Below, in pieces: positions 1-64,000 of a DNA stretch of 64,000 bases (positions are counted from its first letter, which is position 1; every line of letters begins with the position of its first letter). Position numbers and translations under genes: made by a program. This DNA is from Mycobacterium barrassiae (GTDB lineage Bacteria; Actinomycetota; Actinomycetes; Mycobacteriales; Mycobacteriaceae): the NCBI RefSeq assembly GCF_025822765.1, contig NZ_JACKUK010000042.1:1-64000 (forward strand), written 5' to 3'. Below the pieces are notes generated by a model, which was not told the DNA's origin, did not search any database, and worked only from the letters and a program-made list of their open reading frames with translations.

Positions 1-188
1 TTCACACCTGATGCCGACAAAACGCATGCACGCCAACCCGAAGGCGGCAGCGAGCCTATGAGCCAGACACCAGATGATCAGGATCCAACCACCGCAAGAA
101 GCGGTGCCCTCACCCTGACACTGAGCCCGAGCTTAGGAAAAACGGCGGCCGGATTGGGCCGAATCGAAAGCCTTACAGTGAGGCACTG

Positions 189-1106
189 CTACGCCGCGAT
201 CAGGAACTCGTCGATGAGGTTCGCCACCTTCTCCGGTTCTTCCGTCGGTGGGTGATGGTGGACGCCGGGCAGCACGTGCAGGCGGCTGTTCGGCAGGGTG
301 GCGTGCGCGGCGTGGGCATGCTCGACGGGGATGACCCGGTCTTGGTCGCCGCTGATGATCAGTGCGGGCAGATCGTCACTGCAGCACAGCCGGTTGATGG
401 CCGACACCGCCTGCCCGTGGTAGTCGACGACGGAGCGCAGCGTGCGCAGGAACGCCCTTCTGTGGTCGCGGTTGGACAGCGCCGGTTTGGTGGCGAAGCG
501 CTCGGCCGACCCGGCCAGCGCCCGCAGCAGATTGCCCGCGGCGACGGCCGGCCTCGAGGCGACCACCGGCAGTACGAACTCGGAGCCGGGTAACGACAGC
601 AGTCGCAGCGCCCGGCCGACGTCGGCGCCGAAGCCGCCGCTGCTGATCAGGACCAGCCGATCGCAGTACTGGCGATGCTGATGGGCGAACTGCATGGCGA
701 TGCCACCGCCGAGTGAGTGGCCGACCACCGTGACCTTCTTGATTCCGAGCTCATCCAGCAGGTCACGCAGCACCACGGCGAACGCACCGACCGAATAGTC
801 ACCTCGCGGCTTGTCGGATTGCCCGTGGCCCAGCAGATCTAAGGCGATCACGCGGTACCTCTTGGCCAGCAACGGAATCACACCACTCCAGGTCTTCGAA
901 CTGCCGCCCATACCGTGGATCAGCAGCACGACCTCGCCGCGGCCCTCGTCGCGGTAGGCGATGCGGTCGCCGTGCAGCGTGATCGTCTTGACGTCCTCGG
1001 TGTCGTCCGTGGTGATGCCGCTCGCCGGCGCCGCCGTCAAGACAGGCGCGGCCACGACGGCTGCAGCCGTCGCTGCGCTGACCAACAGGGCCTTCAGGGC
1101 TTTCAT
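189..1106 (-). CDS. Secreted alpha/beta hydrolase
   Basis: A 305-residue alpha/beta-hydrolase-fold protein, probably an exported esterase or lipase-like enzyme. Residues 1-29 form a signal peptide: Lys at 2 and 5, an alanine/valine-rich core, and cleavage near APA-SG. The oxyanion-loop motif HGMGG lies at 64-68, the nucleophile elbow GHSLGG at 129-134 (Ser131), an acid residue in SGDQD around 254-256, and the His283-285 cluster near the C-terminus completes a plausible triad. The start ATG at 1106 has an upstream GGAG. It lies downstream of the mmpL gene in the same orientation but has its own 130-bp upstream region carrying the 59-bp element also found before the acyltransferase operon, so it probably works with that operon on envelope lipids. 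Substrate unknown. Confidence 0.85.
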   Translation of the reverse strand: MKALKALLVSAATAAAVVAAPVLTAAPASGITTDDTEDVKTITLHGDRIAYRDEGRGEVVLLIHGMGGSSKTWSGVIPLLAKRYRVIALDLLGHGQSDKPRGDYSVGAFAVVLRDLLDELGIKKVTVVGHSLGGGIAMQFAHQHRQYCDRLVLISSGGFGADVGRALRLLSLPGSEFVLPVVASRPAVAAGNLLRALAGSAERFATKPALSNRDHRRAFLRTLRSVVDYHGQAVSAINRLCCSDDLPALIISGDQDRVIPVEHAHAAHATLPNSRLHVLPGVHHHPPTEEPEKVANLIDEFLIAA

Positions 1107-1182
1107 CTCATCGCTCCGGTGTGTGGTTCAGATGATCTTCTTGATCACTACAACCAGGCTATGTCGAAGGGGGCCAGCACTT

Positions 1183-1241
1183 CTCGCTTGTGCTCACTAG
1201 TCACGCAAGCGACGATTTGCGAGTTTTGCGCATTCTGTTCA
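1183..1241. promoter_or_regulatory. 59-bp shared promoter element, copy A
   Basis: Aligns without gaps to 7014-7072 with 45 of 59 identical positions, including runs ctcgcttgtgc, cactagtc and ttttgcgcattctg. It contains a perfect 7-bp inverted repeat, TCGCTTG at 1184-1190 and CAAGCGA at 1206-1212, separated by 15 bp. Its near edge is 76 bp from the hydrolase start at 1106, and its far edge overlaps the mmpL stop codon. I infer an operator or activator site; the cognate protein is not shown by sequence. Confidence 0.7.
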
Positions 1242-4085
1242 GCGCGTTGCCCTCGACGGCCACCAGTTCGCAGTACCGACGAGCGAGGCCAGGGCCGGCA
1301 CGGTGATGGTTCGGACCACAAAGGTGTCGATCAGGAGCCCCATCCCGATGATGAATCCCGTCTGCACCATCGTGGACAGGGTTCCGAACAGCAGGCCGAA
1401 CATCGAGCCGGCGAAGATGATCCCGGCCGAGGTGATCACGCCGCCGGTCGAGCGGATGGCCCGGATGATGCCCGAGCGAATGCCGTTGTGGGATTCCTCG
1501 CGAATACGGCTGATCAGCAACAGGTTGTAGTCGGCGCCGACGGCGACGAGAACGATGAACGCCATCGCGGGGACGTTCCAGTAGATCTGCTGTTGCAGGA
1601 TGAACTGGAACAGTACGACACCCAAGCCCAACGCCGACAGGTATGAGATCACCACCGAGGCAATGAGATACAGCGGTGCGACAACGGCCCGCAGCAACGC
1701 GACTAGGATGAGGAAGACCACGGACAGGGTGATGATGACGATGAGTCGGAGATCGTGGTCGTAGTCGCTGCGGATGGTGCTGTACATCGGCGTCGTTCCG
1801 ACCATCGAGATCGTCGCATCAGATAGCGCGGTGTTCGGCTGTGTCGCCCTGGCCGTGTCGAGGATCGGCGCAACCTGATCCATCGCCTCGGTGCTGAACG
1901 GATCGAACTTCGACTCGACGAGATAGCGCGCGGAATGACCGTCAGGCGAGATGTACAACTTCGCGGCATTCTTGAAGTCGTTGGTTGTCAGCACTCCCGG
2001 CGGTATGTACATGCCCGCCATCGACGGTGTGGACGCACCCTGCTCGATCGAGTTGAGCAGGCTAGCAGCCTGATTCATCCCGACGCCCATCTTCTTGGTC
2101 TGGTCGACCAGCGTCTGCACACCGGTGGCGAGTTGCCTGCTACCCTCGGCCAGCTGGTTCGCTCCCTGCTCCATCTGTGCGATCTTCTGTTGTGCGGCAG
2201 CGGGATTACCGACACCGGCCGACTGTAGATCGGCGCCCGCCGACTGCAGCAGACCGGCGAGCTGCTCGATCTTGGCCAGCACATCCTGCGCGGGTCCCGC
2301 GGCGGCGAGCTGCTGCAGTTTGGCCCGACCGTCGGCGCACGCGGGGTCGGCGTCGCACTGCGGGCTGTTGTTAAGCACGTTGAGCATCGCGGTGGCGTTG
2401 TCGGTCAGGCCGTCGTTCGCATATGACCGGATGCTGTCGATGAGTTGGGTGGTCTGCGGGCTGGAGAGCTGCTGTTGGACCTGCTTCAGCGTGTCCGTCA
2501 TCGCGGTCACCGACGTTGCGGTGGAGCGAATCTGGTCACGAATGTTACCGAGGGTGTCGGCAAGTTTGTTGGCGCCGGCGCTCAACGCATCGAGATCGGT
2601 TGTCCTGCTGCTGATCTGTGAGGAGGCATCCGCGAGCTTCGTCCCGACCTGCCCGGCCTGGTAGCTGATCTTGGTCTGGTCGAGTGGCTGCCCCGCCGGA
2701 CGGGTGATGCCGCGCACCGCTGCGATGTTCGGCAGCTGGGCCACCCGCTGCGCCAGTTGTTCCATATCGGCGAGTGATTGAGGGTTGCGGAGATCGTGCG
2801 GCGACTGGATGTAGATGTATTCCGGAAGCAGCGCGCTGGTGGAGAAGTGTGCGGCCATCTCGGAGAAACCTTGATTGCTCTCCGCCGATGCGGGCAACTG
2901 CATACGGTCGTTGAAGGTCGGGTGCATCATCAGCGCGCAGGCGCCCAGCCCGATCAGAACGCCCAGGCTCACGAAGAGATGCGACTTGGGCCGACGGACC
3001 AGATTGATCGCCGAGCGTTGCCAGAGCCGACTCGTCAGCGGCGCCCTTGGCGCGATCCATTTGCGCCGACCGGCCAGCACGAGGACGGCTGGCAGCAAGG
3101 TGATCGCCGCGAAGAACGCGATTGAGATCGAAATCGCGAGCGCCGGACCGACACTGGTGAATGCGGGCAGGCGGGTGAAGATCATGCCGAGGAACGTGAT
3201 GGCCACCGTAGCCGCGGAACCCGCGATCACCTTGCCGATGGACGTCATCGCCTTTGCCACCGCCACGTCGGAGTCGACGCCGGCCCGCAGGTATTCGTGG
3301 TATCGGCTGATGAGGAAGACCGCGTAATCGGTGCCCGCGCCGACGATCATGGCCGTCATCAGCACCACGGTCATCGCCGTGACATGCAGCCCGACGTGGG
3401 TCAGTGCGGACACCACTCCCTGTGCGGCCGCCACGGAGATGCCGATGGTGAGCAGTGGCAGCAGCGCCGTGACCGGTCGTCGGTAGATCACCATCAGGAT
3501 GACCATGACCAGGATCGCCGTCGCGATGCCGATCAGTTGCATGTCGCGGGCGCTGACGATCGACATGTCGCCGATCACCGCGGCTTCCCCCGTCACGTGG
3601 GTCTCCAGATCGGATCCCGCCGTGGCTTGGGTGATGATCTGGCCGACCCGCTTGTAGGCCTCCGACGATTCCGGTGATCCGGCAGGCGCCTTGAGCGTCA
3701 CCGCCATGTAGAAGGCCTTGTTGTCCTTGCTGACCATGAGCTGACGCAACGCCGGAGTGCTGACGAAGTCCTCGACCGCCCCGACGTCCCCGCTGTCGGC
3801 GCGCAACTTGTCGGCCAGCGTGCGGTAGGTGTCGTTGTCGGAGGGCTGCAGCCCGCGGTCGTTGGCCATGACGACCACCACGATGTTCTGCTCCGACTCG
3901 CCGAAGTCGGCCGCCATGTGCTCGGTGGCCGACATCGCCTGCGGCGGCAGCACCTGCAGAGTCTGGTTCGCCACGATCTTCGTCAGAGGTGCGAACGCGA
4001 TCGACAGCACCACGACAAGCGCCACCCACGCGGCGATCACGAGCCAGGGGACCCGCACCACGATGCGGCCCAACGTGTTCAGCAC
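1239..4085 (-). CDS. MmpL/RND family lipid transporter
   Basis: A 948-residue MMPL-family protein of the RND superfamily. It would export a lipid or glycolipid across the inner membrane using proton motive force. One transmembrane helix near residues 10-30 is followed by a periplasmic domain, a helix bundle containing GTDYAVF (Asp253-Tyr254), a long second periplasmic domain rich in Gln/Ala/Ser predicted helices, and a second bundle containing GADYN (Asp852-Tyr853). The paired Asp-Tyr motifs are those of the MmpL proton relay. The GTG at 4085 is chosen because AGAAGG lies 8 bases upstream and it avoids overlap with the preceding acyltransferase gene (stop at 4100). Placement behind two acyltransferases resembles the papA/mmpL pairs of sulfolipid and polyacyltrehalose loci, but no polyketide synthase is present here. 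Cargo unknown. Confidence 0.9.
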   Translation of the reverse strand: MLNTLGRIVVRVPWLVIAAWVALVVVLSIAFAPLTKIVANQTLQVLPPQAMSATEHMAADFGESEQNIVVVVMANDRGLQPSDNDTYRTLADKLRADSGDVGAVEDFVSTPALRQLMVSKDNKAFYMAVTLKAPAGSPESSEAYKRVGQIITQATAGSDLETHVTGEAAVIGDMSIVSARDMQLIGIATAILVMVILMVIYRRPVTALLPLLTIGISVAAAQGVVSALTHVGLHVTAMTVVLMTAMIVGAGTDYAVFLISRYHEYLRAGVDSDVAVAKAMTSIGKVIAGSAATVAITFLGMIFTRLPAFTSVGPALAISISIAFFAAITLLPAVLVLAGRRKWIAPRAPLTSRLWQRSAINLVRRPKSHLFVSLGVLIGLGACALMMHPTFNDRMQLPASAESNQGFSEMAAHFSTSALLPEYIYIQSPHDLRNPQSLADMEQLAQRVAQLPNIAAVRGITRPAGQPLDQTKISYQAGQVGTKLADASSQISSRTTDLDALSAGANKLADTLGNIRDQIRSTATSVTAMTDTLKQVQQQLSSPQTTQLIDSIRSYANDGLTDNATAMLNVLNNSPQCDADPACADGRAKLQQLAAAGPAQDVLAKIEQLAGLLQSAGADLQSAGVGNPAAAQQKIAQMEQGANQLAEGSRQLATGVQTLVDQTKKMGVGMNQAASLLNSIEQGASTPSMAGMYIPPGVLTTNDFKNAAKLYISPDGHSARYLVESKFDPFSTEAMDQVAPILDTARATQPNTALSDATISMVGTTPMYSTIRSDYDHDLRLIVIITLSVVFLILVALLRAVVAPLYLIASVVISYLSALGLGVVLFQFILQQQIYWNVPAMAFIVLVAVGADYNLLLISRIREESHNGIRSGIIRAIRSTGGVITSAGIIFAGSMFGLLFGTLSTMVQTGFIIGMGLLIDTFVVRTITVPALASLVGTANWWPSRATR

Positions 4086-4099
4086 CCGATCACCTTCTG

Positions 4100-5467
4100 C
4101 TATGCGGCGATCGCTATGCGGCGATCGTCGTCCAGCTGAGAATCCCACTGCACGGTCGCGGTGAGCGAGAATTCAGCGAGAGTGCTGAAAATTGCCTCGC
4201 GCAGCTGCTCATTGGTGCGTGGCCGAGCCGGGTCGTAGGCCAGGACGGAGACGAAGACCTGCCCGTTGACGCGGCCGGAGAGCATCCCCATCAAGCCGCC
4301 GGCGCGGTGCATCATCCCCCGGGTCACGCGGGGATACAACGAGCGCATCGAGAAGGAGTCGGCGTCGGTACCGTCCGGACGATTGGCGGCTGCGCGGACG
4401 TCACCCAGATTGGACGAGCAGACCGCCGTCGTGCTGCCCGCGGCGACGCTGACCATCCGCTTGATGAGCCGTTTCGGCAGGAAGGGAACGACCGGCAGTA
4501 GCGCGAAGCGTTCGTCGGGAATCTCGTTCGCCCGGATCAGCGCTGCCTTGACGGCGGCGCGGACCTCGCGAAGATCGGTCGTCACCTTCGTCGGATCGAT
4601 CGTCAGGTCGGCGTTGTCCACCGCATTGGCGCGGGTGTCGCCGTCGAAGCGTCGGTTGATGGGCATCGCCAAGGTGGCCAGCCCGCTTCCGGCCGTCATC
4701 CGGCCGGCGCGTGCCGCGAATCGCGCGGCCAACCCGGCGAGCAGTGAGTTGGGTGTCCCGCCGAGTGCCTTGGCGACGGCGTCCCACTGGTCCATGTCGA
4801 CGTACACGGTGGCGGCGGGCAGGTCGATCTGTTCGTCCGGGGCGACGATGGGTGCCGACATGGGCGCGGAGGCGACGGCCTCCCGCCGGGCACGCCGGGC
4901 CATCCGCGCGCCGGCGACGATCGCCCGTCCGACCGACGGCATGTCGCGCGCGGTCTGCCGGGCATCCTGGCGCAACGCACGCCACCGACGTCGCGATCCT
5001 GCGGCCGGCCAGACGATGGAATCGTCACGACCAGAGGCGGCGTCGGCGATCGCGGTGCTGAGCCCGACCCCGTCGGCCAGGCCGTGGGAGATGATCAGGC
5101 TCAGTCCGGTACCGCCGTCGGTGAACGGCAGCACTGCGAGATGCCAAGCGGGGCCGTGCTCGTAGTCCAGTTCAATGGCGGTCTGCTCGCGCAGCCAGTC
5201 ACCGAACTCCGCGCGGGGCCGCGCCACCGCGATCTCGATGGCGGGTCCGTCATCCGGCGCCACCCACCGATGACGCCCGAACGGCAACGGTGACCGCTCG
5301 ACGTGACGGGACAACCGGCCCCGCAGCAGATGGTGGTGAAAGCGCCGCAGCCCGTCCATGTCGATGGCGCCGTTGTACGTCCAGACGCACTGCAGCAGAT
5401 TGGTCGCCCCCGTCGCGCGTTCACCCTGGAACACGACCTGGTCGGCCAGATCGAGCATCGTGTTCAT
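4100..5467 (-). CDS. Condensation-fold acyltransferase (Pap/WES-like)
   Basis: A 455-residue protein of the chloramphenicol-acetyltransferase/condensation superfamily, expected to esterify a lipid or sugar with an acyl group. The catalytic motif HHxxxDG appears as SHGLADG at residues 127-133: the second, catalytic His128 and the structural Asp132-Gly133 are kept while the first His is Ser. A C-terminal SNLGD segment matches the usual DFGW-like region of these folds only loosely. The ATG at 5467 is favoured over ATG 5485 because AAAGGAAG lies 6-9 bases upstream. It sits 14 bp before mmpL and 23 bp after a second acyltransferase, so all three are probably one transcript. Acceptor and donor unknown; a DGAT-like role is possible. 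Confidence 0.75.
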   Translation of the reverse strand: MNTMLDLADQVVFQGERATGATNLLQCVWTYNGAIDMDGLRRFHHHLLRGRLSRHVERSPLPFGRHRWVAPDDGPAIEIAVARPRAEFGDWLREQTAIELDYEHGPAWHLAVLPFTDGGTGLSLIISHGLADGVGLSTAIADAASGRDDSIVWPAAGSRRRWRALRQDARQTARDMPSVGRAIVAGARMARRARREAVASAPMSAPIVAPDEQIDLPAATVYVDMDQWDAVAKALGGTPNSLLAGLAARFAARAGRMTAGSGLATLAMPINRRFDGDTRANAVDNADLTIDPTKVTTDLREVRAAVKAALIRANEIPDERFALLPVVPFLPKRLIKRMVSVAAGSTTAVCSSNLGDVRAAANRPDGTDADSFSMRSLYPRVTRGMMHRAGGLMGMLSGRVNGQVFVSVLAYDPARPRTNEQLREAIFSTLAEFSLTATVQWDSQLDDDRRIAIAA

Positions 5468-5490
5468 CTCAACTCTTCCTTTCATGTCGA

Positions 5491-6936
5491 TCACAGGCTC
5501 TGCTGGTGCACGGCGGTGGAATTGGCATGGCGGGCAACCTCTTCGATCCAGTCCTCGGTGGTGGTCTTCGCGACATCGGTGAAGGCTTCGCTCAATGCGG
5601 CGATGTAGCGGTGCACCGAATCCCGCGCGACGGAGTTGTCGGGGAAGGAGACCGTGACAGTGGTACGGCCGGCGTGCCGGTTGATCCACATGTTGATCCC
5701 GCCGTGCGAGAGGGTGTCGCCGTAGGTGCCGAAGTTGGTCTCTTCCCACATCGACGCCAGCGGGATCTTGCGGAAGTCCAGGTAGGAAACCATCATCGTC
5801 GGCTTGTTCGGCAGCTTGATGCCGAGCTGGTCGACGGGCGCCACCTCCAGCACCCGATCCAGGGGCACGTTCGCCAGATTCCTGTTGGAGTCGAACGATT
5901 TCTGCGCCGCGCGGGCCGCCTCGCCGAAGCAGCCGTCACCGATCGGCACCGTGACGGGGAACAGGCCGGCGAACCACCCGACCGACAACGTCTCACCCGG
6001 CATCCGGGTGTCGGACGGAGTGAAACCGTGGTACGTGGTGTTGCCGGTCAGCTGGTGCTCCGCCAGCGCCGCGCAGGCCATCACGCCGCCGGAGAAGCGG
6101 GCGCCGACATTACGGCACGCGGCGTCGAACGCCTCCGTCTCTTCACCGTTGAGCAGTTCCACGGTGATGAAGTCACCCTTGTTGTGCGACCAGGTGTTGC
6201 CCAGCTCCAACGGGAAACTCGGCCAGTCGCCGTCGGTGTCCTGGGCGAAGGTGATCCAGTCCCGGATCTCGGGGGAGGACAGATCCATCGCGGCGACTTG
6301 CTCGCTCTGCCGAGCGGTATAGCCGCGGTACCCGTCGACCTCTGTCTGGGTGACCGGCCGCCCCGCGATCAGATCCTGATACGCCAGATGGATGTCGAGG
6401 AAGATGATCCCCGCGGACATTCCGTCGATGTGCAGATGATCGGCGCTGGCATAGAACGTGAAATGGTCGGGCTTGGCGATGACGCCGAACGTGATGCAGT
6501 CCCAATTCAACGTATCCGGCGTGGACGTCAATGCGTGTTCGCGAATGTCGTCTGCGCCCATTTCGCCGTAGGAAAAAGGCACGAATTCGATCTGTTCCGG
6601 ATCGGCGACCGTCCGGCGGAAGATGTTGCCGTTCTCGAACCCGAACGAGCTGTGATAGGTGTCGTGGCGGCGGACGTGCATGTTGATCGCGGTGGTCATC
6701 GCGACGATGTCGCACGTGCCGGGGATATCCCAGGACACCACCATCAGTCGAGGTAGTTGGCGTCCCAGGGCCCGGCTGTAGAAAGCTGCGCGCAGATGCG
6801 ACGCCTGCTGGAAGCTCGGGGGCAGCGGATCACGATCGGCCTTCGCCATGATTTCGCGCGACGCGTCCGATGCGGTCCAGGTGGTAACTGGGCCCTCTGC
6901 CGGCTGCCATGAATTGATGGGGCCCAGTGCGACCAT
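5491..6936 (-). CDS. PapA-type acyltransferase
   Basis: A 481-residue polyketide-associated (Pap) type acyltransferase, the size of PapA1/PapA2/PapA3. In those systems the enzymes acylate trehalose or a related acceptor before MmpL export. The motif at residues 166-172 reads DHLHIDG, retaining catalytic His167 and Asp171-Gly172 of HHxxxDG. The N-terminus (PINSWQPAEGPVTTW) is typical of the PapA1/2/3 group. The ATG at 6936 has AAAGGAG 8-9 bases upstream; the longer ATG at 6984 lacks one. It is the first gene of the three-gene minus-strand operon, and the 59-bp element begins 77 bp upstream. Substrates cannot be read from the sequence. Confidence 0.8.
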   Translation of the reverse strand: MVALGPINSWQPAEGPVTTWTASDASREIMAKADRDPLPPSFQQASHLRAAFYSRALGRQLPRLMVVSWDIPGTCDIVAMTTAINMHVRRHDTYHSSFGFENGNIFRRTVADPEQIEFVPFSYGEMGADDIREHALTSTPDTLNWDCITFGVIAKPDHFTFYASADHLHIDGMSAGIIFLDIHLAYQDLIAGRPVTQTEVDGYRGYTARQSEQVAAMDLSSPEIRDWITFAQDTDGDWPSFPLELGNTWSHNKGDFITVELLNGEETEAFDAACRNVGARFSGGVMACAALAEHQLTGNTTYHGFTPSDTRMPGETLSVGWFAGLFPVTVPIGDGCFGEAARAAQKSFDSNRNLANVPLDRVLEVAPVDQLGIKLPNKPTMMVSYLDFRKIPLASMWEETNFGTYGDTLSHGGINMWINRHAGRTTVTVSFPDNSVARDSVHRYIAALSEAFTDVAKTTTEDWIEEVARHANSTAVHQQSL

Positions 6937-7013
6937 TTCGGTAACTCCTTTTGTCCTCGATGACTTTTCGTCATCCCGATGCATTCGAAGCTACGGAGCC
7001 ACTAACCCGATGG

Positions 7014-7072
7014 CTCGCTTGTGCGCACTAGTCGCGAAGTGAGCGATTTATCGCTTTTGCGCATTCTGCTCA
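7014..7072. promoter_or_regulatory. 59-bp shared promoter element, copy B (divergent)
   Basis: Second copy of the element at 1183-1241, in the same orientation, lying in the 158-bp space between the acyltransferase operon (start 6936) and the histidine kinase (start 7095). Its near edge is 77 bp from the acyltransferase ATG, matching the 76 bp of copy A, and its other edge is 22 bp from the kinase ATG. It contains ctcgctt/aagtgag (6 of 7 paired) and a tight inverted repeat AGCGAT-tt-ATCGCT at 7042-7055. TCGCTT recurs as a half-site. Inferred to control both divergent transcripts. Confidence 0.7.
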
Positions 7073-7094
7073 CGCGCGGGTCTACGCTCTGCGC

Positions 7095-8783
7095 ATGCCG
7101 TTCATGCCCCGCTTTGACCTGCGGCTGGCCACCCAGGTGCTGCTGCTGCAAGTCGCCGTTGTGGTGCTCACGCTCGGTATCGCGGGCGGCCTACTGGCAT
7201 TCCTCAGCCATGAGCGGATTCACTACCAAGTCGGTCAGCGAGCGCTCGACGTCGCGCGCGTACTCGCGTACGCACCCGCCGTGCGCGCGGACGTCGCGCA
7301 CTACGACGACACCGGAGTACCGCAGGGGGAGGCCGCCGCCGACGAACTGGCCAATGGGCAGCTGCAGTTGATCGCGTCGGAGGTGCAGAAGCGGACCGAC
7401 GTGTTGTTCGTGGTCATCACCAACAACCACGGCATCAGACTCGCGCACCCGAACAGGGACGAGCTCGGAAAGCCGGTGAGCACGGATCCGGACGAGGCAC
7501 TCGCGGGACACGAGACGGTGGTCGCGCAGTCCGGCACACTGGGTCCGTCAGTACGCGCCAAAGTGCCTGTCCTGCGGCCGAATTCGGAACAGGTGGTGGG
7601 CGAGGTCAGCGTGGGCATCTCGACCGCGGCGGTGCACAAGCAGCTGTGGACAGATGTCCGGACCGCGGCTCTGCTTGTCGGAGTGGCGCTGCTGATCGGT
7701 GTCGTCGGCTCGCTGCTGCTGGCCCGACGTTGGCGCGCACTGACATTGGGGCTGCAGCCCGCCGAGCTCGCTGAGATGGTCCGCGGTCAGGCGGCGATTC
7801 TGCACGGAATCGGCGAGGGCGTCCTAGCCGCCGACACTTCGTGGAAGACGACGTTCGTCAACGATGAAGCGTGCCGACTGCTCGAGATCGACGACCAGCA
7901 TGGCCGCCCGATTCAGGAGACCGGTTTGACGCCACGGGTTCTCGACGTGTTCTTTTCGGCGGATCCGACTCCGACCATCGCCACCGTCGGCGACCGCATC
8001 GTCGTGGTGTCCGCCAGGAAAGTGTCGCGCGACGGACACGACCTCGGCACGGTGCTCATCGTGCGGGATCGCACCGATGTCGAGTCACTGACCCGCCAAC
8101 TCGATGCCGTCCAGTTGATGAGCACCGCGCTGCGCGCGCAGCGTCACGAGTTCGCCAATCGGCTCCATCTGCTCAACGGGTTGTTGCAGAGCGGCCATGT
8201 CGACGAGGCCGAGGAGTTCTTGGGGGAGCTACTCGGTTCGGGGCCGCTCGGCTCGGCGCTGCCCGGCATGGACGCCATCCGCGACCCGTTCCTGCAGGCT
8301 TTCTTGGCGGCGAAGGCCGCCACCGCCCGCGAGGCCGGGGTGACGTTGCGGATCGGCGAGAACACCTGGGTGTCGGGCCGCCTTGCGCTGCCCGTCGATG
8401 TGACCACGGTGCTCGGCAATCTGATCGACAACGCGATCGACGCCGCACGCACGGGCACCGCCGACACGAAGATGGTGGAAGTTGAGCTGCTGCAGGATGG
8501 TTCGACACTGCACATCACCGTTGCCGACAGCGGCGACGGCGTCGCGCCAGACTTCGTCGACCATGTGTTCACCGAAGGCAAGTCAACGAAACCCCAGTCG
8601 GGAATTCCCGGCGGCCGCGGGATCGGCATGGCGCTGTCCCGTCAGATCAGCCGTGCCCTCGGGGGAGACGTGCGACTGTCGAGCACGGGCAACCCCGATG
8701 CGGAGTTGCGTGGTGCGGAGTTCATCGCCCGGTTGCCGGGTGTGATGGTCGAGGAGGAAGCCCAATGGGTGACGCAGAACTGA
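7095..8783 (+). CDS. CitA/DcuS-type sensor histidine kinase
   Basis: A 562-residue membrane histidine kinase. Transmembrane helix 1 (about 12-35), an extracytoplasmic Cache-like sensor (about 40-190), helix 2 (about 195-215, AALLVGVALLIGVVG), a PAS-like region (about 235-330), then a SpoOB-type dimerisation box QRHEFANRLHLLNGLL with His351, N box LIDNAIDAAR, G1 DSGDGV and G2 GGRGIGMALSRQI. The HEFxNxLHxLxGLL form is characteristic of the citrate/C4-dicarboxylate family, so the ligand may be a small carboxylate. It overlaps the response regulator gene by 19 bp and is transcribed away from the acyltransferase/mmpL operon. No dicarboxylate transporter adjoins it, which is unusual for the family. 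Confidence 0.88.
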   Translation: MPFMPRFDLRLATQVLLLQVAVVVLTLGIAGGLLAFLSHERIHYQVGQRALDVARVLAYAPAVRADVAHYDDTGVPQGEAAADELANGQLQLIASEVQKRTDVLFVVITNNHGIRLAHPNRDELGKPVSTDPDEALAGHETVVAQSGTLGPSVRAKVPVLRPNSEQVVGEVSVGISTAAVHKQLWTDVRTAALLVGVALLIGVVGSLLLARRWRALTLGLQPAELAEMVRGQAAILHGIGEGVLAADTSWKTTFVNDEACRLLEIDDQHGRPIQETGLTPRVLDVFFSADPTPTIATVGDRIVVVSARKVSRDGHDLGTVLIVRDRTDVESLTRQLDAVQLMSTALRAQRHEFANRLHLLNGLLQSGHVDEAEEFLGELLGSGPLGSALPGMDAIRDPFLQAFLAAKAATAREAGVTLRIGENTWVSGRLALPVDVTTVLGNLIDNAIDAARTGTADTKMVEVELLQDGSTLHITVADSGDGVAPDFVDHVFTEGKSTKPQSGIPGGRGIGMALSRQISRALGGDVRLSSTGNPDAELRGAEFIARLPGVMVEEEAQWVTQN

Positions 8784-9463
8784 CGGTGTTGGTGGTCGAC
8801 GACGACTTCCGTGTCGCCAACATGCACGCCGGCATCGTCGAGGCGCTGCCAGGTTTCACCGTGTCGGCCACGGTGAACAGTCTCGCGGCCGCACGGGAGG
8901 CCGCCCCCGTGGACCTCGCACTGGTCGACGTCTACCTACCCGACGGGTCGGGGGTGGACTTCGTCCGTGAACTACATTGCGACAGCTTCATTCTGAGCGC
9001 AGCGACCGAGGCGGACACCATCCGGGCTGCGGTCGCCGCCGGTGCGCTGAGCTATCTGGTGAAGCCGTTCGTCCCCGCTGATCTGGCCGCCAGGCTGGCC
9101 GGCTATGCGCGCTACCGCAAGATTCTGTCCGGCCCGAACCTGAGTGCGCAGGACGTCGACGCCGCACTCGATGCGCTTCGACCGAGAGTCGCCGAACAGA
9201 AGACCTCGGTCACCGCCACATCACCCACCAAACAGCTTGTCCTGCAGGCGTTGCGCGCCGCAAACGGACCGATGTCGTCGGCGGAGGTTGCCACGGCGAT
9301 CGGGGTGTCACGGGCGACGGCGCAACGGTACCTGGCGACGCTGGCCGCCGCCGGTGAGGTCAAGACTCGGCTGCGTTACGGCAGCACCGGGCGTCCGGAA
9401 CAGGAATTCATTGCCGCCGAACGGCCTACTCGATCAGGGCAGCCGCGGCCTGCAGGTGCTTGA
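8765..9463 (+). CDS. CitB/DcuR-type response regulator
   Basis: A 232-residue response regulator. Receiver domain about 6-120 with acidic pocket VVDDD (11-14), phospho-acceptor Asp55 in ALVDVYLPDG, and Lys in YLVKPF. The C-terminal part (about 150-215) reads as a winged/helix-turn-helix module: SSAEVATAIGVSRATAQRYLATLAAAGEV. This architecture matches CitB/DcuR partners of CitA/DcuS kinases. It is translationally coupled to the kinase. Its 3' end overlaps the convergent ipdC gene by 38 bp, so the steroid cluster begins with no spacer. The likely target is the shared 59-bp element, an inference from proximity. Confidence 0.88.
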   Translation: MGDAELTVLVVDDDFRVANMHAGIVEALPGFTVSATVNSLAAAREAAPVDLALVDVYLPDGSGVDFVRELHCDSFILSAATEADTIRAAVAAGALSYLVKPFVPADLAARLAGYARYRKILSGPNLSAQDVDAALDALRPRVAEQKTSVTATSPTKQLVLQALRAANGPMSSAEVATAIGVSRATAQRYLATLAAAGEVKTRLRYGSTGRPEQEFIAAERPTRSGQPRPAGA

Positions 9464-10493
9464 CCGCATCGTTGACGATGGTGTCGATCAACTCCGCGCA
9501 CGACGGCAGATCCTGGAGGATGCCTGCGACCTGGCCCGACGCCAGCACGCCCGCGTCCGTGTTGCCCTCGACCAGACCCGCCTTCAGCAGCATGGGGGTG
9601 TTGGCCGCCATGACGACCTGAGACCAGGTCAGTTCCTTACCGTGCCGCATCTCCATGCCGTCGCGGATCATCGAGCGCCACGTCATACCGGACATCTTCT
9701 TGAACTTCTGGGCGTTGCGCACCGCGGCCGTGAATCCGCGTAGCCGCGAACCGCTCTCGAGCTTCTCGACCAGCCCGGTACGCAGCACTCGATGCGGCAT
9801 GCCATCGACACGTGTGGATACCACGGTGCCGTCCAGCCCGGCCTCGAGGTACCGCCGCTTTACCGCATCGGGCACGGTGGAATCCGAGGTCAGCAGGAAG
9901 CGGGTGCCCATCGCGACACCCGCCGCGCCGTAGGACAGTGCCGCCGCGAGTCCGCGGCCGTCGAAGAATCCGCCCGCCGCCACGACGGGGATGTCTTCCC
10001 CCTTCAAAGCATCCAGGACCGACGGCAGCAGCAGCGTCGTGGCGATCGGACCGGTGTGGCCACCGCCCTCGCCACCCTGGACGATCACCGCGTCGGCACC
10101 CCACCCGGCGACCTTCTTGGCGTGCTTGGCCAGCCCGACCGACGGAATCACCACCACGCCCGCGTCTTTGAGCTTCGCGATCAGGTCGGGTTTGGGCGCC
10201 AGCGCGAACGACGCCACCCTGACTCCCTCGCGGATCAGCAGGTCGATGCGCTCGTTGGCGTCGCCGGCGTCGGCGCGGATGTTGATGCCGAATGGCTTGT
10301 CCGTGGCGGCCTTCACCTTCGTGACGGCCGTCTGCAGTTCCTCGAGTGTCATCGTGGCCGACGCGAGGATCCCGAGACCGCCGGCGTTCGAGGTTGCCGC
10401 CACCAGGCGCGCACCCGCCACCCAGCCCATCCCGGTCTGTACCACCGGGTGTTCGATGCCGACCAGTTCGGTCAGCGGTGTGCGGAGACTCAT
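9426..10493 (-). CDS. ipdC: IpdC, nitronate-monooxygenase-fold flavoenzyme
   Basis: A 355-residue FMN-dependent TIM-barrel protein of the nitronate monooxygenase/2-nitropropane dioxygenase family, matching Rv3553 (IpdC). In steroid catabolism IpdC acts on the CoA ester of the bicyclic C/D-ring intermediate derived from HIP, before EchA20 opens ring D. Family features: N-terminal HPVVQTGMGWVAGARLV, the flavin-contacting segment QGGEGGGHTG (about residues 138-147), and AAGGFFDGRGLAAAL followed by GTRFLLTSDS. The start overlaps the ipdB stop by 4 bp, and the four genes ipdC, ipdB, ipdA and echA20 are all coupled this way. Expected regulation is KstR2 through the box at 12914. Confidence 0.88.
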   Translation of the reverse strand: MSLRTPLTELVGIEHPVVQTGMGWVAGARLVAATSNAGGLGILASATMTLEELQTAVTKVKAATDKPFGINIRADAGDANERIDLLIREGVRVASFALAPKPDLIAKLKDAGVVVIPSVGLAKHAKKVAGWGADAVIVQGGEGGGHTGPIATTLLLPSVLDALKGEDIPVVAAGGFFDGRGLAAALSYGAAGVAMGTRFLLTSDSTVPDAVKRRYLEAGLDGTVVSTRVDGMPHRVLRTGLVEKLESGSRLRGFTAAVRNAQKFKKMSGMTWRSMIRDGMEMRHGKELTWSQVVMAANTPMLLKAGLVEGNTDAGVLASGQVAGILQDLPSCAELIDTIVNDAVKHLQAAAALIE

Positions 10494-11239
10494 TGCCGAA
10501 TTTCCTTATCCCGCAGACCCTTAGGATCGATCACCTCGCGAATCAGCTTCTGCTCTTCCTCGGTGGGCAGCCGCGTCGTCTCGGCGGAGTCGAGGCCGTG
10601 CACTTCGAACGACGTGTTCTCCGCGACCTGGTCGGCCTCGACGCCCGGATGCAGCGACACCGCGCGCATCTGATGGTCGGGGCCGTTGAAGTCGAACACG
10701 CCGAGGTTGGACACCACCCGGAAGACGTTGACGAAACGGAAGGCCGGGTTTTTCGGATCGACCTTGTCCCATCCGATTCCGGAGACCACGTCCACCGAAT
10801 CTCCGAACACCCGCTTGGAGTGATTGCCGACCCAGTAGCTCGTCGCGTGGTTGATGGTGTTGCCGGGCGCGCCGCGCACGCCGAACATCTGCCGGGTGGG
10901 ATGCTGCAGAGGCCCGAATGCCGAAAGGTTCTGATTGCCGTACCGGTCAATCTGATTCGCGCCCATGACCACGTGGCGGCGGCCCCACGCCAGTGTCTCG
11001 AAGACGCGGCCGAACGGCATCCACCCCTCGATCGCTCCGGCCGCTCCGAGGGCGGGTGTGTCGGCCAGCAGCCGGGCTTCACCGTCGGTCAACAGGATGT
11101 CGGGGGAGAAGGTCAGACGGGCCAGCCTGGCGCCGATCGACACCATGTTCGCCATTGGGTTGACCATGATCTCGCCGGCATCGCGGAACAGTTCGGCGCA
11201 GGCGACGGCGCACACCTCGGCACGGGTCACTGACATCAC
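10490..11239 (-). CDS. ipdB: IpdB, beta subunit of COCHEA-CoA hydrolase
   Basis: A 249-residue class I CoA-transferase-fold beta subunit, the Rv3552 counterpart. With IpdA it forms the heteromeric enzyme that hydrolytically opens ring C of COCHEA-CoA, although the fold suggests a CoA transferase. The sequence begins SVTRAEVCAVACAELF and carries PNTINHATSYWVGNH and the family's GIGWD segment. It overlaps ipdA and ipdC by 4 bp at each end, so subunit stoichiometry is probably kept by translational coupling. The role is taken from established work on the Ipd enzymes; the assignment rests on order and protein similarity. Confidence 0.88.
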   Translation of the reverse strand: MMSVTRAEVCAVACAELFRDAGEIMVNPMANMVSIGARLARLTFSPDILLTDGEARLLADTPALGAAGAIEGWMPFGRVFETLAWGRRHVVMGANQIDRYGNQNLSAFGPLQHPTRQMFGVRGAPGNTINHATSYWVGNHSKRVFGDSVDVVSGIGWDKVDPKNPAFRFVNVFRVVSNLGVFDFNGPDHQMRAVSLHPGVEADQVAENTSFEVHGLDSAETTRLPTEEEQKLIREVIDPKGLRDKEIRQ

Positions 11240-12126
11240 TTCGCCGCCTCCTTCGCCGCTTCTGTGAATTTCCGCACCGCCGCTTGATAGTCCGCTTCGC
11301 TGCCGGACAGGTATGTCTTCACGAATTCGGCCCAGGTCTCCTCGGACGCCGCGGCCTCGGCGTAGTGCCGCTGGAACTTCTCGTCGCGGCGGTAATCCGG
11401 TTCGGCCGTGGTGAAGTGTGCGCCGTTGGGTGCCTCCACCACCTTGTCGACCATCATCCGGTTCACCAGCAGCGCCTGCGGCGGCACGGCTTTCACCAAT
11501 TCGTCTGTGGGCACCACCCGTTCGACGGACAGGTAGCGTCGTTGCGCCGCCATCAGGAACAGGTCGTCGAAGTACGGATCGATGCCGGTGTAGGCCGCAT
11601 TGCCCGCAGCATCACCGAGATTCATGTGGACGAACGCCGCATCGAGCGTCAGCGCAGGCATGGCAATCAGTTCCTCGTAGCCGTCGCCGGTGGGGTAGGG
11701 CGACGTCACGGTCTTGAGTTCGTCGCCCCAGAACGTGCGCACATCGCTGCCCAGCCCCGCGCGGATCGGCAGGAACGGCAGGCGTTGCGCCGCGGCTTGC
11801 AGCCCACAGCGCAGCATGCCCTCGTCCATCTCACGGGCCTCGATGGAGCCGCTGGTGCGGGCCTTGGCGAACCACGGGTCGTAGAACGGCGGCGAATCGA
11901 GCGATACGAAACCGTAGTAGACGCGTTTGACCTTGCCCGCCGAGCACAGCAGTCCGAGGTCGGGACCGCCGTAGGTGACGACGGTCAGATCCTTGACATC
12001 GGTGCGCAGCAGGGCCCGCACGAACGCCATCGGTTTGCGCCGCGATCCCCAGCCGCCGATGCCGATGGTCATGCCGCTCTCGATGCCGGCGACGGCGTCG
12101 GCCAAAGTTGTTCTCTTGTCGGTCAT
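11236..12126 (-). CDS. ipdA: IpdA, alpha subunit of COCHEA-CoA hydrolase
   Basis: A 296-residue CoA-transferase-fold alpha subunit, the Rv3551 counterpart, partner of IpdB in ring C hydrolysis. The glycine-rich GGWGSRRKPMAF segment at residues 23-34 is the CoA-binding loop of this superfamily. The internal stretch GLGSDVRTFWGDE and the conserved HMNLGDAAGNAAYTG follow. Its ATG overlaps the echA20 stop, and its stop overlaps the ipdB start by 4 bp. Length matches the known subunit. Regulation is expected through the KstR2 box in front of echA20. Confidence 0.88.
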   Translation of the reverse strand: MTDKRTTLADAVAGIESGMTIGIGGWGSRRKPMAFVRALLRTDVKDLTVVTYGGPDLGLLCSAGKVKRVYYGFVSLDSPPFYDPWFAKARTSGSIEAREMDEGMLRCGLQAAAQRLPFLPIRAGLGSDVRTFWGDELKTVTSPYPTGDGYEELIAMPALTLDAAFVHMNLGDAAGNAAYTGIDPYFDDLFLMAAQRRYLSVERVVPTDELVKAVPPQALLVNRMMVDKVVEAPNGAHFTTAEPDYRRDEKFQRHYAEAAASEETWAEFVKTYLSGSEADYQAAVRKFTEAAKEAAK

Positions 12127-12878
12127 TTCCCGCCCTTGTTCGTCCCCGCGAACGCGTCCCGATGCTCGTCGGCCACGCCTGCGAGGTTGAGCTCGAACGT
12201 GAAACCCTGCTCCATGCGGTAGCTCGAGTTCACCCGTTGCACGTCGATGAAGTTCAGCGCCTCCTTGGCCGCCCGAATGACCCGGGTGTCCTTTGCGGCG
12301 ATATCGCGCGCCACCCGGAGTGCAGCCTCGTCGAGTTCGGCCCGCGGCACGACCTCGTGCACCGAGCCGAAGTGGTGCAGGGTGGCCGCGTCGACGGTGG
12401 CGGCGGTGAAGAACAGTCGCCGCATCATGTGCTGGGGCACCAACCTCGACAGGTGCGTTGCGGCACCAAGAGCGCCACGCTCGACCTCGGGCAGGCCGAA
12501 CGTCGCATCGTCGGAGGCGACGATGACGTCGGAGTTACCGACCAGGCCGATCCCTCCGCCGACGCAGAACCCGTTGACCGCGGCGATGACGGGCACCTCG
12601 CACTCGTAGACGGCGCGGAACGCATGGAAGCAGCCGCGGTTCGCGTCGATGAGCGCGGTGAAGCCCTCGGTGTTCTGCATCTCTTTGATGTCAACGCCTG
12701 CGTTGAACCCGCGGCCCTCCGCGCGCAGGATCACCACGTGGGTGTCCATGTCCCTGCCGGCGGCGGTGATGGCATCGCCGAGCTCGAACCAGCCGCGCGA
12801 CGGAATCGCGTTGACCTTCGGATAGTCGACGGTGACCGAGACGATGCCCGGTTCGACCGTCTTGGTGGTGATCGTCAT
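12123..12878 (-). CDS. echA20: EchA20, ring D opening enoyl-CoA hydratase-fold enzyme
   Basis: A 251-residue crotonase-family protein matching Rv3550 (EchA20), which hydrolytically cleaves ring D of the bicyclic CoA intermediate in HIP degradation. Crotonase marks: VTVDYPKVNAIPSRGW, the oxyanion-hole loop GRGFNAGVDIKEMQN (about residues 60-74) and the second loop NGFCVGGGIGLVGNSD. The ATG at 12878 has GAGG 8 bases upstream and gives the expected length; upstream in-frame codons run into the KstR2 box. First gene of the echA20-ipdA-ipdB-ipdC transcript, divergent from an SDR gene. Confidence 0.9.
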   Translation of the reverse strand: MTITTKTVEPGIVSVTVDYPKVNAIPSRGWFELGDAITAAGRDMDTHVVILRAEGRGFNAGVDIKEMQNTEGFTALIDANRGCFHAFRAVYECEVPVIAAVNGFCVGGGIGLVGNSDVIVASDDATFGLPEVERGALGAATHLSRLVPQHMMRRLFFTAATVDAATLHHFGSVHEVVPRAELDEAALRVARDIAAKDTRVIRAAKEALNFIDVQRVNSSYRMEQGFTFELNLAGVADEHRDAFAGTNKGGK

Positions 12879-12913
12879 GCGGATACCTCGGTTACTCTGG
12901 GGGTCGCTACCTA

Positions 12914-12927
12914 AGCAAGCACTTGCT
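12914..12927. promoter_or_regulatory. KstR2 operator
   Basis: AGCAAGCACTTGCT is a perfect match to the published KstR2 consensus AnCAAGnnCTTGnT, and the palindrome extends one base on each side. It sits in the 64-bp gap between echA20 (minus, start 12878) and the SDR gene (plus, start 12943), where a single box can repress both. KstR2 is the TetR-family repressor of the ring C/D genes and responds to HIP-CoA. Confidence 0.93.
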
Positions 12928-12930
12928 TGG

Positions 12931-12943
12931 TACGCTAGCACAG
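12931..12943 (+). promoter_or_regulatory. Predicted -10 and leaderless start of SDR gene
   Basis: TACGCT at 12931-12936 fits the mycobacterial TANNNT -10 element, and the GTG start codon at 12943 lies exactly 7 bases after its last T, where transcription normally begins. No ribosome binding site lies between. The mRNA is therefore predicted to be leaderless, with the KstR2 box ending 3 bp upstream of the -10. Confidence 0.6.
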
Positions 12944-13716
12944 TGACTGACCGCCCAGAGATAGTCCTCGGACTGCACGGCAGGGTCGTCCTGGTGACCG
13001 GTGGAGTGCGGGGCGTCGGGGCCGGCATCAGCTCCGTATTCGCAGCGCAGGGCGCAACCGTGGTGACGTGTGCGCGACGACCGGTCGAGGGCCTGCCCTA
13101 CGAGTTCCACAGCTGCGACGTACGCGACGACGACGCGGTGGCCGCGCTAATCGAGACGGTCGCCGACAAGCACGGACGCCTGGACGTCGTCGTCAACAAC
13201 GCGGGCGGATCGCCCTACGTCCTGGCCGCCGAGTCGTCGGCGAAGTTCAACACCAAGATCGTCGAGCTCAACCTGCTTGGACCGCTGTCGGTCTCGATCC
13301 ACGCGAACGCGGTGATGCAGGCGCAGCCCCACGGCGGCTCGATCATCAACATCGCCAGTGTGAGCGGCCGTCGGCCGACGCCGGGCACGGCGCCGTACGG
13401 TGCGGCCAAGGCGGGCATGGAGAGCATCACGAGCACGCTGGCCGTCGAGTGGGCACCGAAGGTGCGGGTGAACTCGGTGGTCGTCGGGATGGTGGAGACC
13501 GAACAGTCCGAATTGTTCTACGGCGACGCCGATTCCATCGCAGCCATCTCCAAGAACGTTCCGCTGGGGCGGCTGGCCAAACCGGACGACGTCGGCTGGG
13601 CGGCGGCGTTCCTGGCGTCCGACGCCGCGTCTTACATCAGCGGCGCCTCGCTCGAGGTGCACGGCGGCGGCGAACCGCCGCACTACCTGGCGACCACGAC
13701 CGCCGACATCAAGTAG
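12943..13716 (+). CDS. SDR oxidoreductase (Rv3549c-like)
   Basis: A 257-residue classical short-chain dehydrogenase/reductase. Nucleotide-binding motif TGGVRGVG at about residues 20-27, NNAGG near 86, catalytic Ser in NIASVSGR, and the YGAAK pair near 152-156. Position and length match Rv3549c of the KstR2 regulon, whose substrate is not firmly established but is expected to be a ring C/D intermediate. The GTG at 12943 is chosen because it follows the -10 at leaderless spacing and removes the upstream extension that would cross the KstR2 box. A second SDR gene follows after 33 bp. Confidence 0.85.
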   Translation: MTDRPEIVLGLHGRVVLVTGGVRGVGAGISSVFAAQGATVVTCARRPVEGLPYEFHSCDVRDDDAVAALIETVADKHGRLDVVVNNAGGSPYVLAAESSAKFNTKIVELNLLGPLSVSIHANAVMQAQPHGGSIINIASVSGRRPTPGTAPYGAAKAGMESITSTLAVEWAPKVRVNSVVVGMVETEQSELFYGDADSIAAISKNVPLGRLAKPDDVGWAAAFLASDAASYISGASLEVHGGGEPPHYLATTTADIK

Positions 13717-13749
13717 CGCATACACCGAACAACGTAGGAGATAAGAGAT

Positions 13750-14655
13750 ATGGGACTGCTCGACGGCCGTGTTGTCATCGTGACGGGTGCAGGCGGGGGC
13801 ATCGGCCGCGCACATGCGCTGGCGTTCGCCGCCGAGGGCGCGCGGGTGGTGGTCAATGACATCGGCGTCGGGCTGGACGGCTCACCCGCGGGAGGCGGCA
13901 GCGCGGCCCAGGCAGTGGTCGACGAGATCACCGCTGCCGGAGGCGAAGCCGTCACCAGCGGCGCCAACGTCGCGGACTGGGCGCAGGCCGAGGGGCTGAT
14001 CCAGACCGCGGTCGACGAGTTCGGCGGCCTCGATGTGCTGGTCAACAACGCAGGCATCGTCCGCGACCGGATGTTCGCGAACACCAGCGAGGAGGAGTTC
14101 GACGCCGTTGTTGCCGTCCACCTCAAGGGCCACTTCGCGACCATGCGCCACGCGGCCTCGTACTGGCGCGCACAGTCCAAGGCCGGCAACACCGTCGACG
14201 CGCGCATCATCAACACCAGTTCGGGCGCGGGTCTGCAAGGCAGTGTGGGACAGGCCAATTACAGTGCGGCCAAAGCGGGAATCGCGGCCTTGACCCTGGT
14301 TGCCGCGGCCGAGATGGGCCGCTACGGGGTCACCGTCAACGCCATCGCGCCGTCGGCCAGAACGCGGATGACCGAGACGGTGTTCGCGGAGATGATGGCC
14401 ACCCAGGACAAGGACTTCGACGCGATGGCGCCGGAAAACATCTCCCCGCTGGTGGTTTGGCTCGGCAGCGTCGAATCCAAGGATGTCACCGGAACGATGT
14501 TCGAGGTCGAGGGCGGCATCATCCGGGTGGCCGAGGGTTGGGCGCACGGACCCCAGGTCGACAAGGGCGCCCGCTGGGATCCAGCCGAACTCGGACGCGT
14601 CGTGAGAGATCTGCTGGCCAAGGCACGTCCGGCGGTGCCCGTCTACGGCGCCTGA
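13750..14655 (+). CDS. SDR oxidoreductase (Rv3548c-like)
   Basis: A 301-residue SDR related to FabG and to the dehydrogenase part of multifunctional beta-oxidation enzymes. TGAGGGIGRAHA forms the cofactor loop near residues 13-24, NNAGI lies near 98, a Ser in NTSSGAG and the YSAAK dyad near 174-178. Position corresponds to Rv3548c. The ATG at 13750 is preceded by AGGAGATAAGAGAT, a usable ribosome binding site. It probably shares the KstR2-controlled transcript with the preceding SDR. It converges on the ddn-like gene, with 3 bp between stops. Likely beta-oxidation of a steroid-derived CoA ester; the exact step is unknown. Confidence 0.83.
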   Translation: MGLLDGRVVIVTGAGGGIGRAHALAFAAEGARVVVNDIGVGLDGSPAGGGSAAQAVVDEITAAGGEAVTSGANVADWAQAEGLIQTAVDEFGGLDVLVNNAGIVRDRMFANTSEEEFDAVVAVHLKGHFATMRHAASYWRAQSKAGNTVDARIINTSSGAGLQGSVGQANYSAAKAGIAALTLVAAAEMGRYGVTVNAIAPSARTRMTETVFAEMMATQDKDFDAMAPENISPLVVWLGSVESKDVTGTMFEVEGGIIRVAEGWAHGPQVDKGARWDPAELGRVVRDLLAKARPAVPVYGA

Positions 14656-14658
14656 CAG

Positions 14659-15102
14659 TTACGGTTCGCAGACGACCATCGGAATCACCCGGTCAGCCGC
14701 CTGACGATAGCCCCGGTACGGCGGATACATCCTGATCAGCTTGGGCCAGTAGCGCTTTCGCTCTTCCTCAGTCGCATCGCGGGCGATCAGGTCGAGATGC
14801 CGGTCCCGGATCTGAAGGTGTATCTGCGGATTCGACTCGATGTTGAGGTACCAGGCGGGATCGGAGTCCCGCCCACCGAACGACGCCGGCAGGATTACCC
14901 GATCGCCGTCATCCAGATACAGCGTCGGCGTGGTACGCGGGCGGCCGGACTTGCGTCCCGTGGTGGTGACCAGCGCCGCCGGGAACCAGAGCAGTTTGGC
15001 GCCGATGCGGCCATCGGTGCGCCGATATGCCCAGATGTGTGCGCGGGCGAAGTACTTCATCGCCAGCCGAAGCGGCCGCGAGTTGCGGATTACGCCTGCC
15101 AT
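14659..15102 (-). CDS. Ddn-like F420-dependent nitroreductase-fold protein (paralogue)
   Basis: A 147-residue member of the deazaflavin (F420)-dependent nitroreductase family. Shared with Ddn: WAYRR, the F420-phosphate loop TTTGRKSGRPR (about 47-57), WYLNIESNP, and the tail [15 protein letters not shown]...YPPYRGYRQAADRVIPMVVCEP. It is a diverged tandem copy of the next gene upstream (15141-15593): it differs at the N-terminus (MAGVIRNSRPLRLAM) and carries AWYLN where the other has MWYLN. It is the last gene of the fadA5-led minus-strand run. Function is probably F420H2-dependent reduction of a quinone or enone; not determined. Confidence 0.85.
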   Translation of the reverse strand: MAGVIRNSRPLRLAMKYFARAHIWAYRRTDGRIGAKLLWFPAALVTTTGRKSGRPRTTPTLYLDDGDRVILPASFGGRDSDPAWYLNIESNPQIHLQIRDRHLDLIARDATEEERKRYWPKLIRMYPPYRGYRQAADRVIPMVVCEP

Positions 15103-15140
15103 GCCGCATGACTAGCCGCCCGCCAGTCCTGGCAAACCGG

Positions 15141-17162
<2,022 letters not shown>

Positions 17163-17163
17163 C

Positions 17164-17177
17164 TAGAACACGTTTCA
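17164..17177. promoter_or_regulatory. KstR box upstream of fadA5
   Basis: TAGAACACGTTTCA fits the KstR consensus TnnAACnnGTTnnA. On the minus strand the box ends in TCTA, whose last TA starts the -10 TAGCCT (17165-17160). The fadA5 ATG at 17153 follows 7 bases later. Bound repressor would cover the -10 element. Confidence 0.92.
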
Positions 17178-17242
17178 TTACTCTGACAAGCGAGGATGGT
17201 GACCTGCCTTTTATCTGCGGAGAAGGCATGTTTTACTGGCAC

Positions 17243-17256
17243 TAGAACACGTTGCA
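17243..17256. promoter_or_regulatory. KstR box upstream of cyp125
   Basis: TAGAACACGTTGCA matches TnnAACnnGTTnnA and lies 29 bp before the cyp125 ATG, with AAGGAG between. Together with the box at 17164 it gives the 132-bp fadA5/cyp125 divergent region two separate operators, one per promoter. Confidence 0.92.
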
Positions 17257-17285
17257 ATTAGCGGTTTTCAAGGAGCGCACCGTAC

Positions 17286-18551
17286 ATGGCACCCCTCAAC
17301 AAAGATCTGAGTATTCCCTCAGACTTCGACTTCCTCGACCCCGACATCAACCTCGCCGGACTGCCCGTCAAGGAGCTCGCCGAGCTGCGCAAGGCAGAGC
17401 CCGTTCACTGGGTCGACGTCCCTGGCATCACCGGCGGCTTCGAGGACAAGGGCTACTGGCTCGTGACCAGGCACGCTGACGTCAAGGAGGTGTCGCGGCG
17501 CAGCGACGTCTTCTCCAGCTGGCAGAACGGGGCGATCCCGGTCTGGCCGAAGGAGATGACGCGTGAGCAGGTGGAGCTGCAGCGCAGCGTCATGCTCAAC
17601 ATGGACGCGCCGCACCACACCCGGCTGCGCAAGATCATCTCCCGCGGTTTCACCCCGCGCGCCATCGGCAGGCTGGAGGACGAACTCGCGCAGCGCGCCC
17701 AGAACATCGTCAAGACCGCGGCGGCAGACGGCTCAGGCGACTTCGTCGAACAGGTCTCGTGCGAGCTGCCCTTGCAGGCCATCGCCGGACTGCTCGGGGT
17801 GCCCCAGGACGACCGCGACAAGCTTTTCCGCTGGTCCAACGAAATGACCGGCGGCGAGGACCCGGAGTTCGCCGACGTCGATCCGGCGCAATCGTCGATG
17901 GAACTGATCATGTACGCGATGGCGATGGCCGACGAGCGGGGCAAGAACCCGACCGACGACATCGTCACGACGCTGATCCAGGCCGACATCGACGGCGAGA
18001 AGCTCTCCGATGACGAGTTCGGCTTCTTCGTGGTCATGCTCGCCGTCGCGGGCAACGAGACGACCCGGAATTCGATCACTCACGGCATGATCGGGTTCTC
18101 GCAGCATCCCGACCAGTGGGAGCTGTTCAAGAAGGATCGCCCGTCGACCGCGGCTGACGAGATCATCCGTTGGGCCACACCGGTTTCGGCGTTCCAGCGG
18201 ACTGCGCTCGAGGACGTCGAGCTGGGCGGCGTGACGATCAAGAAGGGTCAGCGCGTCGTGATGTCCTACCGGTCAGCCAATTTCGACGAAGAGGTATTCG
18301 AAGAACCGCATCGGTTCAACATTCTGCGCGATCCGAATCCGCACGTCGGGTTCGGTGGCACCGGCGCTCACTACTGCATCGGCGCGAACCTGGCCAGGAT
18401 GACGATCAACCTCATCTTCAATGCGGTCGCCGACCACATGCCCGACATCAAGCCGATCAGCGAACCCGAGCGGCTGCGATCTGGTTGGCTCAACGGCATC
18501 AAGCATTGGCAGGTCGACTACACCGGCAAGAGCGCGGTCGCCGCGGAGTAG
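17286..18551 (+). CDS. cyp125: Cyp125, steroid C26/C27 monooxygenase
   Basis: A 421-residue cytochrome P450 matching CYP125A1 (Rv3545c), which oxidises the terminal side-chain methyl of cholesterol or cholestenone to the acid. Haem-ligand Cys364 lies in FGGTGAHYCIGANLA, the oxygen-activation helix has AGNETTRNS, and the ExxR motif is in the K helix (ADEIIRWATPV). The N-terminal PSDFDFLDPDINLAGLPVKEL is characteristic of this P450 group. The ATG at 17286 follows AAGGAG. First of six plus-strand genes running to ltp2. Redundant in role with cyp142 at 49191. Confidence 0.95.
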   Translation: MAPLNKDLSIPSDFDFLDPDINLAGLPVKELAELRKAEPVHWVDVPGITGGFEDKGYWLVTRHADVKEVSRRSDVFSSWQNGAIPVWPKEMTREQVELQRSVMLNMDAPHHTRLRKIISRGFTPRAIGRLEDELAQRAQNIVKTAAADGSGDFVEQVSCELPLQAIAGLLGVPQDDRDKLFRWSNEMTGGEDPEFADVDPAQSSMELIMYAMAMADERGKNPTDDIVTTLIQADIDGEKLSDDEFGFFVVMLAVAGNETTRNSITHGMIGFSQHPDQWELFKKDRPSTAADEIIRWATPVSAFQRTALEDVELGGVTIKKGQRVVMSYRSANFDEEVFEEPHRFNILRDPNPHVGFGGTGAHYCIGANLARMTINLIFNAVADHMPDIKPISEPERLRSGWLNGIKHWQVDYTGKSAVAAE

Positions 18552-18602
18552 CGCCAACGGATCACCGCACGCGGGGCGTGCAATCGGATCGAGGAGGATT
18601 CG

Positions 18603-19601
18603 GTGGACTTCAGTCCGGACGAAGGGCAGCAGGCTGTCGCCGATGTGGTGACATCGGCGCTGGGGCGGGAGAACAGTTGGGAGGCGCTCGTCGGCGGCGG
18701 GATCGTCGCATTCGGCGTGCCCGAACGCCTCGGTGGCGACGGCCTGGGGTTGGCCGAGGTGAGCACCGCGCTGACCGAGATCGGTCGGCACGGCACCGTC
18801 AGCCCCGCGTTGGCCACGCTGGGCTTCGGCCTGTTGCCGTTGCTCGATCTGGCCTCTGACGAGCAGCAGGACCGCTACCTCGCAGGCGTGGCCAAGGGGG
18901 CGGTGCTGACGGCGGCGTTCAACGAGCCGGGTGCACCCCTTCCGGATCGGCCCAGAACCTCACTGGTTGACGGCAAGCTCAACGGCACCAAGATCGCCGT
19001 TCCCTATGCGGAGCAAGCGGATTGGATCGTCGTCACGGTGGAGAACGCCGTCGCCGTCATCTCACCCAAGGCTGCCGGCGTGCAGATCACCAAGACCCCG
19101 ACCTCCAACCATTCGGACGAGTACACGGCGACGTTCACCGACGCAGAGGTCGACGGTGTGCTCGACGGCGCTGTGCCACATCGTGTCAACCAGTTGGCGC
19201 TGGCCGCGATCGGCGCCTTCGCCGCCGGCCTGGTCGCCGGTGCACTGCGCCTGACGGCGGACTATGTCGCAAACCGCGAACAGTTCGGCAAACCGCTGTC
19301 GACGTTCCAGACGGTGGCCGCGCAGCTCGCCGAGGTCTATATCGCCTCTCGCACACTGACATTGGTGTCGACGTCGGTGGCATGGCGACTGTCGCAGGGG
19401 CTGGACGCCGACGACGATCTCGCGGTGCTCGGCTACTGGCTGGCCTCGCAGGCGCCGCCGGTGATGCAGCTCTGCCATCACATGCACGGCGGGATGGGAA
19501 TGGACATCGACTACCCGATGGACCGCTACTACTCGAGCATCAAGGATCTGACCCGGCTGCTGGGCGGGCCGTCGCACCGACTCGATCTGGTGGGAGCGTA
19601 A
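18603..19601 (+). CDS. fadE28: FadE28 (ChsE1), acyl-CoA dehydrogenase subunit
   Basis: A 332-residue acyl-CoA dehydrogenase-like subunit, the Rv3544c counterpart. With FadE29 it forms the alpha2beta2 enzyme that dehydrogenates 3-oxo-pregn-4-ene-20-carboxyl-CoA, the C22 intermediate. It is shorter than a typical FadE, as expected for this subunit type; the C-terminal HMHGGMGMDIDYPMDRYYSSIKDL is the FAD/CoA-binding tail. The GTG at 18603 follows GAGGATTCG. The stop (TAA) directly abuts the fadE29 ATG, so the two subunits are co-translated. Confidence 0.92.
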   Translation: MDFSPDEGQQAVADVVTSALGRENSWEALVGGGIVAFGVPERLGGDGLGLAEVSTALTEIGRHGTVSPALATLGFGLLPLLDLASDEQQDRYLAGVAKGAVLTAAFNEPGAPLPDRPRTSLVDGKLNGTKIAVPYAEQADWIVVTVENAVAVISPKAAGVQITKTPTSNHSDEYTATFTDAEVDGVLDGAVPHRVNQLALAAIGAFAAGLVAGALRLTADYVANREQFGKPLSTFQTVAAQLAEVYIASRTLTLVSTSVAWRLSQGLDADDDLAVLGYWLASQAPPVMQLCHHMHGGMGMDIDYPMDRYYSSIKDLTRLLGGPSHRLDLVGA

Positions 19602-20765
19602 ATGTACATCGAACTGACTCCCGAACAGCGACAGCTGCAAGCCGAACTGCGGGAATACTTTTCGAACCTCATCTCCCCCGAAGAAGCCAAGGAGATGGAG
19701 AAGGACCGCCACGGCAAGGCCTACCGCGCGGTGATCAAGCGCATGGGTTCGGACGGCAAGCTGGGTGTCGGCTGGCCAAAGGAGTTCGGCGGGTTGGGGT
19801 TCGGCCCCATCGAGCAGTCGATCTTCGTCAACGAGGCGCAGCGCGCCGACGTGCCCCTGCCCGCTGTCACGCTGCAGACCGTCGGGCCGACCTTGCAGGT
19901 ATTCGGAACCGAACTGCAGAAGAAGAAGTTCCTGCCGGCCATCCTGGCGGGTGAGGTCCACTTCGCGATCGGCTACACGGAGCCGGAAGCGGGAACCGAC
20001 CTCGCGTCGTTGCGGACCACCGCGGTGCGTCACGGTGACGAGTACATCGTCAACGGCCAGAAGGTGTTCACGACCGGCGGCCATGACGCCGACTACATCT
20101 GGTTGGCATGCCGTACCGATCCGGAAGCCGCCAAACACAAGGGCATCTCGATTCTGATCGTCGACACCAAGGATCCCGGCTACTCCTGGACGCCGATGAT
20201 CCTGTCCGACGGCGCCCACCACACGAACGCGACCTACTACAACGACGTCCGCGTTCCCGCCGACATGCTGGTCGGTGAGGAGAACGGGGGCTGGCGACTG
20301 ATCACGACTCAGCTGAACAACGAGCGTGTGATGCTCGGTCCGGCAGGACGTTTCGCCTCTCTGTACGACCGGGTGCACGCGTGGGCGTCGAAACCCGGCA
20401 GCAACGGCGACACTCCGCTGGACCACGACGACGTGACGCGTTCGCTCGGCGAGCTCAAGGCGTTGTGGCGGATCAACGAGTTGCTGAACTGGCAGGTCGC
20501 CGCGTCGGGAGAAACCATCGACGTCGCGGACGCCGCGGCGACGAAGGTGTTCGGCACCGAGAGGATCCAGTACGCCGGACGGCTCGCCGAGGCGATCGTC
20601 GGTAAGTACGGCAACCCGGCCGATGAGGAAACCGCCGAGCTGCTCGAGTGGTTGGATTCGCAGACCAAGCGCAATCTGGTGATCACGTTCGGTGGAGGTG
20701 TGAACGAAGTGATGCGGGAGATGATCGCGGCGTCAGGTTTGAAGGTCCCGAGGGTGCCGCGATGA
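19602..20765 (+). CDS. fadE29: FadE29 (ChsE2), acyl-CoA dehydrogenase subunit
   Basis: A 387-residue acyl-CoA dehydrogenase matching Rv3543c. It pairs with FadE28 to introduce the C17-C20 double bond into the three-carbon side chain. Features: YTEPEAGTDLASLRTTAVR for the flavin/substrate loop near residues 125-143, NGQKVFTTGGHDADYIW, and FGGGVNEVMREMIA at the C-terminus. It begins immediately after fadE28 and is followed by chsH2 after 27 bp, matching the operon that ends in ltp2. Confidence 0.93.
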   Translation: MYIELTPEQRQLQAELREYFSNLISPEEAKEMEKDRHGKAYRAVIKRMGSDGKLGVGWPKEFGGLGFGPIEQSIFVNEAQRADVPLPAVTLQTVGPTLQVFGTELQKKKFLPAILAGEVHFAIGYTEPEAGTDLASLRTTAVRHGDEYIVNGQKVFTTGGHDADYIWLACRTDPEAAKHKGISILIVDTKDPGYSWTPMILSDGAHHTNATYYNDVRVPADMLVGEENGGWRLITTQLNNERVMLGPAGRFASLYDRVHAWASKPGSNGDTPLDHDDVTRSLGELKALWRINELLNWQVAASGETIDVADAAATKVFGTERIQYAGRLAEAIVGKYGNPADEETAELLEWLDSQTKRNLVITFGGGVNEVMREMIAASGLKVPRVPR

Positions 20766-20792
20766 GCGCCTGCGAAAGAGCCGAGGACTGAG

Positions 20793-21770
20793 ATGAGTGC
20801 CATTGAGGACATCCAGAAGGCCGCCGAGCGGGTCAAGGCCGAGGGCAAGAGCAAGCCGCGGGTCGGCCGTCATCCGGTGAACCAGCCGATGATCGACCAC
20901 TGGCTCGATGCGATGGGGGATCGCAACCCCATCTATGTCGACGAGGCGGCAGCCAAGGCGGCCGGCCATCCCGGCATTGTCGCTCCGCCCGCGATGATCC
21001 AGGTGTGGACCATGATGGGCTTGGGCGGCAACCGGCCCGACGACGACCCGCTGGGCAAGATCATCGGATTGTTCGACGACGCAGGCTATATCGGCGTCGT
21101 CGCCACCAACTGCGAGCAGACCTACCACCGCTACCTCCGGCCCGGCGAGGAGGTCAGCGTCTCCGCAGAGCTGACCGACGTCGTCGGCCCCAAGCGGACC
21201 GCGCTCGGCGAGGGCTTCTTCATCACGCAGAAGATCTCCTGGCAGGTCGGCGACGAGGACGTCGCCGAGATGATGTGGCGCATCATGAAATTCCGGCCCG
21301 CCGAGGCCGACAAACCGGCCGCTTCACAGGTGCCCGAGGACCTGGACGCGAATTCGATGATGCGGCCAGCGTCGTCGCGCGACACAAAGTTCTTCTGGGA
21401 CGGCGTAAACGCACATGAGCTGCGAATCCAGAAGCGGCCCGACGGCACCCTGGTGCATCCGCCGGTGCCCGCCCTCTGGCAGGACAAGGAAGCGCCGATC
21501 GACTACGTCGTCGCCTCCGGTAAGGGCACCGTGTTCAGCTTCGTGGTGCACCACGCGCCGAAGGTGCCCGGCCGCACGTTGCCGTTTGTCATCGCGCTGG
21601 TCGAGCTCGAGGAGGGGGTGCGGATGCTCGGTGAGCTCCGCAACATCGACCCCGCCAAGGTGAAGATCGGATTGCCTGTCCGGGCAACGTATATCGACTT
21701 CCCCGAGGGGGATACGGGTCCGGCCTGGACCCTCTACGCGTGGGAGCCCAGCGAGGAGGCCACCGCATGA
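20793..21770 (+). CDS. chsH2: ChsH2, MaoC-like hydratase subunit fused to DUF35
   Basis: A 325-residue two-domain protein matching Rv3542c. The N-terminal hot-dog (MaoC-like) half, with HPVNQPMIDHWLDAMGDRNPIYVDEAAAKAAGHPGIVAPPAM, pairs with ChsH1 to hydrate 3-oxo-pregna-4,17-diene-20-carboxyl-CoA. The C-terminal DUF35/OB-fold half (about 190-325, EKRP-like HELRIQKRPDG and VPALWQDKEAPIDY) binds Ltp2 to form the retro-aldolase. The protein thus links hydration to C-C cleavage. Its stop overlaps the chsH1 ATG by 4 bp. Confidence 0.93.
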   Translation: MSAIEDIQKAAERVKAEGKSKPRVGRHPVNQPMIDHWLDAMGDRNPIYVDEAAAKAAGHPGIVAPPAMIQVWTMMGLGGNRPDDDPLGKIIGLFDDAGYIGVVATNCEQTYHRYLRPGEEVSVSAELTDVVGPKRTALGEGFFITQKISWQVGDEDVAEMMWRIMKFRPAEADKPAASQVPEDLDANSMMRPASSRDTKFFWDGVNAHELRIQKRPDGTLVHPPVPALWQDKEAPIDYVVASGKGTVFSFVVHHAPKVPGRTLPFVIALVELEEGVRMLGELRNIDPAKVKIGLPVRATYIDFPEGDTGPAWTLYAWEPSEEATA

Positions 21771-22168
21771 GTGCACCGACTGTCGAGGTCGGCACGAAAC
21801 TGCCGGAGCTGTCGCTGTACGGCGATCCGACGTTCATCGTGTCGACCGCGATCGCCACGCGCGACTATCAGGATGTCCACCACGACCGGGACAAGGCGCA
21901 GGCCAAGGGATCCAAGGACATCTTCGTCAACATCCTCACCGACACCGGTCTCGTTCAGCGCTACATCACCGACTGGGCCGGCCCCACCGCGATCATCAAA
22001 TCGATCGGGTTGCGATTGGGAGTGCCGTGGTACGCCTACGACACCGTGACTTTCAGAGGTGAGGTGACGGCTGTCGAGGACGGCCTGATCTCGCTGAAAG
22101 TGACTGGCAGCAACAGCCTCGGCGACCACGTGATCGCCACGGCGACACTGACGATCGGAGATGCATGA
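21767..22168 (+). CDS. chsH1: ChsH1, MaoC-like enoyl-CoA hydratase subunit
   Basis: A 133-residue single hot-dog protein matching Rv3541c, the catalytic partner of ChsH2. The dyad falls in TRDYQDVHHDRDKA as Asp33 and His38, equivalent by a 4-residue offset to Asp29/His34 of the M. tuberculosis subunit. The ATG at 21767 overlaps the chsH2 stop (ATGA), which excludes the upstream ATG at 21740. It overlaps ltp2 by 4 bp at its 3' end. Confidence 0.94.
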   Translation: MSAPTVEVGTKLPELSLYGDPTFIVSTAIATRDYQDVHHDRDKAQAKGSKDIFVNILTDTGLVQRYITDWAGPTAIIKSIGLRLGVPWYAYDTVTFRGEVTAVEDGLISLKVTGSNSLGDHVIATATLTIGDA

Positions 22169-23328
22169 GCGGCCTGTCCGGTAAGGCGGCGATCGTGGGG
22201 ATCGGCGCCACCGACTTCTCCAAGAACTCCGGCCGAAGCGAACTGCGGCTGGCGTCCGAAGCGGTGCTGGATGCACTCGACGATGCGGGACTGACGCCTG
22301 CCGATGTGGACGGCATGGTCACGTTCACCATGGACTCCAACACCGAGGTGGCGATCGCTCGCGCCACCGGCATCGGCGACCTGACGTTCTTCTCCAAGAT
22401 CCACCACGGTGGCGGCGCGGCCTGCGCGACGGTTCAGCAGGCGGCGATCGCGGTGGCCACAGGTGTCGCGGATTGCGTTGTGGCATACCGGGCTTTCAAC
22501 GAGCGGTCGGGAATGCGATTCGGCCAGGTGCAGATGCGGTTGGTGGAGAACGCCGACAGCACCGGGGTGGACAACTCGTTCTCGTATCCGCACGGTCTGT
22601 CGACGCCTGCCGCACAGGTGGCGATGATCGCCCAGCGGTACATGCACTACTCCGGTGCGACGAGCCGGGACTTCGGTGTCGTGTCGGTGGCCGACCGTAA
22701 GCACGCGGCGAAGAACCCGAAGGCGTACTTCTACGAGAAGCCGATCACCATCGAGGATCACCAGAACTCGCGGTGGATCGCCGAGCCGCTGCGGTTGCTC
22801 GACTGCTGCCAGGAGACCGACGGCGGTGTGGCGCTGGTGATCACCTCCGTCGAGCGCGCCAAGGACCTCAAGCATCGACCCGCTGTCATCGAGGCGGCCT
22901 CTCAGGGCTCCAGTCCGAATCAGTACTCGATGACGAGCTACTACCGGCCGGAGCTCGGTCTGCCGGAGATGGGGCTGGTCGGCAGGCAGCTGTGGGATCA
23001 GTCCGGTCTGACGCCGGAGGACATCCAGACCGCGATCCTCTACGACCACTTCACGCCGTTCACCCTGATTCAGTTGGAGGAGTTGGGATTCTGCGGTCGC
23101 GGCGAGGCCAAGGAATACATCGCCGACGGCGCCATCGAGATCGGCGGCAGACTGCCGATCAACACTCACGGCGGTCAGCTCGGTGAGGCGTACATCCACG
23201 GCATGAACGGCATCGCGGAAGGTGTCCGGCAGCTGCGGGGAACGTCGGTGAACCCGGTGCCCGACGTCGAGCACGTCCTCGTCACGGCCGGAACCGGGGT
23301 GCCTACCTCAGGACTCATCCTGGGCTGA
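22165..23328 (+). CDS. ltp2: Ltp2, thiolase-fold steroid side-chain aldolase
   Basis: A 387-residue thiolase-superfamily lipid-transfer-type protein matching Rv3540c. With the DUF35 domain of ChsH2 it performs the retro-aldol cleavage of 17-hydroxy-3-oxo-4-pregnene-20-carboxyl-CoA, giving androstenedione and propionyl-CoA. The thiolase nucleophile Cys is not in its usual context: the equivalent region reads HHGGGAACATVQQA. A tyrosine-based mechanism has been described for this family. Last gene of the cyp125-to-ltp2 run and convergent with the MaoC-type gene, with 9 bp between stops. Confidence 0.93.
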   Translation: MSGLSGKAAIVGIGATDFSKNSGRSELRLASEAVLDALDDAGLTPADVDGMVTFTMDSNTEVAIARATGIGDLTFFSKIHHGGGAACATVQQAAIAVATGVADCVVAYRAFNERSGMRFGQVQMRLVENADSTGVDNSFSYPHGLSTPAAQVAMIAQRYMHYSGATSRDFGVVSVADRKHAAKNPKAYFYEKPITIEDHQNSRWIAEPLRLLDCCQETDGGVALVITSVERAKDLKHRPAVIEAASQGSSPNQYSMTSYYRPELGLPEMGLVGRQLWDQSGLTPEDIQTAILYDHFTPFTLIQLEELGFCGRGEAKEYIADGAIEIGGRLPINTHGGQLGEAYIHGMNGIAEGVRQLRGTSVNPVPDVEHVLVTAGTGVPTSGLILG

Positions 23329-23337
23329 GCACGGCTG

Positions 23338-24198
23338 TCAGGCCGGAACGAGCTCCACACCGGCCAGCGCGACGGCGTTGTCACGCTCGGGTGCGGTGAC
23401 GACGGCAGCGAAGCCGTCGCCCTCCTTCCAGATGCTGGCCTTCAGCGTTTCGCCGGGGAACACAACGCCTGCGAAACGCGCTCCGTAACTGGCGATCCGG
23501 GCGGTATCGCCGTCGAGGAGGGTGTCGACCATCGCCTTGCACGTCATGCCGTAGGTGCACAGTCCGTGCAGGATCGGCTTCGGGAAGCCGGCCGCGGCGG
23601 CGAAGTCGGGATCCGAGTGCAACGGGTTGCGGTCGCCGCACATGCGATACAGCAACGCCTGCTGCGGTGACACCGCGATGTCCACCTCGAAATCCGGTGC
23701 GCGCTGCGGCGGTTCGGATGACGTCGACGGGCCGCGCTCGCCGCCGAAGCCACCCTCGCCGCGCGCGAAGATCGACCGCTTCTGCTTCCAGAGCAGGGTG
23801 CCGTCGGGCGCGGAAACCGTGGTCTCCGACCAGATCACCGCGGCCTTGCCCTTGTCCCAGATATCGGTGAAGCGGGTGACCGCGATGCCGGTGCCCGACG
23901 GTGGGATCGGCCCGGGCACCGAGACCGCCTCGCTGGCGTGCAGCACCTTCGACAGCTCGATGTCGATACCGGGGAACTGGACCGTCGGCGGCTTGGTGTC
24001 GTGAAACGTCGCCGCGACATTGCCGAACGTCGGCAGCACCTGCGGAGTGTCGTCGGTCAGGTAACGCAGCTCGCGCTTGTCCATCGGGTCGGCGCCCGCA
24101 CCGAGGCCCAGGTGGTAGAGCTGGATGTCGCTGCTGCTCCACGAGAATTCGTTGGGCGGCAGTTCGGCGCCGAGCGCCTCGTCCAGATTGATGGGCAT
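23338..24198 (-). CDS. MaoC-type (R)-enoyl-CoA hydratase (Rv3538-like)
   Basis: A 286-residue double hot-dog enoyl-CoA hydratase 2. The C-terminal MaoC half carries the (R)-hydratase motif CGDRNPLHSDPDFAAAAGFPKPILHG (Asp and His of the D-x4-H dyad near residues 194-199), and the N-terminal half is a degenerate hot dog. It matches the Rv3538 product, placed in side-chain beta-oxidation of cholesterol. Its ATG shares one base with the kstD stop (TGATG), so both come from the KstR-controlled kstD promoter. Confidence 0.87.
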   Translation of the reverse strand: MPINLDEALGAELPPNEFSWSSSDIQLYHLGLGAGADPMDKRELRYLTDDTPQVLPTFGNVAATFHDTKPPTVQFPGIDIELSKVLHASEAVSVPGPIPPSGTGIAVTRFTDIWDKGKAAVIWSETTVSAPDGTLLWKQKRSIFARGEGGFGGERGPSTSSEPPQRAPDFEVDIAVSPQQALLYRMCGDRNPLHSDPDFAAAAGFPKPILHGLCTYGMTCKAMVDTLLDGDTARIASYGARFAGVVFPGETLKASIWKEGDGFAAVVTAPERDNAVALAGVELVPA

Positions 24199-25910
24199 CA
24201 GTTCTTCCCCGTGCTCGATGTCGTCGTCTTCGCGGCTTCGGCGATGTGCAGTGCGGCGAGGTATCCGAAGGTCATCGCCGGGCCGATCGTTCCACCAGGA
24301 CCGGGATAGGTGTGGCCCATCACCGGTGAGCTGACATTACCCGCCGCGTAGAGCCCCTCGATGACCGAGCCGTCGTCCCGCAGCGCGCGGCCGTGAACGT
24401 CGGTGCGCACGCCGCCCTTGGTGCCCAGGTCGCCGGGCACCATCTTCGCCGCGTAGTACGGGGCCTGGTTGATCTCACCGAGGTTGGGGTTCGGTTTGTT
24501 CGTCGGGTCTCCGTAATAGCGGTCGTAGGCGCTCTCGCCGCGCTTGAAGTCCTCGTCGACACCGGATCGCGCGAACCCGTTGAAACGTTCGACGGTCGCA
24601 GACAGCGTATCGGCGGGCACGCCCGTCTTCTCCGCCAATTCCGCGATCGTGTCGGCCTTGACGATGACACCGGACTCGAGCCACTTCGTCGGAATCCGTT
24701 GTCCGGGCTGCAAACCCGCGAAGATGTAGCGATCTCGGTACCTCTGGTCGAAGATCAGCCACGCTGGAATGTTCTCGCCGGGGCCCGGGCCCTGACCGTA
24801 CTGACCGCCGTACATGTGGTGGCAGGCCTCGACGTAGGGCATCGACTCGTTCATGAACCGTTTACCCGACATGTTCACGATGATCGACCCGGGGGAGTTG
24901 CGTTCGGAGAGCGCGAACCACGGAGCGCCGACGAGGGGGACAGTCGGTCCCCACCAGGCGTCCTCCATGACCTCCAGTGCGGCGCCGAGCTTTTCGGCGG
25001 CGATGATGCCGTCGCCGGTGTTGGCCCTGGCGCCCACCGTCCACTCGGTGGTGATGGGTGCGCGCTGGTACTTCACCCGCATCTGCTCGTTGTGCTCGAA
25101 GCCGCCGCAGCCCAGAATCACGCCGCGGCGGGCCCGGATCAGTTCGGGCTCAGCGCTTTCCGGTGCATTGGTATCGCGGACATAGATGCCGCACACCCTG
25201 CCGTCCTCGACGTAAAGATCGGTCAGCGCGGTGTTGAGCCGCACCGGCACGCCCGCCTTCTGCAAACCGATGCGCAAAGGTGCGATCAGCGCGCGGCCCA
25301 TGCCGACGAGGTTCTTGCGAGTCGCGTTGGCCCATACCGAACGGATGCCGACCTTCACGCTGCGCAGCACTCCGCGGGGGTGGCGCTTGAGCTGGTTCAG
25401 CCGGACGTAGTCCTGCTGCATGACGACCATGTTCAGCGGCACCTTGCCGTACGGCGGCTCCAGACCCTTCTCGTCGGGCCCCAGCTTGCGCGCGTTGAAC
25501 GGCTTCGGCTCGATCGAGCGGCCGCCAGGCCTGCCGCCGGGTGTCTCGGGGTAATAGTCGGAGTAGCCGGGCACCCAGCACATCTTCAGCGGTGAGTTCT
25601 TCAGGACGAACGAAAGCATCTCCGGCCCGCGTTCGAGATACGTGTCGATCTTCTCGGCGGGCACCACATCGCCGATGATCGCGTGCAGGTACTGGCGTGC
25701 GGCCTCGGGGGTGTCCGTGACGCCGTCCCGCTTGAGCACTTCGTTATTCGGAATCCACACGCCGCCGCCGGACCGCGCCGTCGATCCGCCGTAGTGCGGC
25801 GCCTTCTCCACGACGATCGCCGATAATCCCTGGTGAGCCGCCGTAAGAGCGGCGACCATCCCGGCGGCGCCGCTTCCGACGACCACGACGTCGTATGCCT
25901 CATTCCTCAT
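24198..25910 (-). CDS. kstD: KstD, 3-ketosteroid delta1-dehydrogenase
   Basis: A 570-residue flavoprotein matching Rv3537, which introduces the C1-C2 double bond into ring A. Together with KshA it makes the unstable 9-hydroxy-androstadienedione that opens ring B. The FAD-binding GSGAAGMVAAL lies at residues 12-22, with a Glu ending the beta-alpha-beta fold in VVEKAPHYGGSTARSGGG. The YSDYYPETPGG segment carries an active-site Tyr, and the second FAD segment is GHTYPGPGGTIGPAMTFGYLAA at the C-terminus. The ATG at 25910 lies 3 bases from the KstR box. No spaced ribosome binding site fits, so initiation is unusual. Confidence 0.95.
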   Translation of the reverse strand: MRNEAYDVVVVGSGAAGMVAALTAAHQGLSAIVVEKAPHYGGSTARSGGGVWIPNNEVLKRDGVTDTPEAARQYLHAIIGDVVPAEKIDTYLERGPEMLSFVLKNSPLKMCWVPGYSDYYPETPGGRPGGRSIEPKPFNARKLGPDEKGLEPPYGKVPLNMVVMQQDYVRLNQLKRHPRGVLRSVKVGIRSVWANATRKNLVGMGRALIAPLRIGLQKAGVPVRLNTALTDLYVEDGRVCGIYVRDTNAPESAEPELIRARRGVILGCGGFEHNEQMRVKYQRAPITTEWTVGARANTGDGIIAAEKLGAALEVMEDAWWGPTVPLVGAPWFALSERNSPGSIIVNMSGKRFMNESMPYVEACHHMYGGQYGQGPGPGENIPAWLIFDQRYRDRYIFAGLQPGQRIPTKWLESGVIVKADTIAELAEKTGVPADTLSATVERFNGFARSGVDEDFKRGESAYDRYYGDPTNKPNPNLGEINQAPYYAAKMVPGDLGTKGGVRTDVHGRALRDDGSVIEGLYAAGNVSSPVMGHTYPGPGGTIGPAMTFGYLAALHIAEAAKTTTSSTGKN

Positions 25911-25913
25911 AAC

Positions 25914-25927
25914 TAGAACACGTTATA
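25914..25927. promoter_or_regulatory. KstR box upstream of kstD
   Basis: TAGAACACGTTATA matches the KstR consensus and lies 3 bp from the kstD ATG, so it probably overlaps the core promoter. It is 133 bp from the divergent hsaE start. No second KstR box is evident nearer hsaE, so this one may serve both. Confidence 0.92.
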
Positions 25928-26060
25928 GAATTGCACTGTCCGGGCGCCACTGACCCCGCATTTCGGTCAGCGGAACGCTTAGTTCACCGAGGCCCAGACC
26001 GCACTACTATTTCGTTAACCGGGCCTCATTCGCCCCGGTAAACAGAGGGAGATACCCGGA

Positions 26061-26846
26061 ATGTTGAGCGTCGAGACGCGCGAGAAGTTGGCCGCTGACC
26101 TGGCCGAGGCTGAGCGCAGCCGGGTTCCGATCGCCCCGCTGACGGACGTTCATCCGGACATCGATGTCGTCGACGCCTACGAAATCCAGCTGATCAACAT
26201 CCGGCGACGGGTGGCCGAGGGCGCCCGCGTGATCGGGCACAAGGTCGGCCTCTCGTCGGAGGCCATGCAGAAGATGATGAACGTCGACGAGCCCGACTAC
26301 GGGCATCTGCTCGACGATATGGCCGTCTTCGAGAACGTGCCGGTGCAGACCGACAAGTACCTCTATCCGCGCGTGGAGGTGGAGGTCGGCTTCATCCTGG
26401 CCGACGACCTGCCCGGCGCCGGGTGCACGGAGGACGACGTGCTGGCGGCGACCGCCGCGTTCGTCCCGGCGCTGGAGTTGATCGACACCCGCATCACGGA
26501 ATGGAAGATCTCGATCTGCGACACCATCGCCGACAACGCGTCGTCGGCGGGCTGGGTGCTCGGCGAGGCGCGGGTGTCGCCCAAGGACGTCGACATCCGC
26601 AACATCGGCGCCGTGCTGTCCCGCAATGGCGAGGTGGTCGCGAAGGGCCGCAGCGATGCGGTGCTGGGAAACCCGGTCACGGCGGTGGCGTGGCTGGCCC
26701 GCAAGGTGGACGGCTTCGGCGTCCGGCTGAAGGCCGGCGACATCGTGTTGCCCGGGTCGTGCACCAAAGCCTTCGACGCCAACCCCGGCGATGACTTCGT
26801 CGCCGACTTCGAGGGATTGGGCGCCGTCCACTTGAGTTTCGAGTAA
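26061..26846 (+). CDS. hsaE: HsaE, 2-hydroxydienoate hydratase
   Basis: A 261-residue member of the fumarylacetoacetase-fold hydratase family (BphH/MhpD type) matching Rv3536c. It hydrates 2-hydroxyhexa-2,4-dienoate, produced when HsaD cleaves the ring A meta-fission product. Family marks: [24 protein letters not shown], the metal-ligand region [12 protein letters not shown], and [13 protein letters not shown]. The ATG at 26061 is preceded by GGGAGATACCCGG. Followed 13 bp later by hsaG. Confidence 0.93.
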
Positions 26847-26859
26847 CGAGGAGCACACC

Positions 26860-27789
26860 ATGCCGCACAAGGCATCCGTCGCGATCGTCGGATCGGGAAA
26901 CATCAGCACCGACCTGCTCTACAAACTGCTGCGCTCGGAGTGGTTGGAGCCTCGGTGGATGATCGGAATCGACCCCGAGAGCGAAGGCCTGGCGCGGGCA
27001 CGCAAGCTCGGTCTGGAGACCTCACACGAGGGGGTGGACTGGCTGCTCGCGCAGAGCGAGAAGCCCGACATGGTCTTCGAGGCCACCAGTGCCTACGTCC
27101 ATCGCGATGCGGCACCGCGATACGCCGAGGCCGGCATCCGCGCGATCGACCTCACCCCGGCCGCCGTCGGGCCCGGCGTGATCCCGCCCGCCAACCTGCG
27201 CGCCCATCTCGACGCGCCGAACGTCAACATGGTCACCTGCGGCGGTCAGGCCACCATTCCGATCGTCTACGCGGTCTCGCGGGCGGTAGAGGTGCCGTAT
27301 GCCGAGATCGTGGCGTCGGTGTCGTCGGCGTCGGCCGGGCCGGGCACCCGCGCCAACATCGACGAGTTCACCAAGACCACCAGTGCGGGTGTGCAGAACA
27401 TCGGCGGCGCCAAGCGGGGTAAGGCGATCATCATCCTCAACCCCGCCGAACCGCCGATGATCATGCGCGACACCATTTTCTGTGCCATCCCCGAGGATGC
27501 CGACCACGACGCGATCACCCAGTCGATCAAGGACGTCGTCGCCGAGGTGCAGACCTACGTGCCGGGCTATCGCCTGCTCAACGAGCCACAGTTCGACGAA
27601 CCGTCGGTGGTCAACGGTGGTCAGCACGTGGTGACCACCTTCATCGAAGTGGAGGGTGCGGGCGACTATCTGCCGCCCTACGCTGGAAATCTGGACATCA
27701 TGACCGCAGCGGCGGCCAAGGTCGGCGAGGAGATCGCGAAGGAAATGGCCGGGGCATCCCTCGCCTCATCAAAGGGAGGCCAGGCATGA
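26860..27789 (+). CDS. hsaG: HsaG, acylating acetaldehyde/propionaldehyde dehydrogenase
   Basis: A 309-residue CoA-acylating aldehyde dehydrogenase (BphJ/DmpF type) matching Rv3535c. It oxidises propionaldehyde released by HsaF to propionyl-CoA within the aldolase-dehydrogenase complex. The NAD-binding GSGNIST is at residues 10-16, and nucleophile Cys127 is in [10 protein letters not shown]. The end of the gene overlaps hsaF by 4 bp, consistent with complex formation and substrate channelling known in this family. Confidence 0.94.
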
Positions 27790-28841
27790 GCACCGACGGC
27801 ATCTATTTCAACCCGATCTGGGACGTCCGGATGACGGACACGTCGCTGCGCGACGGCAGTCACCACAAACGGCACCAGTTCACCAAGGAGGAAGTGCACG
27901 CCATCGTCGCGGCACTCGACGCCGCGGGTGTGCCGGTCATCGAGGTCACCCACGGTGACGGTCTGGGCGGGTCGAGCTTCAACTACGGCTTCTCCAAGAC
28001 GCCCGAGCAGGAACTGATCAAGCTCGCGGCCGAAACCGCCAAGGAGTCGAAGATCGCGTTCCTCATGCTGCCCGGTGTGGGCACCAAGGAGGACATCAAG
28101 GAGGCGCAGAACAACGGCGGCGTGATCTGCCGGATCGCCACCCACTGCACCGAGGCCGACGTGTCGATCCAGCACTTCGGGCTGGCCCGAGAACTCGGTT
28201 TGGAGACGGTCGGCTTCCTGATGATGAGCCACACCATTCCGCCGGAGGCGCTGGCCAAGCAGGCGCGCATCATGGCCGACGCCGGCTGCCAGTGCGTGTA
28301 CGTGGTGGACTCCGCGGGCGCGCTGGTGCTCGAGGGGGTGCGTGACCGCGTCGCCGCGCTGGTCGCCGAGCTGGGCGACGACGCGCAGGTGGGCTTTCAT
28401 GGCCATGAGAACCTCGGGCTCGGCGTGGCCAACTCCATCGAGGCGGTACGGGCGGGCGCCAAGCAGATCGACGGATCGTGCCGCCGCTTCGGCGCAGGTG
28501 CGGGCAATGCGCCGGTCGAAGCCCTGATCGGCGTGTTCGACAAGATCGGCGTCAAGACCGGTATCGACTTCTTCGACATCGCCGACGCCGCAGAAGAGGT
28601 GGTCGCGCCCGCGATGCCGGCCGAGTGCCTGCTCGACCGCAACGCGCTGATCATGGGATATTCGGGCGTCTACTCCAGCTTCCTCAAGCACGCGATCCGC
28701 CAGTCCGAGCGCTATGGCGTGCCCGCGCACCAGTTGCTGCACCGCGCCGGCCAGCGCAAGCTGATCGGCGGCCAGGAGGACCAGCTCATCGACATCGCGC
28801 TGGAGATCAAGCGCGAACAAGAAGCGGCTGCCGTCAAATAG
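27786..28841 (+). CDS. hsaF: HsaF, 4-hydroxy-2-oxoacid aldolase
   Basis: A 351-residue HMGL-like class II pyruvate aldolase (BphI/DmpG type) matching Rv3534c. It splits 4-hydroxy-2-oxohexanoate into pyruvate and propionaldehyde. The metal and catalytic motif [16 protein letters not shown] lies at residues 18-33, and the metal-binding [15 protein letters not shown] near 200-214. C-terminal helices form the HsaG docking region in this family. Last gene of the hsaE-hsaG-hsaF operon; rqlH starts 31 bp downstream on the same strand. Confidence 0.94.
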
Positions 28842-28872
28842 CTTGTCGGGCGCGCCGGGCACGATGGGGCGC

Positions 28873-30951
28873 ATGACAACTCGCGACGAGGCGCAGGCCC
28901 TGCTCGAAAAGCTGGCGGGCCCGACGGCCAGCCTGCGCGACGACCAGTGGACGGCCATCGAGGCGCTGGTTGTCGCGCGTCGACGGGCCCTCGTCGTACA
29001 GCGCACCGGCTGGGGCAAGTCGGCGGTGTACTTCATCGCCGCCAAGCTGCTGCGGGACGCCGGGCGTGGCCCGACGGTGATCGTGTCGCCGCTGCTGGCG
29101 CTGATGCGCAACCAGGTGGCCGCCGCGGATCGGGCGGGGGTGCACGCCGCCACCATCAACTCGAGCAATGTCGCGGAGTGGGACGAGATCAACGCGCGTG
29201 TGCACCGTGGCGACCTCGACGTCCTGTTGGTCAGCCCAGAACGATTGAACAATCCCGACTTTCGCGATCAGGTGCTGCCCGCTCTGGCGCACGACGCCGG
29301 TCTTGTCGTGGTCGACGAGGCGCACTGTGTATCCGACTGGGGTCACGACTTCCGGCCCGACTATCGACGCATCCGCACCCTGATCGCCGAACTGGGTGCC
29401 GACGTCCCGGTGCTGGCCACCACGGCGACGGCCAACGACAGGGTCGTCGACGACGTCGCCGCCCAATTGGGCGTCGGAGGGCAGGACACCCTGGTGTTGC
29501 GGGGCGGGTTGGATCGCGAGTCGTTGCGGCTGTCGGTGGTCGACGCCGGAAACCCGGCGCAACGCGCGGCTTGGCTTGCAGCGCATATCGATTCGCTGCC
29601 AGGCTCCGGGATCGTCTATACGCTCACAGTTGCCCAGGCGCATGACGTCGCATCGCTGTTGCGTGAGCAAGGCCATCAGGTTGCCGCCTACACCGGTGCT
29701 ACCGAAGCCGCGGAGCGTGAGCAACTCGAGGCGGATCTGCTGGCCAACAACGTCAAGGCCCTGGTGGCCACGTCGGCGCTCGGTATGGGTTTCGACAAAC
29801 CCGATCTCGGTTTCGTCGTGCATCTCGGTGCGCCGTCGTCACCCATCGCCTACTACCAGCAGGTCGGCCGCGCCGGGCGGTCGACCGAGAGTGCGGAGGT
29901 CATCCTGCTGCCCGGTCGCGAGGACCAGGATGTCTGGCGGTACTTCGCGTCGGTGGCGTTTCCGTCGGAAACCATGGTGCGCAACGTGATTCGTGCACTG
30001 GATCCCGACCGGCCACAATCGACACCCGCGCTGGAACCGCTCGTCGACCTGGGCCGGTCCCGGTTGGAGATGGTGCTCAAGGTGCTCGACGTGGACGGTG
30101 CGGTGCGGCGGGTCAAGGGTGGTTGGGTCAGTACCGGCGCGGAATGGGAGTACGACGAGCCGCGCTACCGCAAGCTCAACGAGGCGCGCAAGCGTGAACA
30201 GCAGGCGATGCTCGACTACCAGGTGACGAGCGAGTGTCGGATGGCGTTTCTGCGGCGCCAACTCGACGACCCCGCGCTGCGGGACGGTGAGCGGTGCGGT
30301 CGGTGCGACAACTGCACGGGCATTCGGTTGAACGCCGACGTCGATGCGAGCGCCGCCGAGTCCACCAGGCAACGGTTGATGCGCCCGGGGGTGGAACTGG
30401 TTCCGCGCAAGCAATGGCCGTCCGGGTTGACCAAGCTCGGCGTCGAGCTGTCGGGCCGCATCACCGACGGTCCGTCCTCCGGACGTGCGATCGGCAGGCT
30501 TACCGACTTGGGCTGGGGTGCGCGATTGCGCCGGCTGCTCGACGAACCCGACGACGAGGTGCCCGAGGACCTGGTCGATGCTGCGGTGAAAGTGCTGGCG
30601 TCATGGGATTGGGCGGTTCGGCCGACGGCGGTGATGGCGCTGGACTCCGACCGCCACCCGCGGCTGATCTCGTCGCTGGCCCGCGAGCTGGCCCGGCTCG
30701 GCAGGCTGGCGGACCTCGGCACCCTGCAGTACGCACCGACGCGGCGGCCGGTCACCGCGGCGAACTCTGCCTACCGTGTTGCCGCGCTGGACGGGGCATG
30801 GACTGCGCCGGATCGAGACGTCGCGGGAGGTCCGGTGCTGCTCGTCGACGACCTGGTCGACAGCGGGTGGACGGTGACCATGGCGGCCAGGGTCGTCCGT
30901 GCCGCGGGGGCGCCGGACGTGCTGCCGTTCGCGCTGGCCAGCACCAGCTGA
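28873..30951 (+). CDS. rqlH: RqlH, RecQ-like helicase with C-terminal phosphoribosyltransferase-like domain
   Basis: A 692-residue ATP-dependent 3'-5' DNA helicase of the RqlH clade first defined in M. smegmatis. RecA-like domain 1 has Walker A TGWGKS with Lys49 and the DEAH box at 148-151 (VVDEAHCVSDWGHD). Domain 2 has GMGFDKPDL and QQVGRAGR. A tetracysteine zinc module begins at Cys455 and ends in CGRCDNC. The RQC and HRDC domains of classical RecQ are missing; instead the C-terminus holds VLLVDDLVDSGWT (Asp659-Asp660), a phosphoribosyltransferase PRPP-loop signature. The ATG at 28873 matches the known length. Not steroid-related; lies just after hsaF. Confidence 0.93.
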   Translation: MTTRDEAQALLEKLAGPTASLRDDQWTAIEALVVARRRALVVQRTGWGKSAVYFIAAKLLRDAGRGPTVIVSPLLALMRNQVAAADRAGVHAATINSSNVAEWDEINARVHRGDLDVLLVSPERLNNPDFRDQVLPALAHDAGLVVVDEAHCVSDWGHDFRPDYRRIRTLIAELGADVPVLATTATANDRVVDDVAAQLGVGGQDTLVLRGGLDRESLRLSVVDAGNPAQRAAWLAAHIDSLPGSGIVYTLTVAQAHDVASLLREQGHQVAAYTGATEAAEREQLEADLLANNVKALVATSALGMGFDKPDLGFVVHLGAPSSPIAYYQQVGRAGRSTESAEVILLPGREDQDVWRYFASVAFPSETMVRNVIRALDPDRPQSTPALEPLVDLGRSRLEMVLKVLDVDGAVRRVKGGWVSTGAEWEYDEPRYRKLNEARKREQQAMLDYQVTSECRMAFLRRQLDDPALRDGERCGRCDNCTGIRLNADVDASAAESTRQRLMRPGVELVPRKQWPSGLTKLGVELSGRITDGPSSGRAIGRLTDLGWGARLRRLLDEPDDEVPEDLVDAAVKVLASWDWAVRPTAVMALDSDRHPRLISSLARELARLGRLADLGTLQYAPTRRPVTAANSAYRVAALDGAWTAPDRDVAGGPVLLVDDLVDSGWTVTMAARVVRAAGAPDVLPFALASTS

Positions 30952-31035
30952 CCTGCGGTTTGTTTAGGCCCGCCCCCACATCGGTTACGCCTTTGGGGAG
31001 CGGCTGACAGGCCGCAGATGACAAGGAGTGATTCG

Positions 31036-31428
31036 ATGAAGATGTCCGAGAAGACCGTGCGACGCGGCCTCTACGGCATGTTCGCCGGGGGTCTACTTGC
31101 GTTTGGTTCCGCCGCGATCGTCATGCCGGTCGCGAACGCGCAGCCGGCCGAAAACTGCAGCGTCAGCGCCATTGCCGACACGTCGCGCACCGTGTCTGAG
31201 TCCACGAGCACGTACCTCGAGCACAACTCCGACGCCAATGACGAGCTCACGGACATCATGAACTCGACGCCGTCCGACGTGACGCAGGCGTTCCGCGTGT
31301 ACTTCGCGGAGAACCCGCAGGTCGAAACCGAGCTGAGGGCGATCAATCAGCCGGCCATCGATTTGGCCAGCCAGTGTGGCGTCGAGGTGGCACCCACCCC
31401 GATCACCGAGGCGCTGACCGACCTCTAA
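31036..31428 (+). CDS. Secreted hemophore-like protein
   Basis: A 130-residue exported protein of the mycobacterial hemophore-related family (Rv0203-like). The signal peptide covers about residues 1-34 with cleavage at ANA-QP. The mature part has a cysteine pair (ENCSVSAIADTS and ASQCGVEV) bracketing helices with SSYLEHN-type sequence, here STYLEHNSDANDELTDIM. These helical proteins bind haem or similar ligands in characterised members, so function is family-based. The ATG at 31036 has AAGGAGTGATTCG upstream. It stands alone between rqlH and a terminator hairpin. Confidence 0.8.
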   Translation: MKMSEKTVRRGLYGMFAGGLLAFGSAAIVMPVANAQPAENCSVSAIADTSRTVSESTSTYLEHNSDANDELTDIMNSTPSDVTQAFRVYFAENPQVETELRAINQPAIDLASQCGVEVAPTPITEALTDL

Positions 31429-31453
31429 ACAGTTCGCGATAGTTTCCGCACCG

Positions 31454-31488
31454 CTCACCGCGCCGGTACTCCACGCCGGCGCGGTGAG
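31454..31488. terminator. Bidirectional terminator hairpin
   Basis: A perfect 13-bp inverted repeat: ctcaccgcgccgg at 31454-31466 pairs with ccggcgcggtgag at 31476-31488, with a 9-base loop. It lies between the convergent ends of the hemophore-like gene (31428) and iclR (31495). No strong U-tract follows, as is usual in mycobacteria. Confidence 0.75.
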
Positions 31489-31494
31489 TGCGTT

Positions 31495-32394
31495 CTAGGG
31501 TTTCGCCCCGCCCAGCTGTGCCGTCACCGCGTCCGCAGTCGCGACCAATGCGCGTGCTCGCTCGGAAATCTCGTTGTCGGTCAATGCTTTCCCGATATGC
31601 ATCGACGCCACCATGATTTGTCTCTGATAGTGGTCGTACACCGGCGCCGAGATCACGCTGATGTCATGACGTTTGCGGCCGGTGCCGTTCTCGCTGCGCA
31701 GGTAAACCCGCTCGCCGATGTCCGACACCAGCTCGCCGAGCAATGCGCGTAACTCGTCGGGCAGCTCCGTCGACATCCCCGCCATCAACGCATACAGACG
31801 CCGACCGCCGGGCGTCAGCCGCTCGACCAGATAGCCGTCCGCTCGGCATTCGGCGATCACGCGGTTCAGCCGCTCGGTGTCAGTGCGCAGCGGAAGCGTC
31901 GGCTCCTTCGCCAACCAGTCGCGCTCCGCCTCGTCGTCCCAGAGCACGAACATCAGCCCGACCGGGGGTGCGAAGGGATAGCTCTGCCCGACCTCGACCC
32001 CCGGCCTCGCGCCTGGCGGAGACACGATGTCGAGCAGCGTGATCCGATCATCGACGACACCGGACAACGCCGCGGTGACCCCGAACCGGGCGGACAGCCG
32101 CCTGAGCTCCTCACGTGCCGCAGGACTGACTCGCAGCGACTCCTGCGCCCGATGACCCAGGGTGATCAGCGAAGGGCCCAGGCGGTACGTCTTGTCAGCG
32201 GCATCGCGCACGAGGTAACCCGCGTCGGCGAGCGAGGTGAGGATGCCCAGGCACGTCGGCTTACTCAGGCCGACCCGGCGGGCCAGCTCCGACACCCCTA
32301 AGCGGTCCTGGGGATGACCCGCGAGGTAGTCGAGTATCCGCACGACGCGATCGGTCGGCGGCGAGGCGCGGCCGGAAGACTCGGGGGCGGACAC
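31495..32394 (-). CDS. IclR-family transcriptional regulator
   Basis: A 299-residue IclR-type regulator. The N-terminal winged helix-turn-helix (about 17-80) reads RILDYLAGHPQDRLGVSELARRVGLSKPTCLGILTSL. The C-terminal effector domain (about 95-290) contains the IclR signature near ALMAGMSTELP and ISVISAPVYDH. Divergent from the Rv3531c-like operon, 84 bp away, with a 27-bp palindrome between them. It probably autoregulates and controls that operon alongside KstR. The effector is unknown; a steroid-derived acid or its CoA ester is plausible from context only. Confidence 0.85.
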   Translation of the reverse strand: MSAPESSGRASPPTDRVVRILDYLAGHPQDRLGVSELARRVGLSKPTCLGILTSLADAGYLVRDAADKTYRLGPSLITLGHRAQESLRVSPAAREELRRLSARFGVTAALSGVVDDRITLLDIVSPPGARPGVEVGQSYPFAPPVGLMFVLWDDEAERDWLAKEPTLPLRTDTERLNRVIAECRADGYLVERLTPGGRRLYALMAGMSTELPDELRALLGELVSDIGERVYLRSENGTGRKRHDISVISAPVYDHYQRQIMVASMHIGKALTDNEISERARALVATADAVTAQLGGAKP

Positions 32395-32417
32395 GCCTGC
32401 AGCCTACCCTTCGTTCC

Positions 32418-32444
32418 ATATATGTACCGCCGCGGTCGATATAT
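32418..32444. promoter_or_regulatory. 27-bp palindrome, candidate IclR operator
   Basis: Dyad centred on 32431. Outer arms ATATAT at 32418-32423 and 32439-32444 are complementary, the inner 11-mer ACCGCCGCGGT at 32426-32436 is self-complementary around its central base, and only the two-base steps between are unpaired. It begins 23 bp upstream of the iclR ATG and ends 10 bp before the KstR box at 32455. A regulator adjacent to a long dyad is the usual arrangement for IclR autoregulation. Confidence 0.7.
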
Positions 32445-32454
32445 TGACTCTTGC

Positions 32455-32468
32455 TAGAACGCGTTCTA
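32455..32468. promoter_or_regulatory. KstR box upstream of Rv3531c-like operon
   Basis: TAGAACGCGTTCTA is a perfect 14-bp palindrome matching the KstR consensus. Its final TA is the start of -10 TAGTTT (32467-32472). The GTG at 32479 lies exactly 7 bases further on, predicting a leaderless mRNA repressed by KstR. Confidence 0.94.
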
Positions 32469-32478
32469 GTTTCGCAGT

Positions 32479-33606
32479 GTGTACTCACAGCCGCTGATCG
32501 ACGCGATCGCCGAAGCCGAGCACCTCGTGTCCACTGCGCCCTTCATCGAATCCGAGGCCGACCTGCTCGAGGGATTGCAGTACCTGGCCGGATGCATCTC
32601 CGCCTGCACTCACCTGGCGTTCGACTACGACCGCGATCATCCGTTCATGCAGTCGGGAACGGGGCCGTTCACCAAGATGGGCCTCGACAACCCGGACGCC
32701 ATGTACTTCGGAACCCGGGTACAGCCTTGCCACGAATACGTCGTCACCGGCAAGCGCGGCACCACGACCGACCTGGCATTCCAGCTGCTGGGCGGGGAGT
32801 ACACCGATGACAACGTCCCCCCCAGCCAGGCCGCGTTCGACGACCGCGAGCTGACCATCGCCGAGGACGGTACGTACGAGTGGCGGTTCACGCCGACCAG
32901 CCCGTCGCAGTTGGTGGTCCGCGAGGTGTACAACGACTGGTCGGCACAGCGCGGCTACATCAGCATCGCGAGAACCGATACGGCGGGCACGGCGCCGCCG
33001 CCGCTGACCAAGGAGCTGATCGAGAAGCGATACGCGGTGGCCGGCAAGCAACTGGTTCAGCGGGTCAAGACCTGGCTGCAGTTCCCGCAGTGGTTCTACA
33101 ACAATCTGCCGGTCAATACGATGGTCGCGCCGCGGCTGACCCCGGGCGGTCTGGCGACGCAGTATTCGTCGGTCGGCCACTTCGATCTCGCGCCGGATCA
33201 GGCGATGATCATCACGCTTCCCGTTCCCGATGCCCCGTACCTCGGTTTCCAGCTGGGCAGCCTGTGGTACATCTCGCTGGACTACATCAACCATCAGACA
33301 TCGCTGAATGGCACTCAGGCACAGGCGGATCCGGATGGCAAGATCCGGTACGTGGTGTCGGACGCGAACCCCGGGGTGACGAACTGGGTCGAGACGCTGG
33401 GGCACCGCAAGGGGTATCTGCAGTTCCGGTGGCAGCGGTTGTCTCGCGAACTCACCGAGGCCGACGGGCCCACGGTCGAGGTCGTCGACATCGACAAGGT
33501 GGCGGCGGCCCTGCCGTTCTACGAAACGAACAAGATCTCGGATGAGGACTGGCGCGCGCGGATCGCACTGCGCCAGAAGCAGATCGGCGACAGGATGGTG
33601 GGATAG
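32479..33606 (+). CDS. DUF1214-type conserved protein (Rv3531c-like)
   Basis: A 375-residue protein of unknown function that matches Rv3531c by length, order and operator. It has no signal peptide or membrane segment. The C-terminal half contains YVVSDANPGVTNWVETLGHRKG followed by FRWQRL, which resembles the DUF1214 signature. The GTG at 32479 is the predicted leaderless start. Followed 2 bp later by an SDR gene, then a sulfotransferase-like gene, all under the same KstR box. The regulon places it in steroid use, but no step has been assigned that I can name. Confidence 0.8.
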   Translation: MYSQPLIDAIAEAEHLVSTAPFIESEADLLEGLQYLAGCISACTHLAFDYDRDHPFMQSGTGPFTKMGLDNPDAMYFGTRVQPCHEYVVTGKRGTTTDLAFQLLGGEYTDDNVPPSQAAFDDRELTIAEDGTYEWRFTPTSPSQLVVREVYNDWSAQRGYISIARTDTAGTAPPPLTKELIEKRYAVAGKQLVQRVKTWLQFPQWFYNNLPVNTMVAPRLTPGGLATQYSSVGHFDLAPDQAMIITLPVPDAPYLGFQLGSLWYISLDYINHQTSLNGTQAQADPDGKIRYVVSDANPGVTNWVETLGHRKGYLQFRWQRLSRELTEADGPTVEVVDIDKVAAALPFYETNKISDEDWRARIALRQKQIGDRMVG

Positions 33607-33608
33607 CA

Positions 33609-34382
33609 GTGCTCGACAACAAAATAGTGGTGATCAGTGGCGTCGGTCCGGCGCTGGGAACCACGCTCGCCAAACGATGCGCCGAGGCGGGAGCCGATCT
33701 GGTGCTGGCCGCCCGCACCGTGGAACGGCTCGAGGACGTCGCCAAGCAGATCACCGACATCGGCAGGCGAGCGGTGACGGTAGGCACCGACATCACGGAC
33801 GAGGCTCAGGTGGCCAATCTCGTCGAGCAGACGCTCGAGGCGTACGGCCGGGTCGACGTGTTGATCAACAATGCGTTCCGCGTGCCGTCCATGAAACCGT
33901 TCGCCAACACCACGTTCGAGCACATGAGGGATGCCATCGAGCTGACGGTGTTCGGCGCGCTGCGGATGATTCAGGGTTTCACGCCTGCACTGGCGGAATC
34001 GAAGGGCTCCGTTGTCAACGTGAACTCGATGGTGGTGCGCCACTCACAGGCCAAGTACGGCGCCTACAAGATGGCCAAGTCGGCACTCTTGGCGATGTCG
34101 CAGACGCTCGCCACCGAACTGGGTGAGCAGGGCATCCGGGTGAACTCCGTTCTGCCCGGCTATATCTGGGGCGGAACCCTGAAGGGCTACTTCGAGCACC
34201 AGGCCGGCAAGTACGGCACCAGCGTCGAAGAAATCTACAACGCCGCCGCCGCAGGATCCGATCTGAAACGCCTGCCCACCGAGGATGAGGTCGCCTCGGC
34301 GATACTCTTCATGGCCAGCGACCTGTCCAGCGGAATCACCGGACAGGCGCTCGACGTCAACTGCGGGGAGTACAAGGCCTGA
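33609..34382 (+). CDS. SDR oxidoreductase (Rv3530c-like)
   Basis: A 257-residue short-chain dehydrogenase/reductase at the position of Rv3530c. The cofactor loop is SGVGPALGTTLAKR (about residues 10-23) in place of the usual TGxxxGIG, with NNAF near 86; the catalytic Ser lies in NSMVVRHS and the Tyr-Lys pair in YGAYKMAK. The GTG start lies 2 bp after the preceding stop and its stop overlaps the next ATG (ATGA). The steroid substrate is unknown. Confidence 0.82.
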   Translation: MLDNKIVVISGVGPALGTTLAKRCAEAGADLVLAARTVERLEDVAKQITDIGRRAVTVGTDITDEAQVANLVEQTLEAYGRVDVLINNAFRVPSMKPFANTTFEHMRDAIELTVFGALRMIQGFTPALAESKGSVVNVNSMVVRHSQAKYGAYKMAKSALLAMSQTLATELGEQGIRVNSVLPGYIWGGTLKGYFEHQAGKYGTSVEEIYNAAAAGSDLKRLPTEDEVASAILFMASDLSSGITGQALDVNCGEYKA

Positions 34383-35527
34383 TGACCGCGCGTACCGATG
34401 TGGGTACCGTCGAGGACTTGCACGCTTCGGCGACGAAGGCATGCGGACTCGACGATTTCGGCGTCGACGACGACAACTACCGCGAGGCCCTGAGCGTGCT
34501 GCTGGAGTCGTTCCGGCGCGACGCCAACCTGACCGAACTCGGAAGCAAGATGAACCGGTTCTTCGTGCGCAACGCGCTGGTGGCGCGGCTGGTATCCGAG
34601 GCGGCCTGGAAGCAGTACCCCGAACACGCCGACGTCGCCATCGAGCGGCCGATCTTCGTCACCGGACTGCCCCGCACAGGGACGACCGTCATTCACCGGC
34701 TTTTGGCCGCCGATCCACGGCACCAGGGCCTGGAACTGTGGCTTGCCGAATTTCCGCAACCGCGCCCACCGCGCGAGAGATGGTCGGACAACCCGGTTTT
34801 CGCTCAGCTGGATGCCCAGTTCGCCAAGGCGCACGCGGAGGACCCGGACTACACGGGCCTGCACTACATGACCGCCGACGAGGTGGAGGAGTGCTGGCAG
34901 CTGTTGCGGCAGTCGCTGCACTCAGTCTCCTACGAGACACTCGCGCATCTGCCGACCTACTCACAGTGGCTGGCGAAACAGGACTGGATCAAGCCGTACC
35001 AGCGGCATCGCAAGAACCTGCAGCTGATCGGCCTCAATGACGCTGAGAAGCGTTGGGTGCTCAAGAATCCGAGCCATCTGTTCGCGCTTGATGCGCTGCT
35101 GGATATCTATCCCGATGCGCTGATCGTGCAGTGCCATCGGCCTGCCGAGACCATCATGGCCTCGATGTGCTCGTTGGCGCAGCACACGACCGCAGGGTGG
35201 TCGGAGACGTTCGTCGGTGCGCAGATCGGCGAGGATGCCATGGAAACGTGGTCGCGGGGACTGCGGCGCTTCAACGCGGTTCGGGCCGATCACGATCAGG
35301 CGCAGTTCTGCGATGTCGACTACTTCGAGTTCGTCAAGGATCCGGTCGCTGCGGTACAGGGGATCTACGAGCACTTCGGCATCGAGTTCACCGACGAGGC
35401 GCGCGCGGCGATTGTGGAGAGCCACGCCGAGAGCCAGAAGGGTCCCCGTGCGCCGAAGCACACCTACTCCCTGGCCGATTACGGCCTGACCGACGAACAG
35501 GTCAAGGAGCGCTTCAAGGGGCTCTGA
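34382..35527 (+). CDS. Sulfotransferase-family protein (Rv3529c-like)
   Basis: A 381-residue protein with the sulfotransferase P-loop-like 5'-phosphosulfate motif FVTGLPRTGTT near residues 99-109 and the 3'-phosphate region near QCHRPAETIMASMCSL. It matches Rv3529c. The family transfers sulfate from PAPS to hydroxyl groups, so a sterol or steroid acceptor is possible but unproven. The ATG overlaps the SDR stop by 1 bp (TGATG). It ends the KstR-controlled three-gene operon; the following 232 bp hold no gene or recognisable site. Confidence 0.82.
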   Translation: MTARTDVGTVEDLHASATKACGLDDFGVDDDNYREALSVLLESFRRDANLTELGSKMNRFFVRNALVARLVSEAAWKQYPEHADVAIERPIFVTGLPRTGTTVIHRLLAADPRHQGLELWLAEFPQPRPPRERWSDNPVFAQLDAQFAKAHAEDPDYTGLHYMTADEVEECWQLLRQSLHSVSYETLAHLPTYSQWLAKQDWIKPYQRHRKNLQLIGLNDAEKRWVLKNPSHLFALDALLDIYPDALIVQCHRPAETIMASMCSLAQHTTAGWSETFVGAQIGEDAMETWSRGLRRFNAVRADHDQAQFCDVDYFEFVKDPVAAVQGIYEHFGIEFTDEARAAIVESHAESQKGPRAPKHTYSLADYGLTDEQVKERFKGL

Positions 35528-35759
35528 CCTTACATTGACGAGCCCGTTCGCAGCGCCGTCAGTTCCAGCCAGATGCGATCTGGATGCCTTGTTCAGGTCA
35601 CCTTGATGGCGGTCTCATGAGAAACTTCGCGAATGTGCCTCCTCAGCGAAGGTTGGTCCCGTTGCAGATCGCGGCTTACAGGGTCAGTGTCATCAGTCGT
35701 ATCGACCTGGGCGCAATAACGTCACCGAGTCGTGAAGAAGTGAGTCCCCGTTGACGGAA

Positions 35760-38009
35760 ATGTCGGGCACCCTCAACAACCGAGTCAGGGAACGGTTTCG
35801 TTTTCGACGCACGCCATCGGCGGCGCAAGCCTCCAGTGAGGACGGCGCTGCCGATGCCGGCACCGGCGGATCGCGAAAAGGGTTTCGCGAGGATATCGAG
35901 GGATTGCGTGCTGTTGCAGTCATCGGCGTCATCCTTTTTCACGCCGGTGTGCCGGGTGTGGGCGGTGGATATGCCGGTGTGGACGTTTTCTTCGTTATCT
36001 CGGGTTTCCTTATCACCGGGCTCCTTTGGCGTGAGGTAAGCGAAAGCGGCACGATTCGGTTACGCCGGTTCTACGCTGCCAGGGCCCGACGGCTCCTTCC
36101 GGCGTCGGCGACGGTGGGCGTGATAATCGCGATAGGCGCGATCCTCGTGGTAGGCCCGTTGCAGTCCAAGAACATCCTTCTGGACGGGGTCGCCAGTGCG
36201 CTCTATGTCGGGAACTACCGGTTTGCGCTTGAAGGCATCGACTATCTGGGCGCCAACGCGCCGCCTTCGCCATTCCAGCATTACTGGTCACTAGGTGTAG
36301 AGGAGCAGTTCTACCTCCTGTGGCCCGCGATAATCATCGGGACCGCCTGGTTCATCCGTCGTGCGTGGCGGCGGTCCGAGCCTCGCGACTCGAGCTCGAT
36401 ACGGCCGTACCTGTGGGTGCTCGGCCTTATCGCAGCCATATCGTTTGTGGTCTCGTTGGTGGCCACTGAGGCATTGCCGTCCGTGGCGTTCTTTTCACTG
36501 CCGACCCGAGCTTGGGAATTGTCCGTTGGCGGTCTGTTGGCTCTGACCGTCGCCTGGTGGCGCAAAATCCCGCCGCTATTGAGCACGATCCTGGGTTGGG
36601 GAGGGATGCTACTCATCATCGTGGCGTTCCTCGAATTGGGCAGGGCGACACCCTATCCCGGCACGGCGGCACTATTGCCTGTGGTCGGCACAGCTCTGGT
36701 GATCGGCGCTGGATGCGTTGCGGCGCCCGGTGGGTGCGGTCGCGTTCTCGAACTGCGTCCGATGCGGGCGGGCGGTCGTCTGTCGTATTCGTGGTATCTC
36801 TGGCATTGGCCAGTGTTGTTGGTACTGCTGTTCTTTCCGCCGTTCTTAGGCCGTCCAGTTTTACTGGCGCTGGTCCTGATGTTGGTCTCCGGCGGTTTAG
36901 CCTGGGTCACATTGCGCCTGATCGAGAACCCCTTCCGATTTGCCCCACGCTTGCGGCGGTCGCCTGCCCGCAGCCTGATCGTCGGCGGAGGGTTCACTGC
37001 CGTGGCAGCCTGTGTGTGCGTGGCCCTGCTGGTATGGCTGCCCTCGCCTGTGGGCAAGGGACCGCCAGCCCCCACACTGACTGTAACCAGCGGCCCCGCC
37101 CCCACTGGACCGAACGTAGAGCCGTATGAAGCAGCGGTGCGAGACGCATACGCCCAGGTGCAGGCGGCGGTCACGGCTTCCGCCGACGTCAAGGAAGTGC
37201 CGTCGAACCTGGAGCCGACACTCGCCAGCACAACGGAAACAGTGAGAACCGCGCCCGGTCCTTTGGACGGCTGCGTACGCGGCTTCTTCGAAACCGACCA
37301 CCCTGAATGCGTGGTGGGCGACACTACCTCGGCGACAACTGTTGCGCTGGTTGGTGACTCCAATGCTGGAATGTGGACGCCACCGCTCAGGGAAGTCGCC
37401 GAGCAGCGCAAATGGCGGTTGGAATTGCTGGCCAAGGCCGGCTGCCCGATGCTGGACATGACCATCTTCAACGGCACCCTTCGCCGCGATTACACCGAGT
37501 GCGAAGAATGGCGTAAGCATATTGTCGACCGGTTGAAGGCAGAGCGCCCGAAACTGATCGTGCTCGCCATATCTCGGCAATATGGTGCGAACTACGACCA
37601 CACGTCGACCTACAACTCATACGACGCGGTGTGGACCGACAAGCTGACCGACGCGGTGCGGCAGTTCCGCGACACTGGTGCGAAAGTGCTTGTACTGGGC
37701 CCGATCCCGGACACACGCATGTGGGTACCGAACTGTCTATCCGTAAACCTCTCCGACGCCACGGCATGCTCGCCGCCAACGTCTGCGGCGGTCAACCGGA
37801 AAGGCATTGAGGCTGAAGCTGACGCCACTCGAGCGGGCGGCGGACATTACGCGGATGTCACCGATCTGTTCTGTACCGCCAAACGATGCCCCGCGATTGT
37901 GGGCAACACCCTCGTCTACCACGACTTCAACCATGCAACCGGTCAATACACGCGGTTGTTAGGGCCTGTAATTGGGGCGTTGGCCGACCTCACGCTGGTC
38001 GGTGGCTGA
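35760..38009 (+). CDS. OafA-type acyltransferase with C-terminal SGNH domain
   Basis: A 749-residue membrane acyltransferase. The N-terminal acyltransferase-3 domain (about 40-400, roughly ten membrane helices) starts with FREDIEGLRAVAVIGVILFHAG and has the family's RRFYAARARRLLPA and FQHYWSLGVEEQFYLLWP motifs. A linker precedes a periplasmic SGNH domain with GDSN (Ser534) and the catalytic DxxH at Asp722-His725. Such proteins O-acylate envelope polysaccharides or glycolipids. The ATG at 35760 is preferred over the in-frame TTG at 35751. It has no steroid counterpart between Rv3529c and Rv3527 in M. tuberculosis, so it looks like an insertion into the cluster. Confidence 0.88.
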   Translation: MSGTLNNRVRERFRFRRTPSAAQASSEDGAADAGTGGSRKGFREDIEGLRAVAVIGVILFHAGVPGVGGGYAGVDVFFVISGFLITGLLWREVSESGTIRLRRFYAARARRLLPASATVGVIIAIGAILVVGPLQSKNILLDGVASALYVGNYRFALEGIDYLGANAPPSPFQHYWSLGVEEQFYLLWPAIIIGTAWFIRRAWRRSEPRDSSSIRPYLWVLGLIAAISFVVSLVATEALPSVAFFSLPTRAWELSVGGLLALTVAWWRKIPPLLSTILGWGGMLLIIVAFLELGRATPYPGTAALLPVVGTALVIGAGCVAAPGGCGRVLELRPMRAGGRLSYSWYLWHWPVLLVLLFFPPFLGRPVLLALVLMLVSGGLAWVTLRLIENPFRFAPRLRRSPARSLIVGGGFTAVAACVCVALLVWLPSPVGKGPPAPTLTVTSGPAPTGPNVEPYEAAVRDAYAQVQAAVTASADVKEVPSNLEPTLASTTETVRTAPGPLDGCVRGFFETDHPECVVGDTTSATTVALVGDSNAGMWTPPLREVAEQRKWRLELLAKAGCPMLDMTIFNGTLRRDYTECEEWRKHIVDRLKAERPKLIVLAISRQYGANYDHTSTYNSYDAVWTDKLTDAVRQFRDTGAKVLVLGPIPDTRMWVPNCLSVNLSDATACSPPTSAAVNRKGIEAEADATRAGGGHYADVTDLFCTAKRCPAIVGNTLVYHDFNHATGQYTRLLGPVIGALADLTLVGG

Positions 38010-38010
38010 G

Positions 38011-38070
38011 CCGAGCAGACGCAAAAGCCCCCGACACGCCGTCAGATTGGGCCCCTTTGCGTCTGCTCGG
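38011..38070. terminator. GAGCAGACGC-type terminator hairpin, copy 1
   Basis: Fifteen-base arms ccgagcagacgcaaa (38011-38025) and tttgcgtctgctcgg (38056-38070) pair perfectly around a loop containing a short C-rich/G-rich pairing. It lies between the convergent ends of the OafA-type gene and a lipoprotein gene. The outer arm is shared with the hairpin at 50397. Confidence 0.8.
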
Positions 38071-38077
38071 CGGCAGA

Positions 38078-38719
38078 TCAGGCGGTCGTATTGGCCAGTG
38101 CCTCAATGCGATCCAACGCTTCGGTGGCGAGGATGTGCACCGGGTAGCCGCCGACGGGTCCGCATGTCGAGATCTCGATCGCCGCGTTGTGCGCCGCCAC
38201 GAACGTGCTGTCGCAGGCCCAGTCGCTGGCCGTGAAGGACCACAGCAGGATGTTGGGAGAGCTCGACGGCACCGGCGGCAGCAACGCGAAGTCATACGTG
38301 CGCCCCTTCATGTCGGTGACTTCGAACGGCGTATCCTGGCACGACTGCAGTGTTTGCTTCGCCTGTGACAGTGCGTTTTTCGCGTCGTAGTTCGCCCGAT
38401 AGACGGCGACCATCTCCTCGATGTAGGTCTCACGGCCGAGCTTGTCGACCATCCAGTGCCCGCCGTCCGTCGCCGCCGGGTCGAAATCGAAGATGAACGG
38501 CGGATCCACTTCCTTGGCGACGCCGCTGCACTCCTCGGGTGTGATGGTCGTGAAGAGGTTGCCGTCGTACTTCTCGACGCTGGGGCTCAGCAGGTCAACA
38601 ACCTGACCCGCGGTGATCGGCGCCACCGGAGGCGGTTTCGGTTGCGTGCTGTCGATCACCTGTGTGCAGCCGCTCACGGCGACAGCGAGCAAGAGCCCAC
38701 ACCATCGCGCCGCCACCAT
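38078..38719 (-). CDS. Lipoprotein with PknH-like sensor domain
   Basis: A 213-residue predicted lipoprotein. Residues 1-18 form a short signal ending in the lipobox AVSGC (Cys18). The rest resembles the PknH/LppH-type extracellular sensor domain: ITAGQVVDLLSPSVEKYDG, a Cys in ITPEECSG, QTLQSCQ, and a C-terminal WACDSTFVAAHNAAIEISTCGP with paired cysteines, four in all as expected for two disulfides. The ATG at 38719 is chosen because longer starts would overlap the preceding gene. It follows the Rv3527-like gene by 17 bp. Confidence 0.75.
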   Translation of the reverse strand: MVAARWCGLLLAVAVSGCTQVIDSTQPKPPPVAPITAGQVVDLLSPSVEKYDGNLFTTITPEECSGVAKEVDPPFIFDFDPAATDGGHWMVDKLGRETYIEEMVAVYRANYDAKNALSQAKQTLQSCQDTPFEVTDMKGRTYDFALLPPVPSSSPNILLWSFTASDWACDSTFVAAHNAAIEISTCGPVGGYPVHILATEALDRIEALANTTA

Positions 38720-38736
38720 GGCTGCCAGTGTAAAAG

Positions 38737-39198
38737 CTAGCCGTCGCCTGGTGCGGGCGCCGACGACATCTCCTCCAGGCAGCCTTCGGCGACAGCGTGT
38801 TTGATGCTGTCCGCGAGCCGCGGGCACGACGGCACTCGCGCGGGATCACCGCCGGCTTCCCGGATTTCGGCGAAGTAGGCGCACCGCCGTGTCGCTTCGG
38901 TGTTCCACTGCACCGAGGTGTGTGCGGGGCCGAGTTTCTTCACGTCGACCGCGACGTGGCAGAACCTGCAGTCGATGGACACCAGGCCCGATCTCAGGTA
39001 GCGCTCACGGTCGCGCGCGGTGGCTTCCTGGATAGCCTTGGCGCGATCATCACCGAAAGTCGGTGCCTTGGACCACAATCGGGGTCCATCGGTGGGTTGG
39101 CCGGCTGCCGCGTGCTCGTCGTCGTCATGGACGCCGTGCAGAAGCAGCATCGACCGTGCGAGTTGGTCGACGTCCGGGGCGTCCTTGCGAGGGGTCAT
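38737..39198 (-). CDS. Conserved hypothetical (Rv3527-like) next to kshA
   Basis: A 153-residue cytoplasmic protein matching Rv3527 by position and size. It holds four cysteines in two groups: CRFCHV near the middle and RRCAYFAEIR...VPSCPRLADS near the C-terminus. That arrangement suggests a metal or Fe-S site, an inference only. Its ATG overlaps the kshA stop by 4 bp, so it is co-translated with the 9-alpha-hydroxylase and may assist it. The open frame extends upstream to 39366 inside kshA, which is shadow. Confidence 0.78.
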   Translation of the reverse strand: MTPRKDAPDVDQLARSMLLLHGVHDDDEHAAAGQPTDGPRLWSKAPTFGDDRAKAIQEATARDRERYLRSGLVSIDCRFCHVAVDVKKLGPAHTSVQWNTEATRRCAYFAEIREAGGDPARVPSCPRLADSIKHAVAEGCLEEMSSAPAPGDG

Positions 39199-40352
39199 GA
39201 GCTGGCTTGCTCGGCTCTTTCTTTCTCTTCCGCCTGAGCTTTCAGGTTCTCCTCCACCTCGACGTGCCACTTCTCGACGGCCGCCGTGGTGTCCACCTCG
39301 ATCTCGAAGCGGTCGGTCATGTCCGGCGTCACGTCGGCCACGTCGACGTAGAACTGCTGATACCACCGGCGCATTTGGTAGACCGCGCCGTCCTCCTCGA
39401 CCAACAGCGGGTTCTCGATGCGCGTCTTGTGCTTCCAGATCTCCACGTCCTGCAGGAAGCCCTTGCTGACGCCTTCGGTGAACACCTCGGCAAGCCGATC
39501 GGTGGTCTTCTCGTCGAGGCCTTTTGGCTTTTCAACGATGACACCCCACTGCAGCACGAAGGAGTCCTGCGTGACGGGGTAGTGGCAGTTGATCAGGATC
39601 GACTCGGCCTTGTAGCCGGCGTAGGTGTTGTGCAGCCAGTTGATCATGAACGACGGCCCGAAGTAGGACGCCTCGGAGTCGAGGTGCGCTTCGCCGTAGG
39701 TCGTGCCCATATCGCTGACGTCCGGCCGTCCGACGTTGTGCAGGTACTGCGAGGCGATATGACCCTCGAAGACGTTCTTGAAGTACGTCGGCAGGCCGTA
39801 ATGGATGTAGAAGAAGTGCGCCATGTCGGTGACGTTGTCGATGATCTCGCGGCAGTTGCTGCCCTCGATGAGCATCGTGTTCCACCGCCATTCGGTCCAC
39901 TCGTCGCTGGCGGCCTCGGGGATGTCGGGGATACGCACCTCGGGTTGCGGCGGGTTGCCCTCATGGTCATGCCAGACGAAAAGCAGTCCGCCGCGGACGT
40001 CGGTGTGCCATGCCCTGGTGCGGGCGAGTCTCGGGGTGCGCTTGGCGTAGGGCACCAGCTTGCACTTGCCGTCGCCGCCCCAGCGCCAGTCGTGGAACGG
40101 GCAGGCGACCTCGTCGCCCTTGATGGTGCCCTGCGCCAGGTTGCCGCCCATGTGACGGCAATAGCCGTCGAGGATCTTGATGTCGCCCTTGGAGTCGGCG
40201 AAGACCACCAGCATGGTGCCGAAGATCTCCACGCCGTGCGGCTTGCCGTCCAGGTAGTTGTTCACCGGGCCCAGGCAGTGCCAGCCGCGCGCGAATCGGT
40301 CCGGAAGTGTTCCGGTGTCGATCTCGCGAACGCCTGCTGTTTCGGTAGTCAC
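39195..40352 (-). CDS. kshA: KshA, 3-ketosteroid 9-alpha-hydroxylase oxygenase
   Basis: A 385-residue Rieske non-haem iron oxygenase matching Rv3526, the terminal oxygenase that hydroxylates C9 of 3-ketosteroids. The Rieske cluster ligands are Cys65-His67 and Cys84-His87 (CRH...CPFH). The mononuclear iron region reads NVTDMAHFFYIHYG with His179 and His184. The GTG at 40352 follows GGGAGG, so translation is leadered. The reductase KshB is not in the window. A KstR box lies 29 bp upstream. Confidence 0.95.
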   Translation of the reverse strand: MTTETAGVREIDTGTLPDRFARGWHCLGPVNNYLDGKPHGVEIFGTMLVVFADSKGDIKILDGYCRHMGGNLAQGTIKGDEVACPFHDWRWGGDGKCKLVPYAKRTPRLARTRAWHTDVRGGLLFVWHDHEGNPPQPEVRIPDIPEAASDEWTEWRWNTMLIEGSNCREIIDNVTDMAHFFYIHYGLPTYFKNVFEGHIASQYLHNVGRPDVSDMGTTYGEAHLDSEASYFGPSFMINWLHNTYAGYKAESILINCHYPVTQDSFVLQWGVIVEKPKGLDEKTTDRLAEVFTEGVSKGFLQDVEIWKHKTRIENPLLVEEDGAVYQMRRWYQQFYVDVADVTPDMTDRFEIEVDTTAAVEKWHVEVEENLKAQAEEKERAEQASS

Positions 40353-40381
40353 GGTGGGCCTCCCGTTTCTGTGTCTCTAAC

Positions 40382-40395
40382 TAGAACACGTTACA
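40382..40395. promoter_or_regulatory. KstR box upstream of kshA
   Basis: TAGAACACGTTACA matches the KstR consensus in the 124-bp gap between kshA (minus, 40352) and the gamma-carbonic-anhydrase-like gene (plus, 40477). On the minus strand it leads into TAGTTA, a possible -10, about 25 bases before the kshA GTG. Confidence 0.93.
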
Positions 40396-40476
40396 GTTTT
40401 TCCCGGGCGGGGCGCAATCTAAACCCATCTACCTGCCTCTTCGCGCAGGGTTCATCACGAACTGCGGTATATCTAG

Positions 40477-41013
40477 ATGATGCCGCTGTACTCGTTCGAG
40501 GGTCGATCGCCGGTCGTCGACCCCAGTGCTTTCATCGCTCCGACCGCGACCTTGGTCGGTGACGTGCACGTCGAGGCGGGTGCGTCGGTCTGGTTCAACG
40601 CGGTGCTGCGAGGTGACTACGCCCCGATCGTGGTCCGGGAGGGGGCGAACGTGCAGGACTGCTGCGTCCTGCACGCCCCGCCCGGTATCCCGGTCGACGT
40701 CGGCCCCGGAGCCACGGTCGCGCACGGATGCGTCGTGCACGGTGTGCACATCGGCGCGCAGGCGGTGCTGGCCAACCACTGCACCGTCCTCGACGGCGCA
40801 GTCATCGGAGCGCGCAGCCTCATCGCCGCCCATTCGCTGGTCATCGGCGGCACCAAGATCCCCGACGAGGTCGTCGTGACCGGCGTCCCCGCGAAGGTCC
40901 GAGGACCCGTCGCAGGCACGGGTGCTCAGATGTGGGTGGACAGCAATCCCGGTGCCTATCAGGATCTGGCCCGGCGCTACCTCGCAGGCCTGCAGCCCGT
41001 CGAGGAGGGCTGA
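40477..41013 (+). CDS. Gamma-carbonic-anhydrase/left-handed beta-helix protein (Rv3525c-like)
   Basis: A 178-residue hexapeptide-repeat protein of the gamma-carbonic anhydrase-like family, at the position of Rv3525c. Repeats such as IAPTATLVGDVHVEAGASVWFNAVLRGD and the zinc-site histidines in VLHAP, TVAHGCVVHG and LANH (about 68, 85, 90) are present. Two adjacent ATG codons (40477 and 40480) are possible starts, and no clear ribosome binding site precedes them. The physiological role in a steroid cluster is not established. Convergent with the lipoprotein gene, with 2 bp between stops. Confidence 0.83.
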   Translation: MMPLYSFEGRSPVVDPSAFIAPTATLVGDVHVEAGASVWFNAVLRGDYAPIVVREGANVQDCCVLHAPPGIPVDVGPGATVAHGCVVHGVHIGAQAVLANHCTVLDGAVIGARSLIAAHSLVIGGTKIPDEVVVTGVPAKVRGPVAGTGAQMWVDSNPGAYQDLARRYLAGLQPVEEG

Positions 41014-41015
41014 CG

Positions 41016-41675
41016 CTACTGCGGCTGAGGCAGCCCGGTCCGTAACGCGATCTGCTGCATCTTGCCGACCTGGATGACGAAATCATCCGTAGTCGCGTCC
41101 CCGAGGGCGCTCTGGAACTCCAGGCGCACCAAGGCGGGGCCCTGCGTGAACAGCAGTAGCGTCGCGGACTTGGTGCCGTCCGCCGACGTGCCGACGGCCA
41201 TGGTGCCGTCGGTACCGACCGGTGCCGGCTTTGGCGTCGCACCGGCAACCACCTTGTCGATGCCGGGCAACGCTTCGCGCAGCGTGGTCGACGCCGTCGC
41301 GGCATCGGGATAGATCACCACGGTGTCGGCGATGGCGCGGGTGTCCTCCTCGTTGACAAACAGGGCGCTTGCGCCAGGAAACCCGCCCGGGTCGGTGGAC
41401 GTCGAGCGCACCGCGAAGGTGTCCTCGGTGTCGCTGAGGTCGCCGGGCTGAAGAAGTAGACGGCTGTAGTCGACGTCCTTGCCATCGGCGTCGTCGGCCT
41501 GGCTTGTGGTCGGCGCGGCCTGCGCCGACGAGGTGGTCGACGCAGGCAGGCTCGGGAAGCCCGTGGCCGGCTGGTTGCCGGTCGGTTGACAGCCCGCGAC
41601 GGCGACGCATATCAATGCCGCGACCGCGGCGGCCGACATCGACTTCAAACGTGTGTGTTGGCGATGGTCAGTCAT
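41016..41675 (-). CDS. Predicted lipoprotein (Rv3524 position)
   Basis: A 219-residue predicted lipoprotein: a basic N-terminus, hydrophobic SAAAVAALICVAVAG and lipobox VAGC with Cys29, then a low-complexity Ser/Thr/Ala linker (about 30-65). The folded part (about 70-219) has no motif I recognise. It sits between the Rv3525c-like and Rv3523-like genes, the place of the membrane protein Rv3524 in M. tuberculosis, and may correspond to part of it. Function unknown. Confidence 0.72.
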   Translation of the reverse strand: MTDHRQHTRLKSMSAAAVAALICVAVAGCQPTGNQPATGFPSLPASTTSSAQAAPTTSQADDADGKDVDYSRLLLQPGDLSDTEDTFAVRSTSTDPGGFPGASALFVNEEDTRAIADTVVIYPDAATASTTLREALPGIDKVVAGATPKPAPVGTDGTMAVGTSADGTKSATLLLFTQGPALVRLEFQSALGDATTDDFVIQVGKMQQIALRTGLPQPQ

Positions 41676-41779
41676 TGCGATCGGATTTCGTTTCGTGGCT
41701 GTGCTGGATGAGTTCAGGTCACCATCGAAGGTACCGACTCCGGCACCTGGGGCCGACTTGGGCCGAGTACGGTGGCGGC

Positions 41780-42760
41780 ATGACGATCGGGCAGGTCGCG
41801 CAACTGTGGCGGTATCCGGTCAAGTCGCTGGGCGGCGAGCGTATCGAAGTCGCGGACATCGGTCGACGCGGCGTGCGCGGCGACCGCCTATGGGCCGTGC
41901 GTGACGTGGAGCGCGACGTCACCGCGACGGCGCGGCGGGTGCCCGGCCTGCTGGGCGCGACCGCCCGCTACGTCGATCCCGTGCCCGCCGATGCGGGGCC
42001 GGGTAATGCGCCCGAGGTCGCGATCACCTTTCCCGACGGCACCGTCCTGTCCAGCAGCGACCCCGGTGTGCACGCCAAGCTGTCCGAGCTCGCGGGCCGT
42101 GAGATGCGGCTGACGTCGCTGCCGCCCGCCGACGACACCAGCCTGCACAAGCTGAGCCGCGACGAGCGCGAGAACATGTCGACCGCGGCCCTGCGCAAGG
42201 ACTTCGGGGTCGGCGACGACGAGAAGTTCCCGGACATGTCGATGTTCCGGGTCACCGATCTCGCGACGCTGTCCCGATACTCGACGCCGCCGGGGATGTT
42301 CGTCGACCTGGCCCCCGTCCACGTCATGACCCAGACCAGCCTGGACACCGTCGGCGCCGAACTGGGCGGTGACGACGTCGATGTCCGCCGCTTCCGCCCC
42401 AATATCCTGTTGGCGCTTGATAATCCGAACGACGGGCTGCCCGAGTCGCAGTGGACCGGCGGGCAGCTCTGGATCGGCGGGGCCGTGCTCGAGGTCACGA
42501 TGCCGACGATCCGGTGCGTCGTGCCGAGTCGCGCTCAGCCCGGCTTCGACGTGGACCGGCGCATCACCAAGGCCGTCGCCGGCCGGGCCAACCGTTGCCT
42601 GGGCAGCTACTGCTGGGTGAAGACCGACGGAGCGGTGCGTATCGGCGATGAGGCGGCGCTGCAGGAGAGCAAACGTCGCGGATTCGCCGATGCGGCCCGG
42701 CGCACCAAGCGATTCGCATTCGGCCTCGCGACGTCCGCGATGGATCGCCTCGGACGCTAG
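41780..42760 (+). CDS. MOSC domain protein
   Basis: A 326-residue protein with an N-terminal MOSC beta-barrel (WRYPVKSLGGERIE, residues 9-22, and RGDRLWAVRD) and a C-terminal MOSC domain (about 170-300) ending MPTIRCVVPSRAQPGFDVDRR with a conserved Cys. MOSC proteins bind sulfur carriers or the molybdenum cofactor and often reduce N-hydroxylated or sulfurated compounds. The ATG at 41780 starts at the family N-terminus; the longer open frame upstream crosses the lipoprotein promoter. Its stop overlaps that of the next gene by 4 bp, convergent. Confidence 0.85.
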   Translation: MTIGQVAQLWRYPVKSLGGERIEVADIGRRGVRGDRLWAVRDVERDVTATARRVPGLLGATARYVDPVPADAGPGNAPEVAITFPDGTVLSSSDPGVHAKLSELAGREMRLTSLPPADDTSLHKLSRDERENMSTAALRKDFGVGDDEKFPDMSMFRVTDLATLSRYSTPPGMFVDLAPVHVMTQTSLDTVGAELGGDDVDVRRFRPNILLALDNPNDGLPESQWTGGQLWIGGAVLEVTMPTIRCVVPSRAQPGFDVDRRITKAVAGRANRCLGSYCWVKTDGAVRIGDEAALQESKRRGFADAARRTKRFAFGLATSAMDRLGR

Positions 42761-43173
42761 ATCTTGCGCGCGCTCGCAGTCGCCTTGTCGAGCTCCCAGA
42801 ATGCCCGCAGCGCAACGATCTTGCCCTCGTCGTTCACGCGATAGGTGAACACACCCTCGGCCTTGACCTCGTAACCGGATGCCCTGATCACGATGTGGCC
42901 GACGTTGGCTTCCTCGTTGCCACACTGATAGGTCTTCTCGAAGTTGAAAGTCAGTTCGCTGGGCGCGATCGCCATGTCGTAGAACTTGGCGATCGCCTCC
43001 TTACCGCGGTGGCCTCTGCCTTCGGGATCGAAATGCGACGGTCCGATCGGGTCCTCGACCACGGCGTCGTCGGCGAAGTTGGCCAGCCACGCGTCCTTGT
43101 CGTGGGCGATCGCCGCCTCACGAGAGCGCTTGCCCGCCAGGTGAACCGGTGCCTCCGGGTCGGTGACGGTCAT
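42757..43173 (-). CDS. NTF2/SnoaL-like protein, possible steroid isomerase-type
   Basis: A 138-residue SnoaL/NTF2-like protein. The helix-plus-barrel pattern is clear: AAIAHDKDAWLANFADDAVVEDPIGPSHFDPEGRGHRGKEAIAKFYD, then beta strands ending VFTYRVNDEGKIVALRAFWE. Relatives include ketosteroid isomerases, so a delta-isomerase role is plausible in this cluster. The sequence alone does not show the catalytic Asp pair with certainty. The ATG at 43173 lies 2 bp after the LLM gene stop. Last gene of the run from the DUF35 gene (47324) down. Confidence 0.72.
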   Translation of the reverse strand: MTVTDPEAPVHLAGKRSREAAIAHDKDAWLANFADDAVVEDPIGPSHFDPEGRGHRGKEAIAKFYDMAIAPSELTFNFEKTYQCGNEEANVGHIVIRASGYEVKAEGVFTYRVNDEGKIVALRAFWELDKATASARKI

Positions 43174-43175
43174 GG

Positions 43176-44063
43176 TCAGTCTTGCCAACCTGAGTGGATG
43201 AAGGTGTCGGCATAGCGCTTGAGCGAGTCCTTCTTCACCTCGATCGGCGCGTCGAAGCCGTGACCTTCAAGAACCCATGGGATGACGATGTTGTCGGTGA
43301 CACCCGCCGCCACCAGTTCACGGTGCCCGTCGACGTCGAACTTGTCGATGCACACCGCTTGGCTTTCGAACGGATCGTCCGCGCGGCCGTTCTCGGCAAG
43401 CAGCTTCTTGAGCTTGCCGATGATCTCGGCCAGCTGATCACATGTCAGCATCGCGCTGGTCCAGCCGTCGCCCACGCGTGCCGCCCGCTTCAACGCCACA
43501 TCTGTGTGGCCGCCCACGTAGAAGGGCACCGGCGCCGACGGCGCCGGGCTCATCTGCAACCTGTCGAAATCGTAGAATTCGCCGTGGAATTCGACCATGC
43601 CGCCCGCGAGCACGAGTCTGATGACCTCGATCATCTCGTCGACGCGCTTACCGCGTTTGGCATACGGCTGTCCGCACCACTCGAATTCCTCCGGTGCCCA
43701 GCCGATTCCCACGCCGAACCCGAACCGGTTGTTGGTAAGGTTCGCCACCGAACCCACCTGACGAGCGAGTAGCAGAGGGTTGCGAGAGCCGAGCTTCATC
43801 ACGTTGGTGTAGAACCGCAGCTTCGAGGTCACCGCGCCCATCGCGCCCGCCAGAATCAGCGGGTCGACCCACGGAGTGTTCTCGTCCCACATCCGTGAAC
43901 CGTCGGCGGTATAGGGATAATCCGCGGACTGCTTTTCCATGAAGAAGATCGAGTCCGGGAGCGCGATGTTGTCGAAGCCGAGTTCCTCAGCCGTCTTCGC
44001 GATCTCGATGAGCTGATCGAGCGGGCTCATCGCCACGCTGACGGTGTACTGCATGCGAGTCAT
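43176..44063 (-). CDS. LLM-class F420-dependent oxidoreductase
   Basis: A 295-residue luciferase-like monooxygenase-fold protein, probably using F420. Family landmarks are EELGFDNIALPDSIFF, the KLRFYTNVMKLGSRNPLLLARQVGSVANLTNNRFGFGVGIGW stretch in the middle, and VPFYVGGHTDVALKRAARVGDGW. Its ATG overlaps the ltp3 stop by 4 bp, placing it in the KstR-controlled ltp3/ltp4/DUF35 operon. Distinct from the LLM gene at 47383. The substrate is probably a steroid ring or side-chain derivative; unproven. Confidence 0.82.
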   Translation of the reverse strand: MTRMQYTVSVAMSPLDQLIEIAKTAEELGFDNIALPDSIFFMEKQSADYPYTADGSRMWDENTPWVDPLILAGAMGAVTSKLRFYTNVMKLGSRNPLLLARQVGSVANLTNNRFGFGVGIGWAPEEFEWCGQPYAKRGKRVDEMIEVIRLVLAGGMVEFHGEFYDFDRLQMSPAPSAPVPFYVGGHTDVALKRAARVGDGWTSAMLTCDQLAEIIGKLKKLLAENGRADDPFESQAVCIDKFDVDGHRELVAAGVTDNIVIPWVLEGHGFDAPIEVKKDSLKRYADTFIHSGWQD

Positions 44064-45241
44064 GACTTGGCCGCCGGCTTCTCAGAGCTGACCACCCACA
44101 TCGAGAAGTACTGCGAGCCACCGCCGTACGCGTGCCCCAGCGCCTTACGAGCTCCCTCGACCTGATGCTCACCCGCCTTACCCATCACCTGGATCGCGGA
44201 CTCGGCGAACCGGATCATGCCCGATGCGCCAATGGGATTGCTCGACAGCACGCCGCCGGACGGGTTGAACGGGATACGCCCGCCAATCGCCGTCTCGCCA
44301 GCTTCGGTGAGCTTCCAGCCCTCGCCCTCCTTGGCGAAGCCAAGATTCTCCAGCCACATCGGCTCGAACCACGAGAACGGCACGTAGACCTCAGCGACGT
44401 CGATCTCATCGATCGGTGAGGTGATGCCCGCATCGCGCCACAGTGCCGCCGCGGCGTCCCGGCCCGCCTGTGGGTTCACCTGATCGCGGCCGGAGTAGGC
44501 CAGCGGTTCGGTGCGCAGCGCGGTGGCGTGTATCCACGCGACGGGATGCCCCTCGGCCACGCGGGTGTCGGCGATCTCTTCGTTGCCGATCACCATGGCG
44601 CAGGCACCGTCGGAGGAGGGGCAGGTCTCGTCGAAACGAATGGGGTCCCACAGCATCTGCGACTGCATCACCTTCTCCAGCGTGATGTCGGGCTGATGCA
44701 GGTGGGCCAACGGGTTCTTCGCGCCGTTGAGCCGGTCCTTGACCGCGACCATGGCGCCGATGTGCGTCGGTGCGCCCGAGCGCCGGATGTAAGACCGGAC
44801 GTGCGGGGCGAAATACCCGCCGGCGCCGGCACCGACCGGTTTGGTGAACGGTACCGGGATACTCAACGCCCACATGGCGTTCGACTCGGACTGCTTTTCC
44901 CAGGCCATCGTCAGCACACGCTTGTACTTGCCGGACTGGACGAGGCTGGCCGCCACGATCGCGGTCGACCCACCCACCGAGCCCGCGGTGTGTACCCGGA
45001 TCAGCGGCTTGTCGGTGGCGCCCATGGCATCGGCCATGAAGAGTTCGGGCATCATGACGCCCTCGAAGAAGTCAGGCGCCTTGCCGACCACCACGGCCTC
45101 GATGTCGTCGAACGTCGAGCCCGAGTCCGCGAGCGCCTTGTCGATGGCCTCGCGAACCAGGCCGTTCATCGAGACGTCCTTGCGCTTGGCGACGTACTTC
45201 GTCTGCCCGGTGCCGAGCACCGCCGCGTTCTGACCTGCCAT
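44060..45241 (-). CDS. ltp3: Ltp3, thiolase-fold lipid carrier protein
   Basis: A 393-residue thiolase-superfamily protein matching Rv3523 (Ltp3, 394 residues). Thiolase-like marks: AVLGTGQTKYVAKRKDVSMNGLVREA, HTAGSVGGSTAIVAASLVQSGKYKRVLTM in place of the usual nucleophile loop (no Cys), and a C-terminal GGVLSSNPIGASGMIRFAE. As with Ltp2, a DUF35 partner is encoded nearby (46332), suggesting an Ltp3/Ltp4-DUF35 assembly acting as an aldolase or thiolase on a steroid CoA ester. One-base overlap with ltp4 (TGATG). Confidence 0.88.
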   Translation of the reverse strand: MAGQNAAVLGTGQTKYVAKRKDVSMNGLVREAIDKALADSGSTFDDIEAVVVGKAPDFFEGVMMPELFMADAMGATDKPLIRVHTAGSVGGSTAIVAASLVQSGKYKRVLTMAWEKQSESNAMWALSIPVPFTKPVGAGAGGYFAPHVRSYIRRSGAPTHIGAMVAVKDRLNGAKNPLAHLHQPDITLEKVMQSQMLWDPIRFDETCPSSDGACAMVIGNEEIADTRVAEGHPVAWIHATALRTEPLAYSGRDQVNPQAGRDAAAALWRDAGITSPIDEIDVAEVYVPFSWFEPMWLENLGFAKEGEGWKLTEAGETAIGGRIPFNPSGGVLSSNPIGASGMIRFAESAIQVMGKAGEHQVEGARKALGHAYGGGSQYFSMWVVSSEKPAAKS

Positions 45242-46320
45242 CAGTTTCCGCTCCTCTTGGGATCCCCATCGAGAACCGCGACCAGATTCTGTTGCAGCGC
45301 AGCACCACTGGTGGCATGCGCCAGCACCCGCTGCGCGGAACCGTCGAAGATGTGCCGGGCCGCAAAGCCGATGCGCTCCAAGCCCGCCGAGAACATCGGG
45401 TTGGCGGCCAGCGCGCCGCCGGACGGGTTGATCTTCGTCGAGTCACCAAGACCGATGGCCTCGGTGAGGATCAGATGTTGGTGGGTGAACGGTGCGTGGA
45501 GTTCGGCGACATCGATCGACCCGGGGTCGCCACCCGTGGCGGCCTTGGCCGACGCCGCGGTGGATGCCGAGGTGGTCAGGTCGCGGGCGCCAAGCACCGG
45601 AGTCTCGATGCGATGCTCGAGACCGGTGATCCACGCGGGACGCTCCCGCAGCTCGCGCGCGCGGTCACCCGCGGCCAGCACAATTGCCGACGCGCCGTCG
45701 GTGATCGGCGCAATGTCGTGGCGCCGCAACGGATCCGCGAAATACGGGCGGGCGAGCAGCTCATCGATGCTCTTCCCAGGTTTCTCCGAGTCCGTGCGCT
45801 CCGCGACGGCGAAGGAGTCCAGCGCCACCTGGGCCATCTGCTCGGCGGTCCACTTACCCGCGTCCAGGCCGAGCCGGGCCTGCAGGCCTGCGGTCGACAC
45901 GGAATCGGGGACCAGCGGCGCCATGGTGTACGGGTCGGTCTGCATCGCCAGGATGCGACGCAGCACACCTGCACTGGACTTACCGAAGCCGTAGACGAGT
46001 GCGGTGTCCACCGAGCCGGTCAGGATCTTGATGTAGGCCTCGTACAGCGCCCACGCCGCGTCCATCTCCACGTGCGATTCGTTGATCGGCGGGACCGCAC
46101 CAATCGAGTCGATCGCCGACAGGAACGAGAATGCGCGTCCGGCAAGGTAATCCGAGGAACCCGAACACCAGAACCCGATGTCGGTCTGCTTGATGCCCAG
46201 CTCCTCGTAGAGCTCGGCGAAGCACGGCATCAACATCTCGACGCCATTGGTGGTGCCTTCGGTGCGGCGCACATGCGGAGCATGCGCGAAGCCGACGACG
46301 GCAACGTCACGAGAAGTCAT
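45241..46320 (-). CDS. ltp4: Ltp4, thiolase-fold lipid carrier protein
   Basis: A 359-residue thiolase-like protein matching Rv3522 (Ltp4). It contains VAVVGFAHAPHVRRTEGTTNGVEML, the SSDYLAGRAFSFLSAIDSIG region and the C-terminal NPSGGALAANPMFSAGLERIGFAA. It lies between the DUF35 gene (11 bp away) and ltp3 (1-bp overlap). Ltp3 and Ltp4 are shortened relative to degradative thiolases, and the pair probably works with the double-DUF35 protein. Biochemical step not established to my knowledge. Confidence 0.88.
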   Translation of the reverse strand: MTSRDVAVVGFAHAPHVRRTEGTTNGVEMLMPCFAELYEELGIKQTDIGFWCSGSSDYLAGRAFSFLSAIDSIGAVPPINESHVEMDAAWALYEAYIKILTGSVDTALVYGFGKSSAGVLRRILAMQTDPYTMAPLVPDSVSTAGLQARLGLDAGKWTAEQMAQVALDSFAVAERTDSEKPGKSIDELLARPYFADPLRRHDIAPITDGASAIVLAAGDRARELRERPAWITGLEHRIETPVLGARDLTTSASTAASAKAATGGDPGSIDVAELHAPFTHQHLILTEAIGLGDSTKINPSGGALAANPMFSAGLERIGFAARHIFDGSAQRVLAHATSGAALQQNLVAVLDGDPKRSGN

Positions 46321-46331
46321 GTGGGCAGCCC

Positions 46332-47324
46332 TTACTGGTGGTGCTTGTAGGTTTCGTAGTCGGCGTCGGGTTCACCCGTCGGCCGGAAGTAGTCGATGTT
46401 GTCGATGCCGAGCCCCCACTCCTCGCGGGGCTTCCACACCGCCTCGACCCGCATGCCCATCCGCACGTCGGCGGCGTCCACTTCGGTGACGAGATGCAGG
46501 AACGGGATGTCCGCGCCGTCGAGCAATATGTATGCGGCGACGTACGGCGGCTTGATGCGCTGGCCCGCGAAGGGGATGTTGATGATCGCGAACGTCGTCA
46601 CCGTGCCCTTGTCGGGAAGCTCGACGAACTGGTCCAGCTGCTTGCCCGTCGCCGGATCGGCCTCGCGCGCAGGGAAATAGACCTTCCCATCCTTGCCGGT
46701 GCGGGCGCCGAGCAGCTTGCCCTCCTCGAGGGCACGCAGGAACGCGCTCTCGGGAAGCGATGCGCTGTGCTGGATTTCGATCGACGTGGGAACGACGAGC
46801 ATCGTCACCGGGTCCCGGTCGTCGGCCACATCGGGAACATCCTCGGGCTGGTCACCAAGCGCGAAATAGGCGATGTCGGTGATCGCACCGACGGGCTCGT
46901 CGACCCAGTGCGCATGCACCCGGGCGCCGGTGCTGATCTGATCGGCCGAGCCGGCGTCGACAGCATGGAGCATCGGCGTGTCGGCGCCGTCGAGCTTCAC
47001 CAGCGCCCACGCGAACGGGCGGTCCAGCGGCTGACCTTCGAGCGGCTCCGGCTGCCAGGTCCAAGACACCACCGTTCCGACGCTGCTCACCGGTACGATC
47101 TCGGTCAATTCCTCATAGGTGACCGGGTCGTACTCGGCAGGGGGCACCAGCACCCGACCGTCCGAACCGCGCACGCCGACGATGCGTCGCTCGCGCAGCG
47201 CAGTGAAGAACTGGGACAGGAGTGGACCGACTGAACGGGTGTAGTCGAATGAAAGTCTCAACGGTGCCGAAAGTGGCGGCTCATGCTGATCGATCTGCAC
47301 CGGGCTGCTTTGGCTGGTGGTCAC
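46332..47324 (-). CDS. Double DUF35/OB-fold acyl-CoA-associated protein (Rv3521-like)
   Basis: A 330-residue protein with two DUF35 modules in tandem. The first (about 15-150) includes FFTALRERRIVGVRGSDGRVLVPPAEYDP, and the second (about 180-325) repeats the pattern as FLRALEEGKLLGARTGKDGKVYFPAREADP. Each ends in an OB-fold segment (WALVKLDGADTPMLHAV and AYILLDGADIPFLHLV). DUF35 domains pair with thiolase-like partners, so Ltp3/Ltp4 are the natural partners. The GTG at 47324 lies 9 bp from the KstR box; upstream ATG codons would run through the box. Confidence 0.85.
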   Translation of the reverse strand: MTTSQSSPVQIDQHEPPLSAPLRLSFDYTRSVGPLLSQFFTALRERRIVGVRGSDGRVLVPPAEYDPVTYEELTEIVPVSSVGTVVSWTWQPEPLEGQPLDRPFAWALVKLDGADTPMLHAVDAGSADQISTGARVHAHWVDEPVGAITDIAYFALGDQPEDVPDVADDRDPVTMLVVPTSIEIQHSASLPESAFLRALEEGKLLGARTGKDGKVYFPAREADPATGKQLDQFVELPDKGTVTTFAIINIPFAGQRIKPPYVAAYILLDGADIPFLHLVTEVDAADVRMGMRVEAVWKPREEWGLGIDNIDYFRPTGEPDADYETYKHHQ

Positions 47325-47333
47325 GGCATCGAG

Positions 47334-47347
47334 TAGAACAGGTTCTA
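47334..47347. promoter_or_regulatory. KstR box, DUF35-ltp4-ltp3 / LLM divergent promoter
   Basis: TAGAACAGGTTCTA matches TnnAACnnGTTnnA in the 58-bp gap between the DUF35 gene (minus, 47324) and an LLM oxidoreductase gene (plus, 47383). One box can control both operons. Confidence 0.92.
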
Positions 47348-47382
47348 AGAATGGTTTCAACCACGGGTCGGAAGGCGATCTA

Positions 47383-48414
47383 ATGAAGCTGGGACTTCAG
47401 CTGGGATATTGGGGCGCCAAGCCGCCCACCAACGACGCGGAATTGGTCGCCGCGGCCGAGGAGGCCGGGTTCGACACCGTGTTCACCGCCGAGGCCTGGG
47501 GCTCCGACGCCTTCACGCCACTGGCCTGGTGGGGCCGGGAAACGACGAGGATGCGGCTGGGCACGTCGGTCGTCCAGCTGTCGGCCAGGACGCCGACGGC
47601 ATGCGCGATGGCGGCGCTGACGCTCGACCACCTCTCCGGCGGCAGGCACATCCTCGGGCTGGGAGTGTCCGGACCGCAGGTGGTCGAGGGTTGGTACGGC
47701 CAGAAGTTCCCGAAGCCACTGGCCCGCACCCGTGAGTACATCGACATCCTGCGCCAGGTGTGGGCCCGCGAGGCCCCGGTGCGCAGCGACGGCCCGCACT
47801 ACCCGTTGCCGTTGACCGGTGAGGGCACCACGGGGCTGGGCAAGAACCTCAAGCCGATCACCCACCCGTTGCGGGCGGACATCCCGGTGATGCTGGGCGC
47901 CGAAGGGCCGAAGAACGTCGCACTGGCCGCCGAGATCTGCGACGGCTGGCTGCCCATCTTCTACTCGCCGCGGATCGCGGGCATGTACAACGAGTGGCTG
48001 GACGAGGGCTTTGCGCGGCCGGGGGCCCGGCACACCCGGGAGACCTTCGAGATCTGCGCGACGGCTCAGGTCGTCGTCACCGACGACCGTCCGGCGGTGA
48101 TGGAGCTGATGAAGCCGCACCTGGCGCTCTACATGGGCGGAATGGGCGCCGAGGACACCAACTTCCACGCCGACGTCTACCGCCGGATGGGCTACGCCGA
48201 GGTGGTGGACGACGTCACCAAGCTGTTCCGCAGTGACCGCAAGGACGAGGCTGCCAAGATCATCCCCGACGAGCTGGTCGACGACTCCGCGATCGTTGGC
48301 GACCTCGGCTACGTGCAGGAACAGATCAAGGCGTGGGAGGCCTCGGGCGTCACCATGATGGTCGTCGGTGCCCGGTCCGTCGAGCAGATCCGGGATCTCG
48401 CTGCGCTGGTGTGA
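47383..48414 (+). CDS. LLM-class F420-dependent oxidoreductase (Rv3520c-like)
   Basis: A 343-residue LLM-fold enzyme matching Rv3520c. It begins MKLGLQLGYWGAKPP and has TVFTAEAWGSDAFTPLAWWG, GLGVSGPQVVEGWYGQKFPKPLARTREYI and PVMLGAEGPKNVALAAEICDGWLPIFYSP, all typical of F420-dependent dehydrogenases of this branch. The ATG at 47383 follows GAAGGCGATCT, and the longer frame from 47317 would span the KstR box. KstR control points to a steroid-related redox step; the substrate is not known. Confidence 0.87.
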   Translation: MKLGLQLGYWGAKPPTNDAELVAAAEEAGFDTVFTAEAWGSDAFTPLAWWGRETTRMRLGTSVVQLSARTPTACAMAALTLDHLSGGRHILGLGVSGPQVVEGWYGQKFPKPLARTREYIDILRQVWAREAPVRSDGPHYPLPLTGEGTTGLGKNLKPITHPLRADIPVMLGAEGPKNVALAAEICDGWLPIFYSPRIAGMYNEWLDEGFARPGARHTRETFEICATAQVVVTDDRPAVMELMKPHLALYMGGMGAEDTNFHADVYRRMGYAEVVDDVTKLFRSDRKDEAAKIIPDELVDDSAIVGDLGYVQEQIKAWEASGVTMMVVGARSVEQIRDLAALV

Positions 48415-48445
48415 AACTCGGGTAGACACTTCCTTGCTACTTGTC

Positions 48446-48459
48446 TAGTCCGCGTTCTA
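48446..48459. promoter_or_regulatory. Degenerate KstR-like site before Rv3519-like gene
   Basis: TAGTCCGCGTTCTA keeps the right half (GTTCTA) and flanking TAG of a KstR box, but AAC in the left half is TCC. Its last TA begins -10 TAGATT (48458-48463), and the ATG at 48470 is 7 bases further, the same leaderless geometry as at perfect boxes. Affinity is probably reduced; KstR binding is uncertain. Confidence 0.55.
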
Positions 48460-48469
48460 GATTGACCCG

Positions 48470-49189
48470 ATGACTGCTTCGCAGTACACGATCGCCGGCA
48501 CGGTGCTCACCATGCCGGTACGGGTTCGCAAAGCGACCCAGCACATGGCGATGTTCTCCGTCGACGCCGACGCGGCGCAGGCGATGATCGACTACAGCGG
48601 ACTGACGGTCTGCCGGTACCGGCAGAACCGCGCGATCGTCGTTCTGATGCTGATGCGTTACATCGACACCGATCTCGGCGAATACTACGAGTACGGGACC
48701 AACGTGATGGTCAACCCGCCGGGATCGGACGCCAAGGGTCTCCGCGCCCTGCAGTCGGCCGGAGCGTTCGTCCATCACCTGCCCGTCGATCAGCCGTTCA
48801 CTCTCGAGGCGGGGTGCACGATCTGGGGCTACCCGAAGGTGATGGCGGATTTCACGATTCGCGATGGCAACTCCTACTCGTTCGACGTCACCATCGACGG
48901 CCAGTTCGCCGTCGGCATGGACTTCAAGCCCGGACTGCGGGTGCCGTCGGCGTTCACGTCCCGCCCGCAGTCGCACCCCACCTACTCGTACCGCGACGGC
49001 GTGCGCCGTCAGACCCTCGGCGAGATGGCGATGACCGATGTGCGTTACCGCCCGGGTGGTGCGACCGTCCGGCTCGGCGAACATCCCTACGCGAAAGAAC
49101 TCGCCTCGCTGGGTTTCCCCAAACGTGCGTTGGTCTCCAGTTCGGCTGGCAACGTGGAGATGTCGTTCGCAGACGCGCAGGAGGTGTGA
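48470..49189 (+). CDS. Acetoacetate-decarboxylase-family protein (Rv3519-like)
   Basis: A 239-residue protein with the acetoacetate decarboxylase fold, matching the Rv3519 product. Supporting stretches: DTDLGEYYEYGTNVMV, AGCTIWGYPKVMADF and the C-terminal LASLGFPKRALVSSSAGNVEMSF. The Schiff-base Lys of true decarboxylases is not obvious at its usual place (the WGYPKVMAD segment supplies one candidate), so the activity is open. Predicted leaderless start. It ends 1 bp before cyp142 and is surely co-transcribed with it. Confidence 0.8.
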   Translation: MTASQYTIAGTVLTMPVRVRKATQHMAMFSVDADAAQAMIDYSGLTVCRYRQNRAIVVLMLMRYIDTDLGEYYEYGTNVMVNPPGSDAKGLRALQSAGAFVHHLPVDQPFTLEAGCTIWGYPKVMADFTIRDGNSYSFDVTIDGQFAVGMDFKPGLRVPSAFTSRPQSHPTYSYRDGVRRQTLGEMAMTDVRYRPGGATVRLGEHPYAKELASLGFPKRALVSSSAGNVEMSFADAQEV

Positions 49190-49190
49190 C

Positions 49191-50396
49191 ATGGCAGCAC
49201 CAACATCGACGAAGCCGGATGTCGATCTGACCGACGGTGCCTTCTACGCCGGTGACTCACGGTCGGTCTACAAGTGGATGCGCGAGCACGAACCCGTCTT
49301 TCGCGACCGCAACGGATTGGCCGCCGCCGCAACGTATGCCGCGGTGATCGAGGCCGAGCGCCAGCCGGAGTTGTTCTCCAACGCCGGCGGTATCCGGCCC
49401 GATCAGCCGGGCGTCGAGATGATGATCGAGATGGACGATCCGCAGCATCTGTTGCGGCGCAAACTCGTCAACTCAGGCTTCACCCGTAAGCGGGTCAAAG
49501 ACCTCGAGGGGTCGATCGAGCACCTGTGCGACACGCTGATCGACGCGGTCTGCGAACGCGGCGAATGCGATTTCGTCTGGGACCTCTCAGCTCCGCTGCC
49601 GATGGCGGTCATCGGCGACATGCTCGGCGTGCGTCCGGAAGAGCGCGAGATGTTCCTCAAGTGGTCCGACGACCTCGTCAGCTCGTTGAGCAGCACCGCG
49701 GCCGAAGCGGACATCCAGGTCACGATGGATGCGTTCGCGACCTACAGCAATTACATGATGGGCATGATCGAGGCCCGCAAGAAGGAGCCGACCGACGATC
49801 TGGTCAGCGTCCTCGTGCACGCCGAGGTCGAGGGGTCCAAGCTGGAGGACCACCAGATCGTCACCGAGGTGCTCCTGCTGCTGATCGGCGGCGACGAGAC
49901 CACCCGTCACACGCTGTCGGGTGGGACCCGTCAGCTGCTACTCCACCCGGAGGCGCACCGGCGGCTGATCAACGATCTCGACCTGCTGCCTAATGCGATC
50001 GAAGAGATGCTGCGGTGGACGGCGCCGGTGAAGAACATGGCGCGAACCATCACCCGCGACACCGAGTTTCACGGCGCCTCCCTCAAAGAGGGCGAGAAGA
50101 TGATCCTGCTCTTCGAGTCGGCCAACTTCGACGAGAAGGTGTTCGAGAACCCCGAAGAGTTCAACATCGACCGCCATCCGAACAACCACCTCGCGTTCGG
50201 CTTCGGCACCCACTTCTGCCTGGGCAACCAGCTCGCCCGCCTCGAGCTTTCGATCATGCAGACGAAGCTGCTGCAGCGGCTGCCGGATCTGCGGCTGGCC
50301 TCCGACGAGGAGCTTCCGCTCCGGCCGGCCAACTTCGTCAGCGGCCTCGAGAAGATGCCGGTGAAGTTCACGCCCACCAAACCCGTCCTGCGGTAA
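49191..50396 (+). CDS. cyp142: Cyp142, cholesterol/cholestenone C26-C27 monooxygenase
   Basis: A 401-residue cytochrome P450 matching CYP142 (Rv3518c), which can substitute for Cyp125 in terminal side-chain oxidation with opposite stereochemistry. The haem-ligand Cys343 lies in FGFGTHFCLGNQLARLE. The I-helix oxygen motif is GGDETTRHTLSGG, and the ExxR pair is in IEEMLRWTAPV. The ATG at 49191 lies directly behind the Rv3519-like gene and a GGAGGTGTGAC site. A strong hairpin follows the stop. Presence of both P450s suggests full redundancy at the first side-chain step. Confidence 0.94.
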   Translation: MAAPTSTKPDVDLTDGAFYAGDSRSVYKWMREHEPVFRDRNGLAAAATYAAVIEAERQPELFSNAGGIRPDQPGVEMMIEMDDPQHLLRRKLVNSGFTRKRVKDLEGSIEHLCDTLIDAVCERGECDFVWDLSAPLPMAVIGDMLGVRPEEREMFLKWSDDLVSSLSSTAAEADIQVTMDAFATYSNYMMGMIEARKKEPTDDLVSVLVHAEVEGSKLEDHQIVTEVLLLLIGGDETTRHTLSGGTRQLLLHPEAHRRLINDLDLLPNAIEEMLRWTAPVKNMARTITRDTEFHGASLKEGEKMILLFESANFDEKVFENPEEFNIDRHPNNHLAFGFGTHFCLGNQLARLELSIMQTKLLQRLPDLRLASDEELPLRPANFVSGLEKMPVKFTPTKPVLR

Positions 50397-50458
50397 CGCG
50401 AGCAGACGCAAAACCCCCCAAAATCAGTCCAAATTGGGGGGTTTCGCGTCTGCTCGCG
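50397..50458. terminator. GAGCAGACGC-type terminator hairpin, copy 2
   Basis: Two 25-base arms, 50397-50421 and 50434-50458, pair at 24 of 25 positions with a 12-base loop. The inner part pairs cccccc with gggggg and the outer part cgcgagcagacgc with gcgtctgctcgcg. It sits between the convergent ends of cyp142 and echA19 and shares its outer arms with the hairpin at 38011. Confidence 0.9.
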
Positions 50459-50468
50459 GGAGCCGCGG

Positions 50469-51278
50469 TTACTTCATTTTGAAGTTCGGCGCGCGCTTCT
50501 CCTTGAACGCCAGCGGGCCCTCCTTGGCGTCGTCGGACAGGAACACCTCGATGCCGATCTTCGTGTCGATCTTGAAGGCTTCGTTCTCGTGCATGCCCTC
50601 GGTCTCGCGGATCGTCTTCAAGATGGCCTGAACGGCAAGTGGCCCGTTGTTGTTGATCACCTCGGCGATCTCCAACGCCTTCTCCAGCGCGGTGCCGTCC
50701 GGCACGACATAGCCGATGAGTCCCATCTCCTTGGCCTCGGCGGCGGTGAGGTGACGTCCGGTCAGCAGGATGTCGCACGCGAGCGTGTAGGGGATCTGGC
50801 GGACCAGTCGCACCGCCGAGCCGCCCATCGGGTACAGGCTCCACTTGGCCTCCGACACCCCGAATTTGGCGCTTTCGCCCGCGATGCGGATGTCGGTGCC
50901 CTGCAGGATCTCGGTGCCACCGGCGATGGCCGGGCCCTCGACGGCGGCGATCAACGGCTTGGTGAGCCTGCGGCCCTTGAGTAGCGCGTCGATGCGCGAC
51001 GGGTCGTAGCTGCCGTCCTTGAAGGAGTCGCCCGGCGGCTTGGCCGTCGCGGCCTTGAGGTCCATGCCGGCACAGAAGTAGCCGCCCGCGCCCGTCAGGA
51101 TGCAGGAGCGGATTTCGGGATCGTTGTCGACGCGGTCCCACGCCTCGACCATGATCGAGAGCATTTCGGTGGACAACGCATTGCGCGCTTCCGGCCGGTT
51201 CAGCGTCAGGATCAGGGTGTGTCCGCGCTGCTCAATGAGGGCGTCGGGCCCTTTTGCCGGTTTTTCTTCGTCGCTCAC
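50469..51278 (-). CDS. echA19: EchA19, steroid enoyl-CoA hydratase
   Basis: A 269-residue crotonase-family enoyl-CoA hydratase matching Rv3516, which hydrates 3-oxo-chol-4,22-diene-24-oyl-CoA in the side-chain pathway. Oxyanion-hole loops: [15 protein letters not shown] (about residues 63-77) and [17 protein letters not shown]. The catalytic Glu region reads [19 protein letters not shown]. The GTG at 51278 has GGAAGGCGG upstream. Divergent from fadD19 across a KstR box. The M. tuberculosis neighbour Rv3517 is missing: a terminator and cyp142 follow directly. Confidence 0.93.
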
Positions 51279-51324
51279 GAACTAGTCCGCCTTCCAGCGT
51301 CGATGCCACAGACTTGTCTCGAAA

Positions 51325-51338
51325 TGTAACACGTTCTA
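51325..51338. promoter_or_regulatory. KstR box, echA19 / fadD19 divergent promoter
   Basis: TGTAACACGTTCTA matches the KstR consensus. Its last TA begins TAGTTT (51337-51342), and the fadD19 GTG at 51350 follows 8 bases later, predicting leaderless fadD19 mRNA. The echA19 start at 51278 lies 46 bp to the other side. Confidence 0.93.
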
Positions 51339-51349
51339 GTTTAGGTCTC

Positions 51350-53011
51350 GTGGCCCTGAACATCGCTGATCTCGCCGAGCACGCCATCGACGCCGTGCCA
51401 GACCGTGTCGCCCTCATCTGCGAGGACGAACAGCTCACCTACGCACAACTCGAGGACAAGGCGAACCGCCTGGCGCACTATCTGCTCGACCAGGGCGTCA
51501 AGAAGGACGACAAGGTCGGGTTGTACTGCCGGAACCGCATCGAGATCGTGATCGCGATGCTGGGCATCGTGAAGGCGGGCGCCATCCTGGTCAACGTCAA
51601 CTTCCGCTACGTCGAGGGTGAGCTCAAGTACCTGTTCGACAACTCCGACATGGTCGCCCTGGTGCACGAGCGCCGTTACGCCGACCGGGTGGCCAACGTG
51701 CTGCCCGAGACGCCCAACGTGAAGACCATCCTGTCGGTGGAGGACGGTAGCGACCCAGAAGATGGGGACTACGAGCGCTACGGGGGTGTCGAGTTCTACG
51801 CCGCGCTCGAACAGGGTTCGCCCGAGCGCGATTTCGGCGAGCGCAGCGCCGACGACATCTACCTGCTGTACACCGGCGGCACCACCGGGTTCCCCAAGGG
51901 CGTGATGTGGCGTCACGAGGACATCTACCGGGTGTTGTTCGGCGGCACCGACTTTGCGACGGGCGAATTCGTCAAGGACGAGTACGACCTGGCCAAGGCC
52001 GCCGCGGAGAATCCGCCGATGGTCCGTTACCCGATCCCGCCGATGATCCACGGCGCCACCCAGTCAGCGACCTGGATGTCGATCTTCTCGGGCCAAACCA
52101 CAGTTCTGGCACCGGAATTCGACGCCGACGAGGTGTGGCAGACGATCGAGAAGCACAAGGTGAACCTGCTGTTCTTCACCGGCGACGCGATGGCCCGGCC
52201 GCTTCTCGATGCGCTGACCAAGTTGCACGACGCCGGCAAGGAGCCCGATCTCTCCAGCCTGTTCCTGTTGGCCAGCACCGCCGCACTGTTCTCGACGAGC
52301 ATCAAGGAGAAGTTCCTCGAACTGCTGCCCAACCGGGTGATCACCGACTCGATCGGCTCGTCGGAGACGGGCTTCGGCGGCACCAGCATCGTGGCGAAGG
52401 GGCAGTCGCACACGGGCGGCCCGCGGGTGTCCATCGACCACCGCACGGTCGTGCTCGACGAGGATGGCAACGAGGTGAAGCCGGGCTCCGGTGTGCGCGG
52501 GATGATCGCCAAGAAGGGCAACATCCCGATCGGCTACTACAAGGACGAAGAAAAAACCCGGCAGACCTTCCGAATTTACAACGGCATCCGCTACGCGATT
52601 CCCGGTGACTACGCGGAGGTCGAGGCCGACGGCAGCGTGACGATGCTCGGCCGCGGTTCGCAGTCGATCAACAGCGGCGGCGAGAAGATCTACCCCGAAG
52701 AGGTGGAGGCTGCACTCAAGGGCCATCCGGACGTGTTCGACGCGTTGGTTGTCGGCGTTCCCGACGAGCGTTTCGGCAACTGCGTCGCCGCCGTCGTGCA
52801 CCGCAGGCCGGGTACGAATCCGACGTTCGCCGAACTCGACACGTTCGTGCGCCAGGAGATCGCGGGATACAAAGTGCCGCGCAAGATCTGGTGGGTCGAC
52901 GAGATTCACCGGACTCCGGCGGGCAAGCCCGACTACCGGTGGGCAAAGGACATCACCGAGGAGCGGGCCGCCGACGCAGTGCACGCCAACCATGTGGGGT
53001 CGTCCAGCTGA
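51350..53011 (+). CDS. fadD19: FadD19, steroid-C26-oyl-CoA synthetase
   Basis: A 553-residue adenylate-forming acyl-CoA ligase almost identical in its core to FadD19 (Rv3515c), which activates the C26 steroid acid for beta-oxidation. The ATP P-loop is YTGGTTGFPKG, the A5 motif SSETGFGG, the hinge/A8 region IPGDYAEVEADGSVTMLGRGSQSINSGGEKIYPEEVE, and the C-terminal catalytic Lys lies in SPAGK-like TPAGKPDYRWAK. The GTG at 51350 gives the FadD19 N-terminus. It ends sharing one base with the nitronate-monooxygenase-like ATG. Confidence 0.95.
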   Translation: MALNIADLAEHAIDAVPDRVALICEDEQLTYAQLEDKANRLAHYLLDQGVKKDDKVGLYCRNRIEIVIAMLGIVKAGAILVNVNFRYVEGELKYLFDNSDMVALVHERRYADRVANVLPETPNVKTILSVEDGSDPEDGDYERYGGVEFYAALEQGSPERDFGERSADDIYLLYTGGTTGFPKGVMWRHEDIYRVLFGGTDFATGEFVKDEYDLAKAAAENPPMVRYPIPPMIHGATQSATWMSIFSGQTTVLAPEFDADEVWQTIEKHKVNLLFFTGDAMARPLLDALTKLHDAGKEPDLSSLFLLASTAALFSTSIKEKFLELLPNRVITDSIGSSETGFGGTSIVAKGQSHTGGPRVSIDHRTVVLDEDGNEVKPGSGVRGMIAKKGNIPIGYYKDEEKTRQTFRIYNGIRYAIPGDYAEVEADGSVTMLGRGSQSINSGGEKIYPEEVEAALKGHPDVFDALVVGVPDERFGNCVAAVVHRRPGTNPTFAELDTFVRQEIAGYKVPRKIWWVDEIHRTPAGKPDYRWAKDITEERAADAVHANHVGSSS

Positions 53012-54132
53012 TGCGTACGGATCTGTGTGACCGCTTCGGCATCGACTATCCGATATTCGTCTTCACGCCATCGGAGAAGGTCGCCGCTGCGGTCAGCAAG
53101 GCCGGCGGGCTCGGTGTGCTCGGCTGCGTGCGGTTCAACGACGCCGATGATCTCGAGCGCGTCCTGTGCTGGATGGACGAGAACACCGACGGCAAACCGT
53201 ACGGCGTCGACGTCGTGATGCCCGCCAAGGTGCCGCAGGAGGGCACCGTCAGCGACATCGACAAGCTGATCCCGCAGAGTCACCGCGACTTCGTCGCCAA
53301 AACCCTTGCCGATCTGGGTGTTCCGCCGCTGCCAGAGGACGAGGAGCGCAACTCCGGCGTGCTCGGCTGGCTGCACTCGGTGGCCCGCTCGCACGTCGAG
53401 GTGGCGCTGAAGCATCCGATCAAGTTGATCGCCAACGCGCTCGGCTCACCGCCGAAGGACGTCATCGACCAGGTGCACGCGGCGGGTGTACCGGTGGCCG
53501 CCCTGGCGGGCAGCGCCAAGCATGCGCAACGCCACGTCGACAACGGCGTGGACATCGTCGTGGCGCAGGGCCACGAGGCGGGTGGGCACACCGGCGAGAT
53601 CGGCTCCATGGTGCTCTGGCCGGAAATCGTTGACGCACTTGATGGTAAGGCGCCGGTACTGGCCGCCGGCGGTATCGGGACCGGACGACAGGTGGCCGCC
53701 GCTCTCGCGCTCGGCGCACAGGGCGTGTGGATGGGTTCGGCGTTCCTGACATCGGCCGAATACGATCTCGGCCACCGCAAGCCGTCCGGTGTCTCGACGA
53801 TCCAGGAGGCGCTGCTGCGGGCCAACTCCAGCGATACGGTGCGCCGCCGCATCTACACGGGTAAACCTGCACGGCTGCTGAAGTCGCGGTGGACCGATGC
53901 ATGGGACGAGCCGGACGCGCCTGAGCCGCTGCCGATGCCGCTGCAGAACATCCTCGTCAGCGAGGCCCATCAGCGGATGAACGAGTCGGACAATCCCGAC
54001 ACCGTCGCGATGCCGGTAGGTCAGATCGTCGGCCGGATGAACGAGATCCGGCCCGTCGCAGACATCATCGCCGAACTCGTCGCCGGATTCGAAGAGGCCA
54101 CGAAACGGCTCGACGGTATCCGAGACTCCTGA
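53011..54132 (+). CDS. Nitronate-monooxygenase-family flavoprotein coupled to fadD19
   Basis: A 373-residue FMN TIM-barrel enzyme of the nitronate monooxygenase/enoyl reductase-like family. Landmarks: DYPIFVFTPSEKVAAAVSKAGGLGVLG at the N-terminus, VAQGHEAGGHTGEIGSMVLWPEIVDAL, then VLAAGGIGTGRQVAAALALGAQGVWMGSAFLTS. The ATG shares one base with the fadD19 stop (TGATG), so it is translated with FadD19 and should be KstR-regulated. It is a different branch from IpdC (9426). The role may be an FMN-dependent redox step on a side-chain intermediate; speculative. Confidence 0.82.
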   Translation: MRTDLCDRFGIDYPIFVFTPSEKVAAAVSKAGGLGVLGCVRFNDADDLERVLCWMDENTDGKPYGVDVVMPAKVPQEGTVSDIDKLIPQSHRDFVAKTLADLGVPPLPEDEERNSGVLGWLHSVARSHVEVALKHPIKLIANALGSPPKDVIDQVHAAGVPVAALAGSAKHAQRHVDNGVDIVVAQGHEAGGHTGEIGSMVLWPEIVDALDGKAPVLAAGGIGTGRQVAAALALGAQGVWMGSAFLTSAEYDLGHRKPSGVSTIQEALLRANSSDTVRRRIYTGKPARLLKSRWTDAWDEPDAPEPLPMPLQNILVSEAHQRMNESDNPDTVAMPVGQIVGRMNEIRPVADIIAELVAGFEEATKRLDGIRDS

Positions 54133-54142
54133 CCCGCCGCTG

Positions 54143-54862
54143 TCAGAAACCGATCTTGGTCTGTTCGTCGATGACGTTGGTCGCCGCGCCCACGATCTCG
54201 CCCTGGTCCTCCAGACCGTCGGCGTTGAGCTGCAGCACGTAAAGGCCGTCCGGGCCGGGGATCACAACGGTCTTCTGGGCGACGATCTTGGTCAGGCCCT
54301 CTGACTTCCAGGTGCCACCGAGCTGGTAGGCGGGATAGTCGCCCAGGGTGCTCGCCTCGCCCTCGTTCGACGCGACCCAACCCGGCAGGTTCTGCAGTTC
54401 GCCGGGCGCCAGGTCGATGATTGCCTGGGGATCGACATTGCCGGTCAGCTTCGAAAGCAACGCGACGATGCTCGGCGAGTACTCGGCGGCTTCGGGCCCG
54501 GTGTAGATGATCGCGCCGTAGGCCCAGTCCGGGGTGTTCTCACCGGCCGGCTCCCAGCCTTCGGGGATCGGCAAGTCGATCGTGGGTGCGCCGGCATCGC
54601 CCTGCTTGACCTGAGTCTCCTGGATTTTGTTCTCGACGATGTAGCTGGCGATCGTCGGGTTCGGGCCTTCGGCATCCTCCTCGCGCGGCGCCACCTTGGC
54701 CGTCGTCTTTGGCGCGGCCTTCGCGCTCGTCGTCGTGGTGGTGGTCGTCGTCTCCGATTCGGACGTGCTCGGTTCGGTTTTGGTATCCGAGCCGCAGCCC
54801 GACAACACGAGCGCCAGTGCGGCGGCCAGGCTGGCCACCCCGGTGATCGCAGTGCGCCTCAT
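54143..54862 (-). CDS. LpqN/LpqT-type lipoprotein
   Basis: A 239-residue lipoprotein: signal peptide 1-22 with lipobox VLSGC (Cys23), a Thr-rich linker (TTTTTTTT near 38-45), and the LpqN/LpqT domain from about 68: PTIASYIVENKIQETQV, LPIPEGWEPAGENTPDWAYGAIIY, LSKLTGNVDPQAIIDLAPGELQNLPG. LpqN proteins of M. tuberculosis are surface lipoproteins with roles in envelope biology or host interaction. Convergent with the flavoprotein gene (10 bp apart) and divergent from the PucR gene. No KstR box nearby. Confidence 0.83.
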   Translation of the reverse strand: MRRTAITGVASLAAALALVLSGCGSDTKTEPSTSESETTTTTTTTSAKAAPKTTAKVAPREEDAEGPNPTIASYIVENKIQETQVKQGDAGAPTIDLPIPEGWEPAGENTPDWAYGAIIYTGPEAAEYSPSIVALLSKLTGNVDPQAIIDLAPGELQNLPGWVASNEGEASTLGDYPAYQLGGTWKSEGLTKIVAQKTVVIPGPDGLYVLQLNADGLEDQGEIVGAATNVIDEQTKIGF

Positions 54863-55037
54863 CAGTCAACTCCTGTCGTCGGGACGTCCAAAAGACCTAG
54901 CGAAGCGTAATCCAAAAGGAGCCTTGTCAAGGCCGAGTAGATTTACTCAATCTGAACTTCTGTACACCGCCGACGGCACCACGATTCGCCTGGGCACCGA
55001 GTTACAGACAATAGACTCGGCGTGGGAGGAGACGCGT

Positions 55038-56564
55038 GTGGTCACGTTAGACCGATTGGTGAACGTGCTCGGGGGTTATGGCGTCCAGCTGCGCTTCTGC
55101 CCGATACCGCGCTCCAGAGAACTCGGCAGTGTCGTGATGCACGAGGTTGCTGGGGGTCGCACGGTGATCGGTGACGTACTCCTGGCCGTCGGCGCGCGTT
55201 CCGTGGACGAAGCCCTGCAGTGGGCGACATCGGCACACGCGGTCGTCGTACTCCTGAGGAACCCCGACGACGACACCACCTTCGCCGGGATGGCCGAGGG
55301 TATTGCGGTGATGGTCGTCGATGACGCGGTGTCCTGGAGTGAGCTCAGCGCTGTCGTCTATGGATTGGTGCTGGAAGGTCGTGAAACCGAATCCGGCCGC
55401 GGCCCAACCGATCTGTTCGCACTCGCCGACAGCCTGGCCGAGGTGACAAGAGGCGCGGTGACCATCGAGGACCCGTTGTCACGGGTCCTTGCGTATTCCA
55501 GCATGCAGCAGAACGCCGACCCGGCGCGAGTCGCAACCATCATGGACAGGCAATCACCGGAAAGCCTGCGCGAATTCTTCGAGAACCGAGGGGTTTTCGC
55601 GCACCTCGCGACTTCTGACGAACCCCTCTTCGTCGATCCGGACGCCGAACACGGAATGTCGGGCCGCATGGTTGTCGCGGTGCGGTCGGGGCGAGAACTC
55701 ATGGGGTCGGTGTGGGTTGCGTGCGAGAAGCCACTGAAGGAACCGGAACGGACCAGGTTGGCAGACGGTGCGCGCACAGTCGCCCTGCATCTGTTGCGGT
55801 CCCGTGCCAGTGCAGATTTGGAGCGTCAGGTCGAGTCCGACTTGGTGCTCCGGCTGTTGAACGGAAGCCCTGATGCGGCGGCGTCCGCCAGTAGGCTCGG
55901 CCTGCCCCAGGATTTGATGCGAGTCATCGCGGTGCAGGCATTCATCGACGCCGATCGCGACGCGGGTCTGCTACTCGCGTTCGAGCGGGCAACCACCGGA
56001 TTCGGGTGGTCGCGCCCCGGCCGAAGTGCGCTCTCCGGCAACACGGTTTACACGCTGTTGCCCGGCGAGGAGGCGGCCGCGGCGCGGAGCTGGGTCGCGG
56101 CCTTGCAGGCGTCCCTGCCCGATCGGTTAACCGTATTGGCCGGCATCAGCAAGGCGGCTACGGCAACCGATCTGCCCGCAGCGCGCCAAGAAGCCGACGA
56201 GTGTCTCGCGTTACACGAGGCCAAGCCATCCGATGCTCTTCCACCGGCGTACGACGAGTCATGGGACGAGATTCTGTTGCAACGCCTTCGGACCGCGGCC
56301 GGCTCGGGCCGGACTCCAGATCGGGGGCCGGTAGCAGAGCTGCGACGCCACGACGCCGAACACGGCACGGAGTACGTGGCGACATTGCGGGCGTGGCTGG
56401 AGGCGCTGGGAGATCCGGCCGGTGCGGGCAACCGTCTTGGGGTGCACGAGAACACCGTGAGGTATCGACTGCGCAAGATGGGTGAGATCACCGATCTACA
56501 GCTGAGCGACGCCAGCAAACGGCTGGCAATGATGATCGAACTCGCCGCCACCGAAAGCGCCTGA
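55038..56564 (+). CDS. PucR-family transcriptional regulator
   Basis: A 508-residue PucR/CdaR-type regulator. The N-terminal part carries a purine-catabolism-type ligand domain (about 1-120), a GGDEF-like/CdaR middle (about 270-390), and a C-terminal HTH_30 domain with NRLGVHENTVRYRLRKM near the end. The GTG at 55038 has GGAGGAGA upstream and is preferred over the open frame from 54696, which crosses the divergent lipoprotein gene. Followed after 134 bp by a DadA-type oxidase, which is a likely target: PucR proteins commonly activate an adjacent amino-acid or purine catabolic gene. Confidence 0.83.
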   Translation: MVTLDRLVNVLGGYGVQLRFCPIPRSRELGSVVMHEVAGGRTVIGDVLLAVGARSVDEALQWATSAHAVVVLLRNPDDDTTFAGMAEGIAVMVVDDAVSWSELSAVVYGLVLEGRETESGRGPTDLFALADSLAEVTRGAVTIEDPLSRVLAYSSMQQNADPARVATIMDRQSPESLREFFENRGVFAHLATSDEPLFVDPDAEHGMSGRMVVAVRSGRELMGSVWVACEKPLKEPERTRLADGARTVALHLLRSRASADLERQVESDLVLRLLNGSPDAAASASRLGLPQDLMRVIAVQAFIDADRDAGLLLAFERATTGFGWSRPGRSALSGNTVYTLLPGEEAAAARSWVAALQASLPDRLTVLAGISKAATATDLPAARQEADECLALHEAKPSDALPPAYDESWDEILLQRLRTAAGSGRTPDRGPVAELRRHDAEHGTEYVATLRAWLEALGDPAGAGNRLGVHENTVRYRLRKMGEITDLQLSDASKRLAMMIELAATESA

Positions 56565-56698
56565 ACAGCCCCTTTGTCGATTCACCACAACGGCAGCGCC
56601 GGGGGTTGTCCCGTCACGGCAACCACTTAGGCCACCGGCTGGGCCACCGTGGAGTTGTTGAGTCAATCGTGCGTGTGATCACCAGGTGGAGGTAGGCA

Positions 56699-57964
56699 AT
56701 GGTCGGCGGGGAGCGTTTCGACGGCGGTCCGCGGTCGGCGGTCGTGGTCGGCGCGGGCATCGTCGGATTGTCGACGGCATGGTTCCTGCAGGAGAGGGGA
56801 GTCGACGTCACCGTCGTCGACCGCACCGGCGTGGCCGCAGGAGCTTCCTGGGGCAACGCCGGCTGGATCGCACCCGCACTGACGTTGCCACTGAACTCTC
56901 CGAAGCTGCTCCGGTACGGTCTGCGCTCGCTGCTGGACCGGAACGCCCCGCTGCACATCCCGTTGGCCGCAGACAGTTCGCGGTGGCTGTTCCTGCTGCA
57001 GTTCGCCGCCAATTGCCGCTCGTCGACTTGGCAGAGGGCGGTGCGAGCCAACGTGCCGCTCAACGAGGAATGCATCGAAGCGTTCGACGTGCTGATCGCG
57101 AACGGGGTCGACGCACCGGTGACCGATGCTCCGATCACCGCGCTGTTCCGTTCGACGCGCGACGCAGAAAAGATGATGGCCGAACTTCGGGCGATCCAAG
57201 GCGCCGGTCAGTCCTTGTTCGTCACGGGACTGTCCGGTGAGGCGCTGCGCGAGCAGGTCCCGCTGGCGTCGCCGCAGATCACCGCGGCGATCAACATCAA
57301 CGGTCAGCGCTACGTCGACCCCGGACGGTTCGTCACAGCTCTCGGAAGCGCGGTCCGACAACGTGGGGCCGCCATCGTCACGCAAGAGGTGCGCGGTGTC
57401 TTCAGTTCCGGTAACGGGGCAAGGGTGGTGCTGCACAGCGGTGAGCCGCTGGTCGCCGACGCAGCGGTGATCGCCACGGGCGCCTGGTTGTCTCGTTTGG
57501 CGGGCTCTCGACTGCGGGTACCGGTGGCGGCGGGCCGCGGCTACTCGTTCACCGTGCCCGTGGACCGGCCCATACCCGGGCCCATCTATCTGCCAGATGT
57601 ACGGGTGGCGTGTACTCCCCACCACGGTGCACTGAGGGTCGCGGGCACGATGGAGTTCCGCCATCCCCATGAACCGGTGATGGCCGAACGTGTGGGTGCG
57701 ATCGTTGCCTCTGCGAGTCCGCTGCTGGAAGCGGTGCGGTGGGCCGAGCGCAGCGACATCTGGGTCGGTCCGCGTCCGATCACTCCCGACGGCCTGCCAT
57801 TGATCGGTGAGATGTCGCGCAACGTGTACGTCGCAGGCGGGCACGGCATGTGGGGTCTTGCGCACGGGCCCATCACCGGCCGACTGCTCACCGAACAGAT
57901 CACGACCGGCAAGCAACCCGAGGCGCTGCAGCCATTCGATCCGCTGCGACGCGCTGTCACCTGA
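56699..57964 (+). CDS. DadA-like FAD-dependent amino acid oxidoreductase
   Basis: A 421-residue FAD-dependent oxidoreductase of the DAAO/DadA group, probably oxidising a D-amino acid or an N-substituted amine. The N-terminal FAD fold has VVGAGIVGLSTAWFLQERGVDVTVVDR (residues 16-42), then AAGASWGNAGWIAP. The C-terminal segment GHGMWGLAHGPITGRLLTEQI closes the FAD site. It follows the PucR regulator and precedes a Gre-like gene. Codon use and content look chromosomal, but the trio has no place in steroid degradation. Confidence 0.82.
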   Translation: MVGGERFDGGPRSAVVVGAGIVGLSTAWFLQERGVDVTVVDRTGVAAGASWGNAGWIAPALTLPLNSPKLLRYGLRSLLDRNAPLHIPLAADSSRWLFLLQFAANCRSSTWQRAVRANVPLNEECIEAFDVLIANGVDAPVTDAPITALFRSTRDAEKMMAELRAIQGAGQSLFVTGLSGEALREQVPLASPQITAAININGQRYVDPGRFVTALGSAVRQRGAAIVTQEVRGVFSSGNGARVVLHSGEPLVADAAVIATGAWLSRLAGSRLRVPVAAGRGYSFTVPVDRPIPGPIYLPDVRVACTPHHGALRVAGTMEFRHPHEPVMAERVGAIVASASPLLEAVRWAERSDIWVGPRPITPDGLPLIGEMSRNVYVAGGHGMWGLAHGPITGRLLTEQITTGKQPEALQPFDPLRRAVT

Positions 57965-57995
57965 CCAAGGATCTCGCCCGTCACGGGCAACGCGA

Positions 57996-58037
57996 GTCGT
58001 CAGGGGCGGCGCAGAGCCGCAGCCCGCCCCTGACGAC
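57996..58037. terminator. Hairpin between dadA-like and gre-like genes
   Basis: Perfect 14-bp arms: gtcgtcaggggcgg at 57996-58009 and ccgcccctgacgac at 58024-58037, with a 14-base loop. It lies 31 bp past the DadA-like stop and 23 bp before the Gre-like ATG. It could be a terminator for the oxidase or an attenuator in the leader of the Gre-like gene. Confidence 0.72.
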
Positions 58038-58060
58038 AACCCTATTCGAAAGGAACGAAT

Positions 58061-58531
58061 ATGACCACTGCACAACGTGTTTGGATTTCCTCGGAGGCCT
58101 ACGAGAATCTGCAGCAGGAGTTGGCGACTCTGCGTCGATTGTGCGCGACCGCCGCTGCAGATGGGGACACCGGCGAGAACGCCACCGCGATCCAGCGTGC
58201 CCGACAAGCGCGTATCCAACAGATTCATGACCTACTCGTGTACGCCGTTGTCGGCGAGGACCCGCCCAACGACGGGATCGCCGAACCGGGTATGGTCGTG
58301 ACCGTTCGCTACGACGACACCGGGGACACCGAATCATTCCTCCTCGGTGTCCGCGGTGCTGAACAGGGCGATATCGAGGTCTACTCCGTCCAGTCGCCAC
58401 TCGGTGAGGCCATCCTCGGCGCACGGCCTGGCGAGCAGCGCACCTTCAAACTGCCAAGTGGGGCTGAGCTTTCCGTCACAATGTTGGCAGCCGTTCCCTA
58501 CGGTTTACACAACGCGGAGGTGACGGCATGA
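58061..58531 (+). CDS. GreA/GreB-family transcription factor homologue
   Basis: A 156-residue protein with the Gre layout: an N-terminal antiparallel coiled coil (about 10-75) and a C-terminal FKBP-like domain (about 80-150, GSPLGEAILGARPGE-type QSPLGEAILGARPGEQRTF). The coil tip keeps an acidic GDTGEN, like the GD...EN of GreA that reaches the polymerase active site. It is diverged from housekeeping GreA, so it may be a secondary-channel regulator rather than a cleavage factor. The ATG at 58061 follows AAAGGAA. Context gives no target. Confidence 0.75.
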   Translation: MTTAQRVWISSEAYENLQQELATLRRLCATAAADGDTGENATAIQRARQARIQQIHDLLVYAVVGEDPPNDGIAEPGMVVTVRYDDTGDTESFLLGVRGAEQGDIEVYSVQSPLGEAILGARPGEQRTFKLPSGAELSVTMLAAVPYGLHNAEVTA

Positions 58532-58586
58532 TCCAGCTCGCATTGGAGCGGTGGGAGTCCGACGGGGGTGCGGTTCCGGGGACGCG

Positions 58587-59561
58587 TTACACCCCGCGGA
58601 ACGATGCCACGATGGCATCCGTCGGTGAACGCCACGTGATACCCAGATCCCGGAGCATGGCCGAATCGTCGGTCGGTGTCGCCGCGGTCAGCAGTAGCGC
58701 CGCCTCGTAGCTCAAGCCGTCACCCATCGCGATGACAGACGACATCGCGTCGCCGATCCTGCTCACGCCACGGAAAACACGCTGGTTCAGCGGGATTCGG
58801 GTGATCGTCCGGCCCGCGCCGCGCTCGAGAGCGGTGATCATGTCGTCGAATTCGACCAGGACGCCGCCGCACACGTAGCGTCGGGGTCCCTTGCCCGGCG
58901 TGAAGATGGCTGCGTGGACATCGGCGACGTCGCGCACATCGATCATCTGCATACCGCCGCGCATCCGCGGTGCCACACGCCAGCGCACGATGGGTGCCCA
59001 GCCGCGCTCGGTGACACCCGGCTCGGTGTGGAAGGCAGGTCCCACGACGCTGGAGGGATAGGTGACGACGACGGGCGCACCCTCGCTCTGCAGGCGCCGT
59101 GCCACCCGATCGGCGTGGCCCTTCGTCTTGGCATAGGGACTTCGCCCCGCGGCGGTGGGGGTGTCGGGCCCGATCAGGCCGTTCGGCGGCGGAAACAACG
59201 CGCTGTAACTGCTGACCGACACCACCGGATCGAGTCCGGCTGCCACCGCACGAGTCAGGATCGATTCGGTTGCGTGCGCGTTGATCTGCCACATCAGCTC
59301 CGCGCGGCGCTTGTCGGTGCCCACCACCCCGGCGGCGTGCAGCAGTGCGTCGCATCCGTCGAGCAGGGCGTCGACGGTGGCGGTGTCGCGGATGTCGCCC
59401 ACCATTGTGTCGATGTCGCCGATCTCGGCGAACTTCTGCAACACCGGTGCATCCACCGCATCGGGCGCCACCAGCAGGCGCACCCTCTCGCCGCGAGCGA
59501 GCAGGGCGCGTACCGAATGTGCGCCGAGGTAGCCGGTACCCCCGGTGACTGCGACCAGCAT
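58587..59561 (-). CDS. Extended SDR / NAD-dependent epimerase-like protein downstream of fadD17
   Basis: A 324-residue extended SDR with the NAD(P) motif TGGTGYLG at residues 6-13, catalytic Ser in SVSSYSALFP and the YAKTK pair near 143-147. The family includes 3-beta-hydroxysteroid dehydrogenases and dihydroflavonol reductases, so a steroid or steroid-CoA substrate is possible. The ATG at 59561 follows GAGGAGAACC. It lies 33 bp after fadD17 on the same strand and is likely the fourth gene of the KstR-controlled fadE26 operon. No equivalent occupies this place in the M. tuberculosis order as I recall it. Confidence 0.78.
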   Translation of the reverse strand: MLVAVTGGTGYLGAHSVRALLARGERVRLLVAPDAVDAPVLQKFAEIGDIDTMVGDIRDTATVDALLDGCDALLHAAGVVGTDKRRAELMWQINAHATESILTRAVAAGLDPVVSVSSYSALFPPPNGLIGPDTPTAAGRSPYAKTKGHADRVARRLQSEGAPVVVTYPSSVVGPAFHTEPGVTERGWAPIVRWRVAPRMRGGMQMIDVRDVADVHAAIFTPGKGPRRYVCGGVLVEFDDMITALERGAGRTITRIPLNQRVFRGVSRIGDAMSSVIAMGDGLSYEAALLLTAATPTDDSAMLRDLGITWRSPTDAIVASFRGV

Positions 59562-59594
59562 GGTTCTCCTCGAAATCGATTGTGTACGTGGGTG

Positions 59595-61115
59595 TCAGCG
59601 CTGGATCGGGTAGACCGGATCGGCGCAGTCGGTCCCTTCGGCCTGCAGCTGACGCTTGATCACCTTGAAGGTCTCGGTGCGTGGCAATGAGGTACCGACC
59701 CGCACGAACGACGGCCACTGCTTGGGACCCAGGTCGGCTTGTTCGGCGAGGAAGGCGCCAAACTGCTCGGGGTCGAACGACGCCCCATCGGTGAGCACGA
59801 CGGCCGCCATCACCTGGTCGCCTACGTCAGGCGCGGGTATTCCGTACACCGCCACCTCGACCACGTCGGGATGGCGCAGCAGCACCCGCTCGATCGGCGC
59901 GGAGCCGAGGTTCTCGCCGTCGACGCGCATCCAGTCGCCGAGCCGGCCGGCGAAGTATGCGTAGCCGTTCTCGTCGCGGTAGGCCAGGTCGCCACTGTGG
60001 TAGACCCCGCCCCGCATGCGTTCGGCGTCGGCTTCGGGATCGTTGTAGTAACCCTCGAAACGCCCTGCGTCAGACGTGTTCACCAGCTCGCCGGTGACGC
60101 CGGGCGGGCAGGGCTCACCGGTGTCGACGTCGACGATCTCGGTACCGGGCGGCAGCGGGCCGAGCGCTCCCGGCGGGGTGTCCGGAGTGCGACCGATCGC
60201 AATCCCGCCTTCGGTCGAGCCGAAGCCGTCCATCACCAGCGTGTTGAACCGCTTGGCAAATCGCTCGACGTCGGCCGGCGCGCCCTCGTTGCCGTAGACC
60301 GCGCGCAGTGGGTTGTCGGCATCGTCGGGTTGCTCGGGGGTGGCGAGCACGTACGACAACGGCTTGCCGACGTAGTTGGCGTAGGTCGCACCGAACTTGC
60401 GTACGTCCGGCAGGAACTGCGAAGCGGAGAACTTGCGCCGCAATGCAAGTGAGCTGCGCGACGCGAACGCGACTGACCAGCCCACCAGCACCGCGTTGGA
60501 ATGGAACAGCGGCATGGACACATAGCAGATGTCGCTGGGCCCGAGGCTGAAACGCTCCGTCATCATCGCCCCCGCGATGGCCACCTTGCCCTGGCTGCAC
60601 TTGACCGCCTTGGGATCACCGCTGGTGCCCGACGTATAGATCAACATGAACAGATCGCGTGGGTCGGCGTCGTACGCGACGACGGGTTCGTCGCCGTACG
60701 CCGCAACCTCGGCCGCCCATTCGGGGGAGTCGACGTCGATGTGGTCGATATCGCCGACGACGGCCGCCGAGGCCGAATCCGCCAGCACCACTTGACAGTC
60801 CGCGTGGTTGATGTCGCGCTGCAGTGCGGCTCCGCGGCGGACGGGATTGAGCCCGACCGGCACGATGCCCGTCAACCCCGCCGCCACCAGGACCGACGAG
60901 AAGAACGGCGTGTTCTGGAGCAGCACACCGACATGCGGCGGTCGGTCCGGGTCCATGCGGGCCCGCAGCGCGGCCGCCACCGCGGCACCGTGCCGGATGT
61001 GCTCACGCCACGGAATGAAGGCGTCCTCGAAGTAGACCCCACGGTCGTCGACGTCGACCAGCGGGGTGATCAGCGAGGTGACGGTGGGCAGCTCGGTTCC
61101 GGTCGCGGGATTCAA
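59595..61115 (-). CDS. fadD17: FadD17, steroid acyl-CoA synthetase
   Basis: A 506-residue acyl-CoA ligase matching FadD17 (Rv3506), which activates steroid side-chain acids (C24/C22 type). The ATP loop is YTSGTSGDPKAVK, A5 reads GFGSTEGG, the hinge AYRDENGYAYFAGRLGDWMRVDGENLG, and the catalytic Lys is in LPRTETFKVIKRQL. The start is a TTG at 61115 overlapping the fadE27 stop as TTGA, a 4-base coupling. No better ATG/GTG fits the FadD17 N-terminus, and the coupling likely compensates for the weak codon. Confidence 0.92.
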   Translation of the reverse strand: MNPATGTELPTVTSLITPLVDVDDRGVYFEDAFIPWREHIRHGAAVAAALRARMDPDRPPHVGVLLQNTPFFSSVLVAAGLTGIVPVGLNPVRRGAALQRDINHADCQVVLADSASAAVVGDIDHIDVDSPEWAAEVAAYGDEPVVAYDADPRDLFMLIYTSGTSGDPKAVKCSQGKVAIAGAMMTERFSLGPSDICYVSMPLFHSNAVLVGWSVAFASRSSLALRRKFSASQFLPDVRKFGATYANYVGKPLSYVLATPEQPDDADNPLRAVYGNEGAPADVERFAKRFNTLVMDGFGSTEGGIAIGRTPDTPPGALGPLPPGTEIVDVDTGEPCPPGVTGELVNTSDAGRFEGYYNDPEADAERMRGGVYHSGDLAYRDENGYAYFAGRLGDWMRVDGENLGSAPIERVLLRHPDVVEVAVYGIPAPDVGDQVMAAVVLTDGASFDPEQFGAFLAEQADLGPKQWPSFVRVGTSLPRTETFKVIKRQLQAEGTDCADPVYPIQR

Positions 61116-62209
61116 GCTGGGGTTTCGGCCAGCTCACGACCGATACGCAGCAACTGCCCGGTCGCGCCGCCGACCGCGAACTCGGTCTGCTTGGCCGCCA
61201 GGAAGTACCGGTGCACCGGGTGATCGGTGTCGATCCCGACGCCGCCGTGCACATGCACCGTCGTGTGGGCCACCCGATGCCCGGCCTCGGCCGCCCAGAA
61301 CGCCGCGGTGTTGACGTCGATATCGGCCGGTAGATCCTCGGACAGCCGCCATGCCGCCTGCGTGACCGTCAACCGCAGCGCCTTGACGTCGATATAACCG
61401 TCGGCGAGCCGGGACGACACCGCCTGGAAGCTGCCGATCGGCCGGTCGAACTGCTCACGCTCACGGGCGTATTCGGCGGTCAGCTCGAGCGCCCGTTCCA
61501 GCACCCCGAGCTGAAATGCGCTGCGTCCCAACGAACCGTGGGTGGTCAACCAATCCACCACCTCGGCGCCGCCGACTACGCGGTCAGCGCCCAATTCGAC
61601 GCCCTGCAGTCCGAGATGTCCGACGCTGCCGTGCCCCGTCGTGTTCAGCGATTCCACGGTCACGCCGGAATCCGCCGCGGCCACCACGAATACCTTGGTG
61701 CCCGAATCGGTTTCGGCGGGGACCAGGAAGGCATCGGCGATCGGGCCGTAGCTGACCTGAGTGCGCGTGCCGGTCAGCCGGAACCCGTCGCCGTTCGCAT
61801 TGGCCTGCACCGGGCCCTCGCCCATCTCGCCGTCCAGCGCGACCGTGAGGATCTTCGAACCGTTGATCGCGGGCACCGCCCACCCCTGCTGCAGCGCCTG
61901 CGACCCGAATTTGGCCAGCGCGCCGGCGGCGAGCACGGCCGACTCCAGATACGGCACCGCGGCCATCTGCCTGCCGAGCGCCACCAGGACCGCAACCTGC
62001 TCCAGCACGCCGAATCCGCCTCCGCCGAGGGATTCCGGCGCGGCGGTGGACAGAATGTCGGCCTCGACCAGCTTGCGCCACAAGGTGTCGTCGAACCGCT
62101 CTTCCAGACCGTCGAGCTCGCGCTGACGCTCGGGGGTGCTCACCGATTCGGTGATGGTGCGGGCCAACCCGCCGAGGTCCTCGGCCGCTTCCGTCGTCTT
62201 GAAATCCAT
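61112..62209 (-). CDS. fadE27: FadE27 (ChsE5), acyl-CoA dehydrogenase subunit
   Basis: A 365-residue acyl-CoA dehydrogenase-like subunit matching Rv3505. With FadE26 it forms the heterotetramer that dehydrogenates C27/C24 steroid CoA thioesters in early side-chain beta-oxidation. The C-terminal HVHGGVGIDTDHPVHRYFLAAKQTE is the flavin/CoA tail of the ChsE-type partner subunit. Separated by 13 bp from fadE26 and overlapping fadD17 by 4 bp. Confidence 0.92.
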   Translation of the reverse strand: MDFKTTEAAEDLGGLARTITESVSTPERQRELDGLEERFDDTLWRKLVEADILSTAAPESLGGGGFGVLEQVAVLVALGRQMAAVPYLESAVLAAGALAKFGSQALQQGWAVPAINGSKILTVALDGEMGEGPVQANANGDGFRLTGTRTQVSYGPIADAFLVPAETDSGTKVFVVAAADSGVTVESLNTTGHGSVGHLGLQGVELGADRVVGGAEVVDWLTTHGSLGRSAFQLGVLERALELTAEYAREREQFDRPIGSFQAVSSRLADGYIDVKALRLTVTQAAWRLSEDLPADIDVNTAAFWAAEAGHRVAHTTVHVHGGVGIDTDHPVHRYFLAAKQTEFAVGGATGQLLRIGRELAETPA

Positions 62210-62222
62210 TGTCGATCAGTCC

Positions 62223-63404
62223 TTACCGGTTAACCCTTGGCAGGCCGAGCGCGACCATGCCGATGATGTCGCGCTGGATCTCGTTCGTGCCACCACCAAA
62301 GGTGAGGATGAGGCACGAGCGGTGCATGCGTTCGATACGTCCCCGTAGGAGCGCACCTTGCGTGTTCGTGCGCAGCGTGGCGGCGGTGCCGAGCACCTCC
62401 ATCAGCAGTCGGTAGGCCTCGGTCGCCAGCTCTGTGCCGTACACCTTCGCCGCCGACGCGTCGGCAGGCGACGGCGCGGCGTCGTCCGCAGATGCCAGCT
62501 CCCAGTTGATGAGCTTGAGTACCTCGGCCTTGGCGTGCACGCGGGCCAGGTTGAGCTGGACCCACTCCGAGTCGATCAGCCGGTTGCCGTGCACGTCCTT
62601 GGTGTTCTGCGCCCACTCCCGAACACCATTGAGCGCCACGAAGATCGGCTGCGCGGACACCAGCGCGACGCGTTCATGGTTGAGCTGATTGGTGACGAGC
62701 TTCCAGCCGCCGTTCTCCTCACCGACGAGGCTGGTCGCGGGTACCCGCACGTCCTGGTAATAGGTGGCGCTGGTGTCGACACCGGCCATGGTGTGCACCG
62801 GTGTCCACGAGAAGCCTTCTGCAGTGGTCGGCACGATGAGCATGGAGATGCCGCGGTGCTTCTTGGCCTCCGGATTGGTGCGCACCGCCAGCCATACGTA
62901 GTCGGCGTAGGCGATCAGGCTGGTCCACATCTTCTGGCCGTTGATCACGTATTCGTCGCCGTCGCGCACCGCGGTGGTCCGCAGCGCGGCGAGGTCGGTG
63001 CCTGCGCCGGGTTCGGAGTAGCCGATCGAGTAGTGCAGTTCGCCCGCGGCGATCTTGGGCAGGAAGAACTTCTTCTGTTCGTCGCTGCCGAAGTGCATGA
63101 TCGTCGGCGCGACGCTGTTGATGGTCAGGAACGGGACGGGGACGTTCGCGATGGCGGCCTCGTCGTTGAAGATCAGGCCGTCCATCGGACTGCGCTCCTG
63201 ACCGCCGTACTCCTTGGGCCACGAGAGCGTCAGCCAGCCGTCCTTACCCATCTGGGCGACGGTTTCGCGGTAGACGTTTCCCCGCCCCATCTCGCCGTCG
63301 CTGGCGGCCAACGCCTCGGCGCGCTCAGGGGTCATCAGCTTGGTGAAGTACGCCCGCAGCTCGCGGCGCAACTCCTCCTGCTCTGGGGTGTAGCCGATCC
63401 GCAT
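62223..63404 (-). CDS. fadE26: FadE26 (ChsE4), acyl-CoA dehydrogenase subunit
   Basis: A 393-residue acyl-CoA dehydrogenase matching Rv3504. It carries the catalytic and FAD-binding elements SYSEPGAGTDLAALRTTAVR-like SEPGAGTDLAALRT, NGQKMWTSLIAYADYVW and the C-terminal LTFGGGTNEIQRDIIG. Partner of FadE27. The ATG at 63404 lies 84 bp from the KstR box it shares with fdxD. First gene of the fadE26-fadE27-fadD17-SDR operon. Confidence 0.93.
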   Translation of the reverse strand: MRIGYTPEQEELRRELRAYFTKLMTPERAEALAASDGEMGRGNVYRETVAQMGKDGWLTLSWPKEYGGQERSPMDGLIFNDEAAIANVPVPFLTINSVAPTIMHFGSDEQKKFFLPKIAAGELHYSIGYSEPGAGTDLAALRTTAVRDGDEYVINGQKMWTSLIAYADYVWLAVRTNPEAKKHRGISMLIVPTTAEGFSWTPVHTMAGVDTSATYYQDVRVPATSLVGEENGGWKLVTNQLNHERVALVSAQPIFVALNGVREWAQNTKDVHGNRLIDSEWVQLNLARVHAKAEVLKLINWELASADDAAPSPADASAAKVYGTELATEAYRLLMEVLGTAATLRTNTQGALLRGRIERMHRSCLILTFGGGTNEIQRDIIGMVALGLPRVNR

Positions 63405-63487
63405 CGCCGTGTCCTAACTTCTCTATGAGGCACCGGTGCAAGTGCACCCGGGCTAGAACCGAAGTCCAGCCCGACTTCACCCCCGGT

Positions 63488-63501
63488 TGTAACACGTTCT
63501 A
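63488..63501. promoter_or_regulatory. KstR box, fadE26 / fdxD divergent promoter
   Basis: TGTAACACGTTCTA, the same 14-mer as the box before fadD19, matches the KstR consensus. It is followed on the plus strand by TAGTCT (63500-63505), a candidate -10 for fdxD. It lies in the 162-bp gap between fadE26 and fdxD. Confidence 0.93.
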
Positions 63502-63566
63502 GTCTTGGGGTCCAGGCCGGTGCCACACTGGCTGCCCAAAGCAGCCCTGAGCGCGAGGAGTGCGTG

Positions 63567-63758
63567 ATGAGAGTGGAAGTGGACCGGGACCGGTGCGAGG
63601 GCAATGCCGTCTGCGTGGGAATTGCCCCCGACCTGTTCGATCTCGATGACGACGATTACGCCGTCGTGAAGGCGGACCCCGTACCGGCCGACCAGGAGGA
63701 CTTGGCGGAGCAAGCCATCGCCGAGTGTCCGCGAGCAGCATTGATCCGAAGAGACTAG
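63567..63758 (+). CDS. fdxD: FdxD, small 3Fe-4S-type ferredoxin
   Basis: A 63-residue ferredoxin matching FdxD (Rv3503c), a likely electron donor for the steroid P450s. Cluster ligands: Cys10 and Cys16 in RCEGNAVC and Cys54 in ECPRAAL, the three-Cys pattern of 3Fe-4S ferredoxins with no Cys at the middle site of the first motif. An adjacent GTG at 63564 is also in frame, but ATG 63567 gives the expected 63 residues, with AGGAG upstream. hsd4A follows after 12 bp. Confidence 0.92.
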   Translation: MRVEVDRDRCEGNAVCVGIAPDLFDLDDDDYAVVKADPVPADQEDLAEQAIAECPRAALIRRD

Positions 63759-63770
63759 AGGTATTCATAA

Positions 63771-64000
63771 ATGACCGCAGATGCGACTGATCTTTCCGGC
63801 CGGGTCGCCGTGGTGACCGGGGCGGCCGCGGGGCTGGGCCGCGCCGAGGCCATCGGTCTTGCGCGGGCGGGCGCCACGGTGGTGGTCAACGACATCGGAG
63901 CTGCCCTGGACCGCTCCGACGTGATCGACGAGATCGTCGCTGCGGGATCGAAGGCGGTCGCGGTCGCCGGTGACATCAGCGAGCGGTCGACGGCTGATGA
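63771..64000 (+). CDS. hsd4A: Hsd4A, SDR dehydrogenase (5' part, cut by window end)
   Basis: The first 76 codons of an SDR matching Hsd4A (Rv3502c), the 3-hydroxyacyl-CoA dehydrogenase of steroid side-chain beta-oxidation (17-beta-hydroxysteroid dehydrogenase type 4 family). The visible part has GRVAVVTGAAAGLGRAEAIGLA and VVNDIG, the cofactor fold. The ATG at 63771 follows AGAGGTATTCATAA. It is probably one transcript with fdxD under the KstR box at 63488. The gene is truncated only by the window edge. Confidence 0.9.
   Translation, partial: MTADATDLSGRVAVVTGAAAGLGRAEAIGLARAGATVVVNDIGAALDRSDVIDEIVAAGSKAVAVAGDISERSTAD

Follow-up and report, generated by a model that had tools for sequence, protein, structure and literature searches.

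The sulfolipid and polyacyltrehalose loci of Mycobacterium tuberculosis are papA/mmpL loci. Among described two-component systems, CitAB of Corynebacterium glutamicum offers a close comparison; citAB lies upstream of citH in the opposite orientation and the response regulator CitB binds and activates the citH and tctCBA promoters, with its exact motif given as not identified in the 2012 review that summarizes the system (PMC3353115). The same review describes the operators of C. glutamicum MtrA, PhoR and CopR as tandem direct repeats of 8-9 bp, and names R66, H69, R107 and K109 as the basic residues with which Klebsiella CitA binds citrate (PMC3353115).

The locus described here lies in a window of 64,000 nt, the whole stretch of DNA that was analysed and to which all coordinates refer. 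Its minus strand carries an alpha/beta hydrolase gene (189-1106; Pfam Abhydrolase_1, 1.4e-41) whose product, judging by its N-terminus, is presumably secreted, an MmpL transporter gene (1239-4085; Pfam and gene call), a second gene that is acyltransferase-like by its look and has no Pfam match of its own (4100-5467), and a PapA-type acyltransferase gene with a Condensation domain (5491-6936). The second acyltransferase-like gene shares the strand of papA and probably its operon, of which mmpL is probably the last gene. Like the M. tuberculosis papA/mmpL loci, this one places PapA acyltransferases next to MmpL and a hydrolase; unlike them, it has no polyketide-synthase-sized open reading frame among those listed for positions 1-14000, the longest of which is 969 aa. 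On the plus strand follow a CitA/DcuS-type sensor kinase (7095-8783) with sCache_3_2, SPOB_a and HATPase_c domains and a CitB/DcuR-type response regulator with a winged helix-turn-helix (8765-9463). This arrangement resembles C. glutamicum CitAB in pairing a CitA-type kinase with a CitB-type regulator, and in related genera carboxylate transporters adjoin the system, but here the divergent gene is papA instead of a citrate transporter, and no citrate or carboxylate transporter was found beside the system in the window.

The Pfam matches of the kinase include sCache_3_2 (2e-21) and SPOB_a (4.9e-9). It also matches the solved DcuS and CitA sensor domains in sequence, and its alignment to 2v9a pairs all four basic residues of CitA, with R-x-K in CitA and in the window kinase versus R-x-F in DcuS. 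The regulator combines a receiver domain (Response_reg, 3.6e-13) with a winged helix-turn-helix output domain (HTH_IclR, 2.1e-9). The best NCBIfam matches resemble enterobacterial DcuS/DcuR and DpiB/DpiA: the kinase scores 306 bits against the DcuS/MalK family (cut-off 520) and 221 of 800 bits against the MalK model, and the regulator scores 102 of 262 bits against DcuR and 80 of 264 against DpiA. As all of these scores fall below the curated cut-offs, the pair is a relative of DcuS/DcuR and DpiB/DpiA (CitA/CitB) and not one of them.

The initial annotation reported one element of 59 bp in the two promoters of this locus, and recomputation agreed: positions 1183-1241 and 7014-7072 are identical at 45 of 59 bases without gaps and in the same orientation, and, with starts at 1106 (hydrolase) and 6936 (PapA), they lie 76 and 77 bp from the respective genes. 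When both intergenic stretches were letter-shuffled in 500 trials, the best 59-bp match reached 32 identities (mean 26.0). The unit conserved across the family is 61 bp, namely 1181-1241 for copy A, which reads towards the hydrolase, its predicted target (minus strand, 56.8 bits, genome E 1.1e-14), and 7012-7072 for copy B, which reads towards papA as the first gene behind it (minus strand, 63.8 bits, E 7.0e-17) and has its far side facing the two-component system. The promoter extends beyond this unit to minus-strand -10-like hexamers at the family position, TAGCCT at 1156-1161 (offset 26) and TAGCTT at 6988-6993 (offset 25). In copy A, box 1 (1224-1241, minus strand) holds the tandem 9-bp direct repeats TGAACAGAA and TGCGCAAAA, and box 3 (1188-1196, minus strand) holds the repeat TGAGCACAA and adjoins the -35 region. 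In copy B, the corresponding minus-strand parts are TGAGCAGAA and TGCGCAAAA in box 1 (7055-7072), TGCGCACAA in box 3 (7019-7027) and, from the family profile, a weak -35-like hexamer, GAGCCA (7011-7016), 17 bp from the -10 hexamer. Two further strong copies lie in the same genome outside the window, at C7:179-239 and C27:378384-378445; the C7 copy has lost its -10, faces no gene and looks like a relic.

A profile search found 102 strong copies of the 61-bp operator-promoter in 31 of 98 Mycobacterium genomes, with up to 11 per genome. In its conserved core TGMGCAMAA stands three times in direct orientation: box 1 contains a tandem pair of the repeat and box 3 the third, which begins 36-38 bp after the second. 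As in the MtrA, PhoR and CopR operators, tandem direct repeats (here of 9 bp) are the unit, but those three regulators are OmpR-type, whereas here the regulator is CitB-type and a third repeat follows 36-38 bp on. The inverted TCGCTT pairs that had been proposed as the recognition unit are present in the window and are not conserved, with TCGCTTG found between the boxes at 7 of 97 sites; an inverted-repeat operator was rejected, since direct repeats gave the highest self-similarities of the site matrix. No description of this motif was found, by title, among the matches listed for openly licensed PubMed Central papers, including those for the string GCGCACAA.

Outside the profile model, a TAnnnT -10 box begins 25 or 26 nt past the last repeat at 91 of 97 sites and at offsets 27 to 61 in none of them, the 97 being the 102 copies minus four in which the anchor pattern is absent and one duplicate. 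At 89 of the 102 sites a called gene begins on the expected side no more than 200 nt away, the distances outside the window being approximate because they come from our own simple gene caller; of the 13 sites lacking such a gene, three have no called gene on that side. A -10 box at fixed distance with a gene on that side is what would be expected of an activator-dependent sigma-A promoter. In the Pfam tally of 87 distinct proteins behind the 89 sites, the predicted targets include alpha/beta hydrolases, MFS transporters, PapA acyltransferases, MmpL, PE and PrpF proteins, and MmpL genes of other genomes frequently possess an element copy of their own. Genes of 331-344 aa behind the element were also considered as AraC-type regulators, a candidate rejected in favour of alpha/beta hydrolases, which fit both their look and the tally. 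In Mycobacterium the element is mostly placed in promoters of genes for envelope lipids, PE proteins, hydrolases and transport. This supports the earlier proposals of a shared operator and promoter, through family anatomy, gene polarity and the regulator co-occurrence given below, and of a regulon of hydrolase, acyltransferase and MmpL genes, through the target tally and the gene starts behind the element.

We consider it likely that each 61-bp copy is an operator-promoter to which the phosphorylated CitB-type regulator (8765-9463) would bind at the direct repeats and activate the target gene. The converse arrangement, in which the regulator is a repressor or mainly controls the promoter of its own system and the targets come on when it leaves, is improbable. 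Box 3 does touch the -35 region, and 7 of the 102 copies are located 22-45 bp from the start of a kinase gene read divergently, where they could act too; in the window, TACGCT (7083-7088, plus strand) is a possible -10 of a leaderless two-component-system transcript. The position of the sites nonetheless points to activation: family offsets would put box 1 upstream of the probable transcription start by some 75-94 nt, a position commoner for activators. In addition, box 3 adjoins weak -35-like hexamers in the family profile, as expected of activator-dependent promoters, and C. glutamicum CitB regulates citH and tctCBA positively (PMC3353115).

The assignment of the element to this regulator draws on co-occurrence, which bears out the initial suggestion that the neighbouring two-component system is the likely regulator. 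An orthologue of the regulator (at least 62% identity) has a patchy distribution, occurring in 28 of the 98 sampled genomes, and the element at E<=1e-5 is present in 28/28 genomes with the orthologue versus 3/70 without it (Fisher 1.7e-21). In genomes at least 90% complete and at most 5% contaminated, the counts are 25/25 versus 1/65, and where only a paralogue of about 40% identity is present the element occurs in 1 of 32 genomes. The E<=1e-5 cut-off was set after the table had been inspected; when it is loosened to E<=0.01, some match appears in 7/70 genomes without the orthologue, a count in which weak matches may be too few because stricter filters were applied to more than 40 of the genomes. 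One genome, G045 (98% complete), has an element copy and no orthologue. On an rpoB tree of 90 of the 98 genomes, the regulator needs 15 parsimony changes, and element and regulator agree at 89 of 90 tips, a value that none of 5000 independent simulations on the tree reached (maximum 70). The eight genomes left off the tree for want of a usable rpoB fragment were G003, G005, G007, G008, G041, G044, G048 and G070; of these, G007 and G041 carry both regulator and element, and G003 and G008 carry the element without the regulator. In 22/28 genomes a strong copy and the regulator are no more than 10 kb apart, a figure that rises to 25/28 when weak partial copies are included; at 16 of 58 named loci no strong copy was found in the stretch examined, some of these being short contigs. 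As a control, the element at E<=1e-5 is absent from eight regulator-less genomes whose papA homologue is full-length and 59-63% identical; G038, one of the eight, has a match at 1.9e-5 on a different contig.

Co-occurrence cannot tell apart genes that constantly travel as a set, so that the element could in principle be recognised by another DNA-binding protein inherited with the two-component system. We judge this highly unlikely, as the seven Nocardia loci and the loci of other genera, in the stretches inspected, share the two-component system and a transporter as neighbours. Named Nocardia loci have the element beside the two-component system in 7 of 8 cases. Outside the genus the full element was found in 13 genomes, in single copy each and in all cases with a regulator at 56-71% identity; more generally, transporter promoters (citrate, ABC, MFS) next to the system in other genera bear one copy of the element or a weaker, partial match to it. 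Among 81 family genomes with a regulator relative (E<=1e-45), 64 lack the full element. A CitMHS-like gene stands beside the system at 19 of 20 loci chosen from those 64, and at 19/19 the best partial match precedes that gene in the expected orientation, these matches being weak when taken singly (E 1.4e-5 to 1.3 over 120 kb) and partly from close relatives. Pfam CitMHS was verified for 2 of the 19 partial-match loci and for one full-element locus, and in another genus a CitMHS-like gene adjoins the system in seven genomes. The recognition helix SRATAQRYL was considered as the source of specificity and rejected; it is shared by relatives lacking the full element and is therefore not informative.

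A dispersed repeat or recent local duplication of no regulatory role can be set aside, for although genomes hold up to 11 strong copies and the C7 copy is relic-like, polarity and start distance are fixed at 89/102 sites, the -10 in 91/97, and the element depends on the presence of the regulator, with three other genera carrying both. The initial annotation had named two observations that would count against it. Occurrence at many other loci was indeed found, while placement irrespective of genes was not; as the element elsewhere is mostly a polarised promoter element, it is not a dispersed repeat. Conservation before orthologous genes held in four more genomes, each with the element before both the hydrolase (74-94% identity) and PapA (60-95%) genes; G005 (84% complete), whose hydrolase homologue comes next in identity (69%), lacks both the element and the regulator.

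Under the preferred reading of an operator activated by the CitB-type regulator, the CitA-type kinase would respond to a carboxylate outside the cell, such as citrate or a similar compound, by phosphorylating the regulator, molecules of which would occupy the repeats and bring RNA polymerase to the promoter. Copy A would then switch on the hydrolase, and copy B papA, the second acyltransferase-like gene and mmpL. As copy B lies just upstream of the kinase gene, the system is probably self-regulating. Other genera have one such site, at a transporter promoter; in Mycobacterium the site has probably spread to as many as 11 strong places. The system appears to have been rewired in some mycobacteria, from nutrient uptake to the control of surface-lipid and secreted-protein genes; the regulon predicted for mycobacteria, unlike that of C. 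glutamicum CitAB, consists largely of hydrolases, transporters, acyltransferases, MmpL and PE proteins. The broader proposal, to which we give about equal weight for and against, is that a citrate-sensing system was captured for the envelope by copying of its operator-promoter before PapA-type, MmpL, PE, hydrolase and transporter genes, so that carboxylate would set surface composition and the regulon would come and go with the regulator.

In total, these comparisons yield, for a CitB-type regulator of Mycobacteriales, a DNA motif that is sharply defined, the C. glutamicum motif being unidentified according to the 2012 review (PMC3353115). In scattered mycobacteria (28 of 98 sampled), the predicted regulon would connect the sensing of carboxylates with PE proteins and with lipid export through PapA/MmpL, and the pattern looks like that of a regulator acquiring new targets through the spread of a single operator.

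Copy A (1181-1241, minus strand), read towards an alpha/beta hydrolase gene, and copy B (7012-7072, minus strand), read towards papA, belong to a family of 61-bp elements that are probable operator-promoters. As the initial annotation had proposed, the two agree at 45 of 59 bases, ungapped and in the same orientation, and they lie 76 bp from the hydrolase start codon and 77 bp from that of papA. When the two intergenic regions were shuffled 500 times, the best match reached 32. Because these two genes encode different Pfam families, the matching copies did not come from a gene duplicated together with its promoter. A CitA/DcuS-type kinase gene (7095..8783, plus strand), read divergently, lies 22 bp from copy B and is followed by a CitB/DcuR-type response regulator gene (8765..9463, plus strand). 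The genes past this two-component system (9426-13716) may correspond to the ipdAB/echA20 cholesterol-ring cluster. The genome has four strong copies, two in the window and one on each of contigs C27 and C7; the C27 copy precedes another alpha/beta-hydrolase-like gene, and the C7 copy, without a -10 box, is an apparent relic. By look, this orphan copy (179-239 of locus L031) and a relative's copy (L032, 9137-9198) adjoin the end of an acetoacetyl-CoA synthetase-like gene, the latter also next to an HNH/13E12-like gene; the -10 hexamer lost from the C7 copy is kept in L032.

At E ≤ 1, a 96-bp query around copy B hit 54 of the 98 genomes of the same genus; a good part of these matches are short and probably due to chance. 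Iterated profile searches of the retrieved loci yielded 72 matches to the 61-bp element, nearly without gaps (some being one site in two loci). A sequence-only covariance model built on 55 distinct sites and run over the same 98 genomes detected the element in 35 at E ≤ 0.01 and in 31 at E ≤ 1e-5, with 102 strong copies in total and a maximum of 11 in one genome.

Read in gene direction, the consensus runs from TGAGCACAATGCGCAAAA across a variable middle to T/C-GCGCACAAGCG. Self-similarity of the site matrix is highest as direct repeats, with TGAGCACAA at position 1, TGCGCAAAA at position 10 and TGCGCACAA at position 46 or 47; inverted TCGCTT pairs, suggested initially, occur in 7 of 97 sites and are not a conserved unit. 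Three main spacing classes differing by 1 bp hold 39, 46 and 11 of the 97 sites. A TAnnnT hexamer, outside the covariance model, starts 25 or 26 nt past the last repeat in 91/97 sites and at 27 to 61 nt in none, with a weak -35-like hexamer 17 bp (or 18) before this -10 and a preferred CA 7-8 nt after it, where transcription would be expected to start. Same-direction genes start 28-194 nt past the element at 89 of 102 sites; for the other 13, the next such gene is further away (10) or none is called (3). This layout points to an activator-dependent sigma-A promoter. At PE-type sites the middle is distinct.

The element follows the regulator. Orthologues (at least 62% identity to the window's regulator) are present in 28 of 98 genomes, and the element at E ≤ 1e-5 in all 28, versus 3 of the 70 without an orthologue (7/70 at the looser E ≤ 0.01). 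Two of these three genomes are only 70-72% complete; the real exception is G045. Where only a ~40% paralogue is present, the element is absent from 31 of 32 genomes. On an rpoB tree the regulator is scattered (15 parsimony changes versus a mean of 22.8 for shuffled labels), so a single common ancestor does not account for its match with the element; the two agree at 89 of 90 tips, compared with at most 70 in 5000 simulations in which the element evolved independently. Nor does papA drive the presence of the element. Eight regulator-negative genomes carry a full-length papA homologue (59-63% identical to the window's) and lack the element at E ≤ 1e-5, one of them (G038) having a 1.9e-5 match on a different contig, while in 12 of 13 regulator-positive genomes with papA at 58% identity or more the full element lies 69-194 nt upstream of papA; the thirteenth, G032, has a partial element cut by a contig end. 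All four other genomes with a close hydrolase orthologue (74-94%) carry a papA orthologue (60-95%) as well, and in each the element precedes both genes, bearing out conservation upstream of orthologues; the genome with the next hydrolase homologue (G005, 69%) lacks both the element and the regulator.

In 22/28 genomes the regulator has a strong copy no more than 10 kb away, and in 25/28 if weak partial copies are counted. Six genomes (G007, G010, G023, G051, G058 and G061) have weak partial copies, mostly of the box 1 (tandem repeat) side, directly upstream of the kinase gene at some 1.69 kb from the regulator; these are perhaps an autoregulatory half operator. At three loci (L119, L121 and L124), papA and the kinase gene run head to tail ~22 bp apart with one element ahead, which suggests a papA-two-component operon with autoregulation. 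At locus L046 (9427-11269), an element stands ahead of a gene for a small protein that looks secreted; this gene diverges from one for a dicarboxylate symporter (Pfam SDF). A paralogue of the regulator (38%) lies ~2.3 kb from the element, and crosstalk is possible.

At family level, the full element occurs in 17 of 251 genomes, from 4 genera, all 17 with the regulator; the 13 outside the genus have a single copy each. Around regulator relatives of at least 63% identity, 42 of 58 named loci (7 of 8 in Nocardia) have a copy of at least 30 bits within the stretch examined per locus, and at 29-40% identity none of seven does. At the seven Nocardia loci, the element is flanked by the two-component system and an ABC transporter, as it is in four genomes from a further genus (which may itself be Nocardia). 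Another genus, with seven genomes, has it between that system and a citrate transporter of CitMHS type, and in two genomes of a third it precedes an MFS-type gene. Among 20 loci chosen from 64 family genomes with a regulator relative and no full element, a CitMHS-like gene adjoins the two-component system in 19; in 19/19 the best partial match over the whole 6 kb is upstream of that gene in the right polarity, with E-values that are weak one by one. At the remaining locus there is a TctC gene, and no useful element match was obtained. These settings resemble that of C. glutamicum CitAB, which activates citH and tctCBA (PMC3353115). The transporter promoter may be the older setting. A record titled Bifidobacterium breve MAG (L150), holding a mycobacterial-type regulator and the element, is probably a misbinned contig.

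When the window's sensor domain is aligned with Klebsiella CitA, the four basic positions reported for citrate binding (PMC3353115) are occupied by R, H, R and K in both; DcuS has F at the last K. As a first guess, the ligand may be citrate or a related carboxylate.

Among the 87 distinct proteins downstream of the element, the Pfam matches listed (25 of 50 families, which overlap) include alpha/beta hydrolases (16), MFS transporters (15), PapA-type Condensation domains (12), MmpL (9), PE (6), PrpF (3), ABC (3) and amino-acid permeases (2). At L203 and L144 (M. attenuatum), the element is upstream of a PE gene that has two neighbours which, by look, are transposase-like. With NCBIfam, eight proteins match a metabolite/H+ symporter model and three 4-oxalomesaconate tautomerase, and a tricarballylate symporter model is also among the matches; tri- and dicarboxylate functions thus seem to remain in the regulon alongside envelope genes.

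No published description of the motif was found in the openly licensed literature searched. From the computed evidence, which comprises its co-inheritance with the regulator, its promoter anatomy and the loci of other genera, the element is a real operator-promoter, probably of the CitB-type regulator, which would bind it and activate from it; ligand and lipid product are likewise predicted. The element is ordinary in kind, unusually long and well conserved, and its mycobacterial targets are unexpected.
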